This document shows, piece after piece, positions 1 through 58,714 of a stretch of 58,714 nt of DNA. How positions within the stretch are numbered: position 1 is the stretch's first letter; each line of letters opens with the position of its first letter. The notes below the pieces were generated by a model. It saw only the letters and a list, made by a program, of their open reading frames with translations. It was not told where the DNA came from and searched no databases. A program made the position numbers and the translations under genes. Origin of the DNA: Spirochaetales bacterium (lineage in GTDB: Bacteria; Spirochaetota; Spirochaetia; SZUA-6; JAFGRV01); assembly GCA_016930085.1 (NCBI GenBank), contig JAFGHO010000128.1, forward strand, positions 1-58,714, read 5' to 3'.

Positions 1-46
1 ATTCCATACTGCGGCCGCATATCATTCCATACTGCGGCCGCATATC
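1..46. repeat. 23-bp tandem repeat, two copies, with NotI-type core
   Basis: Two perfect copies of a 23-bp unit lie head to tail at 1-23 and 24-46. Each contains the palindrome GCGGCCGC. A third copy begins (ATTC) and then diverges at about 51. The array touches the window edge, so more copies may lie to the left. It sits just downstream of the GH16 gene, which ends at 79 on the minus strand. No terminator-like T-run accompanies it. Confidence 0.85.
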
Positions 47-78
47 ATTCAGGACCGCCAGCAATATCGTACATCGAG

Positions 79-1122
79 CTACTGCCTTTGCCAAACCCTT
101 ACCCAGTCGCACTCGTACCAGCCGGGCCATGAGGTCGATTGATCCGGATCTTCTTCCCATCCGCCGATCGCGAGATTGAGAAGGATGTATTGATTGACTG
201 CCTGTGAGCAATAGCCGCTGTCGAAGCGCGCGACTTCCGACCCGTCGAGGAACCACCTCATATGAGTGCTGTCCCACTCGACGGCGTAAACGTGAAAAGC
301 CGCGGAAAAATCCGGCCCGTTGTGTTCGGTAAAATGGGAACCGTATTCCGGCTGACCCCAGTGGTAATTCGTATAAAACCGTGTCGACACCGACGACAAA
401 AACTCCATGATGTCGATTTCAGGCGGCCATCCGTCACCGAGCGTCCAGAACGCGGGCCAGAATCCCTTTGTCTTCGGCATTTTCAGTCTGCCCTCGATAT
501 AGCCGCTCGAGATATGGAATTTGCCCGATGTCGTCACGCACCCGGTGGTAAAGTCGAGCGGAAGCCAGCCGAAATCGTCGCGCCGGATCCCTTCGGGCGC
601 ATCCGGGTGCCGTGAGTTTTCAGCCTTGAGACGCAGGAGGCCGTTTTCAACGATCACGTTTGCCGGGTCGGTGTATCCCCGATGGTTATGGGTATGGCCC
701 CACGGATAATCCGTACTCCACTTTGCCGTATCGAGGCTGTTGCCGTCAAATTCGTCCTGAAAAACAAGACGCCAGTCGCCTGAAAGCTCTGGCGGCTGCA
801 TATCCGATGGTATTGGTGTCGGTGCGGCCGTTGGAGAAGCGGTCCGGCTTTCACCCGGAAACGAAGAGATCAGTCCCACATAATATTGCGCGATAAGGAG
901 GGCATCGACGATATTAAGCTGTCCGTCGGCATTGACATCCGCCGCGCCGGGGGTAAACCCTGCCGGATCAAGCCCCACATAATACTGCGCGGTAAGCAGG
1001 GCATCGACGATATTGATCGTATCGTCGGTATTGACATCGCCGAGTGTCTGTGAAAACAGTCCGTTTGCGGTAAAAAGACCGATGCCGCAAACAAGCGCCA
1101 TGACAATCTTGTTTTTTTTCAT
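79..1122 (-). CDS. secreted dockerin-GH16 beta-glucanase-like hydrolase
   Basis: Secreted glycoside hydrolase family 16 enzyme, likely acting on beta-1,3/1,4-glucan or a related polysaccharide. Counting from the upstream ATG at 1137, there is a signal peptide to about residue 30 and a dockerin with two INIVDALL-type repeats at about 33-89. A Thr/Pro linker at 97-115 leads to the GH16 jelly-roll, about 120-352. The catalytic motif E240-I-D242-I-M-E245 is intact, and the Trp-rich substrate cleft is visible. The start is placed at 1122 because AAAGGA lies inside the longer reading, six bases before this ATG, while nothing resembling a ribosome site precedes 1137. A possible promoter lies at 1186-1215. 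The dockerin implies attachment to a cohesin partner, and none is encoded here. Exact substrate is not decidable from sequence alone. Confidence 0.93.
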   Translation of the reverse strand: MKKNKIVMALVCGIGLFTANGLFSQTLGDVNTDDTINIVDALLTAQYYVGLDPAGFTPGAADVNADGQLNIVDALLIAQYYVGLISSFPGESRTASPTAAPTPIPSDMQPPELSGDWRLVFQDEFDGNSLDTAKWSTDYPWGHTHNHRGYTDPANVIVENGLLRLKAENSRHPDAPEGIRRDDFGWLPLDFTTGCVTTSGKFHISSGYIEGRLKMPKTKGFWPAFWTLGDGWPPEIDIMEFLSSVSTRFYTNYHWGQPEYGSHFTEHNGPDFSAAFHVYAVEWDSTHMRWFLDGSEVARFDSGYCSQAVNQYILLNLAIGGWEEDPDQSTSWPGWYECDWVRVWQRQ

Positions 1123-1185
1123 CATTTTTCCTTTCATGATTTTTTATATGCTGCTCCGGACTGTGATTTTTCAATGCTTGCTTCT

Positions 1186-1215
1186 GTTATACCATAAATT
1201 TATTACATTTGTACA
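1186..1215 (-). promoter_or_regulatory. possible sigma70 promoter of the GH16 gene
   Basis: Read on the minus strand, TGTACA (1210-1215) is followed after 18 bases by TATAAC (1186-1191). The -35 element is weak. It is about 65 bases upstream of the chosen start and points at the GH16 gene. Confidence 0.35.
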
Positions 1216-1282
1216 GAAAATATGCCATTGAGATGCTTCCGCAGTGTCCTTTTTTCATCAATCACCGCCGATCAAAAAAAGC

Positions 1283-1310
1283 TTGACAAATAGTCGATAT
1301 GTGATACAAT
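1283..1310 (+). promoter_or_regulatory. strong sigma70 promoter of a candidate small RNA
   Basis: A perfect TTGACA at 1283-1288 is followed after 16 bases by TACAAT at 1305-1310, with an A-rich stretch just upstream. No reading frame with a ribosome-binding site follows. An intrinsic terminator ends the unit at 1438, so the promoter appears to drive a non-coding transcript starting near 1317. Confidence 0.72.
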
Positions 1311-1316
1311 ATTTCA

Positions 1317-1438
1317 AACTGGTTTAGCTGTCGGCCTTCGCAACCAGATTCCTTATATGTGTGTTTTCCTGAATAATCCTTCTGTTTAGTTTTATACGGC
1401 TGTCCGGTCATAGTATGACGGGCAGCCGTATTTTTTTT
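1317..1438 (+). ncRNA. candidate small regulatory RNA, about 120 nt
   Basis: The transcript predicted between a strong promoter (1283-1310) and an intrinsic terminator (1394-1438) is about 120 nt and has no convincing coding potential. Its 5' end can fold into a hairpin, CTGGTT (1319-1324) pairing with AACCAG (1342-1347). The middle is pyrimidine-rich and probably unpaired. It carries three short motifs complementary to Shine-Dalgarno sequences: TTCCTT at 1349-1354, TTTTCCT at 1364-1370 and ATCCTT at 1376-1381. A 3' terminator hairpin follows. That layout is typical of trans-acting sRNAs that pair with ribosome-binding sites. It lies between two minus-strand genes and its 3' end nearly touches the ankyrin gene end at 1443. 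The match to any known RNA family is unknown to me. Confidence 0.6.
1394..1438 (+). terminator. intrinsic terminator of the candidate small RNA
   Basis: A long stem of about 16 bases forms between 1394-1410 and 1416-1431, with one bulge, a G-U pair and a loop of about five bases. It is followed by eight T (1431-1438). The T-run is on the plus strand only, so this does not serve the minus-strand ankyrin gene that ends at 1443. Confidence 0.85.
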
Positions 1439-1442
1439 AATC

Positions 1443-2222
1443 CTACCGATACGCCGAAAGAATATCAAAAATCCCGGTGTCGCCGGTTGCTTCCGCTATA
1501 TCGGATGCGGTCCTGCCTTCCTCATCTTCCGCCGTCACAACGGCACCGCGATCGATGAGAAGGAGAACCGATTCCCGGCTGCCCGAAGCCGCCGCATAAT
1601 GAAGCGGCGTCCATCCGTACTTTTTATCCTTGACCATGATGTCCGCACCATGATCGATGAGGAGGGCTGCGGTCGCGACATGTCCGTGGTCGATTGCTGA
1701 AATTAACGGGGTGTCGCCCAGAATATTTGACGCATCTGCCAAAGCCCCGTTGGCAAGAAGGAGTTTGACGATGCTTATATAGCCCCCCGCTGCCGCCGCG
1801 TGCAGGGGAAGCGTCCCGTCTTTGGTCGCTGCGTTAATTGAAGCGCCTGCATCGATCAAAACGCGGGCGATCATTTCACGGCCGTGAACGGCCGCGTAGT
1901 AAAGAGGTGTCATACCGATTCTGTCGCGTGCGTCCACCGGAGCGCCCGAGGAAAGAAGGAGGGCGACGATTTTTTCATGGCCGCCTCTCACCGCGGCATG
2001 GAGGGGGGTTGCAGCCTGCGGGGTGAACCTGCCGCCGGGCTTTTCACCCCGCCCGATCAATCGTGCCGCTCCCGCATAATCGCCGCCTAAAGCCGTCTCG
2101 TACAACGTTACCGCGGACCGGGATGCGTGATCCGCCCCGTTTATTTCCCGCCCGCAACCGGAAGTTAAAAACGGCACTACCGGTATCAGACAATACATTA
2201 AAATCCGTTTTACCGTCGACAT
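1443..2222 (-). CDS. ankyrin-repeat lipoprotein
   Basis: Predicted envelope lipoprotein of 259 residues. The signal peptide ends in a lipobox (Leu-Thr-Ser-Gly-Cys, Cys at residue 23). Nearly all the rest is about six ankyrin repeats from residue 50 onward, with repeated TPLHAA-type helices and GA(S/D) turns. Ankyrin repeats bind proteins; a partner cannot be named. The gene starts 18 bases after the end of the GH12-ricin-dockerin gene on the same strand, so the two may be co-transcribed. No good ribosome site precedes the ATG, which fits translational coupling to the upstream gene. Confidence 0.85.
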   Translation of the reverse strand: MSTVKRILMYCLIPVVPFLTSGCGREINGADHASRSAVTLYETALGGDYAGAARLIGRGEKPGGRFTPQAATPLHAAVRGGHEKIVALLLSSGAPVDARDRIGMTPLYYAAVHGREMIARVLIDAGASINAATKDGTLPLHAAAAGGYISIVKLLLANGALADASNILGDTPLISAIDHGHVATAALLIDHGADIMVKDKKYGWTPLHYAAASGSRESVLLLIDRGAVVTAEDEEGRTASDIAEATGDTGIFDILSAYR

Positions 2223-2240
2223 TGCGTGACCCGGACGCTG

Positions 2241-3734
2241 CTACGGGCAAAATCCATTCACAAGCCCGACATAATATTGGGCGATTAAAAGAGCGTCGAC
2301 GATGTTGATGGTTCCGTCACAGTTCGTATCCGCACGTGATGTGTCGAAACCGGCCGGTTCGAGGCCCACGTAATATTGCGCCGTAAGTAGGGCATCGACA
2401 ATATTGATGTTACTGTCGGCATTGACATCACCCAATGAAGCGGGGGTGGTCGGTACCGCTGTGGCCGGAACGGGCGTCGTCGAAGGCGGCTGGGTTGCAC
2501 TTCCGTCAACCCTGATAAAACTCCACCGCTGGCTTTCCGCCCCGTCGCTGTAATAACTCCACTGGTGGAGGTTTGCGCCGTTTGTCACCGAACACGCCTG
2601 TACGTCGATAAGCTTGCCGCTGTTTCTGTTGATGATTTGATAATAATCGCCTTCACGTTCAAGCCGCCACTGCTGATTGTTCTGGTAACTCCCGCACGTG
2701 CCCTGCTGGATATTACCGCCGTCGGCTGTCGACCAGTCCTGAACCTGAACGCACATACCGCTTCCCCTGTTGACGATCTTATAATACCCGCTTTCTTCCG
2801 CCGCTTCCAGCATCCACTGCTGGTACTGCCCTCCCGTATCGTCCCACTGCTGGATATTGGCGCCTGCCGATGCCGATGAATCGGCGACCTCCATACATTT
2901 CCCCGAATGACCGGCCAGTACTTTGTACCATACACCGGTTACCGGCGTTTCACTCACGGGCGGCGGTTCGGGCGGAATAACGACCATGGCTTCACCGGTA
3001 ACGGCCGCCGTATAGGAGTTGAGGGTAAGCCCCTCGCCATCGGCCCAGATTTCGAAACCGGCTTCCATTGCATCAAGGTACCAGGAGGTATCGATATAAC
3101 CTCGTGAGGTAGAATCATTGATGAATGCCTTGAAATCGAGATTCGAGACACTCGAAGTCCCGCTCGTCCTGATATAGGCGATATAATTCCAGTCCCAGTC
3201 CGCATAATAGACGTCCCATGATGCACCGCCGATCGTTACCGTTCCGACCTGTGACCCGCCGGGACCGGCACCGCCCCCCCGGTTGATCCATATCATCAGT
3301 TCGGCTCCATTTGCGGGGTCTCCCCCGCCGGTCCGGCTGAACCATGCTTCGAAAGCGGCATTCCAGGTACCTCCCGCGCCCGAAGTGCCGATACTCATGC
3401 TGAAACGAGCCGAATCGATCTTTCCGACCTGAATCGGCATATTCCTGTTGATATCGGCCGTACAATGTCCCCAGTGGCACCCTTTGTAAATGACGGGATA
3501 CGCCTTCACCTGGCTTCCGTTGGTATGTGTGGAATAAGTGATCTCAAAACCGGTCCCGTTCACCTCGATACACTGCTCCCCCGCGCCTTCTCCCCAGATA
3601 TTATTCATGACCGTGTATTCCCCGTTGTTGATGTCCGTGGTATCATCCCCGCACAATTCGACTGCCTGAAGCATTACGGCGGTACAAAGCAATACCGTTA
3701 TCATGAGAAGATAGGTGTTCATAGACGTTTTCAT
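2241..3734 (-). CDS. secreted GH12 endoglucanase with ricin-type lectin and dockerin domains
   Basis: Modular secreted glycoside hydrolase of 497 residues. The order is signal peptide (1-24), GH12 catalytic domain (about 25-245), Pro-rich linker, ricin-B/CBM13-type beta-trefoil (about 268-410) with three QQW-like repeats, Thr/Pro linker, and a C-terminal dockerin (about 432-497) with two INIVDALL segments. The GH12 signature NNIWG is at 44-48. The likely nucleophile is E145 in ELMIW and the likely acid/base E228 in GFEIW. GH12 enzymes are retaining endo-beta-1,4-glucanases or xyloglucanases. The trefoil would bind sugar and the dockerin would dock to a cohesin. GGAG lies eight bases before the ATG. 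A second GH12 gene with a different domain order lies at 12398-13618. Confidence 0.92.
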   Translation of the reverse strand: MKTSMNTYLLMITVLLCTAVMLQAVELCGDDTTDINNGEYTVMNNIWGEGAGEQCIEVNGTGFEITYSTHTNGSQVKAYPVIYKGCHWGHCTADINRNMPIQVGKIDSARFSMSIGTSGAGGTWNAAFEAWFSRTGGGDPANGAELMIWINRGGGAGPGGSQVGTVTIGGASWDVYYADWDWNYIAYIRTSGTSSVSNLDFKAFINDSTSRGYIDTSWYLDAMEAGFEIWADGEGLTLNSYTAAVTGEAMVVIPPEPPPVSETPVTGVWYKVLAGHSGKCMEVADSSASAGANIQQWDDTGGQYQQWMLEAAEESGYYKIVNRGSGMCVQVQDWSTADGGNIQQGTCGSYQNNQQWRLEREGDYYQIINRNSGKLIDVQACSVTNGANLHQWSYYSDGAESQRWSFIRVDGSATQPPSTTPVPATAVPTTPASLGDVNADSNINIVDALLTAQYYVGLEPAGFDTSRADTNCDGTINIVDALLIAQYYVGLVNGFCP

Positions 3735-3929
3735 GACATGTCTCCTTTCGTTTTTTTACTACAAGCTTTCATACATACTGTATTTGATTTATTTCCCATG
3801 GTAGCAGTATAGTAGTCTTTTCAAATCCGTGTTCTTAATTTGAGAATGATTTATATCAATTTTATGAAAAAGAATCTCACTTTCAGGGGAGTATTCCCGG
3901 CATGACGTGTCCGATACACAACCCGGCCT

Positions 3930-5708
3930 CTATTTTTGCTTCAAATAGACAACATCACCCGAAACACGGACCGAACATCCCGTATCGATGCCGTTCAACT
4001 CGATCCGCTTCCCGTACATATCGAATAATTCCCACTTTCCGCTTTCAAGCGGCAGCACGACCTCGTGGTCACTTCCACCCGTCCAGAGTGTGTAGACGAG
4101 CTTCTTGGCTTCATTTTCGAACCGGAGAATATAATCTCCTTTCTTCGATTTTATTTTACCGCCGAATGTATACCCTGAAAGAAACCTGTTGCATACCGAG
4201 AGGGCGTCATATCCCTTCCTCGGCTGCAAAGTCGATGTGACAAGCCCGAAATCCGCCGTATCGCCCCGGTCATTGACGGAATCACGAAAACCTGCGCGGA
4301 AATTATACCAGATGCTCCTGGATGCCCCCTGGTAATAATTGATAAGCATCATCCTCACCGCGTACGAAGCCTGGAGTTCCTCTGTAAGCGTGTTTTCTCC
4401 TGAACCGATCAATGGATAGCCCCATTCACCCGCAACCAATGCAATTTCCCTGTTTTCAGGTTTATACGCATTAATGAGTTCCCGAAGCCTCCCGTAATCC
4501 TCGATCACTTTTTCAGGTGCGTTGTTCCGGTAAAGATGGACCGACACTCCGTCAATGAGTTCGAGCAGTCCTTCCCCGAAACATTCGGAAAGCCACGAAA
4601 GAGATAAACCGGAGACCGCAGGGGCGTAGACAATCGCATAAGGATCCGTCTTTTCGATCGCCGCTGAGGTCTTTTCGACAAGCAGCATATATTCATCGAT
4701 TGACGGCTGCGGCGTCCATGAGGAAGCGGTATCCGGTTCGTTCCAGATCTCCCATATCGTATAATATTGATCGTATCGCGCGACAGCTGCAGCGGCGAAC
4801 GCGGCAAACGCGTTTCTTCCTTTTTCACTGCGGACCGACATATCCGTTTCATATAATCTGTTCGAACCGTACAGGACAAAATAATTATTGAGACCCATTC
4901 CCTGCGCTTCGGCAACAAAACTGTCATAGCCGGTTCCCTCGAAATCATAGCCGGACCTGTCTTCAAAATTCTCGATCACGATCGCGGTACGCCGCGATGA
5001 ACGCTCCAGTGTAATCTCATCGATAAAAAGCTGTCCTTCCGCTCTTCCCGGTTGAAGTGCAATCGCGATGCTTTTAAGATATACAGGATAATCGAGTTCT
5101 CCGTTGCCTTCCCCCCCCCATGATTCGGCTGACGATGAGAGAGTGACGGTCAGTGTTTTCCATCCCGAAAAAGAAAGGGGGCCCGCCGGGTACTGAAAAA
5201 TCTCCCCCGCAGCATCCATGATCCGGACAAAAAGCATGTGACGTGAGTTATCTCCGTAGGCGGCAAAATGTATACGTTTCGTGTCATCCGGCAGCCGGTA
5301 CATTCTCCCGATCTCTGCGTAACAAGGCTTTCCGTCCTGTTTTTCCGTATCGATCCGCCAGTCGAAAAGCAGCGAATAATCGCCGTTATATGCCCTCACC
5401 GTACTTCTCGTGAGAATGTTTATCCTGTTTCCGCACCCGCCGCCTTCGGGATAAAAGCCGGAAACGGTTTCAATCCCGCTCCACTTCATATCCGTCCGTA
5501 TCCAGCGAAATCCGGCATCCTTGATCATCACAAGCTCGTCCCGGTCAATCGGGAACCCGATATTCACTCCGGTGGTTTCCTGAAACTGCGGATACCCGCC
5601 TGTGGGTTTGAACGGGATATCCTCATCTTCCATTGAAAGCGGTGACGGAAGTGTTTCACATCCGTATAATAAAACAACGAGGAAAAAAAGATGCGGAATT
5701 ATTTTCAT
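3930..5708 (-). CDS. clan GH-A glycoside hydrolase lipoprotein with inserted jelly-roll module
   Basis: Putative surface lipoprotein hydrolase of about 592 residues. The start at 5708 (or 5711) follows GGGAG on the minus strand and gives a normal lipoprotein signal ending Leu-Leu-Tyr-Gly-Cys. The longer frame to 5786 has no ribosome site. The TIM-barrel start (about residues 45-80) is interrupted by a carbohydrate-binding-like beta-sandwich (about 90-240) before the barrel resumes. Counting from 5708, WEIWNEP carries the likely acid/base E324 and GEWGYP the likely nucleophile E428. These motifs fit the GH39/GH5-like part of clan GH-A. A small beta domain ends the protein. The substrate is unknown. 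It is 62 bases or more downstream of feoB and probably has its own expression. Confidence 0.82.
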   Translation of the reverse strand: MKIIPHLFFLVVLLYGCETLPSPLSMEDEDIPFKPTGGYPQFQETTGVNIGFPIDRDELVMIKDAGFRWIRTDMKWSGIETVSGFYPEGGGCGNRINILTRSTVRAYNGDYSLLFDWRIDTEKQDGKPCYAEIGRMYRLPDDTKRIHFAAYGDNSRHMLFVRIMDAAGEIFQYPAGPLSFSGWKTLTVTLSSSAESWGGEGNGELDYPVYLKSIAIALQPGRAEGQLFIDEITLERSSRRTAIVIENFEDRSGYDFEGTGYDSFVAEAQGMGLNNYFVLYGSNRLYETDMSVRSEKGRNAFAAFAAAAVARYDQYYTIWEIWNEPDTASSWTPQPSIDEYMLLVEKTSAAIEKTDPYAIVYAPAVSGLSLSWLSECFGEGLLELIDGVSVHLYRNNAPEKVIEDYGRLRELINAYKPENREIALVAGEWGYPLIGSGENTLTEELQASYAVRMMLINYYQGASRSIWYNFRAGFRDSVNDRGDTADFGLVTSTLQPRKGYDALSVCNRFLSGYTFGGKIKSKKGDYILRFENEAKKLVYTLWTGGSDHEVVLPLESGKWELFDMYGKRIELNGIDTGCSVRVSGDVVYLKQK

Positions 5709-5848
5709 CATCTGCTCCCTGATCCTGCTGCCGTAACAAGACCGCATTGATACTATTACCGAAATCATCGCAATAATCAACAGCAAAATGTCCTTTCGTA
5801 CGGTGAAACAGACATAATCCTGAAAGATCGTGATATCGCATGATCAGC

Positions 5849-7591
5849 TTACGGGAAAAGCATCATAGCACCGGTGATTGAAAAATTGAGGAGTGTCCCC
5901 GATATCAGCGCGGTAGCCGTCATAATGCCAGCCGCCTTGAGCATTCCGGTCGGACCCAGTTCTCTCACGAGGACGGTGAAGGTCGCGATGCAGGGGAAAT
6001 ATACCGTCAGGACAACGCTTGCCGTGATCAACTGTTTGAACGATAGATTGAGGGGCACGAGCATACCAACGGCGACGTCCTTTCGTAAAAAACCGATGAT
6101 AAGCGCACCGACCGTTTCTTCAGGCAGGCCGAAAAGGTGTTTAACGACCGGTGCCGTAATTTTTCCGATAACACCGATGATTCCCAGCGAATAGAGCATA
6201 TTGACCAGCAGCACACCGAGAAGAACAAAGGGGAGCGCTTCCCTGATAAAACTCCACAACCGCATCCAGAGTTTTTTGAAGATAACAAGGGGGTAGGGAA
6301 TACGATACGGCGGCATTTCCGAAAACATTTCCGGGCATTCGCCTTTCATTCCCCGTCGCAAAATAATCCCCACCACGATCCAGATCAGGAACAGTGAACC
6401 GAAGACAAGAAAAAGGCCGCCCGCACCGTATTTCCCCACAAGCCCGAATATCATCGCTATTTGTGCCCAGCACGGTACCGCGATTGCCATAAGGGTGGCA
6501 CTGATGAATCGTTCCTTTTTGCTTTCAAGCGTTCTGCACGCAAGCGCGCCGGAAACATTACACCCCAATCCCAGCAGCATCGGAATGAAACTCATACCAT
6601 GAAGTCCGACGACATGCATCATCCTGTCAAGAAGTACCCCGAGCCGCGGCAGGTAACCGATGTCTTCAAGAATGCCGAGAACAAGGTAAAAGGCGACAAT
6701 ATAGGGCAGTACCGCGGCGATCGGAACATAGAGACCCGTCGTGAGAATCCCGAACGATTCAAGAAACGCAATCTCTCCCCCGACCATGTGTCCGATCAAA
6801 AGATCATGAACAATGCCCGAACCGGAAAGAAAAGCGGATAATCGCATCAGAAGAGGTTTCAACACACCCTCGAAAAAAGGATTCATGACAAGGTTGATAA
6901 TCCCCTCACCGATTATCCTGATAATCGAAAAAGAGCAAAAAAGAACGAGTGCGGCGATCGGAATACCGGTCAATGGTTTGATGGAGGCTTCGGTAATGAT
7001 ATCGAGCAGGGTATGATGACGGTGGGAAAGTGTCTGAACCTTTCCCACCACACCGCCGATCGCGTTCCAGTGATCATTTTCATTAAAACTGATCGCCGAC
7101 GCCTTCGCGCGGGATATCCCCTCGACAAGCCGGCTTATCCCCTCTCCGGTAACGGCAGTGACCGGAACAACCGGAATATCGAGAAGCTTTTCCAGTCCGG
7201 CAGCATCGATGGTAATCCCCTTGTGTTTCGTCTCATCCCAGAAATTGAGCACAAGCACCATCGGGATATTTCTTTTTATAAGCTGAAAGGTGAGATTGAG
7301 ATTTCTTTCAAGATTCGTCGAATCAAGGACATTCAGAATAATATCCCCGTCTTTCACCATTTCAACCGCGACCTCTTCCGCCTTCGAGGTCGGATCGAGT
7401 GAATATGTTCCGGGTACATCGATCAGTTCATACCGCTCACCCGAAATTTTCATATACCCTTTTGTATATTCAACGGTCGAGCCGGGATAATTCGATGCAA
7501 TGACGTTCACACCGGTAAGCCGAGCAAATAACGCGCTTTTTCCGACATTCGGATTTCCCATGAGAAGTATTTTTTGCATCATTGAACTCAT
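5849..7591 (-). CDS. feoB: ferrous iron transport GTPase/permease FeoB
   Basis: Inner-membrane Fe2+ uptake protein. The N-terminal G domain shows G1 GNPNVGKS (12-19), the NYPGSTVE switch (34-41), G3 DVPGTY (58-63) and a G4 NxxD in LNFWDE. A helical linker leads to a membrane domain with two Gate-like regions, including a GLGCNVSGA segment and a PCxAQ-type segment (PCWAQIAM). At 580 residues it is shorter than the 700-770 typical of enterobacterial FeoB but contains both membrane halves. Its ATG overlaps the feoA stop by four bases (ATGA), so translation is coupled. It is the last gene of fur-feoA-feoB and should be repressed by Fur with iron. Confidence 0.95.
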   Translation of the reverse strand: MSSMMQKILLMGNPNVGKSALFARLTGVNVIASNYPGSTVEYTKGYMKISGERYELIDVPGTYSLDPTSKAEEVAVEMVKDGDIILNVLDSTNLERNLNLTFQLIKRNIPMVLVLNFWDETKHKGITIDAAGLEKLLDIPVVPVTAVTGEGISRLVEGISRAKASAISFNENDHWNAIGGVVGKVQTLSHRHHTLLDIITEASIKPLTGIPIAALVLFCSFSIIRIIGEGIINLVMNPFFEGVLKPLLMRLSAFLSGSGIVHDLLIGHMVGGEIAFLESFGILTTGLYVPIAAVLPYIVAFYLVLGILEDIGYLPRLGVLLDRMMHVVGLHGMSFIPMLLGLGCNVSGALACRTLESKKERFISATLMAIAVPCWAQIAMIFGLVGKYGAGGLFLVFGSLFLIWIVVGIILRRGMKGECPEMFSEMPPYRIPYPLVIFKKLWMRLWSFIREALPFVLLGVLLVNMLYSLGIIGVIGKITAPVVKHLFGLPEETVGALIIGFLRKDVAVGMLVPLNLSFKQLITASVVLTVYFPCIATFTVLVRELGPTGMLKAAGIMTATALISGTLLNFSITGAMMLFP

Positions 7592-7824
7592 TTCTCTAAA
7601 ACCGGGTCGACAAGCATTTTGCGGGCCATTCCAAAACCGATTGCCAGCTGCGTTCTTCCCACCTCGATAACAACCGGACCATGAAAAAACGGGTTACTCT
7701 TTTTTATAATCAACACACCCGGCCTGATGCCCATCGAAGCCAGTTTGTTGATGATCCCATGTCCCCCGCCGTTTATTCCGACAAATATACCTTTTTCACC
7801 TTGTTTCAAGGCCGCCAATTCCAT
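7588..7824 (-). CDS. feoA: ferrous iron transport protein FeoA (SH3-like)
   Basis: Small cytoplasmic partner of FeoB, about 78 residues with the SH3-like FeoA fold. It has the LASMGIRPG segment and a basic C-terminal LVDP end typical of the family. The start is taken as the ATG at 7824 because AAGGAG sits six bases before it. The in-frame ATG at 7830 directly abuts that site, and the still longer frame lies inside fur. The gene therefore overlaps the 3' end of fur by about 29 bases and overlaps feoB by four, making a tightly coupled operon. Confidence 0.93.
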   Translation of the reverse strand: MELAALKQGEKGIFVGINGGGHGIINKLASMGIRPGVLIIKKSNPFFHGPVVIEVGRTQLAIGFGMARKMLVDPVLEK

Positions 7825-8284
7825 GTTCATCTCCTTCCTGTGACTTTTTCTGCATGTTTTCGGCACATTCACTGCAATAGCCCCGAATAGAAAGTTTATG
7901 TTCGATGGCGTCGAACCTGTATCGCCTGCACACGGCCTGCTGAAGTTCCTCTATCAGTTCGTCCTTGAATTCGATAATCTTGCCGCAACAGACACAAACA
8001 AGATGATCATGATGCTCATGCCCGAACGCGCATTCATAGGTCGCCCTCCCCTCCGAACGAATTGACTCCTTGAGAAAGCCGATTTCCTCGAAAAGGGGAA
8101 TTGCCCGGTAAACGGTCGCCTTCGACAATGACTCGTCATGCCGTCGGACCCAATCATACAGGTCATCGACATCAAAATGGCCGTCGATCGAAAGGATCGC
8201 CTGCAGTACTATTTTCCTTTCGGGCGTATACCTCAATCCCCGTTTCCTGAGATACTCTTTTAGAATGATCTCCTGTCTACTCAT
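7796..8284 (-). CDS. fur: Fur-family iron-responsive repressor
   Basis: Cytoplasmic metalloregulator of 162 residues from the chosen start. An N-terminal winged helix (RKRGLRYTPER through SKATVYRAIPLFEEIG) precedes a dimerisation and metal domain. That domain holds HEHHDH, a CVCC pair and a C-terminal CSEC pair, which fit regulatory and structural zinc sites. The ATG at 8284 is preferred, because the longer frame would start at 8314 inside the predicted operator. It leads the feoA-feoB operon. A 7-1-7 Fur box overlaps its own promoter, predicting autorepression when iron is sufficient. A Zur or PerR identity cannot be fully excluded, but the feo context argues for Fur. Confidence 0.92.
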   Translation of the reverse strand: MSRQEIILKEYLRKRGLRYTPERKIVLQAILSIDGHFDVDDLYDWVRRHDESLSKATVYRAIPLFEEIGFLKESIRSEGRATYECAFGHEHHDHLVCVCCGKIIEFKDELIEELQQAVCRRYRFDAIEHKLSIRGYCSECAENMQKKSQEGDEHGIGGLETR

Positions 8285-8298
8285 CTTCTTATTGCAAT

Positions 8299-8313
8299 TG
8301 ATTCTCAATATCA
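8299..8313 (-). promoter_or_regulatory. Fur box upstream of fur-feoAB
   Basis: On the minus strand this reads TGATATT-G-AGAATCA, which matches the 7-1-7 Fur consensus (TGATAAT-N-ATTATCA) at 11 of 14 positions. It lies 15 bases before the fur start and abuts the -10 element, covering the predicted transcription start. Binding there would block transcription of all three iron genes. Confidence 0.75.
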
Positions 8314-8342
8314 ATATAATACCGGTTTTTCAAAAATGTCAA
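8313..8342 (-). promoter_or_regulatory. sigma70 promoter of fur-feoA-feoB
   Basis: A perfect TTGACA (8337-8342, minus strand) is followed after 18 bases by TATATT (8313-8318). The predicted start of transcription, near 8306, lies inside the Fur box. The promoter lies between the end of the MATE gene at 8383 and fur. Confidence 0.7.
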
Positions 8343-8382
8343 GCTTTTTTTAAAAATAAATGCGTGAGATATTTTTTTATCG

Positions 8383-9756
8383 CTATACAAGCCTTATTCT
8401 CTTCCACGTCCCTCCCCTGAACCGTACGACCAGAAGACAACCCAGTGAAATAACAAAAAAGATAAAGAAAATCCAAATAACGACGGGTTGAAAACTGAAC
8501 ACCTTGATCATAAAAAACGAGATTACGGCCATTATCCAATGTGCCGTTACCGTCGCCCGCATAATCCAGTGCGTATCACCCGCTCCCTTGAGTGCACCGC
8601 TGGTAACAAGCTGTGTCGCGTCTGCGAGGGTATAAAATGCGGCAAGACGGAGCATCACTTCGGCAAGGGACACCACATTCCCCTGAAACGCCGATGCCGC
8701 TTCCGGCAAAAAGACACGGACAAGAAAGGGGGCCCCAAAGACAAACAGAAGCATCATGCTTCCCGCATACACCCAGGCAACCCTCAATGCCAGCCATGTT
8801 GCCTTTTCCGCTCCCTTGATATCTCCGGCGCCCATGTGCCGGCCGACCACACTTGTCGTGGCCATATTGAGTCCAACCATCGGAATAAAAGCAACCATGT
8901 CATAATTGAAGGTAATGGTCACGGCGGCAGCGACATCCTCACTCACCGAATGAAACAATTGAAGAAAGAGATTGAATGCAAAAACATTGAGAAACCCTTC
9001 GATCCCTGACGGAAAACCATAGTATAGCAGCTTTTTGAGAAGCGGAATATCGGGTTTCCAGTTCCGGCTTGTCTTGAAGCAATGCCGGTAATGCCTACTC
9101 AAGTAGACGACGATAAGTATTCCCGCGGAGACGATGTTTCCCCCGATCGTCCCGATCGCCGCGCCGATTATTTCAAGTCTCGGAAAAAACAACTTCCCGA
9201 AGATGAGGAGGTAATTCAACGGAATATTGACGCACATCCCGATGATACTGGCGGTCATGACGATCCGGGTTTTACCGATACCGATAAAAAATCCCGCCAG
9301 CGAGTTACGCAGGAGACTGAAGAGTGACCCGAAAATGAGAACGGAAAAATAGGAATATTCGAGTAATACCTGGCTATCGGTATGACCGACCACGATAAAG
9401 AGATGTTTCACAAGCGGTGAGGCGAATATGAGAACCGGATAACCGGCAAAGGAAAGGTATACGGCCTGGGCAAGCGCACTGGAACATCTCGTTCTCAAAT
9501 TCGCTCCATAGTACTGTGCGACAATTGCGTTCACATACCCCGTTATGCCCAGAAACAGTGATATAATGACAAAAGAAGTAAGCCCCCCGCTCATCGCGGG
9601 CGCTATATATTCCGTACCGAGTCTGGAAAGAAACAACCTGTCGACAAAAAGCATGACCGTGTCGGTTCCCTGTGATATAATCATTGGAAATGAGATCGAG
9701 AGGAGAAAGGCGAGGTCGCTTTTCGTTTTCAGGGCCGTTGCTTTGTTTTCCATCAT
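8383..9756 (-). CDS. MATE-family multidrug/cation exporter
   Basis: Inner-membrane secondary transporter of 457 residues with about twelve hydrophobic segments arranged as two homologous halves, as in NorM/DinF proteins. It starts near SFPMIISQGTDTV, equivalent to the conserved first MATE helix, and has paired internal segments such as NIPLNYLLIFG and VGRHMGAGD. MATE proteins export drugs or metabolites in exchange for Na+ or H+; the substrate cannot be read from sequence. Two tandem ATG codons start it and no strong ribosome site is visible. It stands alone between the ATP-grasp operon and the iron operon. Confidence 0.9.
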   Translation of the reverse strand: MMENKATALKTKSDLAFLLSISFPMIISQGTDTVMLFVDRLFLSRLGTEYIAPAMSGGLTSFVIISLFLGITGYVNAIVAQYYGANLRTRCSSALAQAVYLSFAGYPVLIFASPLVKHLFIVVGHTDSQVLLEYSYFSVLIFGSLFSLLRNSLAGFFIGIGKTRIVMTASIIGMCVNIPLNYLLIFGKLFFPRLEIIGAAIGTIGGNIVSAGILIVVYLSRHYRHCFKTSRNWKPDIPLLKKLLYYGFPSGIEGFLNVFAFNLFLQLFHSVSEDVAAAVTITFNYDMVAFIPMVGLNMATTSVVGRHMGAGDIKGAEKATWLALRVAWVYAGSMMLLFVFGAPFLVRVFLPEAASAFQGNVVSLAEVMLRLAAFYTLADATQLVTSGALKGAGDTHWIMRATVTAHWIMAVISFFMIKVFSFQPVVIWIFFIFFVISLGCLLVVRFRGGTWKRIRLV

Positions 9757-9856
9757 AACGGATATTTCATTTTAAAAAATAATATTTATACGCTCGGAAA
9801 TCCGGACGCACGGAAAAAGTCTGGTCTTTCATGCCTGCTACTGATCACGTCCGGTC

Positions 9857-10774
9857 TTACGTGCCGGACAGGGTAAAGGCGATAATTTCACCGGCGACGG
9901 CTTTTACCACGGCATCGGGGACGCCGTCTTCATGTTTCGATTTCGGCCGCATATCGCATGAGGGGTTCACATAATCGATGATGACAAATTGGTTGTTTTT
10001 ATTTTTAGTGATTTCTGTTGAAAAAAATTGCAGATCGCAGATCCGCGCAATTTTCTCGACGATTGTAAACAACTCGTGTAATTGATAGGTTTCGATTTCT
10101 TCGGGCAGGAGTTCTTCGTAGATGTGGGATGTGTCATTCCACCAGACACAATGTATGGCTCCGCAGCAATAGAACCCCCTGAACCAGAATCGTTTTCCAT
10201 CGGCTTCATAGGGAATAATTTTTTCCTGCAGCAGGTATTTATCGGATTTGAACTCCTGACGTGCCATTAAAATATCGTATAAACGTTCGGCACCGTCGAC
10301 GATACCGATACCACCCCCGGTAATCACCGCCGGTTTGATGATGAACGGATGGCCCAACCGATAGAGATCCTCGAGGGAGAGATAACATTTTTCCTTTGAA
10401 TCATATGGCGGAAGAATGATCGTAAAGGGGGTGATCAGGTGATGGGATATAAACTCGAGATGCATCGTCGCCTTGTCCAGCGCCCATTCGATCTTGTGGA
10501 CCGGGTCCAGCACGCGGATATGTTTCCCCGCGGCGAGGTGCTGCAGTCCGATAAACGATGGGGTTGTATCCGATGCACGATCGATATAAAAATCAAAGGA
10601 AACCTTATCCTGTTGAAGCAGGGTGTAGACATCGTCGAGATTTTTCGGATGGATATAATAGGCCGAAAGCCCGCGGTCTGCGGCGGCGGCCTCGATCATA
10701 TGAAAGAAATCCAGATCATACTCCCAGTCGGAAGCCATTGCGATGTGATAATGATTCGGGTTGCCGTTTTTCAT
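9857..10774 (-). CDS. ATP-grasp enzyme, RimK/peptide-ligase like
   Basis: Soluble enzyme of 305 residues with an ATP-grasp layout. The N-terminal domain (about 1-115) holds DKATMHLEF, where a catalytic domain of this fold normally begins. Next comes HPFIIKPAVITGGGIGI, with the nucleotide-binding Lys and Gly-rich loop, then LLQEKI with the Glu that contacts the base. The metal-binding end is FVIIDYVNPSCDMRP, where the usual Asp/Asn pair is recognisable. ATP-grasp ligases join a carboxylate to an amine or thiol through an acyl phosphate. It follows the GNAT gene by 15 bases and is the third gene of a likely operon. The substrate is unknown. Confidence 0.8.
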   Translation of the reverse strand: MKNGNPNHYHIAMASDWEYDLDFFHMIEAAAADRGLSAYYIHPKNLDDVYTLLQQDKVSFDFYIDRASDTTPSFIGLQHLAAGKHIRVLDPVHKIEWALDKATMHLEFISHHLITPFTIILPPYDSKEKCYLSLEDLYRLGHPFIIKPAVITGGGIGIVDGAERLYDILMARQEFKSDKYLLQEKIIPYEADGKRFWFRGFYCCGAIHCVWWNDTSHIYEELLPEEIETYQLHELFTIVEKIARICDLQFFSTEITKNKNNQFVIIDYVNPSCDMRPKSKHEDGVPDAVVKAVAGEIIAFTLSGT

Positions 10775-10789
10775 GACACCGTTACCATT

Positions 10790-11314
10790 TTACAAGACCT
10801 TGACAAAAATGACCTTGGAGTCGCCATCCCGGTAAAAATCCTTTAAAACGGCATCCTCTTTGTATCCCTTGTTTCGATAAAAGCACCGTGTCGGTTCGTA
10901 AGGGGCGGTCGAAGATGTTTCTATGTATATTCGTTCCCCGCCCATACCACGAATCTTCGCTTCCGTTTCACGTATCAGAATCGTCCCGATTTTCCTGCCT
11001 TGAAGCGCTTTATCAACGACAATCCAGTAAAGGTCGTAACGATTTTTGGTAAAGGGAACGGGACCGTATATAGTGAAACCATTCACCCTTCCTGAAATTT
11101 CGGAAAAGAGAAAATGATAACCGCTCGCATGTCCTTTCACCAGCCATTCATCCAGCAATTCGACCGCGATCGCAACCTCATCCTCCCGGAAAACACCTGA
11201 TCCGCGTGCCAGACTCCGGATCGTCTCCCTGTCCATTTCTATCGGGGTATCCCGCAGTACTATCTCCGGCCCTATATCCGTTTGATTATTTTTTGAATTA
11301 CCGCAAGACCGCAT
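10790..11314 (-). CDS. GNAT acetyltransferase within an ATP-grasp operon
   Basis: GNAT-fold N-acyltransferase of 174 residues. The acetyl-CoA-binding motif is visible as LQGRKIGTILIRETE, followed by the beta5/alpha4 region and a final CFYRNKGYKED segment typical of GNATs. AAAGGA lies nine bases before the ATG. The start overlaps the end of the upstream D-Ala-D-Ala-ligase-like gene by 17 bases, and the next ATP-grasp gene follows by 15 bases. The three genes are therefore almost certainly one transcript. It may acylate an amino acid or peptide made or used by the two ligases; that is inference. Confidence 0.85.
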   Translation of the reverse strand: MRSCGNSKNNQTDIGPEIVLRDTPIEMDRETIRSLARGSGVFREDEVAIAVELLDEWLVKGHASGYHFLFSEISGRVNGFTIYGPVPFTKNRYDLYWIVVDKALQGRKIGTILIRETEAKIRGMGGERIYIETSSTAPYEPTRCFYRNKGYKEDAVLKDFYRDGDSKVIFVKVL

Positions 11315-12287
11315 ACGCTATCGTCCTTTCGACAAACTTGTTTATCGTCAACCCCGACCTGTGCAAGGCGGCAACGAATCCGCTGTCCTGTGTCAGGCAG
11401 GGGTTCGCATTTATTTCCAACACCCACGGACGGTTGTTTTCATCGATCCGGAAATCGATCCTCGCATACCCGCGTAAGGAAAACAGACGCCAGCATCGAC
11501 GGCATATCGCTTTTACATCGGCGATCATCGACTCATCATCTGAGCTAAACTCGAAGGAACGCCGGGTGTTTTGATATTCGTAGGAGGTTTCCTCCCATTT
11601 CGAACAATACCCGACAATCTTCGGTTTACCCTCGGGATAGCCGGTAAAGAGAATTTCAGCGGGCTCGAGTATCCTGGGAGCCGATGAATCCTGGATGATG
11701 GAGATATTAATTTCCCTGCCGTCCATGTAGGCTTCGATAAACCATGGATAAAAAGCGGGATTGAAATCTAATGAAGCGAGTCTCTTTTGAAGGTCCTCTT
11801 TCGAGAAAAAGACCGAATGATCGTCGAGGCCTATCGAAGCATGTTCCCATACCGATTTGATAATATAGGGCGGATCGAAAAGCGCGTCAATGTCAATGTC
11901 CTTCGTAAGCGGGACCCATGACGGTGTCGGAATATCATGCACCGACATGATGTCTTTCGCTATGAGTTTGTTCGATGTCAGCATGATCGCTTCCGACCCG
12001 CATCCGGTATAGGGGATTCCCAGTTCGTCGAGAATCGAGGGGATAAAAACAATATAGTGGCCTTTGTTTCCGATTGATTCTACCAGATTAAAGGCGACAA
12101 ACGGTTCGCATTCACGAAGCGCTTCGACGACACGGTCGAGACAAAGGGTGACCGGAATACGCGTCACACGATAACCGAGTTCTTCGAGGATTGCGGATAT
12201 CGATGCTGTCTGAAGGAGGACGTCTTTTTCATCTGCACGGGCGTCGGGCTCGACGTCACCGTACAAAACAGCGACATGATTGTTCAC
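11298..12287 (-). CDS. D-alanine-D-alanine-ligase-like ATP-grasp protein
   Basis: Cytoplasmic ATP-grasp ligase of 329 residues related to Ddl. A Rossmann-like N-terminal domain (1-110) carries FNLVESIGNKG, close to the Ddl segment. TGCGSEAIMLTSNKL follows, then the ATP-binding YIIKSVWEHASIGL loop and the C-terminal FRIDENNRPWVLEINANPCLT, with metal ligands Glu and Asn. The usual Ddl Ser-Lys-Tyr active-site set is not obvious, so it may use amino acids other than D-Ala. The start codon is GTG at 12287; no ATG with a better site is available. It is the first gene of a three-gene operon with a GNAT and a second ATP-grasp enzyme. Confidence 0.85.
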   Translation of the reverse strand: MNNHVAVLYGDVEPDARADEKDVLLQTASISAILEELGYRVTRIPVTLCLDRVVEALRECEPFVAFNLVESIGNKGHYIVFIPSILDELGIPYTGCGSEAIMLTSNKLIAKDIMSVHDIPTPSWVPLTKDIDIDALFDPPYIIKSVWEHASIGLDDHSVFFSKEDLQKRLASLDFNPAFYPWFIEAYMDGREINISIIQDSSAPRILEPAEILFTGYPEGKPKIVGYCSKWEETSYEYQNTRRSFEFSSDDESMIADVKAICRRCWRLFSLRGYARIDFRIDENNRPWVLEINANPCLTQDSGFVAALHRSGLTINKFVERTIAYAVLR

Positions 12288-12314
12288 CTGAGTTCACCAT
12301 TCCCGGTGAATCAC

Positions 12315-12343
12315 ATGGTAGCCGTTTTTCAAACCTCTGTCAA
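12315..12343 (-). promoter_or_regulatory. sigma70 promoter of the ATP-grasp/GNAT operon
   Basis: TTGACA (12338-12343, minus strand) is followed after 17 bases by TACCAT (12315-12320), 28 bases before the GTG start. The -35 element begins just past the T-run of the upstream gene's terminator, so termination and re-initiation lie back to back. Confidence 0.6.
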
Positions 12344-12348
12344 TCATG

Positions 12349-12387
12349 AAAAAAGAAAACCGGCATCCACGGGCGAATGCCGGTTTT
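12349..12387 (-). terminator. intrinsic terminator of the dockerin-GH12 gene
   Basis: A perfect 11-bp stem (12377-12387 with 12356-12366, AAAACCGGCAT type) has a ten-base loop and is followed on the minus strand by CTTTTTT. It lies ten bases after the GH12 stop codon at 12398. It should insulate the downstream ATP-grasp operon from read-through. Confidence 0.92.
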
Positions 12388-12397
12388 CCGGTATCTG

Positions 12398-13618
12398 CTA
12401 GTTACAGGAATAGCTGTTACAGATAAACTCCAGGTTACCCGGTGAAGAGGTAATCTCGAAACCAAACTGGACCCTGTTGACGATCACATCGCCGAACCAC
12501 CCCTGATCCCTTATCCATTCCAGAAGCGCCTTGATATTGACGGTGCCCGAGGTGGTGTTTGCCGTTCTGACGAATGAAATAACCGTAAAACCGATATTTC
12601 CCTTGTAGATGTTCCATGTATGTCCCCCGACACTTTTATTTGTCGCCTCCGGTATCGGTGTTCCGTCATCGTCCCAGCCGCCGGCAATCGGTCCGACGGC
12701 GCCCGTCTTGTTCATCCATATCATGATTTCAAACTGATCTCCGCCGGCCCAGACATCGTATGTCGTGGCGTACGCCCCGCTTCCCGGTACGGTCACGTTA
12801 AAACTGCTCGAGAGGCTTCCTATCGCGCTCAGGCTTTTTTCGATATTCTTTGACACATTCGGATACGACTTGACGCCGCTCGTTGAGGGATGATCCGCTT
12901 CGACACCCCAGTTGCTGTAGGATTCCGCCCAGATACATTGCGTTCCGGCACCGTCGCCCCAGATGTTGTTGTAGATGGTGTACCCCCCGTTTTCCCAGTC
13001 GTCCCACTCGCCGCAGGCGACCCACGGGCCTTCACCCATTCTGCACTCGTCGTTGCACGTCCCGATCAGGACCCAGGTATCGTATTCACTCGTCGAATAT
13101 TCTTCCGGATTCTGATCGTATGAAAAATAGCTGTTCCTGTACAGATTGCAGTTATACTGGACGAGGGTCCCGGATTCGTCATAGACGACGTTCGAGTTCC
13201 AGACCGGATACCCCGCGCAGCTTACTCCTGAACCGGACGGCGTGGATCCTGGGTCCGGTGTGGGAGCGGCGGTGACTGTTTCCGTCGGCGTGGGTGCCGG
13301 GGTATCGGTTGCGAATGCCGTCGGTTCAGGGGTTGTGTCGCAGGATAATGAATCGATGAGTCCGACATAGTATTGCGCGATCAACAAGGCGTCCACGATA
13401 TCGACGGCCCCGCTGCAATTTGTGTCCGCCCTGTCGCGTTCGAAAGGCGAGGGATTCAATCCCACATAATACTGTGCCACAAGGAGGGCATCGACGATAT
13501 TGATCGTGTTATCGCCGTTAACATCGCCCGGCGTTTGTGCCGAGAGCCCGGTCGCGAAAAAAAGTAAAAGCGCGCAGACGATTCCCGGACATTTATTGGT
13601 AAACGTGTTGTTCCTCAT
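12398..13618 (-). CDS. secreted dockerin-CBM-GH12 endoglucanase
   Basis: Modular secreted hydrolase of about 406 residues. Signal peptide, then an N-terminal dockerin with two NIVDALL(V/I)AQYYVGL-type repeats, then a Thr/Pro-rich linker. Next comes a small Trp/Tyr-rich module (PVWNSNVVY to YDTWVLIG) resembling CBM5/12 carbohydrate binders, and last a GH12 domain. The GH12 part shows YNNIWGDGAG, the nucleophile region FEIMIW and the acid/base region FGFEI. Start at 13618 because GGAG lies seven bases upstream; the longer frame to 13666 lacks a site. The domain order is reversed relative to the GH12 gene at 2241-3734. A clear intrinsic terminator follows. Confidence 0.92.
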   Translation of the reverse strand: MRNNTFTNKCPGIVCALLLFFATGLSAQTPGDVNGDNTINIVDALLVAQYYVGLNPSPFERDRADTNCSGAVDIVDALLIAQYYVGLIDSLSCDTTPEPTAFATDTPAPTPTETVTAAPTPDPGSTPSGSGVSCAGYPVWNSNVVYDESGTLVQYNCNLYRNSYFSYDQNPEEYSTSEYDTWVLIGTCNDECRMGEGPWVACGEWDDWENGGYTIYNNIWGDGAGTQCIWAESYSNWGVEADHPSTSGVKSYPNVSKNIEKSLSAIGSLSSSFNVTVPGSGAYATTYDVWAGGDQFEIMIWMNKTGAVGPIAGGWDDDGTPIPEATNKSVGGHTWNIYKGNIGFTVISFVRTANTTSGTVNIKALLEWIRDQGWFGDVIVNRVQFGFEITSSPGNLEFICNSYSCN

Positions 13619-13878
13619 ACGATACTCCTTTTTTCTCTTTGAACATACCTTAACAATACAAATCATAGGTCATCTTCAGTATATCACATATCCCTTTGAA
13701 ACCTATCAGTGAATTTCATTATTTTTGTATAGGAAATTTCTCTGTATGATTTGTCGACAAAAATAATGCGGAATGCCGTTTTTCCTGTTCACGACCTCAA
13801 ATTTATTCTTTCTGTCATTGAATTAACAAGAAATATGTATTATTTTCTCATCAGATATTAATCATTGTGAGGTCTGTC

Positions 13879-14970
13879 GTGAAAAAAGCCGTCATTTTAC
13901 TCGTCCTGATACTGGCTTATCCCCTCTGTGCCGAGAATAAGCCGATTGTCACGGTCATGGATTTCACCACGTCCGGTGTTTCCAAAAGCGAGATGAGATC
14001 GATCATCTCCTTTCTTTCGTCCGCCCTGTTCAAGACGGATAAATTCATCCTCATCGATATCCAGGAACGTGATTCACTGCTGCGTGAAATGGAGTTCTCC
14101 ATAAGCGGTTGTTCGGATGAAACATGCCTTCTTGAAATCGGAAAACTCCTTTCCGCCGAATACATCGTGACGGGGAATATCGGAAAGGTGGGCTCCAGGT
14201 ACCTTGTCACCATCAAGCTGCTTCAAACGGAAACGGGCAGGACAATGAATACCGTCGAAGGGGTGTATGCTGGCATCGACGAGATCGTCGACGACCTCTA
14301 CAAACTCGCCGAACGCCTTTCCGGCGGGGAGACAAAAGCGATCGCTTCGGAAACGAAGGAGGATGAAAAAACAAAACCGGATAAAACAGTAAAATCGGAC
14401 GAAAAAAAGAAGACGAACCCGGACATTGTTCCGGACGGCGATGCTTTCAGGAAAGATACGGAATCGCGCTCGCCCGCCATGGCCGTCGGCTGCGGGGCAG
14501 GTGTCACGATCCCGTTCGGAGACCTCAACACCGCCCTGGGCATTACCGTTACTCCCCTCGCCTACCTCGATTTCCTCTCCGAACTGGGATGGGCCACCTT
14601 CGGATACGGGCTGCTCTTCGGTTTCCAGTACCACCATACGACAGACGATTATCCCGATCCGTTTTATGAGTATGGACTGACATCACTGCCCGTCGCCTTC
14701 CATATCCGGCTGAGTTTTGATATCGCCGCGCCCTTCTTTCTCGCCTGCGACGTTTCAGCGGGGTTTACGGTCAATGATATACAATACGAATCCGGCGAAG
14801 TGGATGATCTTGTGACGACGAAACTATTCGCGAGTCCCGGCGTCAGTGCCGGGGTGGCGATAGGAAACGATTTCTTTCTTTATCTCTACAATAATATTAT
14901 CGCTATCGCCTTTGACAACTCCGCTTATTTCGCATATTCTGCGGGTCTCGCAGTCCAGCTGAACTATTAA
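13879..14970 (+). CDS. CsgG/LpoB-like N-domain protein with barrel-like C-terminal half
   Basis: Secreted or outer-membrane protein of about 363 residues. The signal peptide ends near LCAEN. Residues about 20-130 have the alternating pattern of the CsgG/FlgO/LpoB fold (VTVMDFTTSGVS, LLSAEYIVTGNIGKVG), common in spirochaete envelope proteins. A charged Lys/Glu/Asp linker of about 50 residues follows. The rest is Gly/aromatic beta-strand-rich and could be a small outer-membrane barrel. The GTG at 13879 is preferred over the in-frame GTG at 13867, because GAGG lies six bases before it. The next gene follows by 14 bases with its own AAGGAG, so the pair is probably an operon. Function unknown. Confidence 0.72.
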   Translation: MKKAVILLVLILAYPLCAENKPIVTVMDFTTSGVSKSEMRSIISFLSSALFKTDKFILIDIQERDSLLREMEFSISGCSDETCLLEIGKLLSAEYIVTGNIGKVGSRYLVTIKLLQTETGRTMNTVEGVYAGIDEIVDDLYKLAERLSGGETKAIASETKEDEKTKPDKTVKSDEKKKTNPDIVPDGDAFRKDTESRSPAMAVGCGAGVTIPFGDLNTALGITVTPLAYLDFLSELGWATFGYGLLFGFQYHHTTDDYPDPFYEYGLTSLPVAFHIRLSFDIAAPFFLACDVSAGFTVNDIQYESGEVDDLVTTKLFASPGVSAGVAIGNDFFLYLYNNIIAIAFDNSAYFAYSAGLAVQLNY

Positions 14971-14984
14971 CGAAGGAGAGACGC

Positions 14985-16163
14985 ATGGTCAAATATATTC
15001 TTTTTTTGGCGATCGTTTTTGTAATATTGACAGGATGTCCCTATTTCGATCCCATGCACGGCATCAAAATTCTTTCCTACGGCGGAAGCTATACCCTGCC
15101 GTCTTCCGGAAGCGTCTCGAGGATCCTCTGTGAAAAAGGGCATTGGAGCTACAACAATGCCGCAGCACGGGGGGATAATGTCTATGTGGTGTATTACGAT
15201 GAAATAAAAGACGGCCTCATCCTCACCAGATCGAAGGACCGGGGGGTGAATTGGAGCGCCGCGGTACTCGATTCCTCTTCAAGGGCGGCAACTCTCATCA
15301 ATATGTCCGAAGTCGAGGGTGTGTTGTATATCGCCTTCAACAGCGGCGACCGTCTCGTCGCCATGGTCTCCTATGACGGGGGGGATTCCGTCCGGAGGTG
15401 CGATATCGGTGCTTACCTTACGAGCGGCGACGGGTATCCGGGGATTACCGGTTACGGCGACAATGTCTACATAAGCTACTGTAACGCGCACAATGACACG
15501 GAGGACATCTGTGACATCATGTGCGCATGGTCGGAGGACAGGGGGCTTACCTTCACAACGGTTGCCGCCGCGGCGGACATTCCCGGCTTCTCTTCACCCT
15601 CCTCGATCGCCTACAGTACGTTAAACGATGACGTTCATATCGTCTTCAGGGGAACAGATGATTATATACACCACACGTATTCCGCGGATCTCGAAACGTG
15701 GGAAGCGCCGTCTCAGATATCGACGACTCCAATTCAATCGTGCAAGGCGATCATCGATGACGGCGGCGTTATCCATGTCGCTGTTGCGGGAGGCGGGGGT
15801 GCGTTGTATTTTTATTCCGGTAATAATGGCGGTACATGGACCGGACCTGCTAATATTAATGGGGATGCTGTATATTCGACGGATATTTCCATGACGCTGG
15901 AAGAAGGCGGCCTGCATGCAGCCTATTACCTTGCAGGCGCTAAAGAATTCAGATACTCGAAAAGGCCCGTTTCTACATGGAACGCGGTTACCGTGGATTT
16001 GGAGTCCTCGGCCGGCTCCGGCACCGGGAGGCTTTGTTCGGTCGCGGCGTCAGGCAGCCTCGTCGTCGTCACCTATGTCGATGACGGCGATAATCCGGAC
16101 GACGACGACGACAACAGGCTGAGGCTCGCCGTTTCGACGAACGGCGGCGAGACCTTCGACTGA
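14985..16163 (+). CDS. lipoprotein with sialidase-like/BNR beta-propeller
   Basis: Predicted lipoprotein of 392 residues with lipobox ILTGC (Cys at residue 18). The body has repeated blades marked by SKDRGVNWS, SYDGGDSV, SEDRGLTFT, SGNNGGTWT and STNGGETF, the Asp-box pattern of sialidase-type propellers. It ends abruptly after a run of Asp residues and the last Asp-box. Catalytic sialidase residues are not evident, so binding or scaffold function is as likely as hydrolysis. It is preceded by AAGGAG and follows the CsgG-like gene by 14 bases. Its end faces the outer-membrane-barrel gene 12 bases away on the other strand. Confidence 0.78.
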   Translation: MVKYILFLAIVFVILTGCPYFDPMHGIKILSYGGSYTLPSSGSVSRILCEKGHWSYNNAAARGDNVYVVYYDEIKDGLILTRSKDRGVNWSAAVLDSSSRAATLINMSEVEGVLYIAFNSGDRLVAMVSYDGGDSVRRCDIGAYLTSGDGYPGITGYGDNVYISYCNAHNDTEDICDIMCAWSEDRGLTFTTVAAAADIPGFSSPSSIAYSTLNDDVHIVFRGTDDYIHHTYSADLETWEAPSQISTTPIQSCKAIIDDGGVIHVAVAGGGGALYFYSGNNGGTWTGPANINGDAVYSTDISMTLEEGGLHAAYYLAGAKEFRYSKRPVSTWNAVTVDLESSAGSGTGRLCSVAASGSLVVVTYVDDGDNPDDDDDNRLRLAVSTNGGETFD

Positions 16164-16175
16164 CACGTCTTTCTC

Positions 16176-17489
16176 CTAAAAATAATAGACCGCCTTTATT
16201 TCCGCCATATGGGAAGCCGGGCTGAGTGAGGCTTCGTTGATTCTGTTCCCGTCAAAATCGAAAAGCCCCGTGTAGCCCGCCGTCACCGTGAGGTTTCCCG
16301 TCACCGACACCGAAAACGCGGGAAGCACGTTCAGCATCAGGCCGTCAGGTGAAAAGATGACCGTGAGCTCCGCGTCCGAGTCGATGTCATAAAGGGGGTA
16401 CTCGAGGCGGCAGAGGATGTAATGCCTGTTGATATAGCCGGGGACGATCATCCCGATCTGGGTTGCCGACGGCGCCCCGGCCGCTCCTACCGCCGCCTCA
16501 ACAATCTCCTCGTAATCGGTCTTTTCCTTTTCACTCATTCCCTCGCCATTGTAGAAGTATTCCAGAACGAGTGCCGTCTCGCCGGGAAAGACATATTCGA
16601 TACCGGCAAGACCGGAAAAGACCGCTTCAGTCTTTACGGCCGGCTCCGCGGACGGCAGGTCATAGTAACGTTTCCTGCTTCCGAACCTGAGCGCCGCCTC
16701 TCCGTAAACGCCGATATCGAAGACGTTCGCCTTGATGCCGCAGCCCAGGGCGGAAGGTACCCCGTCCTCCCCCTCATGCCCGTCGTACTCGTACAAGCCG
16801 TTCAGCACCATCTCGACATCCGGGAAACGGAGGGTGTTTTCACTCACTATCGCCGCATCCCGGAAATCGATGCCGCCCGGTGTATCGCCGCTTATGATGC
16901 AGCTTATTGACGTCGAGGCGGTGTTGTCTGCCGTGAGCGTGGCCTTTATACCGTCCACTCCCATAAGTTCCGCTTCCGGTGAGTACGGATTTTTGATCGG
17001 ATTGGCAAAATCGATGGGATTCCACCCGTACCCGTACCCCGTATACATCTGCTGCCTTCCCGCGCACAGCCTGACGGCATCCCCCGCGTAAAAAGCGACA
17101 TTCGCGCGAATCACTTCGACCGTCCCGAACGACGCACCCAGAAACGGGAGTGTTTCGGAAACGGCGGCGGTCTGTGCAGGATCTCCTGCCGCGGCCGCGA
17201 AAAGGGCTTCGGCGATGCGGTAGGTATCGAAGGCGCACCAGAGGGAAAAGGTCGAAAGCGATGCCTCGTCGCTTCCGTCGAGCTTCGCCGTTATCGTATG
17301 GGAAAGGGAAAGGTCTTTCACCCCCGCATAATTACCGGGATTGATCAGGGTGTCGAATCGTTCGTCGTTGTAGGGAAATGCCAGGTACGAAGTCAGCGAC
17401 AGGGTAAGATCGCCCGAAAATCCGACATCGGCATATATGAATGAGACCGATATAACGGCCAGAAATATCGTTGCGGCAGTTCGTTTCAT
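16176..17489 (-). CDS. outer-membrane beta-barrel protein of the MMPL operon
   Basis: Secreted protein of 437 residues with a signal peptide (cleavage near FIYADVGF). Alternating hydrophobic/polar strands run throughout, and the C-terminal residue is Phe after KAVYY, a typical BAM-recognised barrel ending. A PYNDERF loop and GYGYGWNPIDFANP motif resemble porin-like proteins found beside MMPL exporters. It is the last gene of a five-gene operon, 19 bases after the LolA-like gene, and probably supplies the outer-membrane step or receives its cargo. Confidence 0.75.
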   Translation of the reverse strand: MKRTAATIFLAVISVSFIYADVGFSGDLTLSLTSYLAFPYNDERFDTLINPGNYAGVKDLSLSHTITAKLDGSDEASLSTFSLWCAFDTYRIAEALFAAAAGDPAQTAAVSETLPFLGASFGTVEVIRANVAFYAGDAVRLCAGRQQMYTGYGYGWNPIDFANPIKNPYSPEAELMGVDGIKATLTADNTASTSISCIISGDTPGGIDFRDAAIVSENTLRFPDVEMVLNGLYEYDGHEGEDGVPSALGCGIKANVFDIGVYGEAALRFGSRKRYYDLPSAEPAVKTEAVFSGLAGIEYVFPGETALVLEYFYNGEGMSEKEKTDYEEIVEAAVGAAGAPSATQIGMIVPGYINRHYILCRLEYPLYDIDSDAELTVIFSPDGLMLNVLPAFSVSVTGNLTVTAGYTGLFDFDGNRINEASLSPASHMAEIKAVYYF

Positions 17490-17508
17490 ATCGGTGTTCC
17501 TCCTCCCG

Positions 17509-18273
17509 TTATTTTATCTGCCCGAGATAGGTTTGTGTAAACAGCCTTTCGGTGACCAGGGGGCTGTCGAAGGTGATCGACACGATACGGTATTCGGTAT
17601 AGGACGGACTCGTGTGGCTGTGCATGGTAATAAGGTACGGATACGAACGGTCACCCTCTTTTCGCCAGTCCGAAAGGGTGAGGGTTTTTATATGGCCTGA
17701 GTTTTCGAAATATTCTATTTTCACATACCGGTAATCATCCTTCGTTATGTAGCATACCAGTTTCTCGTAGGGGGTTTCTTTGCCCGTTATGGCTGAAAAC
17801 TGCACTTTATAACAGACCGCTCCGTCGACTGAGGTATTGTCATCGAGTAATGAGGGGGAATACTTTTCGGAAAGTCCCTGAGAGGTATCATTCATATCAT
17901 TGTAGGAGAAATCCGAGCCCCCGGCCGAGTTCTTCTTGGCGGAGGAACTCAATTTTCTGATCCTTCCCGTGTTTCCGAACCTGACCCATATGTCGTCCCC
18001 GATCATCAGGTATGCGGTTCCTTTCATTTTCGCCGGTGACCGGTAAACGGTCAACGACATCGAGCCGTCTTCGCCGTTCATTTCGTATCCTTCCACGTTC
18101 ATAGCGGGCCGTGCTTTTCCCGAACGGTAAATGATCATCTCGCTCACCGAATGAACCCTCTCCGTCCGGAGCAGCGCGTCCGCCCGGCGGACGATTCCTT
18201 CGATATCCGTATCGGCGAACAGCGCCGTCTGCGCCGCGAGGATCACGGCCAGTATCGATATAGACGTCTTCAT
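17509..18273 (-). CDS. LolA-like outer-membrane lipoprotein-sorting protein
   Basis: Periplasmic protein of 254 residues with signal peptide (ILAAQTALFAD). The body matches the LolA/LolB-like half-barrel found in DUF4292-type and outer-membrane lipoprotein-sorting family members: RADALLRTERVHS, MKGTAYLMIGDDIWVRF, SARKNSAG-like region and KIEYFENSGHIKTLTL. Such proteins bind lipids or lipoproteins in a hydrophobic groove. It begins three bases after the MMPL gene ends, and the barrel gene follows, so it likely carries a lipid-type cargo between the exporter and the outer membrane. Confidence 0.8.
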   Translation of the reverse strand: MKTSISILAVILAAQTALFADTDIEGIVRRADALLRTERVHSVSEMIIYRSGKARPAMNVEGYEMNGEDGSMSLTVYRSPAKMKGTAYLMIGDDIWVRFGNTGRIRKLSSSAKKNSAGGSDFSYNDMNDTSQGLSEKYSPSLLDDNTSVDGAVCYKVQFSAITGKETPYEKLVCYITKDDYRYVKIEYFENSGHIKTLTLSDWRKEGDRSYPYLITMHSHTSPSYTEYRIVSITFDSPLVTERLFTQTYLGQIK

Positions 18274-18276
18274 TTT

Positions 18277-21048
18277 TTACTCCTTTCTTTTAGCCGTTTT
18301 CCACGGCAGAAAACTGAAATGCAGCTTTTCATACATGAGCACAAGCATCGAGGGATGTAAAAAGAGAGAAAAAACAAATGCCAGCGCGATCGCGATGGTG
18401 AGGACAACCCCCGTGCTTTTCATCGCCTTCATGACCGAGGGAATAAATGAAGCGAACCCGATCATCGTCGTCAGCGAAGTCATGAATATCGCCGCGCCCG
18501 TTTTTTCAATCACCGTGCCGATCTTCCCTTTTCCTTCGTAGCGGTAGCGATGGCTGATATGCACCGCGTCATCGATCCCGATCCCGATAAGAAGCGGAAT
18601 CCCGATCACATTGATAAAATCGAACTTGATGCCGAGTATGGCCATGATGCCGAAAAGGGAAAAGATTGAAAATCCCAGCGGAAGCATCGTTATGATCGAA
18701 AGCTTGATGTTTCTGAAATCGAGAAAAAGAAGAATGAAGATAATGACCGCGGCGACAATCGAAGCCCGGACCGCATCGACTTCTGCGATACGCGACATCT
18801 GGTCCGCAACAAGAATCATACCGGTCGAGTTTTCATTGATACTTTCCACCTGCCGCACGAACACGTCCCTGTTCTGTTTGATCCACGGGTTCTGTTTGGG
18901 ATAGATATTGACGATGTACTCATCCCCCTGTTTTGAAATATATGCGTCCCTGATCGACCGGGGGAGATCCCCGATACCGATGGTTTTTCCTTCCGTCATA
19001 TGAAGAAGCTTTTGACGGAAACTCGAACCCAGCCGTTTCTGGAGTGACGAAAGTCCTTCGACTGCCTGCTGATCCGTTTCAAGAAGTCCGATGATCTCAT
19101 CGATTACCGATACTTCCGCCTTCTCCCCCTCCTCGTTCACACCGGTAAGCCGGTCCAGGATATATGACATTCTGCTCATACCGCTTCCATATGCCAGGAT
19201 CGAAAGTTCCGAAAAGTTCATCCACAACCGCTCCAGTTCTCCGGTAAGCTTCCCGGCATCGATCGAAGCGCCGGGGGCGTAGACCCGGAGTTTTTCTTCG
19301 AATTCACCGATCACGGGCAGCCGTTCCTTCTGTTCTTCCTCCGTCGCGATAAACGGCGCGATCGAATCCACCGCTTTCACCGAAGCGAGCCGTTCAAGGT
19401 CGTCGGCGTACGATGCGGCCTCTTTGATTGATGAGGTTCGGATGGAAAGGGAGTCGGGCGCCATTTCGAACTCGTCGACCATGACATCCTGCAATTCCAC
19501 GGATTCGAGTCCTTCCGCCTCCATTTCCATAATATTATCCTCGACCCTTACTCCGGGCGCCTGTGTGATAATGACTATGCCGGCCAGAATAAAGAGAGAG
19601 GCGATGAGTGCGGGATGTTTTGCGATCACTTTGCCTATACCGGGGAGGGTCCTGGGCTGCCGTAGTACCTTGTGGAGAAAAAGATCGGACTCTTTCTTTC
19701 CGAGTTTTTCAAGCCGATGTGATCTGAACCCGATAAGCGCGGGGATAAAAATCATCATGGCGCAGTATTCGCAGATAATCCCTGCACCCGCGACGAATCC
19801 CAGTTCCTTGACCACTTCGCTCTCTGCGATCACAAGGGCAAAGAACGCAACCGCCGTGGTCAGGGCGCCGGTCGCGATTCCCGATCCCGATTTCACGAAA
19901 CTGGCATACATGGCATCCACCGTCCCCTTGCCGTCATCCTTTTCCTGAACAAAGGTGGTGAGAAGATGGATCGCGTAATCGATGCCCAATCCGATCATGA
20001 CCACCATGTACATGGCGGTCATGATGTTGAGACGGTGCAACACCAATCCGGTAATGCCGACGGTCCAGACCACCCCGGCGAGGAGGGGAATACCCGAGAT
20101 AAGGGGGATGGCGAACATTCTGAAAACGATAATCAAAAGCAAAATAATGAGGATAAAGGCGATCGACATGGAAAGGGCGAGTCCCTGCTCCGAGGTAACC
20201 ATTTCATCCTTGCCGACGACAGTCAGGCCGGTAAGACCGGCCGTCGTCCCGTGTTCTTTCGCGATCCGTTTGGCGACCCGGTCCATCAGGGGAACCGCAG
20301 TGACGAGCGCCTCGAGGTCATTGACATCGAAGGTCGGCTGGATGATGAAAAGCGCCATGGTATTGTCCCTGTTAAAAAAATACTCGTCGCCGAAGAGGAG
20401 CCGGTCGGTCGTTTCTTCGATCGTCTCGTCGCTGACTGCCTTTCCTTCCGCGGCCGTTTTCATGATCAACAGGAGTTTTTCAAGTCCCCTGAACTGGGAA
20501 ACGGCCGTTCGTTCGTCTTCTTCGAGTTTGGCCTCATTCCCCGAATACTCGGCCTCGAAATCATTATTGAGGCCGATCAACAGGGGGATAAAGTCAAGGC
20601 TGCCGAAAATGTCAACGAATCTCTCGAGGTCCTCCTTTTTCTGGATGATAAGACCATACCTCCCGAAAAACTCCTTTTCGAGTTTTCCGGTGACATTATC
20701 GATGTATTCGCTATATTCCGCTTTTCCGAACTCATCGGTAAGAGCATCGACACTTTCAGCCACGGATAACGCCGCCCTTTCCCTGTCGCCTTTATCCCGG
20801 GCTTCGACAACGACGGTAATCGCGGAGGAAAGTGGAAATTGCTCGACAATGTGCTTCAGTTCCACCACTTTGTTCGAATACCGGGGAAGAATCGAATAGA
20901 ATGTCATTTCCATCGAAAGAAAGAAAAATCCCATTGCCAAGATAATGGTAACGGCAAACCCGATGAGGAGTGCGCGCTGCCAGTTGGTAACCGCCCAACG
21001 GCCCCACCTTCCCAGAAGGCGTGATTTGAGTGAGCTATTCGTTTCCAT
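18277..21048 (-). CDS. MMPL/RND-superfamily transporter
   Basis: Inner-membrane transporter of about 923 residues with the RND layout. There is one N-terminal helix (FAVTIILAMGFFFL), a large periplasmic loop, five or six helices that include the GLGIDYAIHLLTTF motif, a second helix and loop, and a second membrane block with GIGIDDAVHISHRY. Those duplicated Gly-Asp motifs are the proton-relay signature of MMPL/HpnN-type lipid exporters. The start at 21048 (METNSS) is preferred. The longer frame to 21273 runs antisense-free through the upstream regulator gene and lacks membrane character. The gene overlaps the winged-helix gene by 14 bases. Neighbours suggest lipid or lipoprotein export. Confidence 0.9.
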   Translation of the reverse strand: METNSSLKSRLLGRWGRWAVTNWQRALLIGFAVTIILAMGFFFLSMEMTFYSILPRYSNKVVELKHIVEQFPLSSAITVVVEARDKGDRERAALSVAESVDALTDEFGKAEYSEYIDNVTGKLEKEFFGRYGLIIQKKEDLERFVDIFGSLDFIPLLIGLNNDFEAEYSGNEAKLEEDERTAVSQFRGLEKLLLIMKTAAEGKAVSDETIEETTDRLLFGDEYFFNRDNTMALFIIQPTFDVNDLEALVTAVPLMDRVAKRIAKEHGTTAGLTGLTVVGKDEMVTSEQGLALSMSIAFILIILLLIIVFRMFAIPLISGIPLLAGVVWTVGITGLVLHRLNIMTAMYMVVMIGLGIDYAIHLLTTFVQEKDDGKGTVDAMYASFVKSGSGIATGALTTAVAFFALVIAESEVVKELGFVAGAGIICEYCAMMIFIPALIGFRSHRLEKLGKKESDLFLHKVLRQPRTLPGIGKVIAKHPALIASLFILAGIVIITQAPGVRVEDNIMEMEAEGLESVELQDVMVDEFEMAPDSLSIRTSSIKEAASYADDLERLASVKAVDSIAPFIATEEEQKERLPVIGEFEEKLRVYAPGASIDAGKLTGELERLWMNFSELSILAYGSGMSRMSYILDRLTGVNEEGEKAEVSVIDEIIGLLETDQQAVEGLSSLQKRLGSSFRQKLLHMTEGKTIGIGDLPRSIRDAYISKQGDEYIVNIYPKQNPWIKQNRDVFVRQVESINENSTGMILVADQMSRIAEVDAVRASIVAAVIIFILLFLDFRNIKLSIITMLPLGFSIFSLFGIMAILGIKFDFINVIGIPLLIGIGIDDAVHISHRYRYEGKGKIGTVIEKTGAAIFMTSLTTMIGFASFIPSVMKAMKSTGVVLTIAIALAFVFSLFLHPSMLVLMYEKLHFSFLPWKTAKRKE

Positions 21049-21358
21049 TCGTCTGTCCTCCTTTATATTCCCGAACGACCTTTTCCATGAAATCGATATA
21101 ATCGGAAAAACGCTTTTCCCCCTTTCGGGTGAGGGAATAGATCGTATGCGCCGTATCTTCGATAATTTCCTTCTTTTTCCTGATATACCCGCCTTCGAGG
21201 AGTTTTTTGAGATGTGAATAGACCGCGCCGTCTGTTCCGCCGATAATTTTCCTGAACCGGTTGTAACTGACATATTTTTCCCTGTAGAGAAGGGAAATCA
21301 TCGAAAGCCTGGTTTTTTCGAAAAATATCTGATCGAATCCCAGGTAGAGATCACTCAT
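21035..21358 (-). CDS. winged-helix transcriptional regulator (HTH_34/PadR-like)
   Basis: Small DNA-binding regulator of 107 residues. It matches the winged-helix HTH_34 pattern: FFEKTRLSMISLL, then GGTDGAVYSHLKKLLEGGYI as the recognition helix and wing start, then TIYSLTRKGEKRF. The start at 21358 is chosen because the protein from this Met is a complete domain. It overlaps the upstream membrane gene by eight bases and the MMPL gene by 14, so it is embedded in the operon. The repeats at 22021-22060, overlapping the operon promoter, are a natural operator for it. Confidence 0.85.
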   Translation of the reverse strand: MSDLYLGFDQIFFEKTRLSMISLLYREKYVSYNRFRKIIGGTDGAVYSHLKKLLEGGYIRKKKEIIEDTAHTIYSLTRKGEKRFSDYIDFMEKVVREYKGGQTNGNE

Positions 21359-21989
21359 CCGCGGCATCCTTTTTTTGAAGCAGGTAACAGATGAACCCGC
21401 CGCCGATCCATCCGCCCCCCGCGCATATACTGCAAACGAGGACGAGGAGGTGTGTCGGAAGTCCCGAAAAATAAAAAATAAAACTCGATGCGGTGAGGAT
21501 GGCCGCCGGAACGAGATAGTTGATATGAGTGGCAAGGGCATAGAGTATATAAAACCCGCCGGCCGCCGCGGTCAGAAAAACGGGGATGTCCCGGTAAACT
21601 TCGAGTTTGAGAAAGACGAGACAGGGGAGGATGGCGATAAAAAGAAAAAGAACCAGCCCGATATAGTATTTGACGAGCGGCGGAGAGAGAATGTTCAACG
21701 AATGCCGCGTCATATTCTGTATGAATGAAATTAATTCAAAAAGTCCGGCTAAAATAATGACGGGAACCCAGATATAATAGAAATACTCCATCGGGGCAAG
21801 GGATGCATAGCGTTCGACCAGAAAATGAACGATACCGCCGGCAATGAGAAGCCCCCCCCACACATAAAACGCCCACCGTGCGTAGATCGTTTTTATTTTT
21901 ACTTCAAAGAGAAGCTCCTTGATCGTTTTGAGGTTATCTGAAAACTCGTCGATGGTTTTCCTGTTATCAAGCATTCCGTTATCCGGCAT
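21351..21989 (-). CDS. four-to-six-helix membrane protein heading the MMPL operon
   Basis: Membrane protein of 212 residues. A soluble N-terminal segment of about 38 residues is followed by about six hydrophobic helices in pairs, including FYVWGGLLIAGGIVHFLV, IWVPVIILAGLFELI and LLVLVCSICAGGGWIGGGF. I do not recognise a named family. AAAGGAG lies nine bases before the ATG. It is the first gene behind a promoter at 22050-22078 and overlaps the regulator gene by eight bases. It may sense a membrane state for the regulator or act with the exporter; both are inference. Confidence 0.75.
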   Translation of the reverse strand: MPDNGMLDNRKTIDEFSDNLKTIKELLFEVKIKTIYARWAFYVWGGLLIAGGIVHFLVERYASLAPMEYFYYIWVPVIILAGLFELISFIQNMTRHSLNILSPPLVKYYIGLVLFLFIAILPCLVFLKLEVYRDIPVFLTAAAGGFYILYALATHINYLVPAAILTASSFIFYFSGLPTHLLVLVCSICAGGGWIGGGFICYLLQKKDAADE

Positions 21990-22020
21990 AATACGATACT
22001 CCTTTCGGTTTGTCGATTAA

Positions 22021-22060
22021 AGCTACTTTATATTTCATAGCTACTTTGTAATTTAAAGTA
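22021..22060. promoter_or_regulatory. repeat-rich operator of the MMPL operon
   Basis: AGCTACTTT occurs twice as a direct repeat at 22021-22029 and 22039-22047, 18 bases apart. The second copy is also half of an inverted repeat, TACTTT (22042-22047) with AAAGTA (22055-22060). The block covers the predicted -10 and transcription start. It is a good binding site for the winged-helix regulator encoded second in the operon, predicting autoregulation. Confidence 0.65.
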
Positions 22061-22078
22061 TCTGAACATGAATGTCAA
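22050..22078 (-). promoter_or_regulatory. sigma70 promoter of the five-gene MMPL operon
   Basis: TTGACA (22073-22078, minus strand), a 17-base spacer and TAAATT (22050-22055). It lies about 60 bases before the first gene and overlaps the operator repeats. Confidence 0.7.
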
Positions 22079-22117
22079 GCGAATTCCTCTTCTATATTAA
22101 AAAAATTTTCCACAAAT

Positions 22118-23236
22118 CTACGGGAGGGGCGGGTCGGGAATCGATGCGGATCTTTCCGAAAGAAAGGTCATAAGTCTGTTTTTTTTATTGATGAAATCGC
22201 TATAATCGATATAATAGGTCGGTTCATGATACACTGCCCTGTCGATCTCGGCATAGATCCTTTCGAGTTCATCCGTCATATCGTCTGTTATGTTCGATTC
22301 TCCCGCCTGAATGAAGAGAAGTTCCAACATGGCATTGTATCGTGTTTTCATTTCGGTGTTTTCCAGAATACGACCCGTGAGTATATTGTGGCCCCCGACG
22401 GCCGGTATATTGTCGGGATTCATGCTTATCCCGTTGTCCCACGGAAGAATGCTAACGGTGTCATGATGGTAGATATAGAAGTTTTGGATCGAAGTGTCCC
22501 TGACCGCGCAAAAATCGTGCACGACCATATACCGTATAAAATCGTCTTTATCGATATACTCATCCATCCACGCGTTCCATTCTTCGTCGCCCATATGCGC
22601 AACGTTATAGACAAGCCTGTCCAGCGTCGTAAAGTCCGAATCGTCCGGAAAGCATTTTTCCGACCGGTAATGAAGGGGAAGATCGAATCCCATATTCCCG
22701 AAATGGCATTTGAACAATTGCGTGTCGCTCTCACCGTACCATGCTTCCAGATCGTCTTCATTATAAATCGGTATTTTCGTGTAACAGCCGATATACTCCC
22801 CGTTCACGAACAACGCCGCCCCTTTCGTTTCCGGAACGCAAAGCCCCGCTTTTTTATAGGCGAAAAAAACGAGTCTGTTCTCGATATTGAATGATTCGAG
22901 ACAATATCGAATCGTGCGGTTTTCCGTCGAGATTTTGACGGTAAAGGATTTTTTCGGATATATCCTCGAGGTGAAGCCCCTTACCTTTATATATGCCTTT
23001 ATACGCCGCCCGTCTTCTTCATAAAGACACGGTGCATAGTCGTCTTCCGCGACACTGTTATAGAGCTTTTTCAGGGAAGCGGGTGAAAGGGAGACATGGA
23101 TGCGGGTAATCGGGCCTAAATCCGGACAGGGTACCGGAGAAAAACAGATCACCTCACCGCATCCGGCCGTAATGCAGAGTACGAGGATTAAAAAAAATCC
23201 CCGTTTCAATATGTTGCCATTAATTGCAGCGACCAT
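22118..23236 (-). CDS. CotH-like kinase-fold lipoprotein
   Basis: Envelope lipoprotein of 372 residues with a lipobox ending Thr-Ala-Gly-Cys (Cys about residue 26). The body matches CotH family proteins: an N-terminal KVRGFTSRIYPKKSFTVKI segment, GEYIGCYTKIPIYNEDDL, a YIDKDDFIRYMVVHDFC helix and SILPWDNGISM with the metal-binding Asp. CotH proteins adopt an atypical protein-kinase fold and in spore formers phosphorylate coat proteins; related bacterial lipoproteins are of unknown target. The start overlaps the upstream barrel gene by 31 bases, so translation is coupled. Its DUF4956 neighbour is a common companion of CotH genes. Confidence 0.85.
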   Translation of the reverse strand: MVAAINGNILKRGFFLILVLCITAGCGEVICFSPVPCPDLGPITRIHVSLSPASLKKLYNSVAEDDYAPCLYEEDGRRIKAYIKVRGFTSRIYPKKSFTVKISTENRTIRYCLESFNIENRLVFFAYKKAGLCVPETKGAALFVNGEYIGCYTKIPIYNEDDLEAWYGESDTQLFKCHFGNMGFDLPLHYRSEKCFPDDSDFTTLDRLVYNVAHMGDEEWNAWMDEYIDKDDFIRYMVVHDFCAVRDTSIQNFYIYHHDTVSILPWDNGISMNPDNIPAVGGHNILTGRILENTEMKTRYNAMLELLFIQAGESNITDDMTDELERIYAEIDRAVYHEPTYYIDYSDFINKKNRLMTFLSERSASIPDPPLP

Positions 23237-24225
23237 AAAAACTCTAGTTGCGTCACAGGATCATCTTCTCCCGCGAACATATTGATACCCACGCCCCCGT
23301 CGAAGACAATCGATACCTTTTTTTTATAATCGAGCCTGCTTCCGCCGATAATTTCCATCCGGGGATAATCGGGGCGTCCGATATCGGGAAAGAGGATGGT
23401 GTATCTGAGTGCGGGAATCCACTCGATATCGCCGAATGAAAATACGATCCCGGCGTGGGCGTCTCCTCCGGCGAAAAAGCTGTCATCGGCACCGGGATAA
23501 TGCAGCAATCCGATCGGATCGATCAGATTGGAACCTCCGGTCAGTTCCAATCCATAACGGATATCGCTTTCATAGTCGGCGAAAACCAGATCGACGAGAA
23601 ATGCATGAAGTTTGTAATACGATTCGTCTGAAAGCCACCTGTCGTGGAAGAGTGAGGGGATATAGCTTGCCGTTATACCCAAAAACCTGTCCTCTTTATC
23701 GAAATGATAAAAAAAGGCTCCGATAAACTGCGATTCGAAATGGGCGGTGTTGAAAGCGACATGAAACGCGTATGAAAAAGGAAAGGTATCTTTGACATAA
23801 TTCCTGTATATTTTTACACCGAGATTATTTATCGAATAGCCCGATGCATCCGCATAATCAGCCACCGCTGTTTTTGTCGAAAACAAACGGCTGCGGCGCC
23901 CGATAACCTCATCCAGCATCAGTTCCGGTTCGAATTGACCCGCTTTAATCCACATAAACTCGAGGGCGGACCACCGCAGGGAGATCTCTTCGGATTCGAC
24001 TTCGAATTTGTCCGCTTCGAGTTCGAGTTTCAATAATACCTCTTTTGTGACCTCGAATGAAAACGCTATTTCGGCTTCGATATCGTAATAATCGACATCC
24101 TCGAGTTCACACCCAGCCTCGAGAACGAAGCGCGCATCGATATCCATATCCTTCTTTTCTGCCTGTATATTCGCTGCAACGGAAACGAGTATAAGAAAAA
24201 AGATCATTACTTTTCTGTCACGCAT
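23206..24225 (-). CDS. phosphate-selective-porin-like outer-membrane protein
   Basis: Secreted protein of 339 residues with signal peptide ending near NIQAEKK. Long amphipathic strands resemble OprO/OprP-type porins: ALEFMWIKAGQFEPELMLDE corresponds to the strand and loop region where these proteins show GQFKxPxxLE-like motifs, and the chain ends LQLMATY with an aromatic last residue. It would sit in the outer membrane. It is transcribed from a near-consensus promoter at 24237-24266 and overlaps the CotH-like gene, so barrel and kinase-like lipoprotein are made together. Confidence 0.75.
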   Translation of the reverse strand: MRDRKVMIFFLILVSVAANIQAEKKDMDIDARFVLEAGCELEDVDYYDIEAEIAFSFEVTKEVLLKLELEADKFEVESEEISLRWSALEFMWIKAGQFEPELMLDEVIGRRSRLFSTKTAVADYADASGYSINNLGVKIYRNYVKDTFPFSYAFHVAFNTAHFESQFIGAFFYHFDKEDRFLGITASYIPSLFHDRWLSDESYYKLHAFLVDLVFADYESDIRYGLELTGGSNLIDPIGLLHYPGADDSFFAGGDAHAGIVFSFGDIEWIPALRYTILFPDIGRPDYPRMEIIGGSRLDYKKKVSIVFDGGVGINMFAGEDDPVTQLEFLWSLQLMATY

Positions 24226-24236
24226 ATCAGGCGTCG

Positions 24237-24266
24237 ATTATAGCTTTTTTATATCTGTCCTGTCAA
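24237..24266 (-). promoter_or_regulatory. near-consensus promoter for the porin-CotH pair
   Basis: Minus-strand TTGACA (24261-24266) and TATAAT (24237-24242) are both perfect, with an 18-base spacer. The predicted start of transcription is only a few bases before the ATG at 24225, so the leader is very short. Confidence 0.78.
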
Positions 24267-24291
24267 TCGGTCCGGTAAAAGCCTTCCTCCC

Positions 24292-24321
24292 TTGACAACA
24301 ATCCCCTGTATCACATACAAT
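24292..24321 (+). promoter_or_regulatory. sigma70 promoter of the DUF4956 gene
   Basis: TTGACA (24292-24297), an 18-base spacer and TACAAT (24316-24321), about 100 bases before the start at 24429. Its -35 and that of the divergent promoter lie 25 bases apart, so one regulator could control both sides. Confidence 0.72.
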
Positions 24322-24428
24322 AATGACGGATGTCGTTCGTACGGATACCCCGGGAAACCGTTTTGGAAACGAATAGCCGTTGACGATACGGGAATAACGA
24401 ACCTTGTCTTTTTAAATGAGGAGATGAT

Positions 24429-25118
24429 ATGCTCGATGCGATAGCGGATTTCCTCTCGAAACCGCTCGTCAATGAAAATATAAATATAACGTCGATGATG
24501 GTCGGATTCGCTCTCTCGGCCTTTCTCAGTTTTCTATTGTCGCTTATTTACAAACGCCTCAATCCGGAGCGTGAAGAAATCCATCTGATGATGCAGTCGC
24601 TTGTCGTTCTTTCGATGACAATCGCCGCCGCCATGATGATCGTGGGAAACGAACTCGCCCGTGCATTCGGGCTCGTCGGCGCCGTTTCCGTCATACGATT
24701 CCGTACCGCGGTGCAGAATTACCGCGATATGGCGTTCGTTTTTATCTCGATCGTGATCGGGATGGCGTGCGGTCTCGAGTTTTATATCCTGGCCGCTTTC
24801 ATCGCCTTGAGTACGGGCGGCCTGCTGTTCCTGCTCGGCGTCATGCGCTTTGGAGAAAGAAAGAGACAGGCTGCATATTATGCATTGCGAATAGGATTCA
24901 ACTGTAACGGTATTTCAAGAACTGAAATCGAAAACGAATTGCTTTCCAGGAAAATCCCTTTTACGTTCTGCGGTATGAAAATGGCGGAAAAGAAAAGCTG
25001 GTTCGACTACCGTATCGAAGCATGCGACAAGGCACTCATGGATGAGGTTGTCGCTTTCATAAAGAAAAGGTTTTCAGACCGCCAGGTCATTATCAGAATA
25101 AATATCGTAAAAAGATGA
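24429..25118 (+). CDS. DUF4956 membrane protein
   Basis: Inner-membrane protein of 229 residues in the DUF4956 family. Four or five N-terminal helices contain the family hallmark FGLVGAVSVIRFRTAVQNYRD, a conserved loop reminiscent of MgtC proteins. A cytoplasmic C-terminal domain of about 80 residues follows (SRKIPFTFCGMKMAEKK, VIIRINIVKR). GAGGAG lies just before the ATG. DUF4956 genes often stand beside CotH and VTC-domain genes in other bacteria; here CotH is present on the opposite strand and VTC is absent. Molecular function unknown. Confidence 0.85.
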   Translation: MLDAIADFLSKPLVNENINITSMMVGFALSAFLSFLLSLIYKRLNPEREEIHLMMQSLVVLSMTIAAAMMIVGNELARAFGLVGAVSVIRFRTAVQNYRDMAFVFISIVIGMACGLEFYILAAFIALSTGGLLFLLGVMRFGERKRQAAYYALRIGFNCNGISRTEIENELLSRKIPFTFCGMKMAEKKSWFDYRIEACDKALMDEVVAFIKKRFSDRQVIIRINIVKR

Positions 25119-25148
25119 GGGCCTCTCGAACTCGCGACGGTGTTTCAG

Positions 25149-25703
25149 CTATATAAACTCGTCATTCCCTTCATCCGAAAACTCCGGCACGATATAGACG
25201 ACCGCCCCGCCTTTTGTCACTTCCATAGAGACGAATCCCCGGCGCACGAGTTCATCGAGCTTTTTATGCGCTTCCTCGATACCGATATCCGCTTCGAGTG
25301 CGACGAGCGCCGGTGTCACCTTCCCCTTGTTTTTTTGCGCGATGGAAAGTATCACTTTCTCTGTTTTTTGTATCTTGTTTGAGGCGATCTGTGCTTCATA
25401 CTTTTCCCGGAGAAGAAGCTGTTTCTTCTTCCCGAGAAACAGGAGAACGACCGAGGGAACCAATCCGGTAAAAAAAGTGCCGAAACCCCAGCCGGCACCC
25501 GATCTGCCCAATCGCTTGGCGAGAAACCCGGTAAGAACGCTCGTTGCGACAAACGAGCACATAAAAAGGGGAGCGACAATAGTATCGAATAACGTCGCCG
25601 GGAAAACGCCTCCCATTAGCACATAACACAACACAATTCCCGTGCCGAGCGCCGCCTTCAGTATATTGGTTTTCCGTTTCTCTTTTCTTTCGTTATCCGG
25701 CAT
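25149..25703 (-). CDS. two-helix membrane protein with C-terminal winged-helix-like domain
   Basis: Protein of about 184 residues from the ATG at 25703, which is preceded by GGAGGAAGG. Longer readings run into the upstream phosphohexomutase gene in another frame. There is a charged N-terminus and two or three hydrophobic helices (ILKAALGTGIVLCYVLMGG, TLFDTIVAPLFMCSFVATSV, GWGFGTFFTGLVPSVVLLFL). A cytoplasmic tail (KVTPALVALEADIGIEEAHKK onward) has the pattern of a small winged helix. It starts 19 bases after the pgm-like gene on the same strand. Function unknown. Confidence 0.7.
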   Translation of the reverse strand: MPDNERKEKRKTNILKAALGTGIVLCYVLMGGVFPATLFDTIVAPLFMCSFVATSVLTGFLAKRLGRSGAGWGFGTFFTGLVPSVVLLFLGKKKQLLLREKYEAQIASNKIQKTEKVILSIAQKNKGKVTPALVALEADIGIEEAHKKLDELVRRGFVSMEVTKGGAVVYIVPEFSDEGNDEFI

Positions 25704-25722
25704 ACCTTCCTCCGGCTTCGTG

Positions 25723-27483
25723 TTATATGGAATCGATGAGGTTATTAATCTCTTCGGATATCTTTTCTGTCTTTTCACCCACGATCGTTTTCGCTTTTTC
25801 CAAATCCAGTCCGGCGTCACTCCTGACTGATGTATAGAATTTGATCTTCGGCTCCGTTCCCGACGGCCGCACGGAGATGATACTATCGTCGGCGAGGAAA
25901 AACTGGAGAACATTCGACGAAGGCAGGCTGATATCTTTCACCTTTTCCCCGGTTTCCATATACCGGGTCGTCCCGGTTTTATAATCCTTGACCAACTTCA
26001 CGTTTTCTCCGCCGATTTTCTCCGGCGCCTCATTCCTCAGTTTGTCCATAAGGAGCTGCATTGTTTTTATTCCGCTTTCTCCCTTGAAATATTTCGATAT
26101 GAGGCTTTCTTCAAAATAACCGTACTTATGATAAAGCTGGTTGAGACGATCGAGTACGGATATATTCTTCGAAAGATGGTAGAGTGCCATTTCACACGCC
26201 AATGTCGCGGCCGTTACCGCATCCTTGTCACGGACATTCGTTCCGATCAGGTATCCGTAGCTTTCCTCATATCCCATGACGAATTGCGGGCCGTCATGAT
26301 TCGATTCGAATTCCCGAATCTTTTCACCGATATATTTGAAACCGGTGAGGGTATCGAAACAGATTGCGCCGTAATCCTCGGCGACGAGACGTCCGAGTTC
26401 CGATGTGACTATTGTTTTTACCATCGCGCACCTGGGAGGAAGTTTTCCCATCTCCTTGAGACTCATAAATATGTAATCGACAAGAAGCGCGCCAAGCTGA
26501 TTTCCGGTCAACAGGTTAAAGCGCCCGTTTTTTTCCGGAACGGCGATACCGAGTCTGTCGGCATCCGGATCGGTCCCCATGACGATGTCCGCCTTTACCT
26601 TTCTTCCCAGCGCGACCGCTTTCTCCAGGGCGGAAGCTTCTTCCGGATTGGGATACTTCAATCCGTTAAAATTACTGTCGGGATCTTTCTGGTCGGGCAC
26701 GAATATCACATCGATCCCGAGTTCGGAAAGCGCCCTGGATACGGGAACGGCACCCGTTCCGCAAAGTGGAGTATAAACGACCTTAAGTTCCTTTCCCCGT
26801 TCCCTGACGAGCTGCGGACGAAGCGAGAGATCCTTCACCGTCTTGATAAAGGCTTTATCGACGTCCCGGTCGATCATGATTAAAAGACCCCGATCGATCG
26901 CTTCTTTTTTATCGAGGACGGTGATATCGTTCGTTACCGCTTTTACTTCTTCGATAATTCCCTCATCATGCGGCGGCAATATCTGCGCCCCGTCGTTCCA
27001 GACGACTTTGTACCCGTTATATTCTGGCGGGTTATGACTCGCCGTTATCACGATGCCGGCCGCGGCCTTGAAATATCGTACGGCAAAGGAAAGCTCCGGG
27101 GTCGGCTTCAGTCTGCCGAACAGATACACGCGTATATTGTTTCCGGTCAGAACCCCGGCTGCTTCTTCAGCAAAGGTATCCGAATGAAGCCGTGAATCAT
27201 AGGCAATAACGACGGAAGCGCTTTCCGCCGGGGCGGTTTTCTTGATATAATTGGCAAGCCCCTGTGTCGCACGCTTCACAACGAACGGATTCATTCGATT
27301 GTACCCGCCGCCGATAATCCCACGAAGACCCCCGGTCCCGAACTCGAGATCGGTATAAAAACGGTCATTCAAAGCATCGATATCACCCTCTGCGACAAGT
27401 CGCTCCACTTCCTCTCTGAAACGCGTGTCTTTTTCAAGAAAGATATAATCTTCTGCCCTTTTTAAAATCGTCTGCTTGTCCAT
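25723..27483 (-). CDS. phosphoglucomutase/phosphomannomutase
   Basis: Cytoplasmic alpha-D-phosphohexomutase of about 586 residues, the long form seen in PgcA-type phosphoglucomutases. From the ATG at 27483, the phosphoserine loop TASHNP places the catalytic Ser at 149. The metal loop DPDADRLG follows in the middle. The sugar-binding EESYG motif and the C-terminal phosphate loop RPSGTEPKIKFY are intact. It interconverts hexose 1- and 6-phosphates, feeding glycogen, nucleotide sugar or central metabolism. A promoter at 27557-27585 precedes it. The frame reading from 27585 is rejected because that Met lies at the -35 element. Confidence 0.93.
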   Translation of the reverse strand: MDKQTILKRAEDYIFLEKDTRFREEVERLVAEGDIDALNDRFYTDLEFGTGGLRGIIGGGYNRMNPFVVKRATQGLANYIKKTAPAESASVVIAYDSRLHSDTFAEEAAGVLTGNNIRVYLFGRLKPTPELSFAVRYFKAAAGIVITASHNPPEYNGYKVVWNDGAQILPPHDEGIIEEVKAVTNDITVLDKKEAIDRGLLIMIDRDVDKAFIKTVKDLSLRPQLVRERGKELKVVYTPLCGTGAVPVSRALSELGIDVIFVPDQKDPDSNFNGLKYPNPEEASALEKAVALGRKVKADIVMGTDPDADRLGIAVPEKNGRFNLLTGNQLGALLVDYIFMSLKEMGKLPPRCAMVKTIVTSELGRLVAEDYGAICFDTLTGFKYIGEKIREFESNHDGPQFVMGYEESYGYLIGTNVRDKDAVTAATLACEMALYHLSKNISVLDRLNQLYHKYGYFEESLISKYFKGESGIKTMQLLMDKLRNEAPEKIGGENVKLVKDYKTGTTRYMETGEKVKDISLPSSNVLQFFLADDSIISVRPSGTEPKIKFYTSVRSDAGLDLEKAKTIVGEKTEKISEEINNLIDSI

Positions 27484-27556
27484 GGCGATATCACTTTCCT
27501 TCAATAATAAAGATAACACATGGCAATCCAAAAGACCATTGCCGATCCCTTTATAA

Positions 27557-27585
27557 ACTATACCAGATGGATACGGAGGATTCAA
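27557..27585 (-). promoter_or_regulatory. sigma70 promoter of the phosphohexomutase gene
   Basis: Minus-strand TTGAAT (27580-27585), 17-base spacer and TATAGT (27557-27562), about 75 bases before the gene start. Confidence 0.6.
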
Positions 27586-27684
27586 TAGTCGAAGGATTAA
27601 TTGATAATGGCCTCACGCTTTTTTTATGTCACGGCGAAGTATGGACTTTTTCTTCTTCCCGTAATAATATCGGTACAGGACGCC

Positions 27685-28404
27685 ATGATGAAAAAACCGT
27701 TACCGTACGACGCGTATGATGAACTGGCCGATTCATACGCTGTGATGGTCGATACAAAACCACATAACGCTTTGTACAATACACCGGCAGTCATTTCCCT
27801 GCTGCCGGATGTACAAAACGCTCATATCCTCGACGCCGGCTGCGGTCCCGGTTTTTTTACCGAAATTTTATTGAAGAAAGGTGCCGTTGTCACCGCCTTT
27901 GATGCAAACGAGAAGATGATCCGGCATGCGCGGGCTCGTGTCGGAGAAAAAGTCACGCTTCTTAGGGCGAACATGGAAGAGCCGCTCGCGTTTTTAGGTG
28001 ACAATACCGTTGACGGCGTACTCAGTTCTTTAGCGGTTACCTATGTAAAGGATCATACGCCGCTTTTTGCCGAGTTCAGCCGTGTTTTACATCCGGGCGG
28101 CTGGCTTGTCTTTTCAACGGAGCATCCCTTTTTTTCCTACCGTTATTTTAACATCGACAATTATTTTGAAACCAGAGAAGTAAGCTGTGTCTGGAAAGGT
28201 TTCGGCAAACACGTGACAATGCCGAGTTACTATCACAGCCTGGGAAGTATTGCTGAGGCCTTAAGCGGTAACGGATTCGTCATCGAACGGATACTGGAAC
28301 CCAGGCCGCTTCCGGAATTCAAATTCACCTCCCCTGAGGATTATGAAGACCTCATGAAATTCCCGTTATTCATCTGTATAAGGGCAATTACGCGTACGGC
28401 TTAA
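27685..28404 (+). CDS. class I SAM-dependent methyltransferase
   Basis: Cytoplasmic methyltransferase of about 239 residues. The SAM-binding motif I is ILDAGCGPG, motif II AFDANEKMI, and motif IV LSSLAVTYVKD; the later SRVLHPGGWLVFSTEHPFF is the usual methyltransferase-11-type segment. Two adjacent ATG codons at 27685 and 27688 follow AGGA; the longer frame to 27601 encodes an unlikely hydrophobic leader. Its 3' end overlaps the 3' end of the HD-GYP gene on the other strand by 17 bases. The substrate is unknown. Confidence 0.85.
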   Translation: MMKKPLPYDAYDELADSYAVMVDTKPHNALYNTPAVISLLPDVQNAHILDAGCGPGFFTEILLKKGAVVTAFDANEKMIRHARARVGEKVTLLRANMEEPLAFLGDNTVDGVLSSLAVTYVKDHTPLFAEFSRVLHPGGWLVFSTEHPFFSYRYFNIDNYFETREVSCVWKGFGKHVTMPSYYHSLGSIAEALSGNGFVIERILEPRPLPEFKFTSPEDYEDLMKFPLFICIRAITRTA

Positions 28405-29392
28405 AATCGGAGGCGATCTGTTCCAGGGTCCGGTGACATCCGGAAAATGCCTCCACTACGGAGGGATTGAAGTGTGTGCCCGTACCCGACACGATAATAT
28501 CATGCGCTTCTTCGAATGATTGGGCCTTTTTATACACACGTCTTGTCACAAGCGCATCATAGACGTCCGCCAGTCCCGCGATCGCGCCGGGAAGGGGTAT
28601 GTCCTCTCCTTTCAGGCCGTACGGATATCCGCTTCCGTCATACTTCTCGTGATGATAGAGGATGACATCCTTGCAAAGCTTTAAAAAAGATGATTCATGA
28701 TGATTCTTTTCTACCCGGTCCAGGGTACGGTACCCGATTACGCAATGACGTTTGATGATATCGTATTCATCTCTATCCAGTTTAGCGGGTTTTAGCAACA
28801 CCGCATCCGGTATACCGATTTTTCCTATATCGTGCAGCTGACCGGCAAGCGCGAGTTCCTCGCTGAATGTATAGACCGTTTCTGAGGTAAGGTTTCCCCT
28901 GCGCCCGAGTTCGTCCGTCAATGTTTTTATATAATACCGGATACGGGAAAGATGATATTCGGTTGCGGGATCGCGCGATTCGGCGACTTCCGCGAGTGCG
29001 ACGAGAATGGAATCCCTCACACCTAAATTGATGATACGTTCCGCTGATTTGATGCGAGCCGTCAGTTCCGCTTTCTGAAACGGCTTTGTGATAAAATCAT
29101 CCGCCCCGTGTTCGAGGGCGAACGCCATCTGTTTTACTTCACTTTTACCCGTTGCGATAATCACATAGGTCGACTTATCTCCTTCTTTTCTGCGGATACG
29201 TTTTAGAAGATCTATTCCGGTCATCTCCGGCATGAGCCAGTCGGTAACGACGATATGCGGCCGTTCCTTTTCCCAGATTTCATAGCCCGAAAGACCGTCA
29301 TGCGCGACCATGGTCTCCAACCCCATATCCGTGATATAACGGTTCAATTTTTCCCTGCTTACCAGTTCGTCGTCAACGATTAATAATTTCAT
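28388..29392 (-). CDS. response regulator with HD-GYP c-di-GMP phosphodiesterase output
   Basis: Two-component response regulator of 334 residues. The receiver domain (1-118) has the acidic pair D7-D8 and phosphoacceptor D51 in VVTDWLMPEMTG, and a conserved Lys in TKPF. The HD-GYP domain (about 125-330) has H187-D188 in GQLHDIGKIG and the HHEKYDGSGYP motif at 247-257, all residues expected for an active c-di-GMP phosphodiesterase. It overlaps the upstream hybrid kinase by four bases (ATGA), so the pair is translated together and the kinase is its likely phosphodonor. Confidence 0.93.
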   Translation of the reverse strand: MKLLIVDDELVSREKLNRYITDMGLETMVAHDGLSGYEIWEKERPHIVVTDWLMPEMTGIDLLKRIRRKEGDKSTYVIIATGKSEVKQMAFALEHGADDFITKPFQKAELTARIKSAERIINLGVRDSILVALAEVAESRDPATEYHLSRIRYYIKTLTDELGRRGNLTSETVYTFSEELALAGQLHDIGKIGIPDAVLLKPAKLDRDEYDIIKRHCVIGYRTLDRVEKNHHESSFLKLCKDVILYHHEKYDGSGYPYGLKGEDIPLPGAIAGLADVYDALVTRRVYKKAQSFEEAHDIIVSGTGTHFNPSVVEAFSGCHRTLEQIASDFKPYA

Positions 29393-32391
29393 TGTGAACG
29401 CTTTATTTCCGCTCCTTTTTCCTTACTGTTTACTTTCTCGGAGATATAAAAATCATTGAGCAGATCGGTTTCGGATGAAAGTTCATCAATGGCCGATCGA
29501 ACGGTATCCCACCGTTCGTTTTCCGCACCTTTCTGTATCGCGAAGGCGACACGCGAGATACGGTACGCGGTGATATTCGCCGCCCCCCCCTTCAATTTAT
29601 GTGCTTCCATGACCAGTGTCCGTTTATCCTTTTTTCCGAACGCACTTTTCATAAGTATAATCTGTGTTTTGAGGTTTTCAAGGAATTTAAAAAGAATATT
29701 GAAAAAAAATTCCATATCCCCTTCAAACTCCTCATACGCCCGTTCCATATCCACCGGCTTGAGGACATCCGGTTCTTCCGCGACAACCCGGTCTTTTATG
29801 GAAGGCCGCACATATTCGTGTTTGTAACAGATTTTCGACGCGTCGAATGCCGCGGAACTGACAAGCCAATACGTCACCTTTTCAATGAGTTGTTTCTTTT
29901 GAAAGGGTTTGGTAAGTACGTCATTCATTCCCGCTTCCAGACATTTTTGCCGGTCGCTGTCGAATGCGTGGGCGGTAAGCCCGATGATCGGTATATCCTT
30001 GTTGCCGAGTTCCTCTCGTATATACCGTGTCGCCGCATATCCGTCCATTTCCGGCATCTGTATATCCATCAGAACAAGATCGCAATGGTGAGCCCCGAAC
30101 ACCTCGATCCCTTTTCTCCCGTTTTCCGCCGCGAGCACATGGCATCCCGTGTTTTGCAGATGTATCTGTGCGACTTTCAGATTCGTCTGATAATCATCGA
30201 CGATAAGTACGGTCGCATCGATCTTCGAGGGCAGTTTCTTTATCTCGAATTTGTGTACGTCTTTCAGTTCGTCTTCACGAGGGATCCCGAAGCTTGCGGT
30301 AAACCAGAACGTGCTTCCTTCACCCGGTTTGCTTTTCACCCCCATCTTCCCGCCCATAAGGCCGGTCAGTTGATTCGCGATCGCGGTTCCGAGCCCCGTG
30401 CCGCCGTATTTTCTCGCAATCGATGTTTCGACCTGTTCGAAATTATTGAATATGATATCCTGCTTGTCGTCGGGAATCCCGATACCGGTATCCGTAATGG
30501 AAAACTTCAGTTCGACCTTTCTCGTTCCCCGCTTACGATTTTTTGTTACGTTGACGGAAATACCACCTTTTTCGGTAAACTTCACCGCGTTGCCGATGAG
30601 GTTCACCAGAATCTGACGCAGTCTGAGGGGATCCCCTTTCAGGGCGGCGGGGACATCGTCATCGACGGTCATCGAAAAACTGAGGCCCGTTTCTTCCGCC
30701 TGGAGACCGTAAAAACTGGCGATCGATGAAAGAAGCTCGGAAAGCAGGAACGGAACAATTTCGAGTTCGAGTTTACCGGCCTCGATCTTCGACATGTTCA
30801 GCACCTGATTGATGAGTTCGAGTAGTTTTTCCGATTCCTTGACAATGGTTTTCGAGAATTTCTTTGTTTCCTCGATATCGTTCGATTTTTCGATAATTTC
30901 GGCGAATCCCGAAATTGCATTGAGCGGTGTTCTCAGTTCATGACTCATATTCGCCAGAAAAATACTCTTTGCCTGATTCGCCCTGTTTGCTTCGTCCATC
31001 GACCTTACCAGTGCCCTGTTGACTTCGATCACGTCTTTTGTTCTGGATTCCACCTCCTTTTCGAGTTCTTCCGAATATTTCTTACGCTGCTCCAAAAGCA
31101 TGTTGAGGTTTCTCGACATTTTTTCCACTTCGACAAAGGTCGATGAAAAACGAAGATTGAGAAGAATCGCCTGACAGAAAATAAAGACAAACTGTCCGAT
31201 GGGAATAAGATGCGTACTGACGATAATTTCCTGTGTGTAGAGAAGATCGTGAACGACGGTGACGAATAAAACAGAAAATCCGATCAAAAACACGATAACG
31301 CCGTTCCGTTTGTTCCTGAAGGCTTTAGCGATGATAATGAATATGTAAAGACACGCGGCCACGGTGACAAGCTGCATAACGGTCAGGATCGCGTTGCTTA
31401 TGACATATGGAAGCAAAAGGGTAAAACAGGCGACCGCGTGCAGAACGGTAAAAATACGGGGAAAGTATTTGGAAGTTTCATCGGGATACAGGTAAAAAAT
31501 AAACTGGATGAAACAGGGGACACTCAGGTAAAAGGTAAGCACTTGAAGATTAATAAAAAGCCGCCAGTTGATGTCGGGGAAAAGCGAGAGGAAAAAACGC
31601 TCAGAATGGAGGATAATCCGGAACGCGATAAAAATACAGAACAGTCCGAAAAACAAAAAAGATTTTTCCCGGAGTTTACTCGCGAAGAAAACCAGATGAT
31701 AACAGCCGATGATGAGAATCGCTCCAAAGAGAAATATTTCAAAACCGAGGCGCTGCTCCCGTTCCTGCAGAATATGCTCCTGGTCCCCGATCGTCATCGA
31801 AGTCCAGACTCCACCCTGTTCCATCTCAAAGTTCGATATCTGAAGCAGTACATCGGCTTCCTTTACCGCTTCAATAAAGACGATACGCGGCTTCATCTCC
31901 GGCCGTGAGGTTTCTCCGGTTCTGCCCACTTTTCCGGTTTCAAGCAAGAATCTGTCCCCGACGAATAAACGGTAAGAGGAAAAAACGATCTGGAATTTGA
32001 GTCCCACTCTCCTTTCGTTATCCGGCAGCAGAAGCCTGAGACGGTAGGTGGCAAAACCGCTTTCATCGAGCCGTGTGCCTCCGATCGTTTTTCCCTTCCA
32101 GAATCCGGGAACATCGATGTAACCGGTCGGCGCGGGTTTATTCTCTCCGATAAAATCTTCAGGAACGAGCAGACGGTTCCAGTAAATTTCCCATTGCCCG
32201 TTCAGTGCGACAGATCCGTTTTTCCGAAAATTCCAGTCGCGGAGATCGAGAACGCCCCCTTTTACGACCGGTACGCTGATATTCTTTCCGATGATGCTGC
32301 ATGAAGGGAGGATCGCGCATACCGCCATCACGATACCGATGGCAACAAGGTCCCGGATGTGAATGTGATGTCGATGATCGGATGTTTTCAT
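29389..32391 (-). CDS. 7TMR-DISM hybrid histidine kinase with receiver and Hpt domains
   Basis: Membrane sensor kinase of 1000 residues. An N-terminal anchor is followed by a periplasmic jelly-roll domain (about 45-205) of the 7TMR-DISM extracellular type, which often resembles carbohydrate-binding modules. Seven helices (about 215-412) and a coiled coil (about 420-470) follow. HisKA has phosphoacceptor H484 in MSHELRTPLNAI, then an HATPase domain (ITDTGIGIPDD, GGTGLGTAI). A receiver (about 720-845; LMDIQMPEMDG) and a C-terminal Hpt domain with His in AHKLKGGA complete a phosphorelay. Its partner is the HD-GYP regulator, overlapping by four bases. No clear ribosome site precedes the ATG. Confidence 0.94.
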   Translation of the reverse strand: MKTSDHRHHIHIRDLVAIGIVMAVCAILPSCSIIGKNISVPVVKGGVLDLRDWNFRKNGSVALNGQWEIYWNRLLVPEDFIGENKPAPTGYIDVPGFWKGKTIGGTRLDESGFATYRLRLLLPDNERRVGLKFQIVFSSYRLFVGDRFLLETGKVGRTGETSRPEMKPRIVFIEAVKEADVLLQISNFEMEQGGVWTSMTIGDQEHILQEREQRLGFEIFLFGAILIIGCYHLVFFASKLREKSFLFFGLFCIFIAFRIILHSERFFLSLFPDINWRLFINLQVLTFYLSVPCFIQFIFYLYPDETSKYFPRIFTVLHAVACFTLLLPYVISNAILTVMQLVTVAACLYIFIIIAKAFRNKRNGVIVFLIGFSVLFVTVVHDLLYTQEIIVSTHLIPIGQFVFIFCQAILLNLRFSSTFVEVEKMSRNLNMLLEQRKKYSEELEKEVESRTKDVIEVNRALVRSMDEANRANQAKSIFLANMSHELRTPLNAISGFAEIIEKSNDIEETKKFSKTIVKESEKLLELINQVLNMSKIEAGKLELEIVPFLLSELLSSIASFYGLQAEETGLSFSMTVDDDVPAALKGDPLRLRQILVNLIGNAVKFTEKGGISVNVTKNRKRGTRKVELKFSITDTGIGIPDDKQDIIFNNFEQVETSIARKYGGTGLGTAIANQLTGLMGGKMGVKSKPGEGSTFWFTASFGIPREDELKDVHKFEIKKLPSKIDATVLIVDDYQTNLKVAQIHLQNTGCHVLAAENGRKGIEVFGAHHCDLVLMDIQMPEMDGYAATRYIREELGNKDIPIIGLTAHAFDSDRQKCLEAGMNDVLTKPFQKKQLIEKVTYWLVSSAAFDASKICYKHEYVRPSIKDRVVAEEPDVLKPVDMERAYEEFEGDMEFFFNILFKFLENLKTQIILMKSAFGKKDKRTLVMEAHKLKGGAANITAYRISRVAFAIQKGAENERWDTVRSAIDELSSETDLLNDFYISEKVNSKEKGAEIKRSQ

Positions 32392-32606
32392 GATATAATC
32401 GATTCAGTATATCCCGGCCAATCCGATATTGCAAGGGAAAAAACACTTCGGGCAACCGGGGATCCCGCTGCGCCCGGGAATGTTCCGCTCATGGAAACAT
32501 AGCTGCTTCCTGCTTTCTTTCCGTAGAAAAGGCGGGTTCTGTTCGAGGTTTTTTCATCGGATTTCGGTGAGACACGAACACCGGTCGAACCGGGCCGAAT
32601 CACCCG

Positions 32607-33386
32607 TTATTGAAGGTCGCGTATGCGAATTTCCGTATGGTCCTGCCGTGCCAGCATACCGGTTAAAAGCGATGTGTCCGTTTTCCCATAGTGATACGGA
32701 TAGACAATTCCCGGCTTGAATGCGCTGACCGCTTCCGCCACCTGGCCCGGTGTCATCGTGTACGGTTGATTCATGGGGAGAAATGCGATATCGATGTTTT
32801 CGAGTTTTTGCATTTCAGGGGTATTTTCCGTGTCTCCGGCGATGTATACCCGTTTCCCGCCAAGCGAGAGGATATACCCGTTATCCCTCCCTTTCGGATG
32901 ATAATTGCTTCGACCGGCTGTCGTATTATACGCAGGAACCGCCTCGATCGTTATACCGTCGATTTCCCGTATATCGCCGTTTTTCATGACGATACCGTCT
33001 TGTATCCGCCGGGAAGACTCCCCGTCGAGGATGACGACGGTCGAGATTTTTCGTATTTTTTCGATCGCATTCGAATCCAGGTGATCGGGGTGGCTGTGCG
33101 TGACAAGTATCACATCGGCCGCAGGCATTGCGGAATAATCAGCATACATGGAAACCGGATCGATATGAATGATTTTACCGTTATAATTCATGAGAAGCGT
33201 TCCATGTCCGATAAACGAAATGCTCAGCGTTCCGTTTTCCAACTGAAATGTATCTGTCTGAAAATTTACCATGACATCCTCCACTCCTCTCTCGTGATTG
33301 CCCGGTCCGCGATCGACGGCCGGATTTTTACCCGTGCAGCCAAATGCCGCGAAAACGATTAACAGGATGACTGTTATTTTGTTCAT
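32607..33386 (-). CDS. metallo-beta-lactamase-fold lipoprotein
   Basis: Lipoprotein of 259 residues with lipobox AAFGC (Cys near residue 17). The metallo-hydrolase fold is clear: VTHSHPDHLD holds the HxHxDH zinc site, AGDTE supplies the bridging Asp, and YPYHYG the last His. It resembles UPF0173/UlaG-like hydrolases, which act on lactones or phosphodiesters, but here it is exported to the envelope. It is the third gene of a likely operon with the small lipoprotein and the transglutaminase-TPR gene. Confidence 0.85.
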   Translation of the reverse strand: MNKITVILLIVFAAFGCTGKNPAVDRGPGNHERGVEDVMVNFQTDTFQLENGTLSISFIGHGTLLMNYNGKIIHIDPVSMYADYSAMPAADVILVTHSHPDHLDSNAIEKIRKISTVVILDGESSRRIQDGIVMKNGDIREIDGITIEAVPAYNTTAGRSNYHPKGRDNGYILSLGGKRVYIAGDTENTPEMQKLENIDIAFLPMNQPYTMTPGQVAEAVSAFKPGIVYPYHYGKTDTSLLTGMLARQDHTEIRIRDLQ

Positions 33387-33408
33387 GGTCTACTCCATGA
33401 TATTTTTT

Positions 33409-33825
33409 TTACAATCCTTTTGCGACAAGCTTCCGCAGCATGTCTTCAATTTCATGCCGTGCATTCGAATCCGGCTCCACTATGATGTTGAACCTGCGGC
33501 CGTCCGTTTCTTTTTCGATATACCCCGAACCCATCCGCCGTTCTCCGATATGCACCGATGTATTTTCAATCGCCCTTTCAAAAAGCGAGACGAGTCGTTT
33601 ATAGTCGGCCTTCATGATTCCGGTGACGCTCCGTTCCCCACCGCTGTAAATGCCTGATGAAGAGAATGACGGCTGGACGGGTATATACTCGATCGAATTC
33701 CCTCTGATAACGTAACTGTTACCGCTTCCGTCTGAGTAACGATATATCGTCGTCTCCATATTTCGACACCCCCATGAAAATACAAGCATCGAGGAGAACA
33801 ATATGAAAGCCGCGTGTGTTTTCAT
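33409..33825 (-). CDS. small lipoprotein of unknown function
   Basis: Predicted lipoprotein of 138 residues. The signal peptide ends VFSWGC (Cys about residue 20). The rest is a mixed alpha/beta domain with no recognised family: beta-rich start (TTIYRYSDGSGNSY), a central helix (YKRLVSLFERAIENT) and a C-terminal helix. It starts four bases after the transglutaminase-TPR gene and precedes the metallo-hydrolase gene by 22 bases. Confidence 0.7.
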   Translation of the reverse strand: MKTHAAFILFSSMLVFSWGCRNMETTIYRYSDGSGNSYVIRGNSIEYIPVQPSFSSSGIYSGGERSVTGIMKADYKRLVSLFERAIENTSVHIGERRMGSGYIEKETDGRRFNIIVEPDSNARHEIEDMLRKLVAKGL

Positions 33826-33829
33826 ACTC

Positions 33830-35407
33830 TCATTTTCCCCGCTGTCCCTGACCGAGCAGTTTCTTTACTTTATCCAGATCCCCCTGGAGTATCGTACTCG
33901 ACGGGACTGCTTTCAGCGCGGACTCGAGGAGTGCTTTCGCCCCTTCGTAATCCCCCGCGTTCCAGAGTTCGATAACCTCGTTATGAATATCGACTGAATA
34001 ATTATAGAGATACACCTCATGATTTTTTCGTAATACCCGATCGTTCCCCACAATCTCCATGGCTTTTTCCAGATAAAAAGCCGCCGGGAGATAACCATCC
34101 CGTTCCGCGATGGTTGCCGCACGTTCCTGATATACGATAACCATGAACTTTTTCCATGTTGCCTCATCGACGTCACCCCGTCTTTTCAATGTCTCGAGCA
34201 AAATCTCCGCCGCGTCGACCTCTTTTTTTTCAAGAAGACCGACAATCCAGTTATTGATGAGTCCTCCCTTTGTCTCCAAAAGCCGTTTATCCGGTCCGTA
34301 CATCATGATTGCGCTATCGATAATACGAAGAGCATCTTCATAGGACCCTTTTGCCGTGTATTCACTTTTTTTCAGCGCGATGATGACGGAAAACTCTGTC
34401 TTTTCCGCCTCCCCCAAACGGCCCGCTTCATACCGGCGGCTGATAAAGGTTTCTGCGTCGTCGAACCTGTACGCGGTGAGCATGTGAATCACGTAATTAT
34501 TGGCAAGCTGCAAACGTAATCGCGTTATCTTTTCATCGTCTCCGTATATATCGATAGCCCTGTCGAAAAACAGGCATCCCTCTTCGTACCTCCGTTCGTT
34601 GTCATAGAAAGCGGCGATATTGTAGAATGTTTTGACCATGTTGTCGAAGGAAAAATCGTCTTTCAGCAGTGTATAAATATCGACGCCCAGACCGACCGCT
34701 TCCCCGAACATATCTTTATTGGTATAGGCGGTAATCCGGTTCTGGAGAATGAGGGTAAGCAATTCGAGCCGGCTTATATTCTGACGCCGGCTGTAATTGG
34801 ATGGCGGCACATACGAGTATCCCGTCGCGTTCCCGAACGCGTCGACAAACTCCTTTTTTTTGCCGGGTTCAAACCCGAAAGCGGTGGTTGTTTCCACATC
34901 GTATTCGACGCCGTCCGCCCGCACCCGGCAGAAAGCGTGATCCGTGGTTTTCACGCCCCAAACCTCGATCGAAAGCCGGCCGAGGAGAATCATGTACAAT
35001 ACGGCCGACGAAACACAATTGTACCGGCCGCTTTCGAGGACCACGTCGACCGATGTCTGGTATTCATCATATGAATCCAGTATATGCTTGTGAAGGTAAA
35101 GGAGGGCGTTCTCCGCACTCTCCTTTTCGCTTTTATATTCACGCCCCAGGATCTCGTAATCCGAACACAGCGCGTCGATCATATCGATATATACGGTGAG
35201 CGATTCCGAAGCGGCACCCGAAAATACAAGCGCCGCCGTGACGATTTCGCGGTCCGTGAGAACCTCCTCCGATGAGGCGAGTTCTTTCACGAATGCCTGC
35301 GGTTCGAGCCGCGGAGTTCCCGCCATGTCGTCCGGAAACACAATTGGTATTCCCGCGATACAAAGTAGAAAAACAAAACCACATCCCATCCATTTTTGTC
35401 GGTCCAT
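33830..35407 (-). CDS. transglutaminase-like protease-fold protein with TPR region
   Basis: Exported protein of about 525 residues. From the Met at 35407, a signal peptide (GCGFVFLLCIAGIPIVF) is followed by a transglutaminase-like domain. The possible triad is Cys in GRYNCVSSAVLYMILL, His in TTDHAFCRV and Asp in VEYDVETTTAFGF. The rest (about 200-525) is helical repeats of TPR type. Such proteins may crosslink, cleave or just bind partners. The frame reading from 35485 overlaps the divergent thioredoxin reductase start and is less likely. First gene of an operon with two lipoproteins. Confidence 0.75.
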   Translation of the reverse strand: MDRQKWMGCGFVFLLCIAGIPIVFPDDMAGTPRLEPQAFVKELASSEEVLTDREIVTAALVFSGAASESLTVYIDMIDALCSDYEILGREYKSEKESAENALLYLHKHILDSYDEYQTSVDVVLESGRYNCVSSAVLYMILLGRLSIEVWGVKTTDHAFCRVRADGVEYDVETTTAFGFEPGKKKEFVDAFGNATGYSYVPPSNYSRRQNISRLELLTLILQNRITAYTNKDMFGEAVGLGVDIYTLLKDDFSFDNMVKTFYNIAAFYDNERRYEEGCLFFDRAIDIYGDDEKITRLRLQLANNYVIHMLTAYRFDDAETFISRRYEAGRLGEAEKTEFSVIIALKKSEYTAKGSYEDALRIIDSAIMMYGPDKRLLETKGGLINNWIVGLLEKKEVDAAEILLETLKRRGDVDEATWKKFMVIVYQERAATIAERDGYLPAAFYLEKAMEIVGNDRVLRKNHEVYLYNYSVDIHNEVIELWNAGDYEGAKALLESALKAVPSSTILQGDLDKVKKLLGQGQRGK

Positions 35408-35484
35408 ATCTTTAAATTTATAGAGAGATGGTATAATATTCAACAGAATACGGTAAAAAAACAATATTCCGATGAGGAGGAACA

Positions 35485-36426
35485 ATGGAACCTGACAGGG
35501 ATTTGATCATTATCGGGGCCGGCGCGGCCGGACTCAGTGCTGCACAATACGGGGCGAGGGCGAATCTTAACGTATTGTTGATCGAGGAGATGGCGGCCGG
35601 AGGACAGGCAATGATCATCGACAGGCTTGAGAATTATCCCGGTTTTGTCGAACCGGTGACCGGGTATGTTTTTTCACAAAAAATGGAAGAGCAGGCCCGC
35701 CGGTTCGGTGCCGAGATCCTCAATGATACGGTAACCTCGCTGAAAAAAGAAGACGGGTGTTTTTACGTGGAGACATACGGGGGGAACTACACGTCATATA
35801 CGGTGCTGCTTGCGACAGGGGCAAAACACAGGACACTGAACATACCGGGTGAAAAAGAGTTCAGCGGCAAGGGTGTTTCGTATTGCGCGACCTGCGACGG
35901 CCCCCTGTTCAAGGGGAAAAAAATGTTCGTCGTCGGCGGCGGTGATGCGGCCTGTGATGAAGCGATGTTTCTCGCCAAACTTTCCGATAATATTATCATG
36001 GTACACAGGCGGGACCGTTTCCGTGCACAGAAAGCCCTGGCGGCGAGGGTGTTGAACAACGACAATATCGAAGTACGGTTCAATACCGAATTGAAGGAGA
36101 TAAAGGGCGGTGTCATGGTCGATAGTGTCCTCCTCTACGATAATCAAAAAAAATCGGAATTTTCGGAAGCGGCCGATGCTGTTTTCATTTTCATAGGATC
36201 GGAACCACAGACACAACTGGTAAAAGGCTTTGATCTGGACTACGATGAAAGCAGCTCCGTTATCACCGATCAGAAGATGCAAACGAAAGTTGCCGGGCTT
36301 TATGTGGCCGGAGATGTGAGGGCAACCCCTTTCAGGCAACTCGTCGTCGCGGCCGGAGAAGGGGCCATCGCAGCGCACGCCGCTTCCCAGTACATCGATG
36401 AACAGAAAGGACAGGCATACTTATAA
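35485..36426 (+). CDS. trxB: thioredoxin reductase
   Basis: Cytoplasmic flavoprotein of 313 residues. The FAD-binding GAGAAGLSAA is at 11-20, the redox disulfide C134-A-T-C137 in the expected TrxB position, the NADPH-binding VVGGGDAACDEA motif, and the C-terminal VAGDVRATPFRQ FAD contact. Length is normal for bacterial low-Mr TrxB, which reduces thioredoxin with NADPH. GAGGAGGAA precedes the ATG. TATAAT at 35432-35437 is a possible -10, though its -35 is poor. A GNAT gene follows by three bases. Confidence 0.95.
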   Translation: MEPDRDLIIIGAGAAGLSAAQYGARANLNVLLIEEMAAGGQAMIIDRLENYPGFVEPVTGYVFSQKMEEQARRFGAEILNDTVTSLKKEDGCFYVETYGGNYTSYTVLLATGAKHRTLNIPGEKEFSGKGVSYCATCDGPLFKGKKMFVVGGGDAACDEAMFLAKLSDNIIMVHRRDRFRAQKALAARVLNNDNIEVRFNTELKEIKGGVMVDSVLLYDNQKKSEFSEAADAVFIFIGSEPQTQLVKGFDLDYDESSSVITDQKMQTKVAGLYVAGDVRATPFRQLVVAAGEGAIAAHAASQYIDEQKGQAYL

Positions 36427-36429
36427 GCG

Positions 36430-37296
36430 ATGGGCTGGAAGATCGCAGGGCGCACTTCGTATCCGGAAATAAAGGATTTTCTTCTCGCGAGAGAATGGAG
36501 TTGTGCGTCGTTCAGTGACAGATTCAAAAGAATGCATTCAATCAGTCTCAAGCAGAAAGAGCATTGCATCATTATCATCAATAAAGACACCCATCCCCAA
36601 CGTATCCGTGAGGCGGTCATGTTCACGCAATACGGACTCATCCTTCCTGTTCTCGAATCGAACCCGCCGTCCGGGGAAGTATCGTTGAACGGGATTCTGC
36701 AATGCCTTGGCGATTACATGAAAAAACTTCATTCGGTGATGGGCTTGATGGAACATGTTGTCACGATCGAACGGATCCTGGGAGACAAGCCTTCGGAAAA
36801 AGTCGATTACTATCTCATGACCGCAGCCCCGCATGAAGCGAAAATTCCGGAAAGAATCGATATCCCCTACATAACGATCAGGCGCGCCCGTATTCGTGAT
36901 GCGGGACTGCTTTATCCCCTCCAGAAGCAGTACGAACTCGAAGAGGTATTCCTCAATCCGGCGCGATTCAAACCGTCCGGCTGTCTCGCCCATTTGAAAA
37001 GAAATCTCGGCACGGAAATCAACTACCTTGCTGAAATTAACGGGATACCGATCGCGAAAGCGGGAACGAATGCGCAGGGGTTTTTGGTCGATCAGATCGG
37101 TGGGGTTTTTACACAGAAAGAGTTTCGGAACAGGGGGATCGGTTATGCCATTATGGCGAGACTCTTGAACGACATTTTCAAAAAACACAAGCTTGCCACT
37201 CTTTTCGTCAAAAAGAACAACACGCCGGCGATTACCCTGTACAGAAAAATCGGTTTTTCCATACGCGAAAACTTCAGGATAAACTATTATTACTGA
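36430..37296 (+). CDS. GNAT acetyltransferase with N-terminal extension
   Basis: Protein of 288 residues. The N-terminal half (about 1-145) is an unrecognised alpha/beta domain resembling the N-terminal part seen in DUF4081-type GNATs. The C-terminal GNAT domain (about 148-288) has the acetyl-CoA motif QKEFRNRGIGYAIMARLL and the final NTPAITLYRKIGFSIRE. The ATG follows the trxB stop codon by three bases without its own ribosome site, so it is translated by coupling. The acceptor is unknown. Confidence 0.82.
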   Translation: MGWKIAGRTSYPEIKDFLLAREWSCASFSDRFKRMHSISLKQKEHCIIIINKDTHPQRIREAVMFTQYGLILPVLESNPPSGEVSLNGILQCLGDYMKKLHSVMGLMEHVVTIERILGDKPSEKVDYYLMTAAPHEAKIPERIDIPYITIRRARIRDAGLLYPLQKQYELEEVFLNPARFKPSGCLAHLKRNLGTEINYLAEINGIPIAKAGTNAQGFLVDQIGGVFTQKEFRNRGIGYAIMARLLNDIFKKHKLATLFVKKNNTPAITLYRKIGFSIRENFRINYYY

Positions 37297-37346
37297 TTTT
37301 TTAAAATTTCGCCGCCGTTCGGAACACGTCCATTACAGGTGTATTA

Positions 37347-37904
37347 TTACTCGGGTTTGATCCGAATCCCGGCGGATTTCTCATCGTCAATCGAAACACA
37401 CTTGATGATATAATAGGTATCCTTTTCATAATCCTTGTCAAAATATGAGGTGAGACCGGCGGGAAGAATATATTCTGGCTTTTCCCGTCCCTTACTGTAT
37501 TTTTCAATGACAACCGTTTTAAAAAAACCGCTTTGAGGATTCTTCCATTTGAGGGCCACCCCTTTTGAAATTTTTCTGGCGATAAGCGGCGTGACATTCT
37601 CCCTGTACAGGGCTTCGGAATAGCCGCTTTTATCCACGACCCTGATGGTGCCGTTCACCTCCGAATAACGCTCTCCCCCCGTCTGCCGCCACTGTCCCAG
37701 GATGACGATCACGGACGGAATCAAAGCAAGGATAAGAAGCGCCGCAAAGGCAAATCCCGGTCTGAACAGTAAAGCGAAAAAAGGAGACGGCTTTTCTTCT
37801 TTTGCCTTTCCGATCACGTGTTTCATCCGTTCGTCGAGGCCATCGGGCAGCCTGATATTGACTCCTTTTTCAAGATAATCGAAATACTTGTTTTGACCTT
37901 TCAT
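37347..37904 (-). CDS. putative anti-sigma factor, one transmembrane helix
   Basis: Protein of about 185 residues with a short cytoplasmic N-terminus (about 45 residues), one transmembrane helix (FAFAALLILALIPSVIVIL) and a periplasmic domain of about 110 residues. No zinc-finger HxxxCxxC motif is seen. The ATG at 37904 overlaps the stop of the ECF sigma gene by four bases (ATGA), the usual arrangement of a sigma factor and its membrane-bound antagonist. That role is inferred from position and topology only. Confidence 0.65.
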   Translation of the reverse strand: MKGQNKYFDYLEKGVNIRLPDGLDERMKHVIGKAKEEKPSPFFALLFRPGFAFAALLILALIPSVIVILGQWRQTGGERYSEVNGTIRVVDKSGYSEALYRENVTPLIARKISKGVALKWKNPQSGFFKTVVIEKYSKGREKPEYILPAGLTSYFDKDYEKDTYYIIKCVSIDDEKSAGIRIKPE

Positions 37905-38710
37905 ACCGACTCCTTCCACTCCACGGCCGAATCCTTTCCATCCACGGCCGAATCCTTTCCATCCACGGCCGAATCCGTTCCATCCACGGCCGAATCCTTT
38001 CCCGCATTGACGATTCCGGGGTATACGGACGATTCAGGTTGTTCCAGGATAGTGCCGAGTCGCTTTCTTCCGCGGTAAAGGATCGATTCGATCGATCTGA
38101 CCGATTTACCGGCCGCAGACGCGATTTCTTTTGTCGATTTCCGCGTGTCATAGAAAAGCTTCAGCACCTCATATTCGGTGGCTGGCAGCATAAGCATTGC
38201 TTCGCGCAGGCGGATAATTTCCTCTTTTTTTTCGAGTATATCGCCGGGATTACCGTAATGACTTTCAAGTACGACGTCATCGAGGTTCACCGTTTCCCGG
38301 CTTTTCACCGTTTTTTTCTTTCTGTAATATTCAAAGACCGCGTTCCGGGTAATCCTGTATATATAAGGCCTGAGTGCCGACATGGAAAATATTTTGTGAA
38401 AATTGAGAAAAATCTTTTCAAAAACTTTTACGAGAAGGTCCTCCGCATCCTCATACCTTCCGAGACGGCGCACGATATAGGCGAAAAGCTCCCTTTTATA
38501 CAGATGATAGAATACGGTCAGCCCTTCTTCGTCTTTCTCCTTTGCCTTCGAAAACCATCCGGATGTGTAGAGTTCTTCCTGCTTCAGGCGATCGTCTGTG
38601 TTATCGGGATACCTCTCCGTCATTCCCCTTTTTTTACCCTCTGTGCAATTGATAGCATAAAAACCTTGATTTGTCACCAGCAGCGTTACGACAGCCTGTG
38701 TCGATTTCAC
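37901..38710 (-). CDS. ECF-type sigma factor with repetitive acidic tail
   Basis: RNA polymerase sigma-70 family, ECF group, 269 residues from GTG at 38710. That start has GGAGG eight bases upstream; an ATG at 38623 would remove 29 residues. Region 2 is FYHLYKRELFAYIVRRLGRYEDAEDLLVKVFEKIF with promoter-melting residues following. Region 4 is MLPATEYEVLKLFY through SVRSIESILYRGRKRL, a clear helix-turn-helix. A TATAAT-like -10 lies at 38733-38738. The last about 30 residues are four heptads of DSAVDGK type, encoded by a 21-bp tandem repeat. They are absent from ordinary ECF factors. The stop overlaps the anti-sigma gene start by four bases. Confidence 0.88.
   Translation of the reverse strand: MKSTQAVVTLLVTNQGFYAINCTEGKKRGMTERYPDNTDDRLKQEELYTSGWFSKAKEKDEEGLTVFYHLYKRELFAYIVRRLGRYEDAEDLLVKVFEKIFLNFHKIFSMSALRPYIYRITRNAVFEYYRKKKTVKSRETVNLDDVVLESHYGNPGDILEKKEEIIRLREAMLMLPATEYEVLKLFYDTRKSTKEIASAAGKSVRSIESILYRGRKRLGTILEQPESSVYPGIVNAGKDSAVDGTDSAVDGKDSAVDGKDSAVEWKESV
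37910..38001. repeat. 21-bp coding minisatellite at the 3' end of the sigma gene
   Basis: A 21-bp unit (ATCCTTTCCATCCACGGCC plus GA) occurs at 37931-37951, 37952-37972 and 37973-37993. Degenerate copies flank it at 37910-37930 and from 37994. The unit is a multiple of three, so copy changes keep the frame and add or remove seven residues from the sigma tail. Confidence 0.92.
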
Positions 38711-38791
38711 TCAGGTTTCCTCCCCCTCCCTTATTATAACGCCGTAAAAAGGAAAACCACGCATTGTCCGGTACGGGAAGACGAACCGGCT

Positions 38792-39502
38792 TCAGGGGCA
38801 CGAACTGAACTTGTACCCCACCGTATGAACCGTAAGGATATAACGGGGGTGCGACGGATCGTCCTCTATTTTTTGTCTGAGTTTTGCGATATGCTGGTCG
38901 AGTGTCCTCGTCGTTCCTTCATACCGTATTCCCCATACCTCATCGAGAATCGTGAAACGGTGCAGTACTTTATCCCTGTTTGAAAGAAACAGCCTGAGAA
39001 GCCGGATTTCACGCGGGCTTACCGTGAACTCTTTCCCGCCCTTTTTCCCTGTGAGTGTCGACGGTTCGATCGCCACATCGCCGAAACAGAGAGGTTTTTC
39101 GTCACCGGAGACATCCCCTTCCGATTCACCGCCCGCCGCCCTTCGCAATGAAGCCCGTATTCGGGCGCAAAGCTCCTGAACCCCGAAGGGTTTCACGATA
39201 TAATCGTCCGCGCCGAGTTCGAGCCCGACGACCTTGTCCACTTCCTGGCCTTTTGCGGTAAGCATAAGGATGGGAGTGGCCGCGTCGTCTTTCCTTATTT
39301 CCCGGCACACGTCGTAGCCGCTTTTTTCCGGGATCATGATATCGAGAAGGACGAGATCCGGTTTATTTTCACGATAACGCAAAACGGCCCTGTTTCCGTC
39401 CTGCGCGGTAACGACCGTATATCCTTCCCCTTCAAGGAGATCGACAAGACCCGTGAGAATCGGTAAATCGTCTTCGACGACCAGGATCGTTTTCTTACTC
39501 AT
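38792..39502 (-). CDS. OmpR/PhoB-family response regulator
   Basis: Two-component regulator of about 236 residues. The receiver domain has the acidic pair in VVEDDLP, phosphoacceptor Asp in VLLDIMIPEKSG and Lys in VKPFG. The C-terminal winged helix (about 130-236) has FTVSPREIRLLRLF and TLDQHIAKLRQKIE with a final YILTVHTVGYKF, typical of OmpR-type effectors. The ATG at 39502 is chosen because AGGAG lies six bases upstream. It overlaps the histidine kinase gene by eight bases. Three 11-bp-spaced repeats before the kinase promoter are a plausible binding site. Confidence 0.94.
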   Translation of the reverse strand: MSKKTILVVEDDLPILTGLVDLLEGEGYTVVTAQDGNRAVLRYRENKPDLVLLDIMIPEKSGYDVCREIRKDDAATPILMLTAKGQEVDKVVGLELGADDYIVKPFGVQELCARIRASLRRAAGGESEGDVSGDEKPLCFGDVAIEPSTLTGKKGGKEFTVSPREIRLLRLFLSNRDKVLHRFTILDEVWGIRYEGTTRTLDQHIAKLRQKIEDDPSHPRYILTVHTVGYKFSSCP

Positions 39503-41420
39503 CACACGCTCCTTTTCTCCCCGCGACCGGCAGCCCGATCCGGAAGATACTCCCGCCGCCCGGTCGAGGCGCGTACGTCACCTCACCGCCGTGATCGGTA
39601 ATGATTTTCCGGGATATGGCGAGTCCGAGACCGCTTCCCCGCACACGGGATGTGAGACGGTCATCGACACGGTAAAACTCCCTGAAGATTTTTTTTGCCT
39701 CGCCTGAGGGTATGCCGATGCCGCGGTCCTTTACAAGAACGACCGCCTCCCCGCCTTCCCGCTTTATCTCGACCTCGATTTCCTTGGCTGCATCGGAATA
39801 TTTGAAGGCGTTCGAAAGGAGATTGAGAAAAGCCTGCTTGACGGCTTCCTCATCGATTGTCACCTCGATCCGTTCGTTCGGTTCGATAAACGATAACGAA
39901 AAACCCGACTGGCCGAATCGCAGCCGCTGGCCTTCGATGATCTCCCTGCAGACTTCGACAATATCCGCCCGTTCCATCGTATAGGTCAATGTGCCTTGCC
40001 CCATCTTCGAGAAATCCAGGACATTATTGATCAGCCGCGTCAAGCGTTCGGTTTCCGAGACCATATAGGAAAGGTACTGCCGCCGTTTTTCCTCATCGGT
40101 CTGCCTGTTTTCCCGCAACATCTCCGCGAAAAGCCGTATCGAGGTAAGCGGTGTTTTCAACTCATGAGATACGTTCGAGACAAAGGTCGTCTTTTGCTGG
40201 GCCAACGTGATTCCCGAATAATAGGATTTGAGAACGACGAAACCGCCTGTCGTAATGGCGACGATAAGGATGAGGATGAGAATCCACATGATGAGTGAAA
40301 TCACACCGGCTTCCTCGGAGATAAAAGAGGGATCGGTGAGATAGGCGGCGACCTCCCAGCGGGGCAGGATTGTCGATATTTCGCGAGAGGCGAACGGCGT
40401 CTTCCAGTCGGATATGATATCGGCGCCCCGGCGTATGAGGGGGGTCCCGTTTTCGTCCAGAACGGTCAAAATACGGATACTTGAAAATATGGAAGGAATG
40501 ACGACCGCCGCGACCTCATCCCTGATATATCCGGTATCGATCAGGCATCCTGAAACGCCTCCCCCTTCCGCCTTTTTCCAGAAAAGCAGTTCGAGGCTGC
40601 CGGAGATAATCCTGGGAATAATGCCGTGTTCGCTTCCTTCCCTGATCTGGGAAAATGTGCGGTCATTCTGAATAAAAACCGATTCGGGATTCTTTTTCTC
40701 TTTTTGTTCCACGTCCATCTGTGTGACATTCCTCATGAGAACTTCCTGGCCCTCCTCCGATGCCCTGTCATAGACCTTGTTGCGTATTTCCTTCGACTGT
40801 TCGAACTCATTGAGGATGGTCTGCTGGATCAAATCATCGTTGACCTCCATCCCGTTATCGTTGGTCGCCGACGAGCCGCCTGTATCCCATGTATCTTCCT
40901 CTTTCTTTTTTTGCTGTATATCCTTTTTCCTGGTGATCTCATCCATGATGACGTCACTGTAGGCGACCGCGATATTTTCGTACACGGGCACCGCCGCTTT
41001 GTCCGTCAGGAATAAAGCGTTTTCCTCAATAAATTCCGCTTCCTCCCCGCTCAGGCGGCCGCTTTGATCCGGGACCATAATGGCGAGATCGGGCGAAAGG
41101 AGATACGGAATCCCGATCACCTCGTATTCCGATGCGTCGGGGAGAAAAGCCGTACCGTCATCCCCGTTTCCCGCGGCATCGAATATCGACGAGAGATCGT
41201 CCTCGATTTCTTTCAGCCTGTTGTTGATAAGCGTCACATGGTGAAGGATTTCGGCTGAAACGGTTCCTTCGATCTGCTTTTCAATATACGCCTCCTGCAT
41301 GTCGATCGCCCTCACGGCGAGAATTCCCAGTATGAAACTGGGAACCAGCACGCAAAGAACAAAAATAACAGCGATTTTAGGTTGTATCCTCATACCGTCC
41401 ATTTCCTCATACCGCCTCAC
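39495..41420 (-). CDS. sensor histidine kinase with large periplasmic domain
   Basis: Membrane kinase of 641 residues. A first helix (about 16-38), a periplasmic region of about 330 residues with a coiled, charged stretch (160-245), and a second helix (373-397) precede HisKA, with H419 in NVSHELKTPLTSIRL. The HATPase domain has LLSNAFKYS, KDRGIGIPSG and RGSGLGLAISR. A stretch near 405 links membrane and kinase without a clear HAMP. The ATG follows GGAGGT by eight bases. Downstream is its OmpR-type partner. PhoR identity is suggested only by the binding-site pattern upstream. Confidence 0.92.
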   Translation of the reverse strand: MRRYEEMDGMRIQPKIAVIFVLCVLVPSFILGILAVRAIDMQEAYIEKQIEGTVSAEILHHVTLINNRLKEIEDDLSSIFDAAGNGDDGTAFLPDASEYEVIGIPYLLSPDLAIMVPDQSGRLSGEEAEFIEENALFLTDKAAVPVYENIAVAYSDVIMDEITRKKDIQQKKKEEDTWDTGGSSATNDNGMEVNDDLIQQTILNEFEQSKEIRNKVYDRASEEGQEVLMRNVTQMDVEQKEKKNPESVFIQNDRTFSQIREGSEHGIIPRIISGSLELLFWKKAEGGGVSGCLIDTGYIRDEVAAVVIPSIFSSIRILTVLDENGTPLIRRGADIISDWKTPFASREISTILPRWEVAAYLTDPSFISEEAGVISLIMWILILILIVAITTGGFVVLKSYYSGITLAQQKTTFVSNVSHELKTPLTSIRLFAEMLRENRQTDEEKRRQYLSYMVSETERLTRLINNVLDFSKMGQGTLTYTMERADIVEVCREIIEGQRLRFGQSGFSLSFIEPNERIEVTIDEEAVKQAFLNLLSNAFKYSDAAKEIEVEIKREGGEAVVLVKDRGIGIPSGEAKKIFREFYRVDDRLTSRVRGSGLGLAISRKIITDHGGEVTYAPRPGGGSIFRIGLPVAGRKGACDE

Positions 41421-41545
41421 CTCCGCGCAGGCTGCCGTATGCCCCTTATATTATCTCACGTTCAAAGTCATTGTGCAAGGATTCACTCACCGCGCCTCCT
41501 TACGCGGTTTCATAAAGGGCATGTCCATTGTCTTCCGATATAAAG

Positions 41546-41574
41546 ATAATAAAAAAGAGGACGGGCTTTGTCAG
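41546..41574 (-). promoter_or_regulatory. promoter of the kinase/regulator operon
   Basis: Minus-strand CTGACA (41569-41574), 17-base spacer and TATTAT (41546-41551), about 120 bases before the kinase start. The rest of 41421-41776, about 355 bases without an intact gene, holds only this promoter and the repeats beside it. Confidence 0.6.
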
Positions 41575-41578
41575 GCAT

Positions 41579-41610
41579 GTGTAAAAGAATCGTAAAAAAA
41601 ATGTAAAACG
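41579..41610 (-). promoter_or_regulatory. three 11-bp-spaced direct repeats, PhoP-box-like
   Basis: On the minus strand TTTTAC-type hexamers recur with exactly 11-bp spacing (plus-strand GTAAAA at 41581, 41592 and 41603). TTTACA repeats every 11 bp are the known binding pattern of Bacillus PhoP, an OmpR-family regulator. They lie just upstream of the -35 element, where activators bind, and probably mark autoregulation of this system. Confidence 0.65.
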
Positions 41611-41776
41611 GATCGCTTCACGCATACAATCCGGTCATTATCACATCAATGCTTATTGCTTCGATTTCCCCGGTCATCGCCTGCCGTTTTTCGTTGTAGC
41701 CTTTTTTAAAAGCCGTCCTAACGAGCACCGTTTGACGCAGAAATCATCATGCCGGAAACTGATGGTTTTATCTATT

Positions 41777-42172
41777 CTACAGCGGCAGATCCTTGTTCCT
41801 GAAAACGGAAATTCCGCCCCCGATAAAAACCGCGATAATGAAAAGGAGTATTCCGTTGTTGACCGCCATGCCGATCCGGCCCGCGACGATGTCCCTCGCC
41901 TTGAGCAGTTGAAAAACGGAAAAACTCTCCACGATCGTATACACGCCGTGATGGCGTCCCACATTGCCGATCGCGGAAAAGACGATAAACGAGCACATGA
42001 CGGCGACACTCGAGGCGGCTGCGTGTTTCATTCTGTTCCACAAGCAGGAAAAAAAGAAGGCGATCGACGACATTGCCAGGGCCAAAAGCCACACCGTGAA
42101 ATTCAGGGAAAGAAAGGCTTTGACATCCAGCGCGGCATTCGGACCGAGGTACCCGAAGATGGAAGTCTCCTT
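41777..42172 (-). pseudogene. remnant of an ABC-2 type transporter permease (3' end)
   Basis: A frame of about 131 codons, opened by a stop codon at 42173-42175, encodes the C-terminal part of an ABC-2 type permease. It has LGPNAALDVKAFLSLNFTVW, three hydrophobic helices, and the family-typical end GGGISVFRNKDLPL. The N-terminal half (usually about 120-150 more residues) and the partner ATPase are missing, and no ATG with a ribosome site exists. AAGGAG followed six bases later by ATC is present near 42161-42176, so initiation at a non-ATG codon is possible but unlikely. A GTG at 42094 would give only 105 residues. It lies 40 bases downstream of a lipoprotein gene, suggesting a deletion joined them. 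Confidence 0.7.
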
Positions 42173-42211
42173 TCATTCCGATACACTTCACGCCGGAACA
42201 ACACTGACGTA

Positions 42212-43303
42212 TCACCCCTCTTTCTTCATTAACAATTCTTCATTCGCGATCCACAGAACGAGGTATGGAAGTGTTTTATCCTTTTCTTTCATAATCAGCA
42301 TAAAGGATTCATTGAAAATATACGCTTCCGGACCCGCCATTGCCATGATCAAAGCCGATTGCGATTCGACAATCGCGCCCCGTTCATTCAGGACAAAGAC
42401 GATCGTCTGCACATTTTCAGCGAAAAAATATGAACCGTCGCCGAAATTGAGTACATGTTTATACTTGAGTTCATCATAGCGATGTTCGACATTAATCATT
42501 ATCTTTGGTATCAATAAAACGACATCTCCCATAAGCTCTCTGTGACGGTCATTCGCGCGCAACTGCATGATCTCGTCGTATGTTTCTTCGATCGTCCCGG
42601 CTGGCGCAACCACGGCAAGAATCAATTCATCGTTATGGTTTTCCGTCCGGATCGAAAGGATAAACTCTTCTCCGCGATTACCACGATACTCAAGTATCGC
42701 CTGGCTTTTCATATCCCTGCTGCCGCTTGTGTCCATGAAACCGAACGCCTCGACTGTAACGCCGACGTTTTCAGGATCGAACGTCAGATCGTGTTCGCCT
42801 TCAAAAGGAACTGCAAACGACAATTCCTTGAACATATACGAGTACGTGATGATTTCTCGGGGATCCTTTGTTTCATACCGAAAAACGGGAGGATTCGTGA
42901 ATTTTTTTTTCAATTCATTATTGATGGTTTCGACGATTCCTTCACTGGCATAGCCCGCCAGTGCGACAAATGATCCTTCCGATAATTGTTCCTTTGTAAA
43001 ATACCGTTTGTTAAGAAATCCGGCCAGTTCGGTTTCCGGTTCGATCTCGACCTCCTCGTGTATAATATTCTCACACAACATATTCCATGCAAGTTGAAAG
43101 GCAGGACAATAAACATAGTTGACGCCTTGCTCGATACGCTGATGCCGGATGTACGGAATGACTTTCGTCCGTTCGAGTGATGATGAGGAGACCGGTTCCC
43201 GTTTCAGGCCTTCACTGTCAAACCGCACGGCCGGCCGGCTGTTATCGGAAAGGCAGCAGGTCAATGATACAATCATCAAGATGAATAAAAGATATTGTCT
43301 CAT
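42212..43303 (-). CDS. lipoprotein of unknown family
   Basis: Predicted lipoprotein of about 363 residues. From the ATG at 43303, which follows GGGAGG by four bases, the signal peptide ends near Leu-Thr-Cys-Cys. The body contains a helix-strand mix (KVIPYIRHQRIEQGVNYVYCPAFQLAWNML) and a beta-rich C-terminus ending YLVLWIANEELLMKKEG. The overall pattern slightly recalls serpins at the N- and C-ends but lacks the reactive loop, so I do not assign the family. It precedes the permease remnant and follows a 12-bp inverted repeat at 43367-43460. Confidence 0.75.
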   Translation of the reverse strand: MRQYLLFILMIVSLTCCLSDNSRPAVRFDSEGLKREPVSSSSLERTKVIPYIRHQRIEQGVNYVYCPAFQLAWNMLCENIIHEEVEIEPETELAGFLNKRYFTKEQLSEGSFVALAGYASEGIVETINNELKKKFTNPPVFRYETKDPREIITYSYMFKELSFAVPFEGEHDLTFDPENVGVTVEAFGFMDTSGSRDMKSQAILEYRGNRGEEFILSIRTENHNDELILAVVAPAGTIEETYDEIMQLRANDRHRELMGDVVLLIPKIMINVEHRYDELKYKHVLNFGDGSYFFAENVQTIVFVLNERGAIVESQSALIMAMAGPEAYIFNESFMLIMKEKDKTLPYLVLWIANEELLMKKEG

Positions 43304-43366
43304 ATATCCTCCCTGGTTCAATCCCCGGATTAATTATTCGACACGTTTCATCAATTATAGTACACA

Positions 43367-43460
43367 CCGTCCGGTATAACAAACAGGTGAGGATATGGCA
43401 TTGTGCACCCGGAAACGCATTTACGTCTGTTATTGAGTTTTGATTTCCTATACCGGACGG
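43367..43460. repeat. 12-bp perfect inverted repeat spaced by 70 bases
   Basis: CCGTCCGGTATA at 43367-43378 is the exact reverse complement of 43449-43460. The 70 bases between them hold no gene. The arms lie in the gap between the DinB-like gene (ends 43484) and the lipoprotein gene (starts 43303). They could fold in RNA as a long hairpin with an open interior, or be a short mobile-element footprint. Confidence 0.6.
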
Positions 43461-43483
43461 GATATCGGGTTGTCTTGCCGCAT

Positions 43484-44005
43484 CTATTGTTTGAATCCGG
43501 AATACTTGGGTGAAAAGGGTTTTCCCCACTCGTTCAGAATATTCCAGTACAAAAGCGAAAGCTGCCTGATATGATAAAGGTCGTGGGCCACCCATGAGAC
43601 AAGGACATCCCCCGCCCTCATCTTTTCGCCCGTGAAACCCTTTCCCGAATGAAGGGCGTTGAGGTCCGGATTGCCGAGTTTCCTGAGCCACGCGACCGAT
43701 TTCTTCCGTTCGCGGATGAAATTCCGGACGGAGGTTGAAAGGTCCCGCTCATTGTATTTCCCCGCGGTCCGTAACGTCTCGATACTGAATTTCGGCCAGC
43801 TGTCTGCGGGATGAAACAGGATCAGCTCGAAGACATACCGGAAATCCATGGTTTCGATATCGATGAGATGATTCACGGTTTCAAGCACCGTCCATCTGGT
43901 TTTGGCCGGCCTGAAGGCGGCCTGTTCACTGGAAAAATTCGCGGCCAGGTCCGCGACGATCCCGCTGTTTTTTTCGAGCTGATCGACATGACGCTTGTAA
44001 TCCAT
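43484..44005 (-). CDS. DinB-family metal-dependent enzyme-like protein
   Basis: Cytoplasmic four-helix-bundle protein of about 173 residues in the DinB/YfiT-like superfamily. Metal-ligand histidines are recognisable in LETVNHLIDIE and in the later WVAHDLYHIRQL pair. Members include thiol transferases (bacillithiol, mycothiol related) and uncharacterised DNA-damage-inducible proteins. The second of two adjacent ATG codons (44005) has GGAGG five bases upstream. It is followed downstream by the inverted repeat. Substrate unknown. Confidence 0.85.
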   Translation of the reverse strand: MDYKRHVDQLEKNSGIVADLAANFSSEQAAFRPAKTRWTVLETVNHLIDIETMDFRYVFELILFHPADSWPKFSIETLRTAGKYNERDLSTSVRNFIRERKKSVAWLRKLGNPDLNALHSGKGFTGEKMRAGDVLVSWVAHDLYHIRQLSLLYWNILNEWGKPFSPKYSGFKQ

Positions 44006-44067
44006 CATAACCTCCTTTGATTCCGTTAAGGCTCGATACATGTCGGCGGCTCTTTATAAATTGACAG

Positions 44068-44859
44068 CTACATACGTATTCTCTTGAAAAAATCCATGAT
44101 TTTTCCCCAGCTTTCACTGTCTTCGAAGACATCGTGCCCGGTATCAAAAACAAGATGTTCGCAGGAATAACCGAATTGCTTTTCTTTGAGACGCTTAACG
44201 ATCATGTCCGCCATGAACTCTGAAGGCCACATTGTATCGTTTTTTCCGGACAAGAGCAATATCGGCCCCCTGATACGCTCGACCGGAATTATTGCCTTTT
44301 CATTCCGGTTATTCAATAACGAATGCATATAGCAGTGATAATACTCCCCCTTCAATCTTTCTTTTAAAAAACCTTTATGAAAGTGGTGTAATTTTACATA
44401 GGGCAGTTCCTTTTTTTCATAAGACCATGATGAGGTTCTCCTGAAAGCGCTCCCGTTTATTCCCTGAAAGACAACGCAGGCAGGGACGATTGCTGCAACG
44501 GCGGCGATCCGGTTGAAATAACTCGCCAGGACCAGGGCACATTCGGCCCCTTTGGACAATCCCATGACCGCGATGCTTGAATATTCTTTGCCGGAAAGCC
44601 AGTCAATGGCTTGTCTAAAATATTCAAGCGGTATCCGTTCGAGTTTCCGCGGCAGATTTTCTTCCCTGAAATAAGCCAGAGTGAGAACGTCATACCCCAA
44701 TTGCAGCAGGTCTTTTAATTTACTTTCGATTGTCGACCACAGTCTCCCCCCCTCACTGCCGCCGAGGGCGATGACCGCCTTTTCGTTTTTATTTTTGAAA
44801 AAGAAATCGCCTTTGAACGGTGAATCCATTTCAATATGAGAATATTCCTCATCTTTCAC
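44068..44859 (-). CDS. alpha/beta hydrolase, BAAT/dienelactone-hydrolase-like
   Basis: Cytoplasmic hydrolase of about 263 residues. The nucleophile elbow is VMGLSKGAECAL with Ser in G-L-S-K-G. A later segment ILLLSGKNDTMWPSE holds the catalytic Asp, and DTGHDVF the His. The pattern matches acyl-CoA thioester hydrolase/BAAT C-terminal domains. The start is GTG at 44859 because AAGGAG lies five bases before it; the ATG at 44874 would place that site inside the gene. Located 62 bases upstream of the DinB-like gene, same strand. Confidence 0.85.
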   Translation of the reverse strand: MKDEEYSHIEMDSPFKGDFFFKNKNEKAVIALGGSEGGRLWSTIESKLKDLLQLGYDVLTLAYFREENLPRKLERIPLEYFRQAIDWLSGKEYSSIAVMGLSKGAECALVLASYFNRIAAVAAIVPACVVFQGINGSAFRRTSSWSYEKKELPYVKLHHFHKGFLKERLKGEYYHCYMHSLLNNRNEKAIIPVERIRGPILLLSGKNDTMWPSEFMADMIVKRLKEKQFGYSCEHLVFDTGHDVFEDSESWGKIMDFFKRIRM

Positions 44860-45109
44860 AATATCTCCTTGCATACAACTTTCATTTCAACCGTTCGGCC
44901 TATTTTCGCTGTTTTTAGCGTGTGCGATGTATTTCATATGTTTTCGATCTTCCTCACAAGCACAATTTACTTCTCCCTTGACATTATCGGCCAATCGTGA
45001 CGCCGCTATGACGGGCGCCATTTCCTCATTCATATACAAAATGTGGAGACATCAATTTCCCGGTATGATATAGTATAGCCAGTGTATATGTCGTTAAAAA
45101 AGATAAAAT

Positions 45110-45663
45110 ATGATGTCAAAGCCACTTCCGGTAGTCTTCCTGATTGTTCTTTGTATTGCCGCGCCACTTCAAGCCAGCTGCTTCTGTGACTTCGATAATA
45201 GCGGTATGGTCTCGATCGTTGACGCCCTCATTGTTGCCCGCTACGACGTGGAAACGAATGTCCTGATAGATCTCGAAGACGCGGATGTTAATCTTTCCGA
45301 GACCGTCGATATCGTCGATGCACTCCTGATCGCCCGATATTACGTAAAGCTTATCACTGAATTCAACAGAATCGACGATACGCCGTGCAATCCGGAAGCC
45401 AGTGCCGCGGCAATACTCGTCCCGGCTTATCTTGCGAAACACTCATCGCCTGGATTCAACGGCGTGATCTCGGGGTGAAAGTGAGGACACGGATCGCAGA
45501 TCGCGGACACACTTCAAATATCCTTATGGGTTTCGACTGCTTCGTCAACCGTCTTCACGATACAAGCGGAAAATGGAACGGGCTGACCGGTCTTGATTAC
45601 GAACACGACAGCATATTCACGCCCGAACAGCTTTCGTTTGCGAACATCGATATCTCGTTATAG
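45110..45663 (+). pseudogene. broken dockerin-GH26 mannanase-like gene
   Basis: A secreted dockerin gene damaged twice. The first frame (45110-45478) has a signal peptide, a dockerin pair with degenerate SIVDAL and DIVDALL repeats, and the GH26 start SSPGFNGVISG before a stop. A second frame (45385-45663) continues with MGFDCFVNRLHDTSGKW and GLDYEHDSIFTPEQLS, segments like those near the N-terminus of GH26 mannanases. A single frameshift around 45450-45480 joins them. The gene then stops after about 90 GH26 residues, where the family needs about 300, so the catalytic glutamates are gone. The truncation lies at the left edge of the AT-rich island. Confidence 0.75.
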
Positions 45664-45848
45664 ATGTCAGACAGGCACAATCGTTCCGGTGATTTTCAAA
45701 GTCTTTATTTTATCATTTTTATTTTCGACATCTATATTTTTTCAGGGTAATTGATACTTTTTATATAGTGGGATATTATTACAGCCGAATAGTCGTGTTT
45801 TTATTTAAAATTATGAAATCTTGATACGGAGGTATTCAGGAGATAATT

Positions 45849-48770
45849 ATGAATAAACTAAATCTGGAAATTATCAGACTGATAGAAAAACTGAAAACGG
45901 AGAAAATCATTCCGATGATTCACGGTACCGATCTCTCGTTGTTTGGTGATCAGGGAGACGAATTGATCAAATTCATTCAAAGCTACAGTGTTTTAAAGAA
46001 ACCGGAGAATATCCGGCAGGTTTTGCTATGGAAACTGAATATGCTTGAAAACAGAAACCGGCCTGAAATCGGGGGGGTGAAGTCCAAAGATATTTTCCGG
46101 CCGCTTTCAGGGATAGATAACGCGGCGGCCGAACTCCTCTATAACAGTATATTCAATCAGAAAGAATTCCTGAGTACACTGGAAAATCCGATCGAGATAG
46201 TCCTTTTCAGAAGGGGGAGAAGCGGAAGGGCACTGACAAATTTGCTGAAGGCCCTTCCGAACGTCAATACAACCATTCTTCTGAGCGGTACCGATGATTC
46301 CGGGAGCTGGTTCGAAGGTTCACGGCTGTTCAGGACCCCCGGTATTCCCGGATTGGGAAAGGCATTGCTCGATCTCGCAGGGGATCGCCACGTCAAGGAA
46401 TTCCTTTCAATTGAAATTACCAATACAGGTGAAAATATTTCGGTTTCTTTTAACAACCTTATTCACCGTTTGAAAGATCCGGGCAATAATCATTATGAAA
46501 TCCGAAATAATTCTATCAGAAAAGCTTTTTTTGCCGCGTTAAAAATTGACATAGTCAAAAGAAAATTAATAAGATCATATCTAGACTTTTTCCGTAGAGA
46601 TTGTAAAGATGCACTTTCTTCACTAGAATGCATACCATTCCGCAGCATTATTATACAAGGCGCCTATTATTATTACAGAGAGAAGAATAAAAATGTGTCC
46701 TGGAAAGAGATCATTGACGAATTGAGTACTAATTTATTCAGCCTTGGAGAAGGAAGCAAGGTTTTTTTTGTGACGGAGGAAAGGCAGCATCTTGTCGCAC
46801 TCGATGCAATGGGCACACTCTATTTTTCTGAAAATGCGATAACCTATTATCATGACACTTTCCATGATGATATCCCGTTTATCGGGATGTGGCTTATAAA
46901 CGAAAGTGTTGATGACAATTTCATCAACTCACTTGTCAGTCATATTGAAGGAAATTACTCCGGAGCACAAAAAATAATTGATGATATGGATATTGCTGCC
47001 GTTCCGGAACCATTCAGAGAAAGAACACAAAGCACAATCAGACGTTTCGACATAAAATACCTCGATGACATCAAAAAATATATGGATAGAAAAAGTTCAA
47101 ATAACGCCGGAATTTCAAAAGAATTGAAACTTGAAGATGAGGTCGTTGGAATTCTGAGGCGGGCCGATATTATCATTTTTTCCGATGCATATCTTGAAAC
47201 AAATATCGCGGGCTCACTCCTTGTCCCGGATTTAAAGGATGTTCTTAAAGGAACCTCAAATTTGAAGATATGTCTTCTGGGCATGGATTCGGATGACATC
47301 GATGAGATCCGGGCTCAATTAAAGGCTGAAAGAAATCTGGAAAATATCTACCGGTATCTTGTGTATAATTTAAATCCCCTAAAGAAAAATGATTGGAAGG
47401 AATTGCATCAATTCATCAATTATACGATCGGTGTTATTGGAGATTCTTTGGACAGTAATATTCATAATTTCACGGCAGATACAGTTTTTACTCAATATAT
47501 AGATAAGGCGAAAGATTCCAGGTATGGTTTCTTTCTGGCAACAGCTCAAGCCGAGATAATACTTAGTCTGCTGGGCATTACAAAAGCGGGTTTTGTCGTC
47601 GATTCCCAATACGGGCTTATGTCACAGAATATCCAATGCACATTAAATGAAAACGAAGAAAACAATCAACGAATGAAATATTCGGGATTCGGTCTTTTCG
47701 ACCTGCAACAAGTTAAAAGAAGTATTCAAAATGTAAGCAGTAATTTATATGACGGATGCTTTTGTTTCGATGTCGATATGACGATGCTGCCGAAAAAAGC
47801 GGAATTCCTTACCGATTACCCTGAGCTGGCCTATCTGTTTACTCAACTCCTGCGTATTCATGTTCCTGTTGCCATCATTTCAGGCAACAGCAAGGAAGAG
47901 CAAATACCGCGGATTATCAAGGCAATACAACAGGAAATGAAAAACGACAAATTCGGTTTCGAGAATCTGACATTCTATGTCGACGGCGGCGCAACAAAGA
48001 TCAAATTCGACAATAATGGAGACTGTATCGAAGATACTGAAAGGAGACATAATAACAAAATTGATCCGGAAAGCTATAAAACCATTAAAAATGCGATCGA
48101 TTCAGCATTAAAAGACATTAAAAATGATATCAATATAATTATAGAGGATAAAAAGCAACAGGAATTATTTAAAAAAGAAGCAGCCGAGAAATACCAGGAC
48201 CTCGATCTTATTCCATTCTGGGATGTTGAATCATGGGAGCCCGAATGGGTGACCCCGAAAGAACTCCAGGATAAAAAAAAGAAAAAGGAAAAGATAGTTT
48301 TTCCGTGGGTGGAAGTGCGGGGTAAAACGGAAGATGACAACACAATTGCCAGTATCGCCATCAAACCGACTCCAATGGTCGAGGGCGATATGGCGTTTGA
48401 CATCCGTGATGAACTGCAACGCCGTATAATAGAAAAGCTTGGTAAGGAAAATCAGTTCAATATCCGTTCGGGCGGACGGTCCACAACCGATATTACCCTT
48501 AAAGGAGCCGATAAAACGGCCGCGGTAAAGGATTTCATCGATTCAAATGATCTGGCCCAAAGAAAGGTTTACTATTTCGGGGATGAATTTTATGAAAGGG
48601 ATTCACAGCTTGGAAACGACGAAGTCATCGCCAGGGACCCGAATCTTTCATTTGTGCAAACTTTCGCCGTTAATTCCGACAATATCGACGGAGCCCATGA
48701 TAAAACAATCTGGATCGGCCGTTCTCCGCAGGCGGTACTCGAGTTTCTCGAAAAAGTAGTACCGGAATAG
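45849..48770 (+). CDS. divergent CofD/YvcK-like protein fused to a HAD phosphatase
   Basis: Protein of 973 residues. Residues about 115-180 match the start of the CofD/YvcK fold: FRRGRSG at 120-126 replaces the usual Gly-rich loop, D149-D150-S-G-S fits DDGGS, and PGIPGLGKALLDLA (164-177) fits PGDxxxxLLALA. Residues 436-475 (ADIIIFSDAYLE, SLLVPDLKDVL) match the later nucleotide-binding segment of the same family. The region between and an N-terminal helical lead are unassigned. From about 636 a HAD-type phosphatase begins, with motif I D641-V-D643-M-T645, motif II S678-G-N, and motif IV G911-D912-E913 with G-N-D at 922-924. GGAG lies seven bases before the ATG. Enzymatic role of the first half is doubtful because its loop is altered. 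Composition is AT-richer than the flanks. Confidence 0.75.
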   Translation: MNKLNLEIIRLIEKLKTEKIIPMIHGTDLSLFGDQGDELIKFIQSYSVLKKPENIRQVLLWKLNMLENRNRPEIGGVKSKDIFRPLSGIDNAAAELLYNSIFNQKEFLSTLENPIEIVLFRRGRSGRALTNLLKALPNVNTTILLSGTDDSGSWFEGSRLFRTPGIPGLGKALLDLAGDRHVKEFLSIEITNTGENISVSFNNLIHRLKDPGNNHYEIRNNSIRKAFFAALKIDIVKRKLIRSYLDFFRRDCKDALSSLECIPFRSIIIQGAYYYYREKNKNVSWKEIIDELSTNLFSLGEGSKVFFVTEERQHLVALDAMGTLYFSENAITYYHDTFHDDIPFIGMWLINESVDDNFINSLVSHIEGNYSGAQKIIDDMDIAAVPEPFRERTQSTIRRFDIKYLDDIKKYMDRKSSNNAGISKELKLEDEVVGILRRADIIIFSDAYLETNIAGSLLVPDLKDVLKGTSNLKICLLGMDSDDIDEIRAQLKAERNLENIYRYLVYNLNPLKKNDWKELHQFINYTIGVIGDSLDSNIHNFTADTVFTQYIDKAKDSRYGFFLATAQAEIILSLLGITKAGFVVDSQYGLMSQNIQCTLNENEENNQRMKYSGFGLFDLQQVKRSIQNVSSNLYDGCFCFDVDMTMLPKKAEFLTDYPELAYLFTQLLRIHVPVAIISGNSKEEQIPRIIKAIQQEMKNDKFGFENLTFYVDGGATKIKFDNNGDCIEDTERRHNNKIDPESYKTIKNAIDSALKDIKNDINIIIEDKKQQELFKKEAAEKYQDLDLIPFWDVESWEPEWVTPKELQDKKKKKEKIVFPWVEVRGKTEDDNTIASIAIKPTPMVEGDMAFDIRDELQRRIIEKLGKENQFNIRSGGRSTTDITLKGADKTAAVKDFIDSNDLAQRKVYYFGDEFYERDSQLGNDEVIARDPNLSFVQTFAVNSDNIDGAHDKTIWIGRSPQAVLEFLEKVVPE

Positions 48771-48783
48771 CCCCGACAGCGGA

Positions 48784-49869
48784 TCACATGTCCGTACCGG
48801 GACAATCGACAAGACCGGCATTATACAAAGCCGATAGCTGTGTGGTATACTCCTTGGAATTCTTCTTTATCCTGCCGCTTTTTATCATGTCCCGGAAGCG
48901 ATACAGGTCTCCGATACCTGAGCGGCGGATATAATGCAGGACCTCCGGGTGTATTTCCTGTTCAACGAGGGGGGTATCGCAGGCTATTTCATGCCGGATT
49001 TTTGACGAACTTACCCTGTCGTTTTGCGTCAAGTCATCGGCAATAAACATTCCCCCATTCCATAAATCAAGTAACCAACGTTGTTTTCCGATCAGATTCA
49101 AATCAATCGGAAAATCCTTTCTGTTTGAATAAAACACCTGTATGCCGTGTTTGAATAGTGTATGTAAGACAAGCTCTTTTTCGTTTTCATTGCCGTATTT
49201 ATTTATCTTGTCAGACCCCGTTATATAAACCCATTGTACGCGGGGATTCATGGCAAAGAGAAGGCAAAAAGCGGCTATATCCGTTATATTCCTTATAATG
49301 GTTAATGCCATTGTACCGGATACAGCACCTTGCTTCAAAGAGGAGGGGAGCGGCCATAATGCGGCCTTATATATCTCGGCCATATCAAATCGAAGAGGAC
49401 AATACCGTATCCAGGTTCCCCATTTATCATTTGCATACACCTGTGCCATATGCAATCGATGACGGAAAGCGGTGATTTCCGGTTTTTCCGGCACCGTGCC
49501 TCCGATGAGAAACAGAACGCCATCCAATTTCAGCTGAACGACGGCGTTTAGGGCCGCAGTTATATGGCCATAGTGAACGGGATCAAACGAACCCGGCATT
49601 ATTCCCACATATGCAGAGGAACTGCATATTTCATCATTGTGGTGACGTGATGCGGCTTCAGCGGCCTCATGAAGGATATAGGCGAATGGAAGTCCGGTGT
49701 TTCGTTTCTCCATACGATTTTCAATTTCTTTTGTAAAGGTGCCATACAGATTCGATTTTTCCTTATTATGAATCCAGATATCACTCCATTGCAAGGGGAT
49801 GAATGTGTCGGCTGCCCTGTTTCTATATATCCATTGCAGCCTGGTTTCGGCTGCCTGTACCCCGGTCAT
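48784..49869 (-). CDS. NadD-like nucleotidyltransferase with N-terminal extension
   Basis: Cytoplasmic nucleotidyltransferase of 361 residues. The core has the ATP-binding GSFDPVHYGH motif (93-102) with HxGH, and SSSKIRHE near 290, equivalent to the ISSTxIR of nicotinate- or NMN-adenylyltransferases. Such enzymes transfer AMP or CMP to a phosphorylated acceptor such as NaMN, NMN or phosphopantetheine. About 85 residues precede the core and about 45 follow, unlike housekeeping NadD (about 200 residues). No ribosome site lies before the ATG; the promoter at 49877-49906 predicts a leaderless transcript. It faces the CofD-HAD gene end to end, 13 bases apart, and diverges from the TIR gene. Confidence 0.78.
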   Translation of the reverse strand: MTGVQAAETRLQWIYRNRAADTFIPLQWSDIWIHNKEKSNLYGTFTKEIENRMEKRNTGLPFAYILHEAAEAASRHHNDEICSSSAYVGIMPGSFDPVHYGHITAALNAVVQLKLDGVLFLIGGTVPEKPEITAFRHRLHMAQVYANDKWGTWIRYCPLRFDMAEIYKAALWPLPSSLKQGAVSGTMALTIIRNITDIAAFCLLFAMNPRVQWVYITGSDKINKYGNENEKELVLHTLFKHGIQVFYSNRKDFPIDLNLIGKQRWLLDLWNGGMFIADDLTQNDRVSSSKIRHEIACDTPLVEQEIHPEVLHYIRRSGIGDLYRFRDMIKSGRIKKNSKEYTTQLSALYNAGLVDCPGTDM

Positions 49870-49876
49870 GGTATCT

Positions 49877-49906
49877 ATTCTATCAAATGTATAATCATTA
49901 TGTCAG
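49877..49906 (-). promoter_or_regulatory. promoter giving a leaderless NadD-like mRNA
   Basis: Minus-strand CTGACA (49901-49906), 18-base spacer and TAGAAT (49877-49882). Its expected start of transcription falls on or beside the ATG at 49869, which has no ribosome-binding site. The 319 bases of 49870-50188 hold only this and the divergent TIR promoter. Confidence 0.5.
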
Positions 49907-49961
49907 TGATAATTAAAGAAAAATGATCATCTTATTATTCGCTTTATATTAAAAAAAATAT

Positions 49962-49991
49962 TTGAAATTCTGTTCGATTTGTGATTATAAT
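49962..49991 (+). promoter_or_regulatory. promoter of the TIR-domain gene
   Basis: TTGAAA (49962-49967), 18-base spacer and a perfect TATAAT (49986-49991). Transcription would start near 49998, giving an unusually long leader of about 190 bases before the TIR start at 50189. I see no known riboswitch in that leader. Confidence 0.7.
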
Positions 49992-50188
49992 GATCCGTTG
50001 AAATATCAAGAGAGGTTCGATATTGATTATTTAATACAAACCACTTCCGTTCAAGGCACTCCCCTGGAGATCGTTGAAAAGACTTTAGCAGATTTCTTGT
50101 TAATGGCTATGCCGTTTATATCCGGGTATATTTTTTATTCCCGGTTAAAAGGCAATTGAATCAAAACGGATAAAGGAGTCTATTCTAC

Positions 50189-51268
50189 ATGGTTTTTATC
50201 AGTTATTGTCATGAAGATACGGTATTGGCAAGAATCATCTATCATATTTTCATAAAAGAAGGGATTGACTGTTTTTTTGCCGAAAGGAATATCCATATCG
50301 GTTCATACTTTGATAAGGAAATATTATCTAAGATACGAAGTGCCCGGTTGCTCATCGTTTTATGGAGTGCTTATTCAATAAAATCCACATGGGTGCAGCA
50401 GGAAATAGGTATTGCAAAGGGACTTGAAAAACCGGTTTGGCCTATCGCAATAGATGACATGAGTGTCAATAACACCTCGTTGTTCAGAGGCTTTATCTTC
50501 AATACACAGGGATCATATCTGCATACAGCCGAAGATCCTTGTGAAAAGATCAGGGCGCTTGCGATAGAAATAAAGAAAAAGATGACAGACGATTCCTGTT
50601 ACAGCAACTTCAGTCCAAAAACCGATCAATTTTATATCGGTCTGGAGAATCGTACAAAATCATTACTGGGTATTATTCAAGAACAAAAAAGGCACATTGA
50701 CAATGACTATATAATACGCTCCAAGTCGAATTATTCGTCGTTTTCATTTTCCGATGATTTATCATGCTGGTACAACAACTCGGCAGAAATGACGTCATTG
50801 CTTATGGCCGAACAGAAAGCACTATCGGAAATGATAAAAATCTGTCGAATAAAGGTGATTATATGGCCCAAGAAATATAATAACGAATATATAAAGAAGA
50901 GACTAATAAATCTTATCGATTTTTTGGAAGCCAACAAGGATTTTGAAAGAGTACGATTCGTTTTGGGTTTCCCGAATACGATGGAGAGCTATGGAAGATT
51001 TTCCTACAATAGAAATATTTTTATTTTCGATCATAATATAATGCTCAACGGCATTAAAACTTCGGGAACACCCGGTTTTGATGTGACAATCGTTTCTCAT
51101 CATACCACGACAATAAAAAATGAAATCAGCGCTTTTGATTCAGCATTCGAATCACTATGGAATTTACATAAACAAGAATGCTGTTCAACCGACAAGAATA
51201 CCGAAGCTGAAGAAATACGCGGATTTGTCATTAACTATTTAAAAAGGATAATGCCGCCCGGATGTTAG
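50189..51268 (+). CDS. TIR-domain protein with unassigned C-terminal domain
   Basis: Protein of 359 residues. Residues 1-130 are a TIR domain: VFISYCHEDTVLA box 1, then GIDCFFAERNIHIG, then LLIVLWSAYSIKSTWVQQEIGIA. The Glu equivalent to the catalytic residue of NAD+-cleaving TIRs is E72 in the W-V-Q-Q-E segment. Residues about 150-359 form a separate domain I do not recognise, ending in a helix with FDSAFESLWNLH; it could be the ligand sensor or a second effector. AAAGGAG lies ten bases before the ATG. Bacterial TIR proteins often act as NADases in phage defence or as signal-making enzymes. Its convergent neighbour is the Nudix-DUF89-YvcK gene, 20 bases away. Confidence 0.85.
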   Translation: MVFISYCHEDTVLARIIYHIFIKEGIDCFFAERNIHIGSYFDKEILSKIRSARLLIVLWSAYSIKSTWVQQEIGIAKGLEKPVWPIAIDDMSVNNTSLFRGFIFNTQGSYLHTAEDPCEKIRALAIEIKKKMTDDSCYSNFSPKTDQFYIGLENRTKSLLGIIQEQKRHIDNDYIIRSKSNYSSFSFSDDLSCWYNNSAEMTSLLMAEQKALSEMIKICRIKVIIWPKKYNNEYIKKRLINLIDFLEANKDFERVRFVLGFPNTMESYGRFSYNRNIFIFDHNIMLNGIKTSGTPGFDVTIVSHHTTTIKNEISAFDSAFESLWNLHKQECCSTDKNTEAEEIRGFVINYLKRIMPPGC

Positions 51269-51288
51269 GCGGAATACATATATACGGC

Positions 51289-54200
51289 TTACATCCCCCT
51301 TTCCAGCGCAATACGGAAAATACCCATGAGTGATTCGGGAATCAACCCCGGAAAATATTCTACACGCGTTGCACCTTTTGACTTGACTATTTTAACATTT
51401 TTACCTATTGAATCAACTTCGTGAATATTTCGCAGTTGTATCCCTTGTTTTAATAGGTAATCGAAGTCTTTTTTTGTAGCGTATAAAGCTCCGCGGTATC
51501 TTCCTTTTTCGCTTCTGTGAGAATACAATTCTTCCGGCTGGTCGAGGTAAGACAATATTTCCATTTCCATATCGGTAATATGATATTTCCTTATTATATC
51601 CTTGTTTTTATTCAGAAAATCGACATATTTATTCGGGAAACGCTTTGTCCCGTCCTTGAATTTTGCAAGATCCGGTTTTATCCATACATATTTTATTTTT
51701 TTCATCTCCCCTTCAAGTTCTTTTGCAATTATCCGTGGAACGACAATATCCGTGAAAATATCCGAAATCCTAATTTCACGGTTACATGATGTTAATTTAT
51801 TCTTTAGTTTTACGGAACAATATTTATTGACTACCTTTTCGATAAAGCGAACATGATCAGTAACGGTCATCTGCCTGGTTTCATCCATTTTCACATGGTT
51901 GAGAATGAGGATGCGCCGTTTATCCTGTGCCTCAAGAAACACATCGATGACTCCGGGGATGACAAGCTGAGAGAGTTGGCTGCTGATAAGAGAACCGGCT
52001 CCCATTATGATGAGTTCGGAAGATTTCAATAATCTTATATATTCCCTGTTGCTTTTTGGCGGTTTCCCAATCGGACTTACTATCCCTGTCATTTTTCTTC
52101 CGCCATTATGGGGGAATTTATCGATATACTTTTGACCGGTTATCCTGTTATTGACTCCGTCATAGGCATCTTTATACGCTTTTTTAATTAATCGGGGGAC
52201 GGGTTTTTCATAATCAAGATAAAGCGAGCATTCATCAAATGATACGGGAATCGACAATATCAATGGAGATAATGCAAGGGCTTTCTCAAGTATTATCAAG
52301 GCGGAAATTTGTTGTCTGGTATTTATTCTTTTCCTGTTGCCGAGTGCATCGAATAATTCAAATGCCGCGATAACATTCAAGTTTCGAATGCTTGAATCTC
52401 TCAGCGGTAAAATTGAACTGACACCTTTTAAAAAACGTTCGTCAATTATTCTGGCCAGATTTAGCTGATTAGAAACAAAAGAAAGGAAATCATCGGCTGT
52501 GCCGATATCAGATGTCGATGATAACAACTCATCACTTATTCGATTGATGACACCTTCAACCATCGATGGAGGATTTTCCGAAAAGCGGAACGACAGAATA
52601 GCCTGTTTCCCGTTGTTATCCATAGCGTCCTGAAGAATGGCGGCGAGATCACCCACTCCAAATACAAATCCACGTTCCTTTTTCAGTGCATTTTGTAACA
52701 AACCGGTACTACCCCCGTCATCGGTACATGGAACACCTGCGACTGTCGGTATCTTCAATTGTTTTAATGCCCTGAGGGTTACGGCACTAAATCCCCCTCC
52801 TCCTCCTATCGCAAATACAGGATAATGACGCTGTCGGAATTCCCGTATTTCTTTTTCTCCAGGTAATTCATCCATGATCCCTAATATGATGCTTGTAAAT
52901 GTCCGTTTGAGTTTTTTTGCCTCTATTTGTATACGCTTTATCGCTTCCTCCAGATTGCCACGGTATATGTATTTGACAATTAATTTAAAATTTTCATGTA
53001 GTATGGCTTTGACATAGTTTACCGTTGTCTGAAGAATGAAAGAAGATGTTTCATGAATACCGTTATCCTCGTCACTGAAACTGATAAAATGATCTACTCC
53101 GGGTGTCAACCTTACAAACCCGCATTCACCTTCCGCAGTATCGCCATGTATCGCCTTTGCGACCCGTCCATTTACCCTGAAAGCAATGAATACTGGTTTT
53201 TTCCATCCACGAATTTCAGCATATGCCTGGCCTTCAGCTACAATCACATCCGAAGCGGCAATTGCTTGCGCGACATCTCTATCCAGATTTGCCGGGTCAA
53301 GACCGTGGATACGCGGTCCGTTGTTGAGTATTTCAAACCGTCCTGTATATTGAACCAGGAGATTTCTAAAATAATCATCCAATGAATCCATGAGGATAAC
53401 TGTCTCATGATAGGATAAATCATTGCCCGGGAATCCTGACTTTGGAATAAATCTAATTCGTGCATGTTTATTCTGATCAAGTATCTCCTGGACGATTGCG
53501 ATACTGACAATGGCTTGTTCGGCCGTACCCGGAAGGTAAACAATATCTATAACAGGTTCATCCTTTATATATCGTTGATAAAAATCAGATAAAAAATGCA
53601 TTCCTCCGAGTTTTGGTGACAATTCCTGAATACTGAAACGGATATTTTCACTAATATCTTTTTCTCGCAGCGTTTTCTGAAAATACGGATTATTAAAATC
53701 TGCTTTAGATGCACTCAGCCCAAGCTTAATTAAATAATGTAAACGTTCAAATCCATTTTCCGGTATTTTCCCCTTATGATCATTAAAAAGTATCTTTCCC
53801 AGCTCAAGGCATTGTTTTGTTATTGTCCGAGTAGGATATTTCAATACTTCACGGGAAATAATATCGGAATCATTCTCCAGCCATCTCAATACCGCACAGC
53901 GGGCAACTTCGATATCCTGCAGATTACTCAATGAATCCCTCAATCGCGAACCGTTTGATAAAGGCAATTCCATAAAATCCGATACAAATTGTTTTATTTT
54001 TGGTTCAACCGCCTTTAAATAATCACGAAATTCATTATTCCGATTATATGCAATCGATTCCAGCAAATTGTCAATATATATTTCGCAGGGATCATTATAT
54101 TTTTCTTTCCAGAATGAATTGTCTAAAAAACGTCTCCGAAATTGTCCCATTTGATAAGAACCAGCCATTTGATTGGTGCCATGCCGAAATATTTCATATA

Positions 54201-54960
54201 CCGTCGAGATGTTCGCCTTCTTGCCCGGGGGATCATAAAAATAATTCAGCAGGCTGATTGTAAAGCCTTCTTCGTGATCGAAATAGCGGGAAACAAACGG
54301 ATATTTGATGAGAAATCTTTTTGAACTTTCCATCCTACATTCTTTACAGTAAACCTCTAGCTTTTTACGAATCGAATGTATCGAAAGTGAAGAATATATT
54401 CCGCTTGCTAATACAGAAGCAGAGTGTGAATAAAAGGCTTTTATAAGCTGTTCCCATGACCAAAACTCGATGTGGGAAACTTCGCCCATACACCCTTTCA
54501 CTTTCAATTCTTCCGGTGACAATGCGGCTTGTTCCGTTGCATGGTGAATTATCTGATCTTCATGTTGGCCTGTTATTTTTAAAATGTATATTGTTTTTCT
54601 TTCAAGATTAATAATACCTTTTTCCGGTATGATTACACGTTCGATCACTTCATCATCAGTTGAAATGGCTTCGAGTTGATCTTTTTTTATTTTTAAAGAT
54701 ATTTCTTCATATATTTCTTCTACTGCTGCATCAAGAGGATTTTGACCGGATTTGAGGTGTCCCCCGACGATATCGTAATATCCGGGAAACAAATCTTTGT
54801 GTTTGCTTCTCTGTTCTATCAATATTTCTCCGCAAGAGTTTATGACAAATATCGATATAGTCCGATGCCATATCCCCTTTTGATGTGCTTCAGATCTTTT
54901 GACCGGTGTATCGAGTGGATTTCCATTTTCATCCAATACATCCAAATATTCTTCCTTCAT
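51289..54960 (-). CDS. triple fusion: Nudix, DUF89 and YvcK/CofD-like domains
   Basis: Protein of 1223 residues, three enzyme folds in one chain. Residues about 1-175 are a Nudix domain of the IPP-isomerase-like type. Its Nudix box (66-88) keeps the metal glutamates E81-E82 and E85-E86 but has Gln in place of the first Glu and Ser in place of the last Gly. Residues about 210-625 are DUF89/ARMT1-like: GND at 512-514 and EGQAYAEIRG (576-585) fit, but the DN of the usual DNAGE motif is lost in YLPGTAEQ. Residues about 710-1223 are YvcK/CofD: GGGGG (719-723), DDGGSTG (747-753), MGAGSL (986-991) and NHVKMDET with TDHV (1021-1036). GGAG lies seven bases before the ATG. All three folds act on nucleotide-linked or phosphorylated metabolites. 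Confidence 0.82.
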   Translation of the reverse strand: MKEEYLDVLDENGNPLDTPVKRSEAHQKGIWHRTISIFVINSCGEILIEQRSKHKDLFPGYYDIVGGHLKSGQNPLDAAVEEIYEEISLKIKKDQLEAISTDDEVIERVIIPEKGIINLERKTIYILKITGQHEDQIIHHATEQAALSPEELKVKGCMGEVSHIEFWSWEQLIKAFYSHSASVLASGIYSSLSIHSIRKKLEVYCKECRMESSKRFLIKYPFVSRYFDHEEGFTISLLNYFYDPPGKKANISTVYEIFRHGTNQMAGSYQMGQFRRRFLDNSFWKEKYNDPCEIYIDNLLESIAYNRNNEFRDYLKAVEPKIKQFVSDFMELPLSNGSRLRDSLSNLQDIEVARCAVLRWLENDSDIISREVLKYPTRTITKQCLELGKILFNDHKGKIPENGFERLHYLIKLGLSASKADFNNPYFQKTLREKDISENIRFSIQELSPKLGGMHFLSDFYQRYIKDEPVIDIVYLPGTAEQAIVSIAIVQEILDQNKHARIRFIPKSGFPGNDLSYHETVILMDSLDDYFRNLLVQYTGRFEILNNGPRIHGLDPANLDRDVAQAIAASDVIVAEGQAYAEIRGWKKPVFIAFRVNGRVAKAIHGDTAEGECGFVRLTPGVDHFISFSDEDNGIHETSSFILQTTVNYVKAILHENFKLIVKYIYRGNLEEAIKRIQIEAKKLKRTFTSIILGIMDELPGEKEIREFRQRHYPVFAIGGGGGFSAVTLRALKQLKIPTVAGVPCTDDGGSTGLLQNALKKERGFVFGVGDLAAILQDAMDNNGKQAILSFRFSENPPSMVEGVINRISDELLSSTSDIGTADDFLSFVSNQLNLARIIDERFLKGVSSILPLRDSSIRNLNVIAAFELFDALGNRKRINTRQQISALIILEKALALSPLILSIPVSFDECSLYLDYEKPVPRLIKKAYKDAYDGVNNRITGQKYIDKFPHNGGRKMTGIVSPIGKPPKSNREYIRLLKSSELIIMGAGSLISSQLSQLVIPGVIDVFLEAQDKRRILILNHVKMDETRQMTVTDHVRFIEKVVNKYCSVKLKNKLTSCNREIRISDIFTDIVVPRIIAKELEGEMKKIKYVWIKPDLAKFKDGTKRFPNKYVDFLNKNKDIIRKYHITDMEMEILSYLDQPEELYSHRSEKGRYRGALYATKKDFDYLLKQGIQLRNIHEVDSIGKNVKIVKSKGATRVEYFPGLIPESLMGIFRIALERGM

Positions 54961-55251
54961 GATTACACTCCGACTTGATTTCTTTAATAATTAATTCGGT
55001 AATAAAATAATAATCGCGTTACTGACACCGACATTAAGACAACAACAGACATTGAGATTTTGTGCAAAAATCCAAAGAATGGCCCATGCTCAAGAGACCA
55101 TGCAAAATCGATCGGCGTCCATGCTTTTTTTTCATGCACCGTCTTTTCTCCTATCCGTTTCAATACCTCCGTTAACGGCTATATTTAAAAAAAGGACACA
55201 TCAAACACCGCGAAGGCGTCATTCGGGTTATATGCGAAAAAACCTCTTTTG

Positions 55252-56565
55252 CTAAAAATCGGTAATCGCGAAAAAAGCCTTCTTTGCCTTGAGGTGTTTG
55301 TCGAACAACAAAGGATGATCCGGCCTGCCCGAACTGAACTCACTCAGCCATGTGTTGTCGTCGGCGATTCCCCAAAAAGTGACATTGGTGATGAGTTCGC
55401 CGTTTCTTCGGAACATACTAAAGAATTCTTCGTAACGGGCTGCCAGTTTATCTTCCAGTTCGTCATTCAATTCGGCTTCCGTATACCACCTCGATTTGTC
55501 GCTCGAGGTGTAATCCCTCGTGTACATTGAAACATCGAGTTCGGTAATCTGAACCTCAAGCCCCAGCGCGGCGTATGCCCTGATTTCTTTTTCGAGGTTT
55601 TCGACTGTCTGAAATATCGTCTGGTTCGAAATTTTTTCCTGTGCGACACTGATATTCAGGTGGCATTGCAACCCCACGCCGTCAATCAGATGTTCGGCCT
55701 GTAATTTTTTGATCATGACAATGATCGCTTCCCGTTTTTCATCGAGATAATTCCAGTAGTCGTTATAGAACAGCCGCGCGCCTGGATCGGCGGCACGAGC
55801 GGCCCTGAATGCCTCAAAGATATAGTCTTCGCCGCATATGGTGTACCATTCGCTGTTGCGATACCCCCAGGATTCGACACGTGACAGGTCCTCTCCCGCG
55901 TCGTTTCCGTTCCCGTCGTTGCCGGCGATCGCTTCATTGACAACGTCCCAGCAGCAAATCCTTCCCTTGAAATGGGTCATCACGTTGGTGATATGATTTC
56001 TTATCCTTTCAAGAAGCGTTTCTTTCGAGACCCGTGCGTTCGACGCATCCCGGAACACCCAGCGGGGAGTCTGATTATGCCAGACAAGACAATGGCCGCG
56101 GACCGTCATATTATTGTCTTCGGCAAACCCGATGATACTGTCGGCCACGGTATAGCGAAACACACCTTCACTCGGCTGCAACGACTCCCACTTCATTTCA
56201 TTTTCGCAGACAATACTGTTAAAATGCTTTTTCAGTAAATAGACATGGGCGTCTTTGTACGACCGGGAGTCGACCGCCGCGCCGACCGGAAAATAATCGG
56301 CATATTTTTTATAGAGAGACGTTGTTGTGTCTTCGGTGATACAGGTATCGTCAACCGTACCGGCAGTTTCGGCATCAGCGGCGGTTTCCTGAGCGCCGGT
56401 ATCTTCGGCAACAGCGGCTGCTTCCGAAGTGCCGGTATCTTCGATGACGGTATTTCCCGAAGAACCGCAGCCGGATATCGTTCCGACCAAGATCAGCAAA
56501 AACAAAAAAAACCCCGTAACCGTAAAATATCCTTTATTTTTCAACACCCTGCATATTTCTCTCAC
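55252..56565 (-). CDS. GH10 endo-beta-1,4-xylanase lipoprotein
   Basis: Surface lipoprotein xylanase of about 437 residues. The start is GTG at 56565, preceded by GGAGG at eight bases; the ATG at 56580 places that site within the gene. The signal peptide ends Thr-Ile-Ser-Gly-Cys. A Glu/Ala/Thr-rich low-complexity linker (about 40-85) contains repeated ED(T)GxxE units. The GH10 barrel has acid/base Glu in DVVNEA and nucleophile Glu in ITELDVS, plus WHNQTP and FWGIADDNTW subsite residues. GH10 enzymes cleave xylan and related polymers. No dockerin is present, unlike the other hydrolases in this window. Confidence 0.95.
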   Translation of the reverse strand: MREICRVLKNKGYFTVTGFFLFLLILVGTISGCGSSGNTVIEDTGTSEAAAVAEDTGAQETAADAETAGTVDDTCITEDTTTSLYKKYADYFPVGAAVDSRSYKDAHVYLLKKHFNSIVCENEMKWESLQPSEGVFRYTVADSIIGFAEDNNMTVRGHCLVWHNQTPRWVFRDASNARVSKETLLERIRNHITNVMTHFKGRICCWDVVNEAIAGNDGNGNDAGEDLSRVESWGYRNSEWYTICGEDYIFEAFRAARAADPGARLFYNDYWNYLDEKREAIIVMIKKLQAEHLIDGVGLQCHLNISVAQEKISNQTIFQTVENLEKEIRAYAALGLEVQITELDVSMYTRDYTSSDKSRWYTEAELNDELEDKLAARYEEFFSMFRRNGELITNVTFWGIADDNTWLSEFSSGRPDHPLLFDKHLKAKKAFFAITDF

Positions 56566-56680
56566 GATATATACCTCCATCGTACGCTTTGCATATCTGT
56601 CCGGAAAAGTGTAAAGTAATGCAACGGGTTAGTCAATTTATTTTTGCCTGAAATAATGGGCGCCGGATACGATCGGAGAT

Positions 56681-57320
56681 TCATAGAACATCATTTGTAT
56701 CGGTAAGCATTCGTATAAAATCAAAAACGACGTTACGCACCTGATCTTCGGGATCAGTCCGCAGTTTTTTGACGGAAACGATCACGTCCGGATTCAGCGG
56801 CATCGATTCTCAGGAATCCTTTGTTCAACAATTCAATATATACTTGATCCAGCATACAATCGTATATCTTTCTGTAGTAAATAGGTGAAAAATATTGATC
56901 TATCATTTCCAGTTTTTTTATGTATGAATTGTTTTTTGTTAATAATATTGCAAATAAAATAGAAAGAATATAGGGAATAAACGAATTTATATATCCGATA
57001 AATATTTGAGTTCTGTCATGGTTAACAATTATATTGGTCAATAAATCACAAATCGATATTAAAACACCTGAAGGTATAAAAATCCCATAGATAAAATTCT
57101 TGAAATTTATATTTAATTATCTATCGTTACAATCACTAATTACATTCAGTATCTTTACAGGAAATCCTATGAAATTAAATGAAATAATTGCAAGCAGTAA
57201 AATAAGTGCTATTTTAATCGATATGTGAGTCGTCGATGATTGAGCTACATGTGCATCAAAAATAAAGAAAAAAATAAATACAATAATTATGATTGAACCT
57301 GATATTGCTTTTCTAATCAT
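56681..57320 (-). pseudogene. broken AT-rich membrane gene
   Basis: One minus-strand frame from 57320 reads through an internal stop (TAA at 57117) to 56754. Before the stop it gives two hydrophobic helices (SGSIIIIVFIFFFIF and IALILLLAIISF). After it come a third region (PYILSILFAILL) and a soluble end. Near 56820 the sequence turns GC-richer; in a second frame (56681-56803) it reads as a separate segment, IVSVKKLRTDPEDQVRNVV, resembling the end of a HEAT-repeat protein. One nonsense and one frameshift, or two joined remnants, would explain this. No ribosome site is seen. It may also be two short genes. Confidence 0.45.
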
Positions 57321-57407
57321 CTTCTGGTACTATAGTAACATTAATCCTGAAATTCAACTATACGCTGTGAAATTGCATTGGAATGCGTCGATCATGGAGA
57401 AAAAATT

Positions 57408-58714
57408 ATGAAAACGATGTACCGGACTCTTCTACGCTTTCATCTTCTATTAATCGCGTCTTTTCTATTGTTCGCTTTTTTATCTTGTGTTCCCAAAAAC
57501 CCGTCTTCCGGACAATGGATACAGACCGGCGGCCCCTATGGCGGCTACATCCATTGCTTCGCGGTCAGCGGCATTAATATGTTTGCCGGAACCGAAGGCG
57601 GCGGTGTTTTTCTATCAACGGACAATGGTGAGACCTGGCGTGAAGTCAATTCGGGTTTGACGAGTAAAAATGTCTATTCCCTTGCAGCAAGCGGCCCGAA
57701 TATCTTTGCCGGTACCGGAAGCGGCGTTTTTTTTTCCGCCGACAATGGTGCGAACTGGAAGCCGATCGATTCATCGCTGATACATACGTATACCTCCTCC
57801 CTTGAAGCAAGCGGCCCGAATATCTTCGCCGGTACCGGAAGCGGCTTTTTTCTTATCACCGGCGATGGCACTCACTGGCGTGCGGTCACCGCGGGTCTGG
57901 CATACATGAATGTCACCTCCATCGCCATAAACGGCGACAATATGTTTGCCGGAACCGAAAGCGGAGGCGTTTTTCTTTCAACAGATATCGGTGCAAGCTG
58001 GATTCCGGTGAATTCGGGTTTGACGAACACCCATATAAATTCCCTTGCCCTGCAAGGGACGACGATTGTCGCAGGGACCTACGGCGGCGGTGTTTTCCGT
58101 TCCACCGACAATGGCGCAAGCTGGACCGCGGTCAATTCGGGTTTGACAAACGAATATATCTATACGCTTGCCGTAAGCGGAACGAATATTTTCGCCGGAA
58201 CCCCGGGCGGTGTTTTTCTTTCCTCCGATACCGGCGCAAACTGGAAGAAGGTCAATGCGGGCCTGACCAATACATTTGTCTACGCTCTCCTCATAAACGG
58301 CCCGAATATCTTTGCCGGAACGAACGGCGGGGGAGTTTTCAGTTCCGCCGACAACGGTGTAAACTGGAGGAAGGTCAATGCCGGTTTGACGAATACCTTT
58401 GTCGGATCAATTGTTGAAAACGGCAAATACGTTTTCGCCGGAACGAACGGCGCCGGTGCGTTTCTTTCCTCAGACAATGGCGATCGTTGGGAAGAGATCA
58501 ATTCCGGTTTGACCAATCCGTATGTCTTCTCTCTTGCTGCGAGCGGACCGAATATTTTCGCAGGGACCAATGGCGGCGGCGTTTTCCTTTCCTCAGATAA
58601 TGGAGAAAGCTGGAAAGCGGTCAATGCCGGTTTGACAAACACCTGTGTCTACAGTCTTGCAGTAAGCGGTGAAAATATTTTTGCCGGAACGTTCGGCGAC
58701 GGCGTTTTCCTTTC
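57408..58714 (+). CDS. lipoprotein with about ten BNR/YCF48-like propeller repeats (incomplete)
   Basis: Open frame that runs off the window's right edge; 435 residues are visible. GGAG lies eight bases before the ATG. The signal peptide ends with Phe-Leu-Ser-Cys (Cys about residue 27). Then come at least ten repeats of about 39-41 residues, each with a GxNxFAGTxGGGVFLS core, DNGxxW (Asp-box) and V(N)SGLT ending. This is the pattern of sialidase Asp-box or YCF48/photosystem II stability-type beta-propellers. DNA copies are similar, so recombination could change repeat number. The function is probably binding to a surface or polysaccharide; no catalytic residues are seen. Confidence 0.85.
   Translation, partial: MKTMYRTLLRFHLLLIASFLLFAFLSCVPKNPSSGQWIQTGGPYGGYIHCFAVSGINMFAGTEGGGVFLSTDNGETWREVNSGLTSKNVYSLAASGPNIFAGTGSGVFFSADNGANWKPIDSSLIHTYTSSLEASGPNIFAGTGSGFFLITGDGTHWRAVTAGLAYMNVTSIAINGDNMFAGTESGGVFLSTDIGASWIPVNSGLTNTHINSLALQGTTIVAGTYGGGVFRSTDNGASWTAVNSGLTNEYIYTLAVSGTNIFAGTPGGVFLSSDTGANWKKVNAGLTNTFVYALLINGPNIFAGTNGGGVFSSADNGVNWRKVNAGLTNTFVGSIVENGKYVFAGTNGAGAFLSSDNGDRWEEINSGLTNPYVFSLAASGPNIFAGTNGGGVFLSSDNGESWKAVNAGLTNTCVYSLAVSGENIFAGTFGDGVFL

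Follow-up and report, generated by a model that had tools for sequence, protein, structure and literature searches.

What could a degenerate CofD/YvcK-like domain do when it is joined to a HAD-like half and encoded close to a second, better-kept CofD domain? The question is raised by P0001, a predicted fusion protein in the window analysed here, which is a whole contig (C128) of 58,714 nucleotides from a Spirochaetales assembly of 5.36 Mb in 135 contigs that is about 96% complete. Our preferred reading, to which we assign a probability of about 0.4, is that P0001 combines a dead CofD module with a phosphohydrolase or phosphomutase of the HAD-IIB kind and probably works with the CofD domain of its neighbour P0004.

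Organization of the P0001 fusion

45849..48770, + strand: P0001, 973 residues, ATG start, open reading frame without internal stop
46179..47363, + strand: degenerate CofD/YvcK-like domain, residues 111–505, hhalign score 45.7
47736..48767, + strand: HAD-like domain, residues 630–973, with weak family matches and motifs I–IV

A ribosome-binding site (AGGAGA) lies about 8 bases 5′ of the ATG. The protein opens with an N-terminal extension (residues 1–110), followed by the CofD/YvcK-like part (111–505), a linker (about 506–629) and the HAD-like part (about 630–973), and it is a new combination of known folds, CofD-like and HAD-like. Structure models of all 973 residues from the single sequence (mean pLDDT 35.1) and of residues 96–520 in a four-row input with three further rows (mean pLDDT 38.2) were both of very low confidence. 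Neither a tRNA scan nor an Rfam scan returned anything in the window.

Remote CofD/YvcK homology of the first half

The preliminary description had read the first half as CofD/YvcK-like and had staked this on similarity within residues 110–480. At the profile level that similarity is present, and its score at residues 111–505 beats all controls. Against a CofD/YvcK/GAK profile of nine sequences built for this analysis, hhalign gave P0001 a score of 45.7 (E=4.9e-5) in a single co-linear alignment that spans profile columns 6–305 of 383. The controls comprised 60 full shuffles of P0001 (mean 16.2, maximum 22.9), 60 local shuffles (maximum 22.6), the reversed protein (17.7) and 118 ORFs of at least 300 residues each, sampled across 15 regions of this genome (mean 16.1, standard deviation 2.9, maximum 27.5). 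When the profile was made from only two to five of these nine sequences, P0001 scored far lower (22.6–34.4), and the signal therefore depends on the mixed profile. The Pfam family PF01933 matched P0001 with E=0.0055 and 16.4 bits, below its curated cut-off of 30 bits, and BLASTP between P0001 and P0004 gave no significant match. Judged by profile comparison, residues 111–505 are a remote CofD/YvcK homologue.

Decay of the conserved residues

46206..46226, + strand: FRRGRSG, residues 120–126, at the position of the Gly-rich phosphate loop
46290..46310, + strand: TDDSGSW, residues 148–154, at the position of the DDGGSSG motif, both Asp (D149, D150) kept
46347..46361, + strand: PGLGK, residues 167–171, at the position of the invariant GD.R, Asp lost
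46632..46646, + strand: IPFRS, residues 262–266, at the position of the invariant GN, both lost (GN to RS)
47181..47204, + strand: SDAYLETN, residues 445–452, at the position of GPGSLYTS, with G, S and S lost (GS...S to AY...N)

Nineteen invariant columns were listed for the CofD/YvcK relatives; the start Met (M1) was omitted, so 18 were scored. P0001 keeps seven of the 18 and the CofD domain of P0004 keeps 13, as expected from the earlier suggestion that two CofD domains of unequal conservation share this locus. The FRRGRSG string, also reported earlier, does sit in the phosphate-binding loop, but the accompanying claim of a lost Gly-rich loop holds in part: the GG pair has become R122-G123, whereas G-R-S-G (residues 123–126) is retained, and GAK-type relatives have a likewise short loop (FSGGSAL). 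The decay in this half is, by alignment, more extensive than the loop. FbiA, a CofD protein, holds its metal with Asp45 and Asp57 according to excerpts of PMC7253369, and we infer that Asp57 belongs in the GD column. The part of P0001 in which the invariant GD should fall, between E156 and D175, contains neither Asp nor Glu. We therefore infer that the CofD/YvcK-type domain of the first half has lost its catalytic activity.

The same residues could be read in another way, in which the CofD half has been re-specialised, TDDSGSW and the remodelled loop forming a new active site, and P0001 works alone as a bifunctional transferase-phosphatase. The TDD motif retains its two Asp, R121, R122, R124 and K171 could conceivably bind phosphate in place of the Gly backbone, and the reading frame is long and intact. 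However, GD.R, GN and GS...S, which are invariant across all nine aligned relatives, are all lost, and no acidic residue substitutes for the second metal ligand near position 168. We consider re-specialisation unlikely.

The HAD-like second half

47769..47783, + strand: HAD motif I, DVDMT, residues 641–645 (D641, D643, T645)
47880..47888, + strand: HAD motif II, SGN, residues 678–680 (S678)
48504..48515, + strand: HAD motif III, GADK, with Lys 889, which aligns with the Lys of HAD-IIB proteins
48579..48620, + strand: HAD motif IV, GDEFYERDSQLGND, residues 911–924 (GD at 911–912, ND at 923–924)

The names I–IV follow the usual numbering of HAD motifs. The order typical of these motifs (DxDxT, S/T, K, GD...D) is kept in P0001, which bears out the earlier observation that the DxD-T, SGN and GD...ND elements are retained and adds K889 to it. 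None of 20,000 shuffles matched the ordered pattern, which was written after the motifs had been seen. Family searches pointed in the same direction at low scores: TIGR01484 (HAD-IIB) matched in two stretches with E=0.0015 and 18.6 bits, below its curated cut-off of 41.8, TIGR00099 matched the HAD half weakly (E=0.0033), PF08282 matched this half alone with E=0.0035, below its cut-off, and PHROG 29277 gave a weak match (E=5e-5). With a nine-sequence HAD-IIB profile in hhalign, P0001 scored 23.8 and ranked second among 119 natural proteins, a marginal result given that 60 shuffles reach 28.6, and with a profile of three HAD-IIB proteins its score was no better than those of shuffles. A prolyl 3-hydroxylase match to this half (E=0.0023) was taken for chance. 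The second half is likely, but not proven, to be a HAD domain.

Within the HAD assignment, the half could instead be a mutase of the phosphomannomutase or alpha-phosphoglucomutase kind rather than a phosphatase; it would feed a sugar-nucleotide step, much as GlmR makes UDP-GlcNAc. An alpha-phosphoglucomutase of known structure, 4bnd, matches the HAD half (E=0.021) at motifs I–II and III–IV, and the GD...GND spacing of P0001 exceeds that of Cof-type HADs, in which it is shorter. However, the prolyl 3-hydroxylase outscores 4bnd, showing the weakness of the match, and the Pfam listing for the HAD half contains no PMM family up to E=10. A mutase of this kind is quite unlikely in our estimation.

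Neighbouring genes and origin of the cluster

48784..49869, − strand: P0002, 361 residues, NadD-like nucleotidyltransferase with HYGH and VSSSKIR motifs
50189..51268, + strand: P0003, 359 residues, TIR protein (TIR_2, 8.6e-16)
51289..54960, − strand: P0004, 1223 residues, fusion of Nudix, weak ARMT1-like and CofD/YvcK parts
51823..52818, − strand: better-kept CofD/YvcK domain of P0004, residues 715–1046

The gene orientations alternate (P0001 and P0002 convergent, P0002 and P0003 divergent, P0003 and P0004 convergent), an arrangement that speaks against a single operon. P0002 matched PF01467 (2.3e-8) and also NF000840 (5.2e-13, but below cut-off); it is an additional copy, a canonical NadD being encoded elsewhere in the genome (contig C93). 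P0003 carries an S60...W68...E72 motif, and its C-terminal part has no family in Pfam. P0004, which is the triple fusion of the preliminary description, matched PF00293 (4.7e-8), PF01937 (0.041) and PF01933 (9.9e-17), and its residues 715–1046 scored 100.8 against the nine-sequence CofD/YvcK/GAK profile. It departs from the family at Ala773 (for Arg), R859 (for Gly) and Gln998 (at the column of GlmR Asn198), and its Nudix box has GQ in place of GE. Because of these losses, the activity of P0004 is not assured.

The G+C contents of P0001 to P0004 are 0.404, 0.455, 0.365 and 0.388, compared with a mean of 0.50 and a minimum of 0.4055 among the 118 host ORFs, and their GC3 values are 0.43, 0.48, 0.39 and 0.35, compared with a host mean of 0.58. 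The codon score of P0001 exceeds that of 6% of host ORFs. P0002 is the least clear case, as its G+C content exceeds that of 12% of host ORFs and its codon score that of 3%. On both sides, the flanking genes (GH10, BNR-repeat, DinB and histidine kinase) have host-like composition. Since AT-rich genes lie between host-like flanks, simple chimerism does not account for the contig, and the cluster of about 9 kb (45849–54960) was probably acquired. The two cluster flanks tested share no exact direct repeat of at least 12 bases. A dockerin-like fragment lies directly upstream of the cluster.

P0001 and P0004 are the only two CofD-family proteins that we found in this 96%-complete genome, and they lie within 9.1 kb of its 5.36 Mb, the CofD domain of P0004 lying about 3 kb past the end of P0001. 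A third candidate (E=0.24, contig C67) was a 285-residue frame that we read as a GGDEF protein. CofD is scarce in the phylum, being present in two of 120 genomes with the source genome included; the protein of the other genome (locus L022) resembles a GAK-system CofD.

Such a setting could also arise if the four genes were unrelated passengers of one decaying stretch of imported DNA, with P0001 a relic nearing loss. The alternating orientations, the lack of relatives, the degenerate CofD half and the dockerin-like fragment all fit this account. However, the reading frames are long and intact, P0001 has a ribosome-binding site and ordered HAD motifs, and two rare CofD domains occur together. 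Decay is a distinctly improbable explanation.

The TIR protein raises the possibility of an NAD-centred anti-phage system, in which it would act as effector, its nucleotide signal being produced, altered or removed by the NadD-like, Nudix, CofD and HAD parts. In favour of this proposal are the TIR protein with its S...W...E motif in the middle of the cluster, the extra NadD-like protein P0002 and the acquired appearance of the whole. However, PADLOC found no match in the cluster to the proteins of a described anti-phage system: it returned only partial TIR matches for P0003, a chance-level match for P0001, a Nudix-region match for P0004 and nothing convincing for P0002. Moreover, we did not recognise any described defence family that has such partners and found no phage, viral or plasmid relatives. 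We give a defence role little credence.

Search for relatives and comparison loci

Exact-peptide scans with P0001 found no convincing relative in GTDB contigs, where eight-residue peptides were used, or in viral contigs, and tblastn found none in plasmids or phages. Whole-genome searches of overlapping genome sets returned one match each among 61 relatives, 392 genomes of the phylum sample and 26 genomes of the order, in every case P0001 itself. In the class sample, three of 394 genomes matched, itself included; the other two were dropped, one (L069) with five stops within the match and one (L070) in a frame that appears to encode a cation transporter. With its Nudix part removed, P0004 had no relative in plasmids, viral contigs or phages and matched only itself among the 392 genomes of the phylum sample. 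The sole locus among the matches listed in an alignment-led GTDB scan for P0004, a RapZ-YvcK locus of an Armatimonadetes MAG, was judged to be no relative of the fusion. Viral scans led by CofD alignments returned nothing or one YvcK locus on a single contig, and a search of the literature on CofD fusions and partner domains found no description of such a fusion among the papers listed. P0001 thus has no convincing relatives and is one of a kind in the data scanned.

We also viewed six plasmid CofD-like loci with 3 to 7 kb flanks, one of which (L038) is cut at one side by the end of the record; L025, L029/L038 (first view) and L032 had short flanks and were left out of the count. A Nudix gene adjoins CofD in three of the six (L024, L035 and L039) and not in L036 and L037, and two loci (L037 and L039) include a HAD gene at a distance of up to 5 kb. 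Sequence comparison showed no close similarity between the Nudix and HAD proteins of these loci and those of the cluster (E=0.018 for the best Nudix, E=0.66 for the Rhizobium HAD), and the link to the plasmid loci is therefore only at the level of domain kind.

A putative mechanism

We return to the preferred reading of a dead CofD module and a HAD phosphatase that cooperate with P0004. The nucleotidyltransferase P0002 would activate a phosphometabolite, the CofD domain of P0004 would transfer the activated compound and the Nudix part of P0004 would cleave it; removal of the phosphate would fall to the HAD half of P0001. The dead CofD half of P0001 may bind a nucleotide or sugar-nucleotide-like ligand, or it may form a pair with its CofD counterpart in P0004, and either would bring, position or control the HAD phosphatase. 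We propose pairing because related proteins form dimers: excerpts of PMC7253369 report this for FbiA and M. mazei CofD, and excerpts of PMC10128056 report it for GlmR/YvcK. The residue losses of P0001, the closeness of two rare CofD domains, the shared low G+C content of the four genes and the recurrence of Nudix beside CofD in plasmid loci speak for the preferred reading. Against it weigh the alternating gene orientations, the weak HAD profile scores, the dissimilarity to the Nudix and HAD proteins of the plasmid loci, the residue losses of P0004 and the very low confidence of the structure models; moreover, the data scanned include no relative of P0001 that would show the pairing with P0004 to be conserved.

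A bolder version, which we regard as highly improbable, takes the four genes as an imported module in which the dead CofD-HAD and live CofD-Nudix proteins form a mixed CofD assembly that builds, transfers and dismantles a nucleotide-activated phosphometabolite feeding or restraining the TIR protein. If true, this would be an enzyme-pseudoenzyme pair in the CofD/YvcK superfamily together with a new signal or cofactor pathway. On the preferred reading, cooperation between P0001 and P0004 would point to an undescribed pathway, and the arrangement hints at a pair of sensor and enzyme not described before. A CofD domain that has lost most of its ligand residues yet persists beside a phosphatase half, close to a better-kept copy fused to Nudix, offers a testable case of whether the fold can act as sensor or as dimer partner. 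Without such cooperation, P0001 would be a modestly interesting orphan fusion within acquired DNA.

Comparison with known systems

CofD/YvcK proteins connect the synthesis of cofactors or of the cell wall with nucleotide-activated metabolites, and we know of no settled function for several branches of the family, the GAK system among them. CofD/FbiA (PF01933) is a 2-phospho-L-lactate or PEP transferase of coenzyme F420 synthesis. P0001 resembles it by remote profile similarity in the same order over residues 111–505 and by the kept DD motif. However, P0001 falls under the Pfam cut-off, lacks the second metal Asp, GN and GS...S, and is fused to a HAD half.

Similar to P0001 in superfamily, GlmR/YvcK (TIGR01826) is described in excerpts of PMC10128056 as an accessory uridyltransferase of UDP-GlcNAc synthesis, whose D40A/D41A/N198A triple mutant has about 100-fold less activity. 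D40 and D41 correspond to D149 and D150 of P0001, but Asn198 corresponds to S456, and P0004 has D, D and Q at these three positions. Additionally, TIGR01826 gave P0001 only 12.9 bits against a cut-off of 196, and the locus lacks RapZ and WhiA neighbours.

HAD-IIB phosphatases (Cof/YidA/YbiV) and the HAD-type phosphomannomutase share the four ordered motifs with the second half, which has weak HAD-IIB matches. In contrast to them, P0001 falls under all cut-offs, its motifs II and III are separated by a long charged insert, and ten residues separate GD and ND in its motif IV.

The GAK-system CofD-like proteins (TIGR04357) differ in that the P0001 cluster showed neither an ATP-grasp nor an HprK-like gene and that the GAK proteins examined have no HAD fusion; TIGR04357 itself did not match P0001 and gave P0004 15.3 bits against a cut-off of 340. 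However, a long insert ahead of the 'SIGNL' region is common to them and P0001, and GAK loci can carry Nudix and phosphotransferase genes.

The AT-rich segment at 45849-54960 comprises four genes and is bordered on either side by host-like genes; this cluster was probably acquired. Within it, the Nudix-CofD/YvcK fusion P0004 (51289-54960) carries the Nudix box GGHLKSGQNPLDAAVEEIYEEI, in which GQ replaces GE, and its residues 405-579 give a weak ARMT1-like (DUF89) match (E=0.041 for the whole protein and 0.0095 for this part alone). In the TIR protein P0003 (50189-51268), the C-terminal ~230 aa matched no Pfam family.

Two further open reading frames lie outside the cluster. A short one (45110-45478; sequence including CDFDNSGMVSIVDALIVARYD...) is located directly upstream of the CofD/YvcK-HAD fusion P0001 and resembles what we take to be a pair of dockerin repeats; it is apparently a piece of a secreted protein. 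The other, at 57378-58712, contains tandem VFLSTDNG..W repeats, presumably BNR/sialidase-like, and continues past the contig end.

On rhizobial plasmids, a YvcK-like gene is accompanied by Nudix, HAD and inositol monophosphatase genes (L039, 3824-9792, and L038). In Sinorhizobium, metallophosphoesterase and Na/Pi transporter genes are present as well. These gene sets possibly represent a phosphate-related CofD pathway.

Follow-up and report, generated by a model that had tools for sequence, protein, structure and literature searches.

The minus strand of the window (the whole stretch of DNA analysed here, 58,714 nucleotides from a Spirochaetales bacterium) carries an unbroken frame of 1223 amino acids, P0001, which runs from an ATG at 54960, with GGAG just upstream, to 51289 with the stop codon included (Table 1). 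The plus strand across the same positions is full of stops, and the window contains no N. As the earlier note had read it, P0001 joins three folds in one chain; the Nudix and CofD domains are significant by Pfam, and the DUF89-like domain is supported by hhalign. The uniformly low GC3 of all parts of the protein (0.30–0.39) speaks against its having been pieced together from unrelated DNA. We take P0001 to be a true fusion in a single chain, of which we have one example. In our view it combines known domains in a new way, with the DUF89 site altered, and we make no claim to an unprecedented fusion.

Table 1. Genes, domains and the low-GC island around P0001 (positions in the window)
Feature	Coordinates	Strand	Basis
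P0001, Nudix/DUF89-like/CofD-YvcK-like fusion protein	51289..54960	-	open frame, GGAG, Pfam/NCBIfam
P0001 residues 1-205 (Nudix ~1-150), YfcD/IDI-like	54346..54960	-	Pfam, PDB, alignment
P0001 residues 205-374, no family match	53839..54348	-	secondary structure from low-confidence model
P0001 residues ~375-602, DUF89/ARMT1-like, catalytic positions replaced	53155..53838	-	hhalign, invariant columns, Pfam
P0001 residues 706-1060, CofD/YvcK-like	51781..52845	-	TIGR01826, PF01933, PDB, alignment
P0001 residues 1060-1223, C-terminal extension	51292..51783	-	no credible Pfam match
Low-GC island, ~9 kb	45800..55100	.	GC and GC3 of genes
P0002, 973 aa, divergent CofD-like + HAD-IIB phosphatase	45849..48770	+	Pfam/NCBIfam, hhalign, motifs
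P0003, 361 aa, NadD-like nucleotidyltransferase	48784..49869	-	NCBIfam, PDB, motifs
P0004, 359 aa, TIR protein	50189..51268	+	TIR_2, ThsB_TIR, PADLOC, motif

The low-GC island

P0001 is one of four genes of a low-GC island that was overlooked in the earlier reading, together with its second CofD-like/HAD protein, its NadD-like enzyme and its TIR gene. The island genes have 36–46% GC and GC3 values of 0.35–0.48, compared with 44–52% and 0.51–0.66 for eleven other genes tested. By Pfam, the genes outside the island encode an alpha/beta hydrolase, a DinB protein, a dockerin protein and a GH10 xylanase. Neither tRNA genes nor clear repeats were found at the island flanks. The closest xylanase homologue in relatives sits near a contig start, and the empty site is unreadable there. 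The island, and P0001 with it, was probably acquired horizontally. P0002 and P0003 are convergent with a gap of 13 bases, as are P0004 and P0001 with a gap of 20 bases; because of these two convergent pairs, the four genes do not form one operon. Their proximity and shared composition may point to a joint function.

The CofD-like domain of P0002 (residues ~115–500; CofD E 0.0019) contains RRGRSG at 121 and TDDSGS at 148. Against a YvcK alignment that included P0001, hhalign gave 35% over 278 collinear columns, with shuffled sequences reaching at most 1.3%; when P0001 was left out of the alignment, a 56-column match remained at 36.5%. The HAD-IIB end of P0002 (HAD E 0.0013–0.0045) contains DVDMT at 641–645, GDE at 911–913 and ND at 923–924. 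P0003 matched NadD of NCBIfam with an E-value of 5e-13, over residues 86–144 only, and NadD proteins of the PDB with 3e-6. Its motifs GSFDPVHYGH (93–102) and SSSKIR (287–292) are separated by a large stretch. Unusual extra parts were also seen at both the N and C termini of this protein. P0004 matched TIR_2 (E 8.6e-16) and ThsB_TIR (E 1.2e-5) in Pfam as well as ThsB-like profiles in PADLOC, and has the Glu of WVQQEIG (E72); its C-terminal part of ~240 residues has no assigned family.

Domains of P0001

The Nudix part showed a match to PF00293 above the cut-off (residues 32–100, E 4.7e-8), and its PDB matches were 2fkb, 1q27 and IDI proteins. It shares an N-terminal region, the Nudix fold and the metal-binding glutamates with the YfcD/DR_0079/IDI-type Nudix proteins, from which it differs in being fused and in the changed Glu, Arg and Gly positions of its box. 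When Nudix proteins from related genomes were aligned with P0001 (31–39% identity over ~90 residues; rows L002 and L055, read from the wrong strand, were ignored), its box was GGHLKSGQNPLDAAVEEIYEEISL, which does not match the full GX5EX7REUXEEXGU: the first Glu, noted as absent before, is Gln73, the Arg is Glu81 and the Gly is Ser88. In known Nudix enzymes the Glu of the box is paired with its Arg, which makes the loss of both notable. Glu82, Glu85 and Glu86, the usual Nudix metal ligands, are intact, so that the Nudix part may be an active hydrolase. The description of this domain as degenerate thus fits the frame of the box, where Glu, Arg and Gly are gone, but not the metal site, and we consider the part a possibly active hydrolase rather than a clearly degenerate one.

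For the middle of P0001, PF01937 (ARMT1-like) scored 16.1 bits against a cut-off of 25 (E 0.0065) with the part alone, and was below the cut-off, at E 0.041, in the whole protein; the sole DUF89 protein found in a PDB search, 1xfi, had a non-significant E-value of 0.77. DUF89 proteins were gathered from spirochaete genomes and made into profiles of 25 and 30 sequences for hhalign. The profile of the short subfamily gave P0001 a score of 15.2 bits, whereas none of 500 shuffles exceeded 3.1. Over 207 collinear columns, hhalign gave 76.6% with the short subfamily and 85.2% with all DUF89 proteins, the best of 60 shuffles reaching 3.5% and the reversed sequence 0.6%. Run with all of P0001, hhalign gave 62%, as against no more than 2.2% for any of 102 other real frames. 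The profile of the long subfamily did not match P0001 in either the profile search or hhalign. A scan of viral contigs for alignment depth found no DUF89 proteins. From these comparisons the middle is taken as a remote homologue of the short DUF89 subfamily. AlphaFold run without an alignment gave very low confidence here (pLDDT 37 for residues 205–697 and 40 for residues 395–665). Residues 205–374, whose secondary structure comes from such a low-confidence model, are plausibly a linker or else a helical stretch at the N terminus of the DUF89 unit.

Across 17 spirochaete DUF89 proteins there is no variation at D154, N155, D162, N187, D188, K237, G238 and Q239, and these positions carry the chemistry of DUF89/ARMT1. 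In the alignment, IVYLPGTAEQAIVS of P0001 falls on LLYMGDNSGEIVLD, SGFPGND on SGPIIND, and VIVAEGQ on IIISKGQ. P0001 therefore has G478, T479, S486 and E576 in the columns of D154, N155, D162 and K237, and keeps N513, D514, G577 and Q578 in those of N187, D188, G238 and Q239. The missing DN pair and retained ND of the earlier note are thus borne out, as Gly478-Thr479 and Asn513-Asp514, respectively. Unlike the DUF89/ARMT1-like damage-control phosphatases (PF01937), with which it is collinear and shares the ND and GQ motifs, P0001 has replaced the Asp-Asn pair, the second Asp and the Lys of KGQ, and scores below the Pfam cut-off. The DUF89-like part is probably a pseudophosphatase. With a single sequence, and no relatives to tell whether the substitutions are conserved, such a verdict of inactivity is risky. 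It may be a case of a damage-control phosphatase turned scaffold.

The CofD/YvcK-like part scored 64.4 bits with PF01933 against a cut-off of 30 (E 1.3e-17 for the part alone, 9.9e-17 in the whole protein), and its PDB matches were the YvcK proteins 2o2z, 2hzb, 2q7x and 2ppv. TIGR01826 (YvcK) matched with an E-value of 2e-19, at 70.2 bits against a cut-off of 196, which places the part in the CofD superfamily but not in the YvcK subfamily. The three YvcK motifs listed before are found as GGGGG (719–723), DDGGSTG (747–753) and MGAGSL (986–991), and ET at 1027–1028 is kept together with GAGSL (987–991). Like YvcK/GlmR (TIGR01826, PF01933), P0001 has the GGGxG loop, DDGGS, GxGSL and ETxxxxxDH in order. 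In an alignment of P0001, a CofD-like protein and a pair of YvcK proteins, GAGSLISSQLSQL was found to replace GPGSLYTSILPNI, and MDETRQMTVTDHV to replace QLGETEGFSDADHL; GGGGG stands for GGGTG, TDDGGSTG is present, VGDLAA stands for PGDLRN, and RNL for GNL. The part is ~190 residues longer than the compared YvcK proteins and is fused to two other domains. The GAK-system CofD-like protein (TIGR04357) showed a weak match in the second half (E 0.0025), far below its cut-off (17 bits vs 340).

Mutating D40, D41 and N198 of Listeria GlmR together decreased its uridyltransferase activity ~100-fold (PMC10128056). The positions of D40 and D41 are kept as Asp747-Asp748, while N198, the Asn of LPNL (offset with 2o2z), corresponds by alignment to Gln998. 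In addition, T14 is replaced by Gly722 and the RN of PGDLRN by Ala773-Ala774. The C-terminal region, where the UDP-GlcNAc-binding residues Y265 and R301 lie, aligns unreliably to YvcK. The catalysis that had been ascribed to this part is possible: the Asp pair is retained, although Gln998 stands at the third position implicated in GlmR activity and the RN of PGDLRN and the glycine of GN are changed.

Distribution of the fusion

No full-length relative of P0001 was found in 393 genomes of the phylum or in 395 of the class, and a search of 26 genomes of the order matched the Nudix part alone. Plasmids and phages gave matches of the Nudix part and chance-level YvcK matches, again with no full-length relative. 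Wider genome contigs and viral contigs gave none, in a search by short exact patterns, which miss most relatives below ~60% identity; outside the phylum, the absence of P0001 is backed by this weak test. Five viral pattern matches were glycine-rich chance matches. In none of these searches did the middle or C-terminal part of P0001 turn up in another genome. Three candidate fused frames were rejected: a 1437-aa frame of G406 was an activase-like protein, and those of G253 and G046 were, on reading their sequences, a DNA polymerase III alpha chain and a saccharopine-dehydrogenase-like protein. Because no relative was found, the conservation of any P0001 residue cannot be judged. P0002 had no relatives in 296 genomes of the phylum and 395 of the class, and P0003 was not found in related genomes. 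CofD proves rare here, lying above the cut-off in two of the 393 phylum genomes, one of which is the present one. The other phylum CofD (L056; G017:C59:6095-7114), in a 400-aa frame, matched with an E-value of 1.5e-40 and is GAK-like by its motifs.

Possible roles of P0001 and its neighbours

Among CofD-like proteins, to our knowledge, those of F420 synthesis are understood and YvcK/GlmR partly so, and no others. We tentatively favour the view that the island is a cluster of enzymes, P0001 among them as a single-chain fusion, which arrived by horizontal transfer and whose target is a nucleotide-linked metabolite. As to the activity and substrate of P0001, we infer that the CofD/YvcK-like domain would most likely bind an NTP or NDP-linked substrate via its Asp-Asp metal site, and would perform, or sense, nucleotidyl or phospho transfer. 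The Nudix domain would most likely hydrolyse the diphosphate link of that substrate, or of a side product, and the DUF89-like domain, having lost its phosphatase chemistry, would be a ligand-binding or structural scaffold. P0001, the CofD-like/HAD phosphatase and the NadD-like enzyme would together build, modify or degrade a small molecule linked to a nucleotide.

Another reading, to which we give a rather low probability, sees in the island a conflict module that is centred on NAD or directed against phages: the TIR protein would use up NAD+ or turn it into a signal, and the NadD-like, Nudix and CofD-like proteins would restore, edit or detoxify nucleotides. NadD-like and Nudix families, both present here, are often NAD-related. 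The ThsB-like profile matches and catalytic-type Glu of P0004 and the low-GC, sporadic nature of the island are also consistent with such a module. However, partner genes of Thoeris or other TIR defence systems were not matched by PADLOC, whose defence profiles fitted P0004 and the Nudix part of P0001 alone; beyond the latter and a chance-level match, P0001–P0003 fitted no PADLOC system. A literature search gave no described CofD-like/TIR system, the flanks have neither tRNA nor clear repeats, and the TIR gene is convergent with P0001.

A role of P0001 in supplying cell-wall precursors, as a regulator or accessory enzyme of the YvcK/GlmR type whose Nudix and DUF89 domains act as additional sensors of UDP-sugars or sugar phosphates, is unlikely. 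YvcK/GlmR proteins are indeed the closest characterised relatives of its CofD part, and UDP-GlcNAc is a ligand of GlmR (PMC7525490) as well as its product from UTP and GlcNAc-1P (PMC10128056). Against this stand the score far below the YvcK cut-off, the altered GGGTG, PGDLRN, GN and LPNL motifs, the neighbourhood without rapZ/yvcJ or whiA, and the location of P0001 in an island rather than among core genes.

It seems to us similarly improbable that P0001 is a foreign gene in decay, fused by accident and with the functions of its domains lost. No relatives were found, the DUF89 catalytic residues are gone, and the Nudix and CofD parts carry substitutions; decay could account for the changed residues equally well. 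The 3.7-kb frame, however, is free of stops and frameshifts, the Nudix metal-binding glutamates and the CofD Asp-Asp are kept, and the three neighbouring genes are likewise open with intact motifs. A mis-assembly of separate genes, conceivable in a genome of 135 contigs, is highly improbable in view of the single frame through all junctions, the uniform GC3 and the N-free window.

Returning to the enzyme cluster, a further step would be a pathway, so far undescribed, whose product is a cofactor or signal linked to a nucleotide. Two divergent CofD-like enzymes, a NadD-like enzyme, a HAD phosphatase and a Nudix/pseudo-DUF89 scaffold would make it up, and the TIR protein would use or sense the product; we hold this to be doubtful, and a claim for a new metabolite, from one example without relatives, is weak. 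Two divergent CofD-like proteins beside a nucleotidyltransferase, phosphatase-type domains and a TIR gene are nevertheless a testable lead to a new nucleotide-linked metabolite.

Elsewhere in the window, dockerin-like repeats (NIVDALLxAQYYVGL) were seen at 45110–45478 on the plus strand and at 79–1137, 2241–3734 and 12398–13666 on the minus strand, one of these proteins carrying a glucanase-like part; the protein at 45110–45478, the only one of them run against Pfam, is Dockerin_1. Two adjoining ATP-grasp-like proteins of 305 and 329 aa, named by reading (9857–12287, minus strand), are a possible ligase pair. A further protein, the beginning of which lies at 57378–58712 on the plus strand, contains numerous repeats that resemble one another (AVSGxNIFAGTxGGGVFLSxDNGxxW) and runs past the window end.
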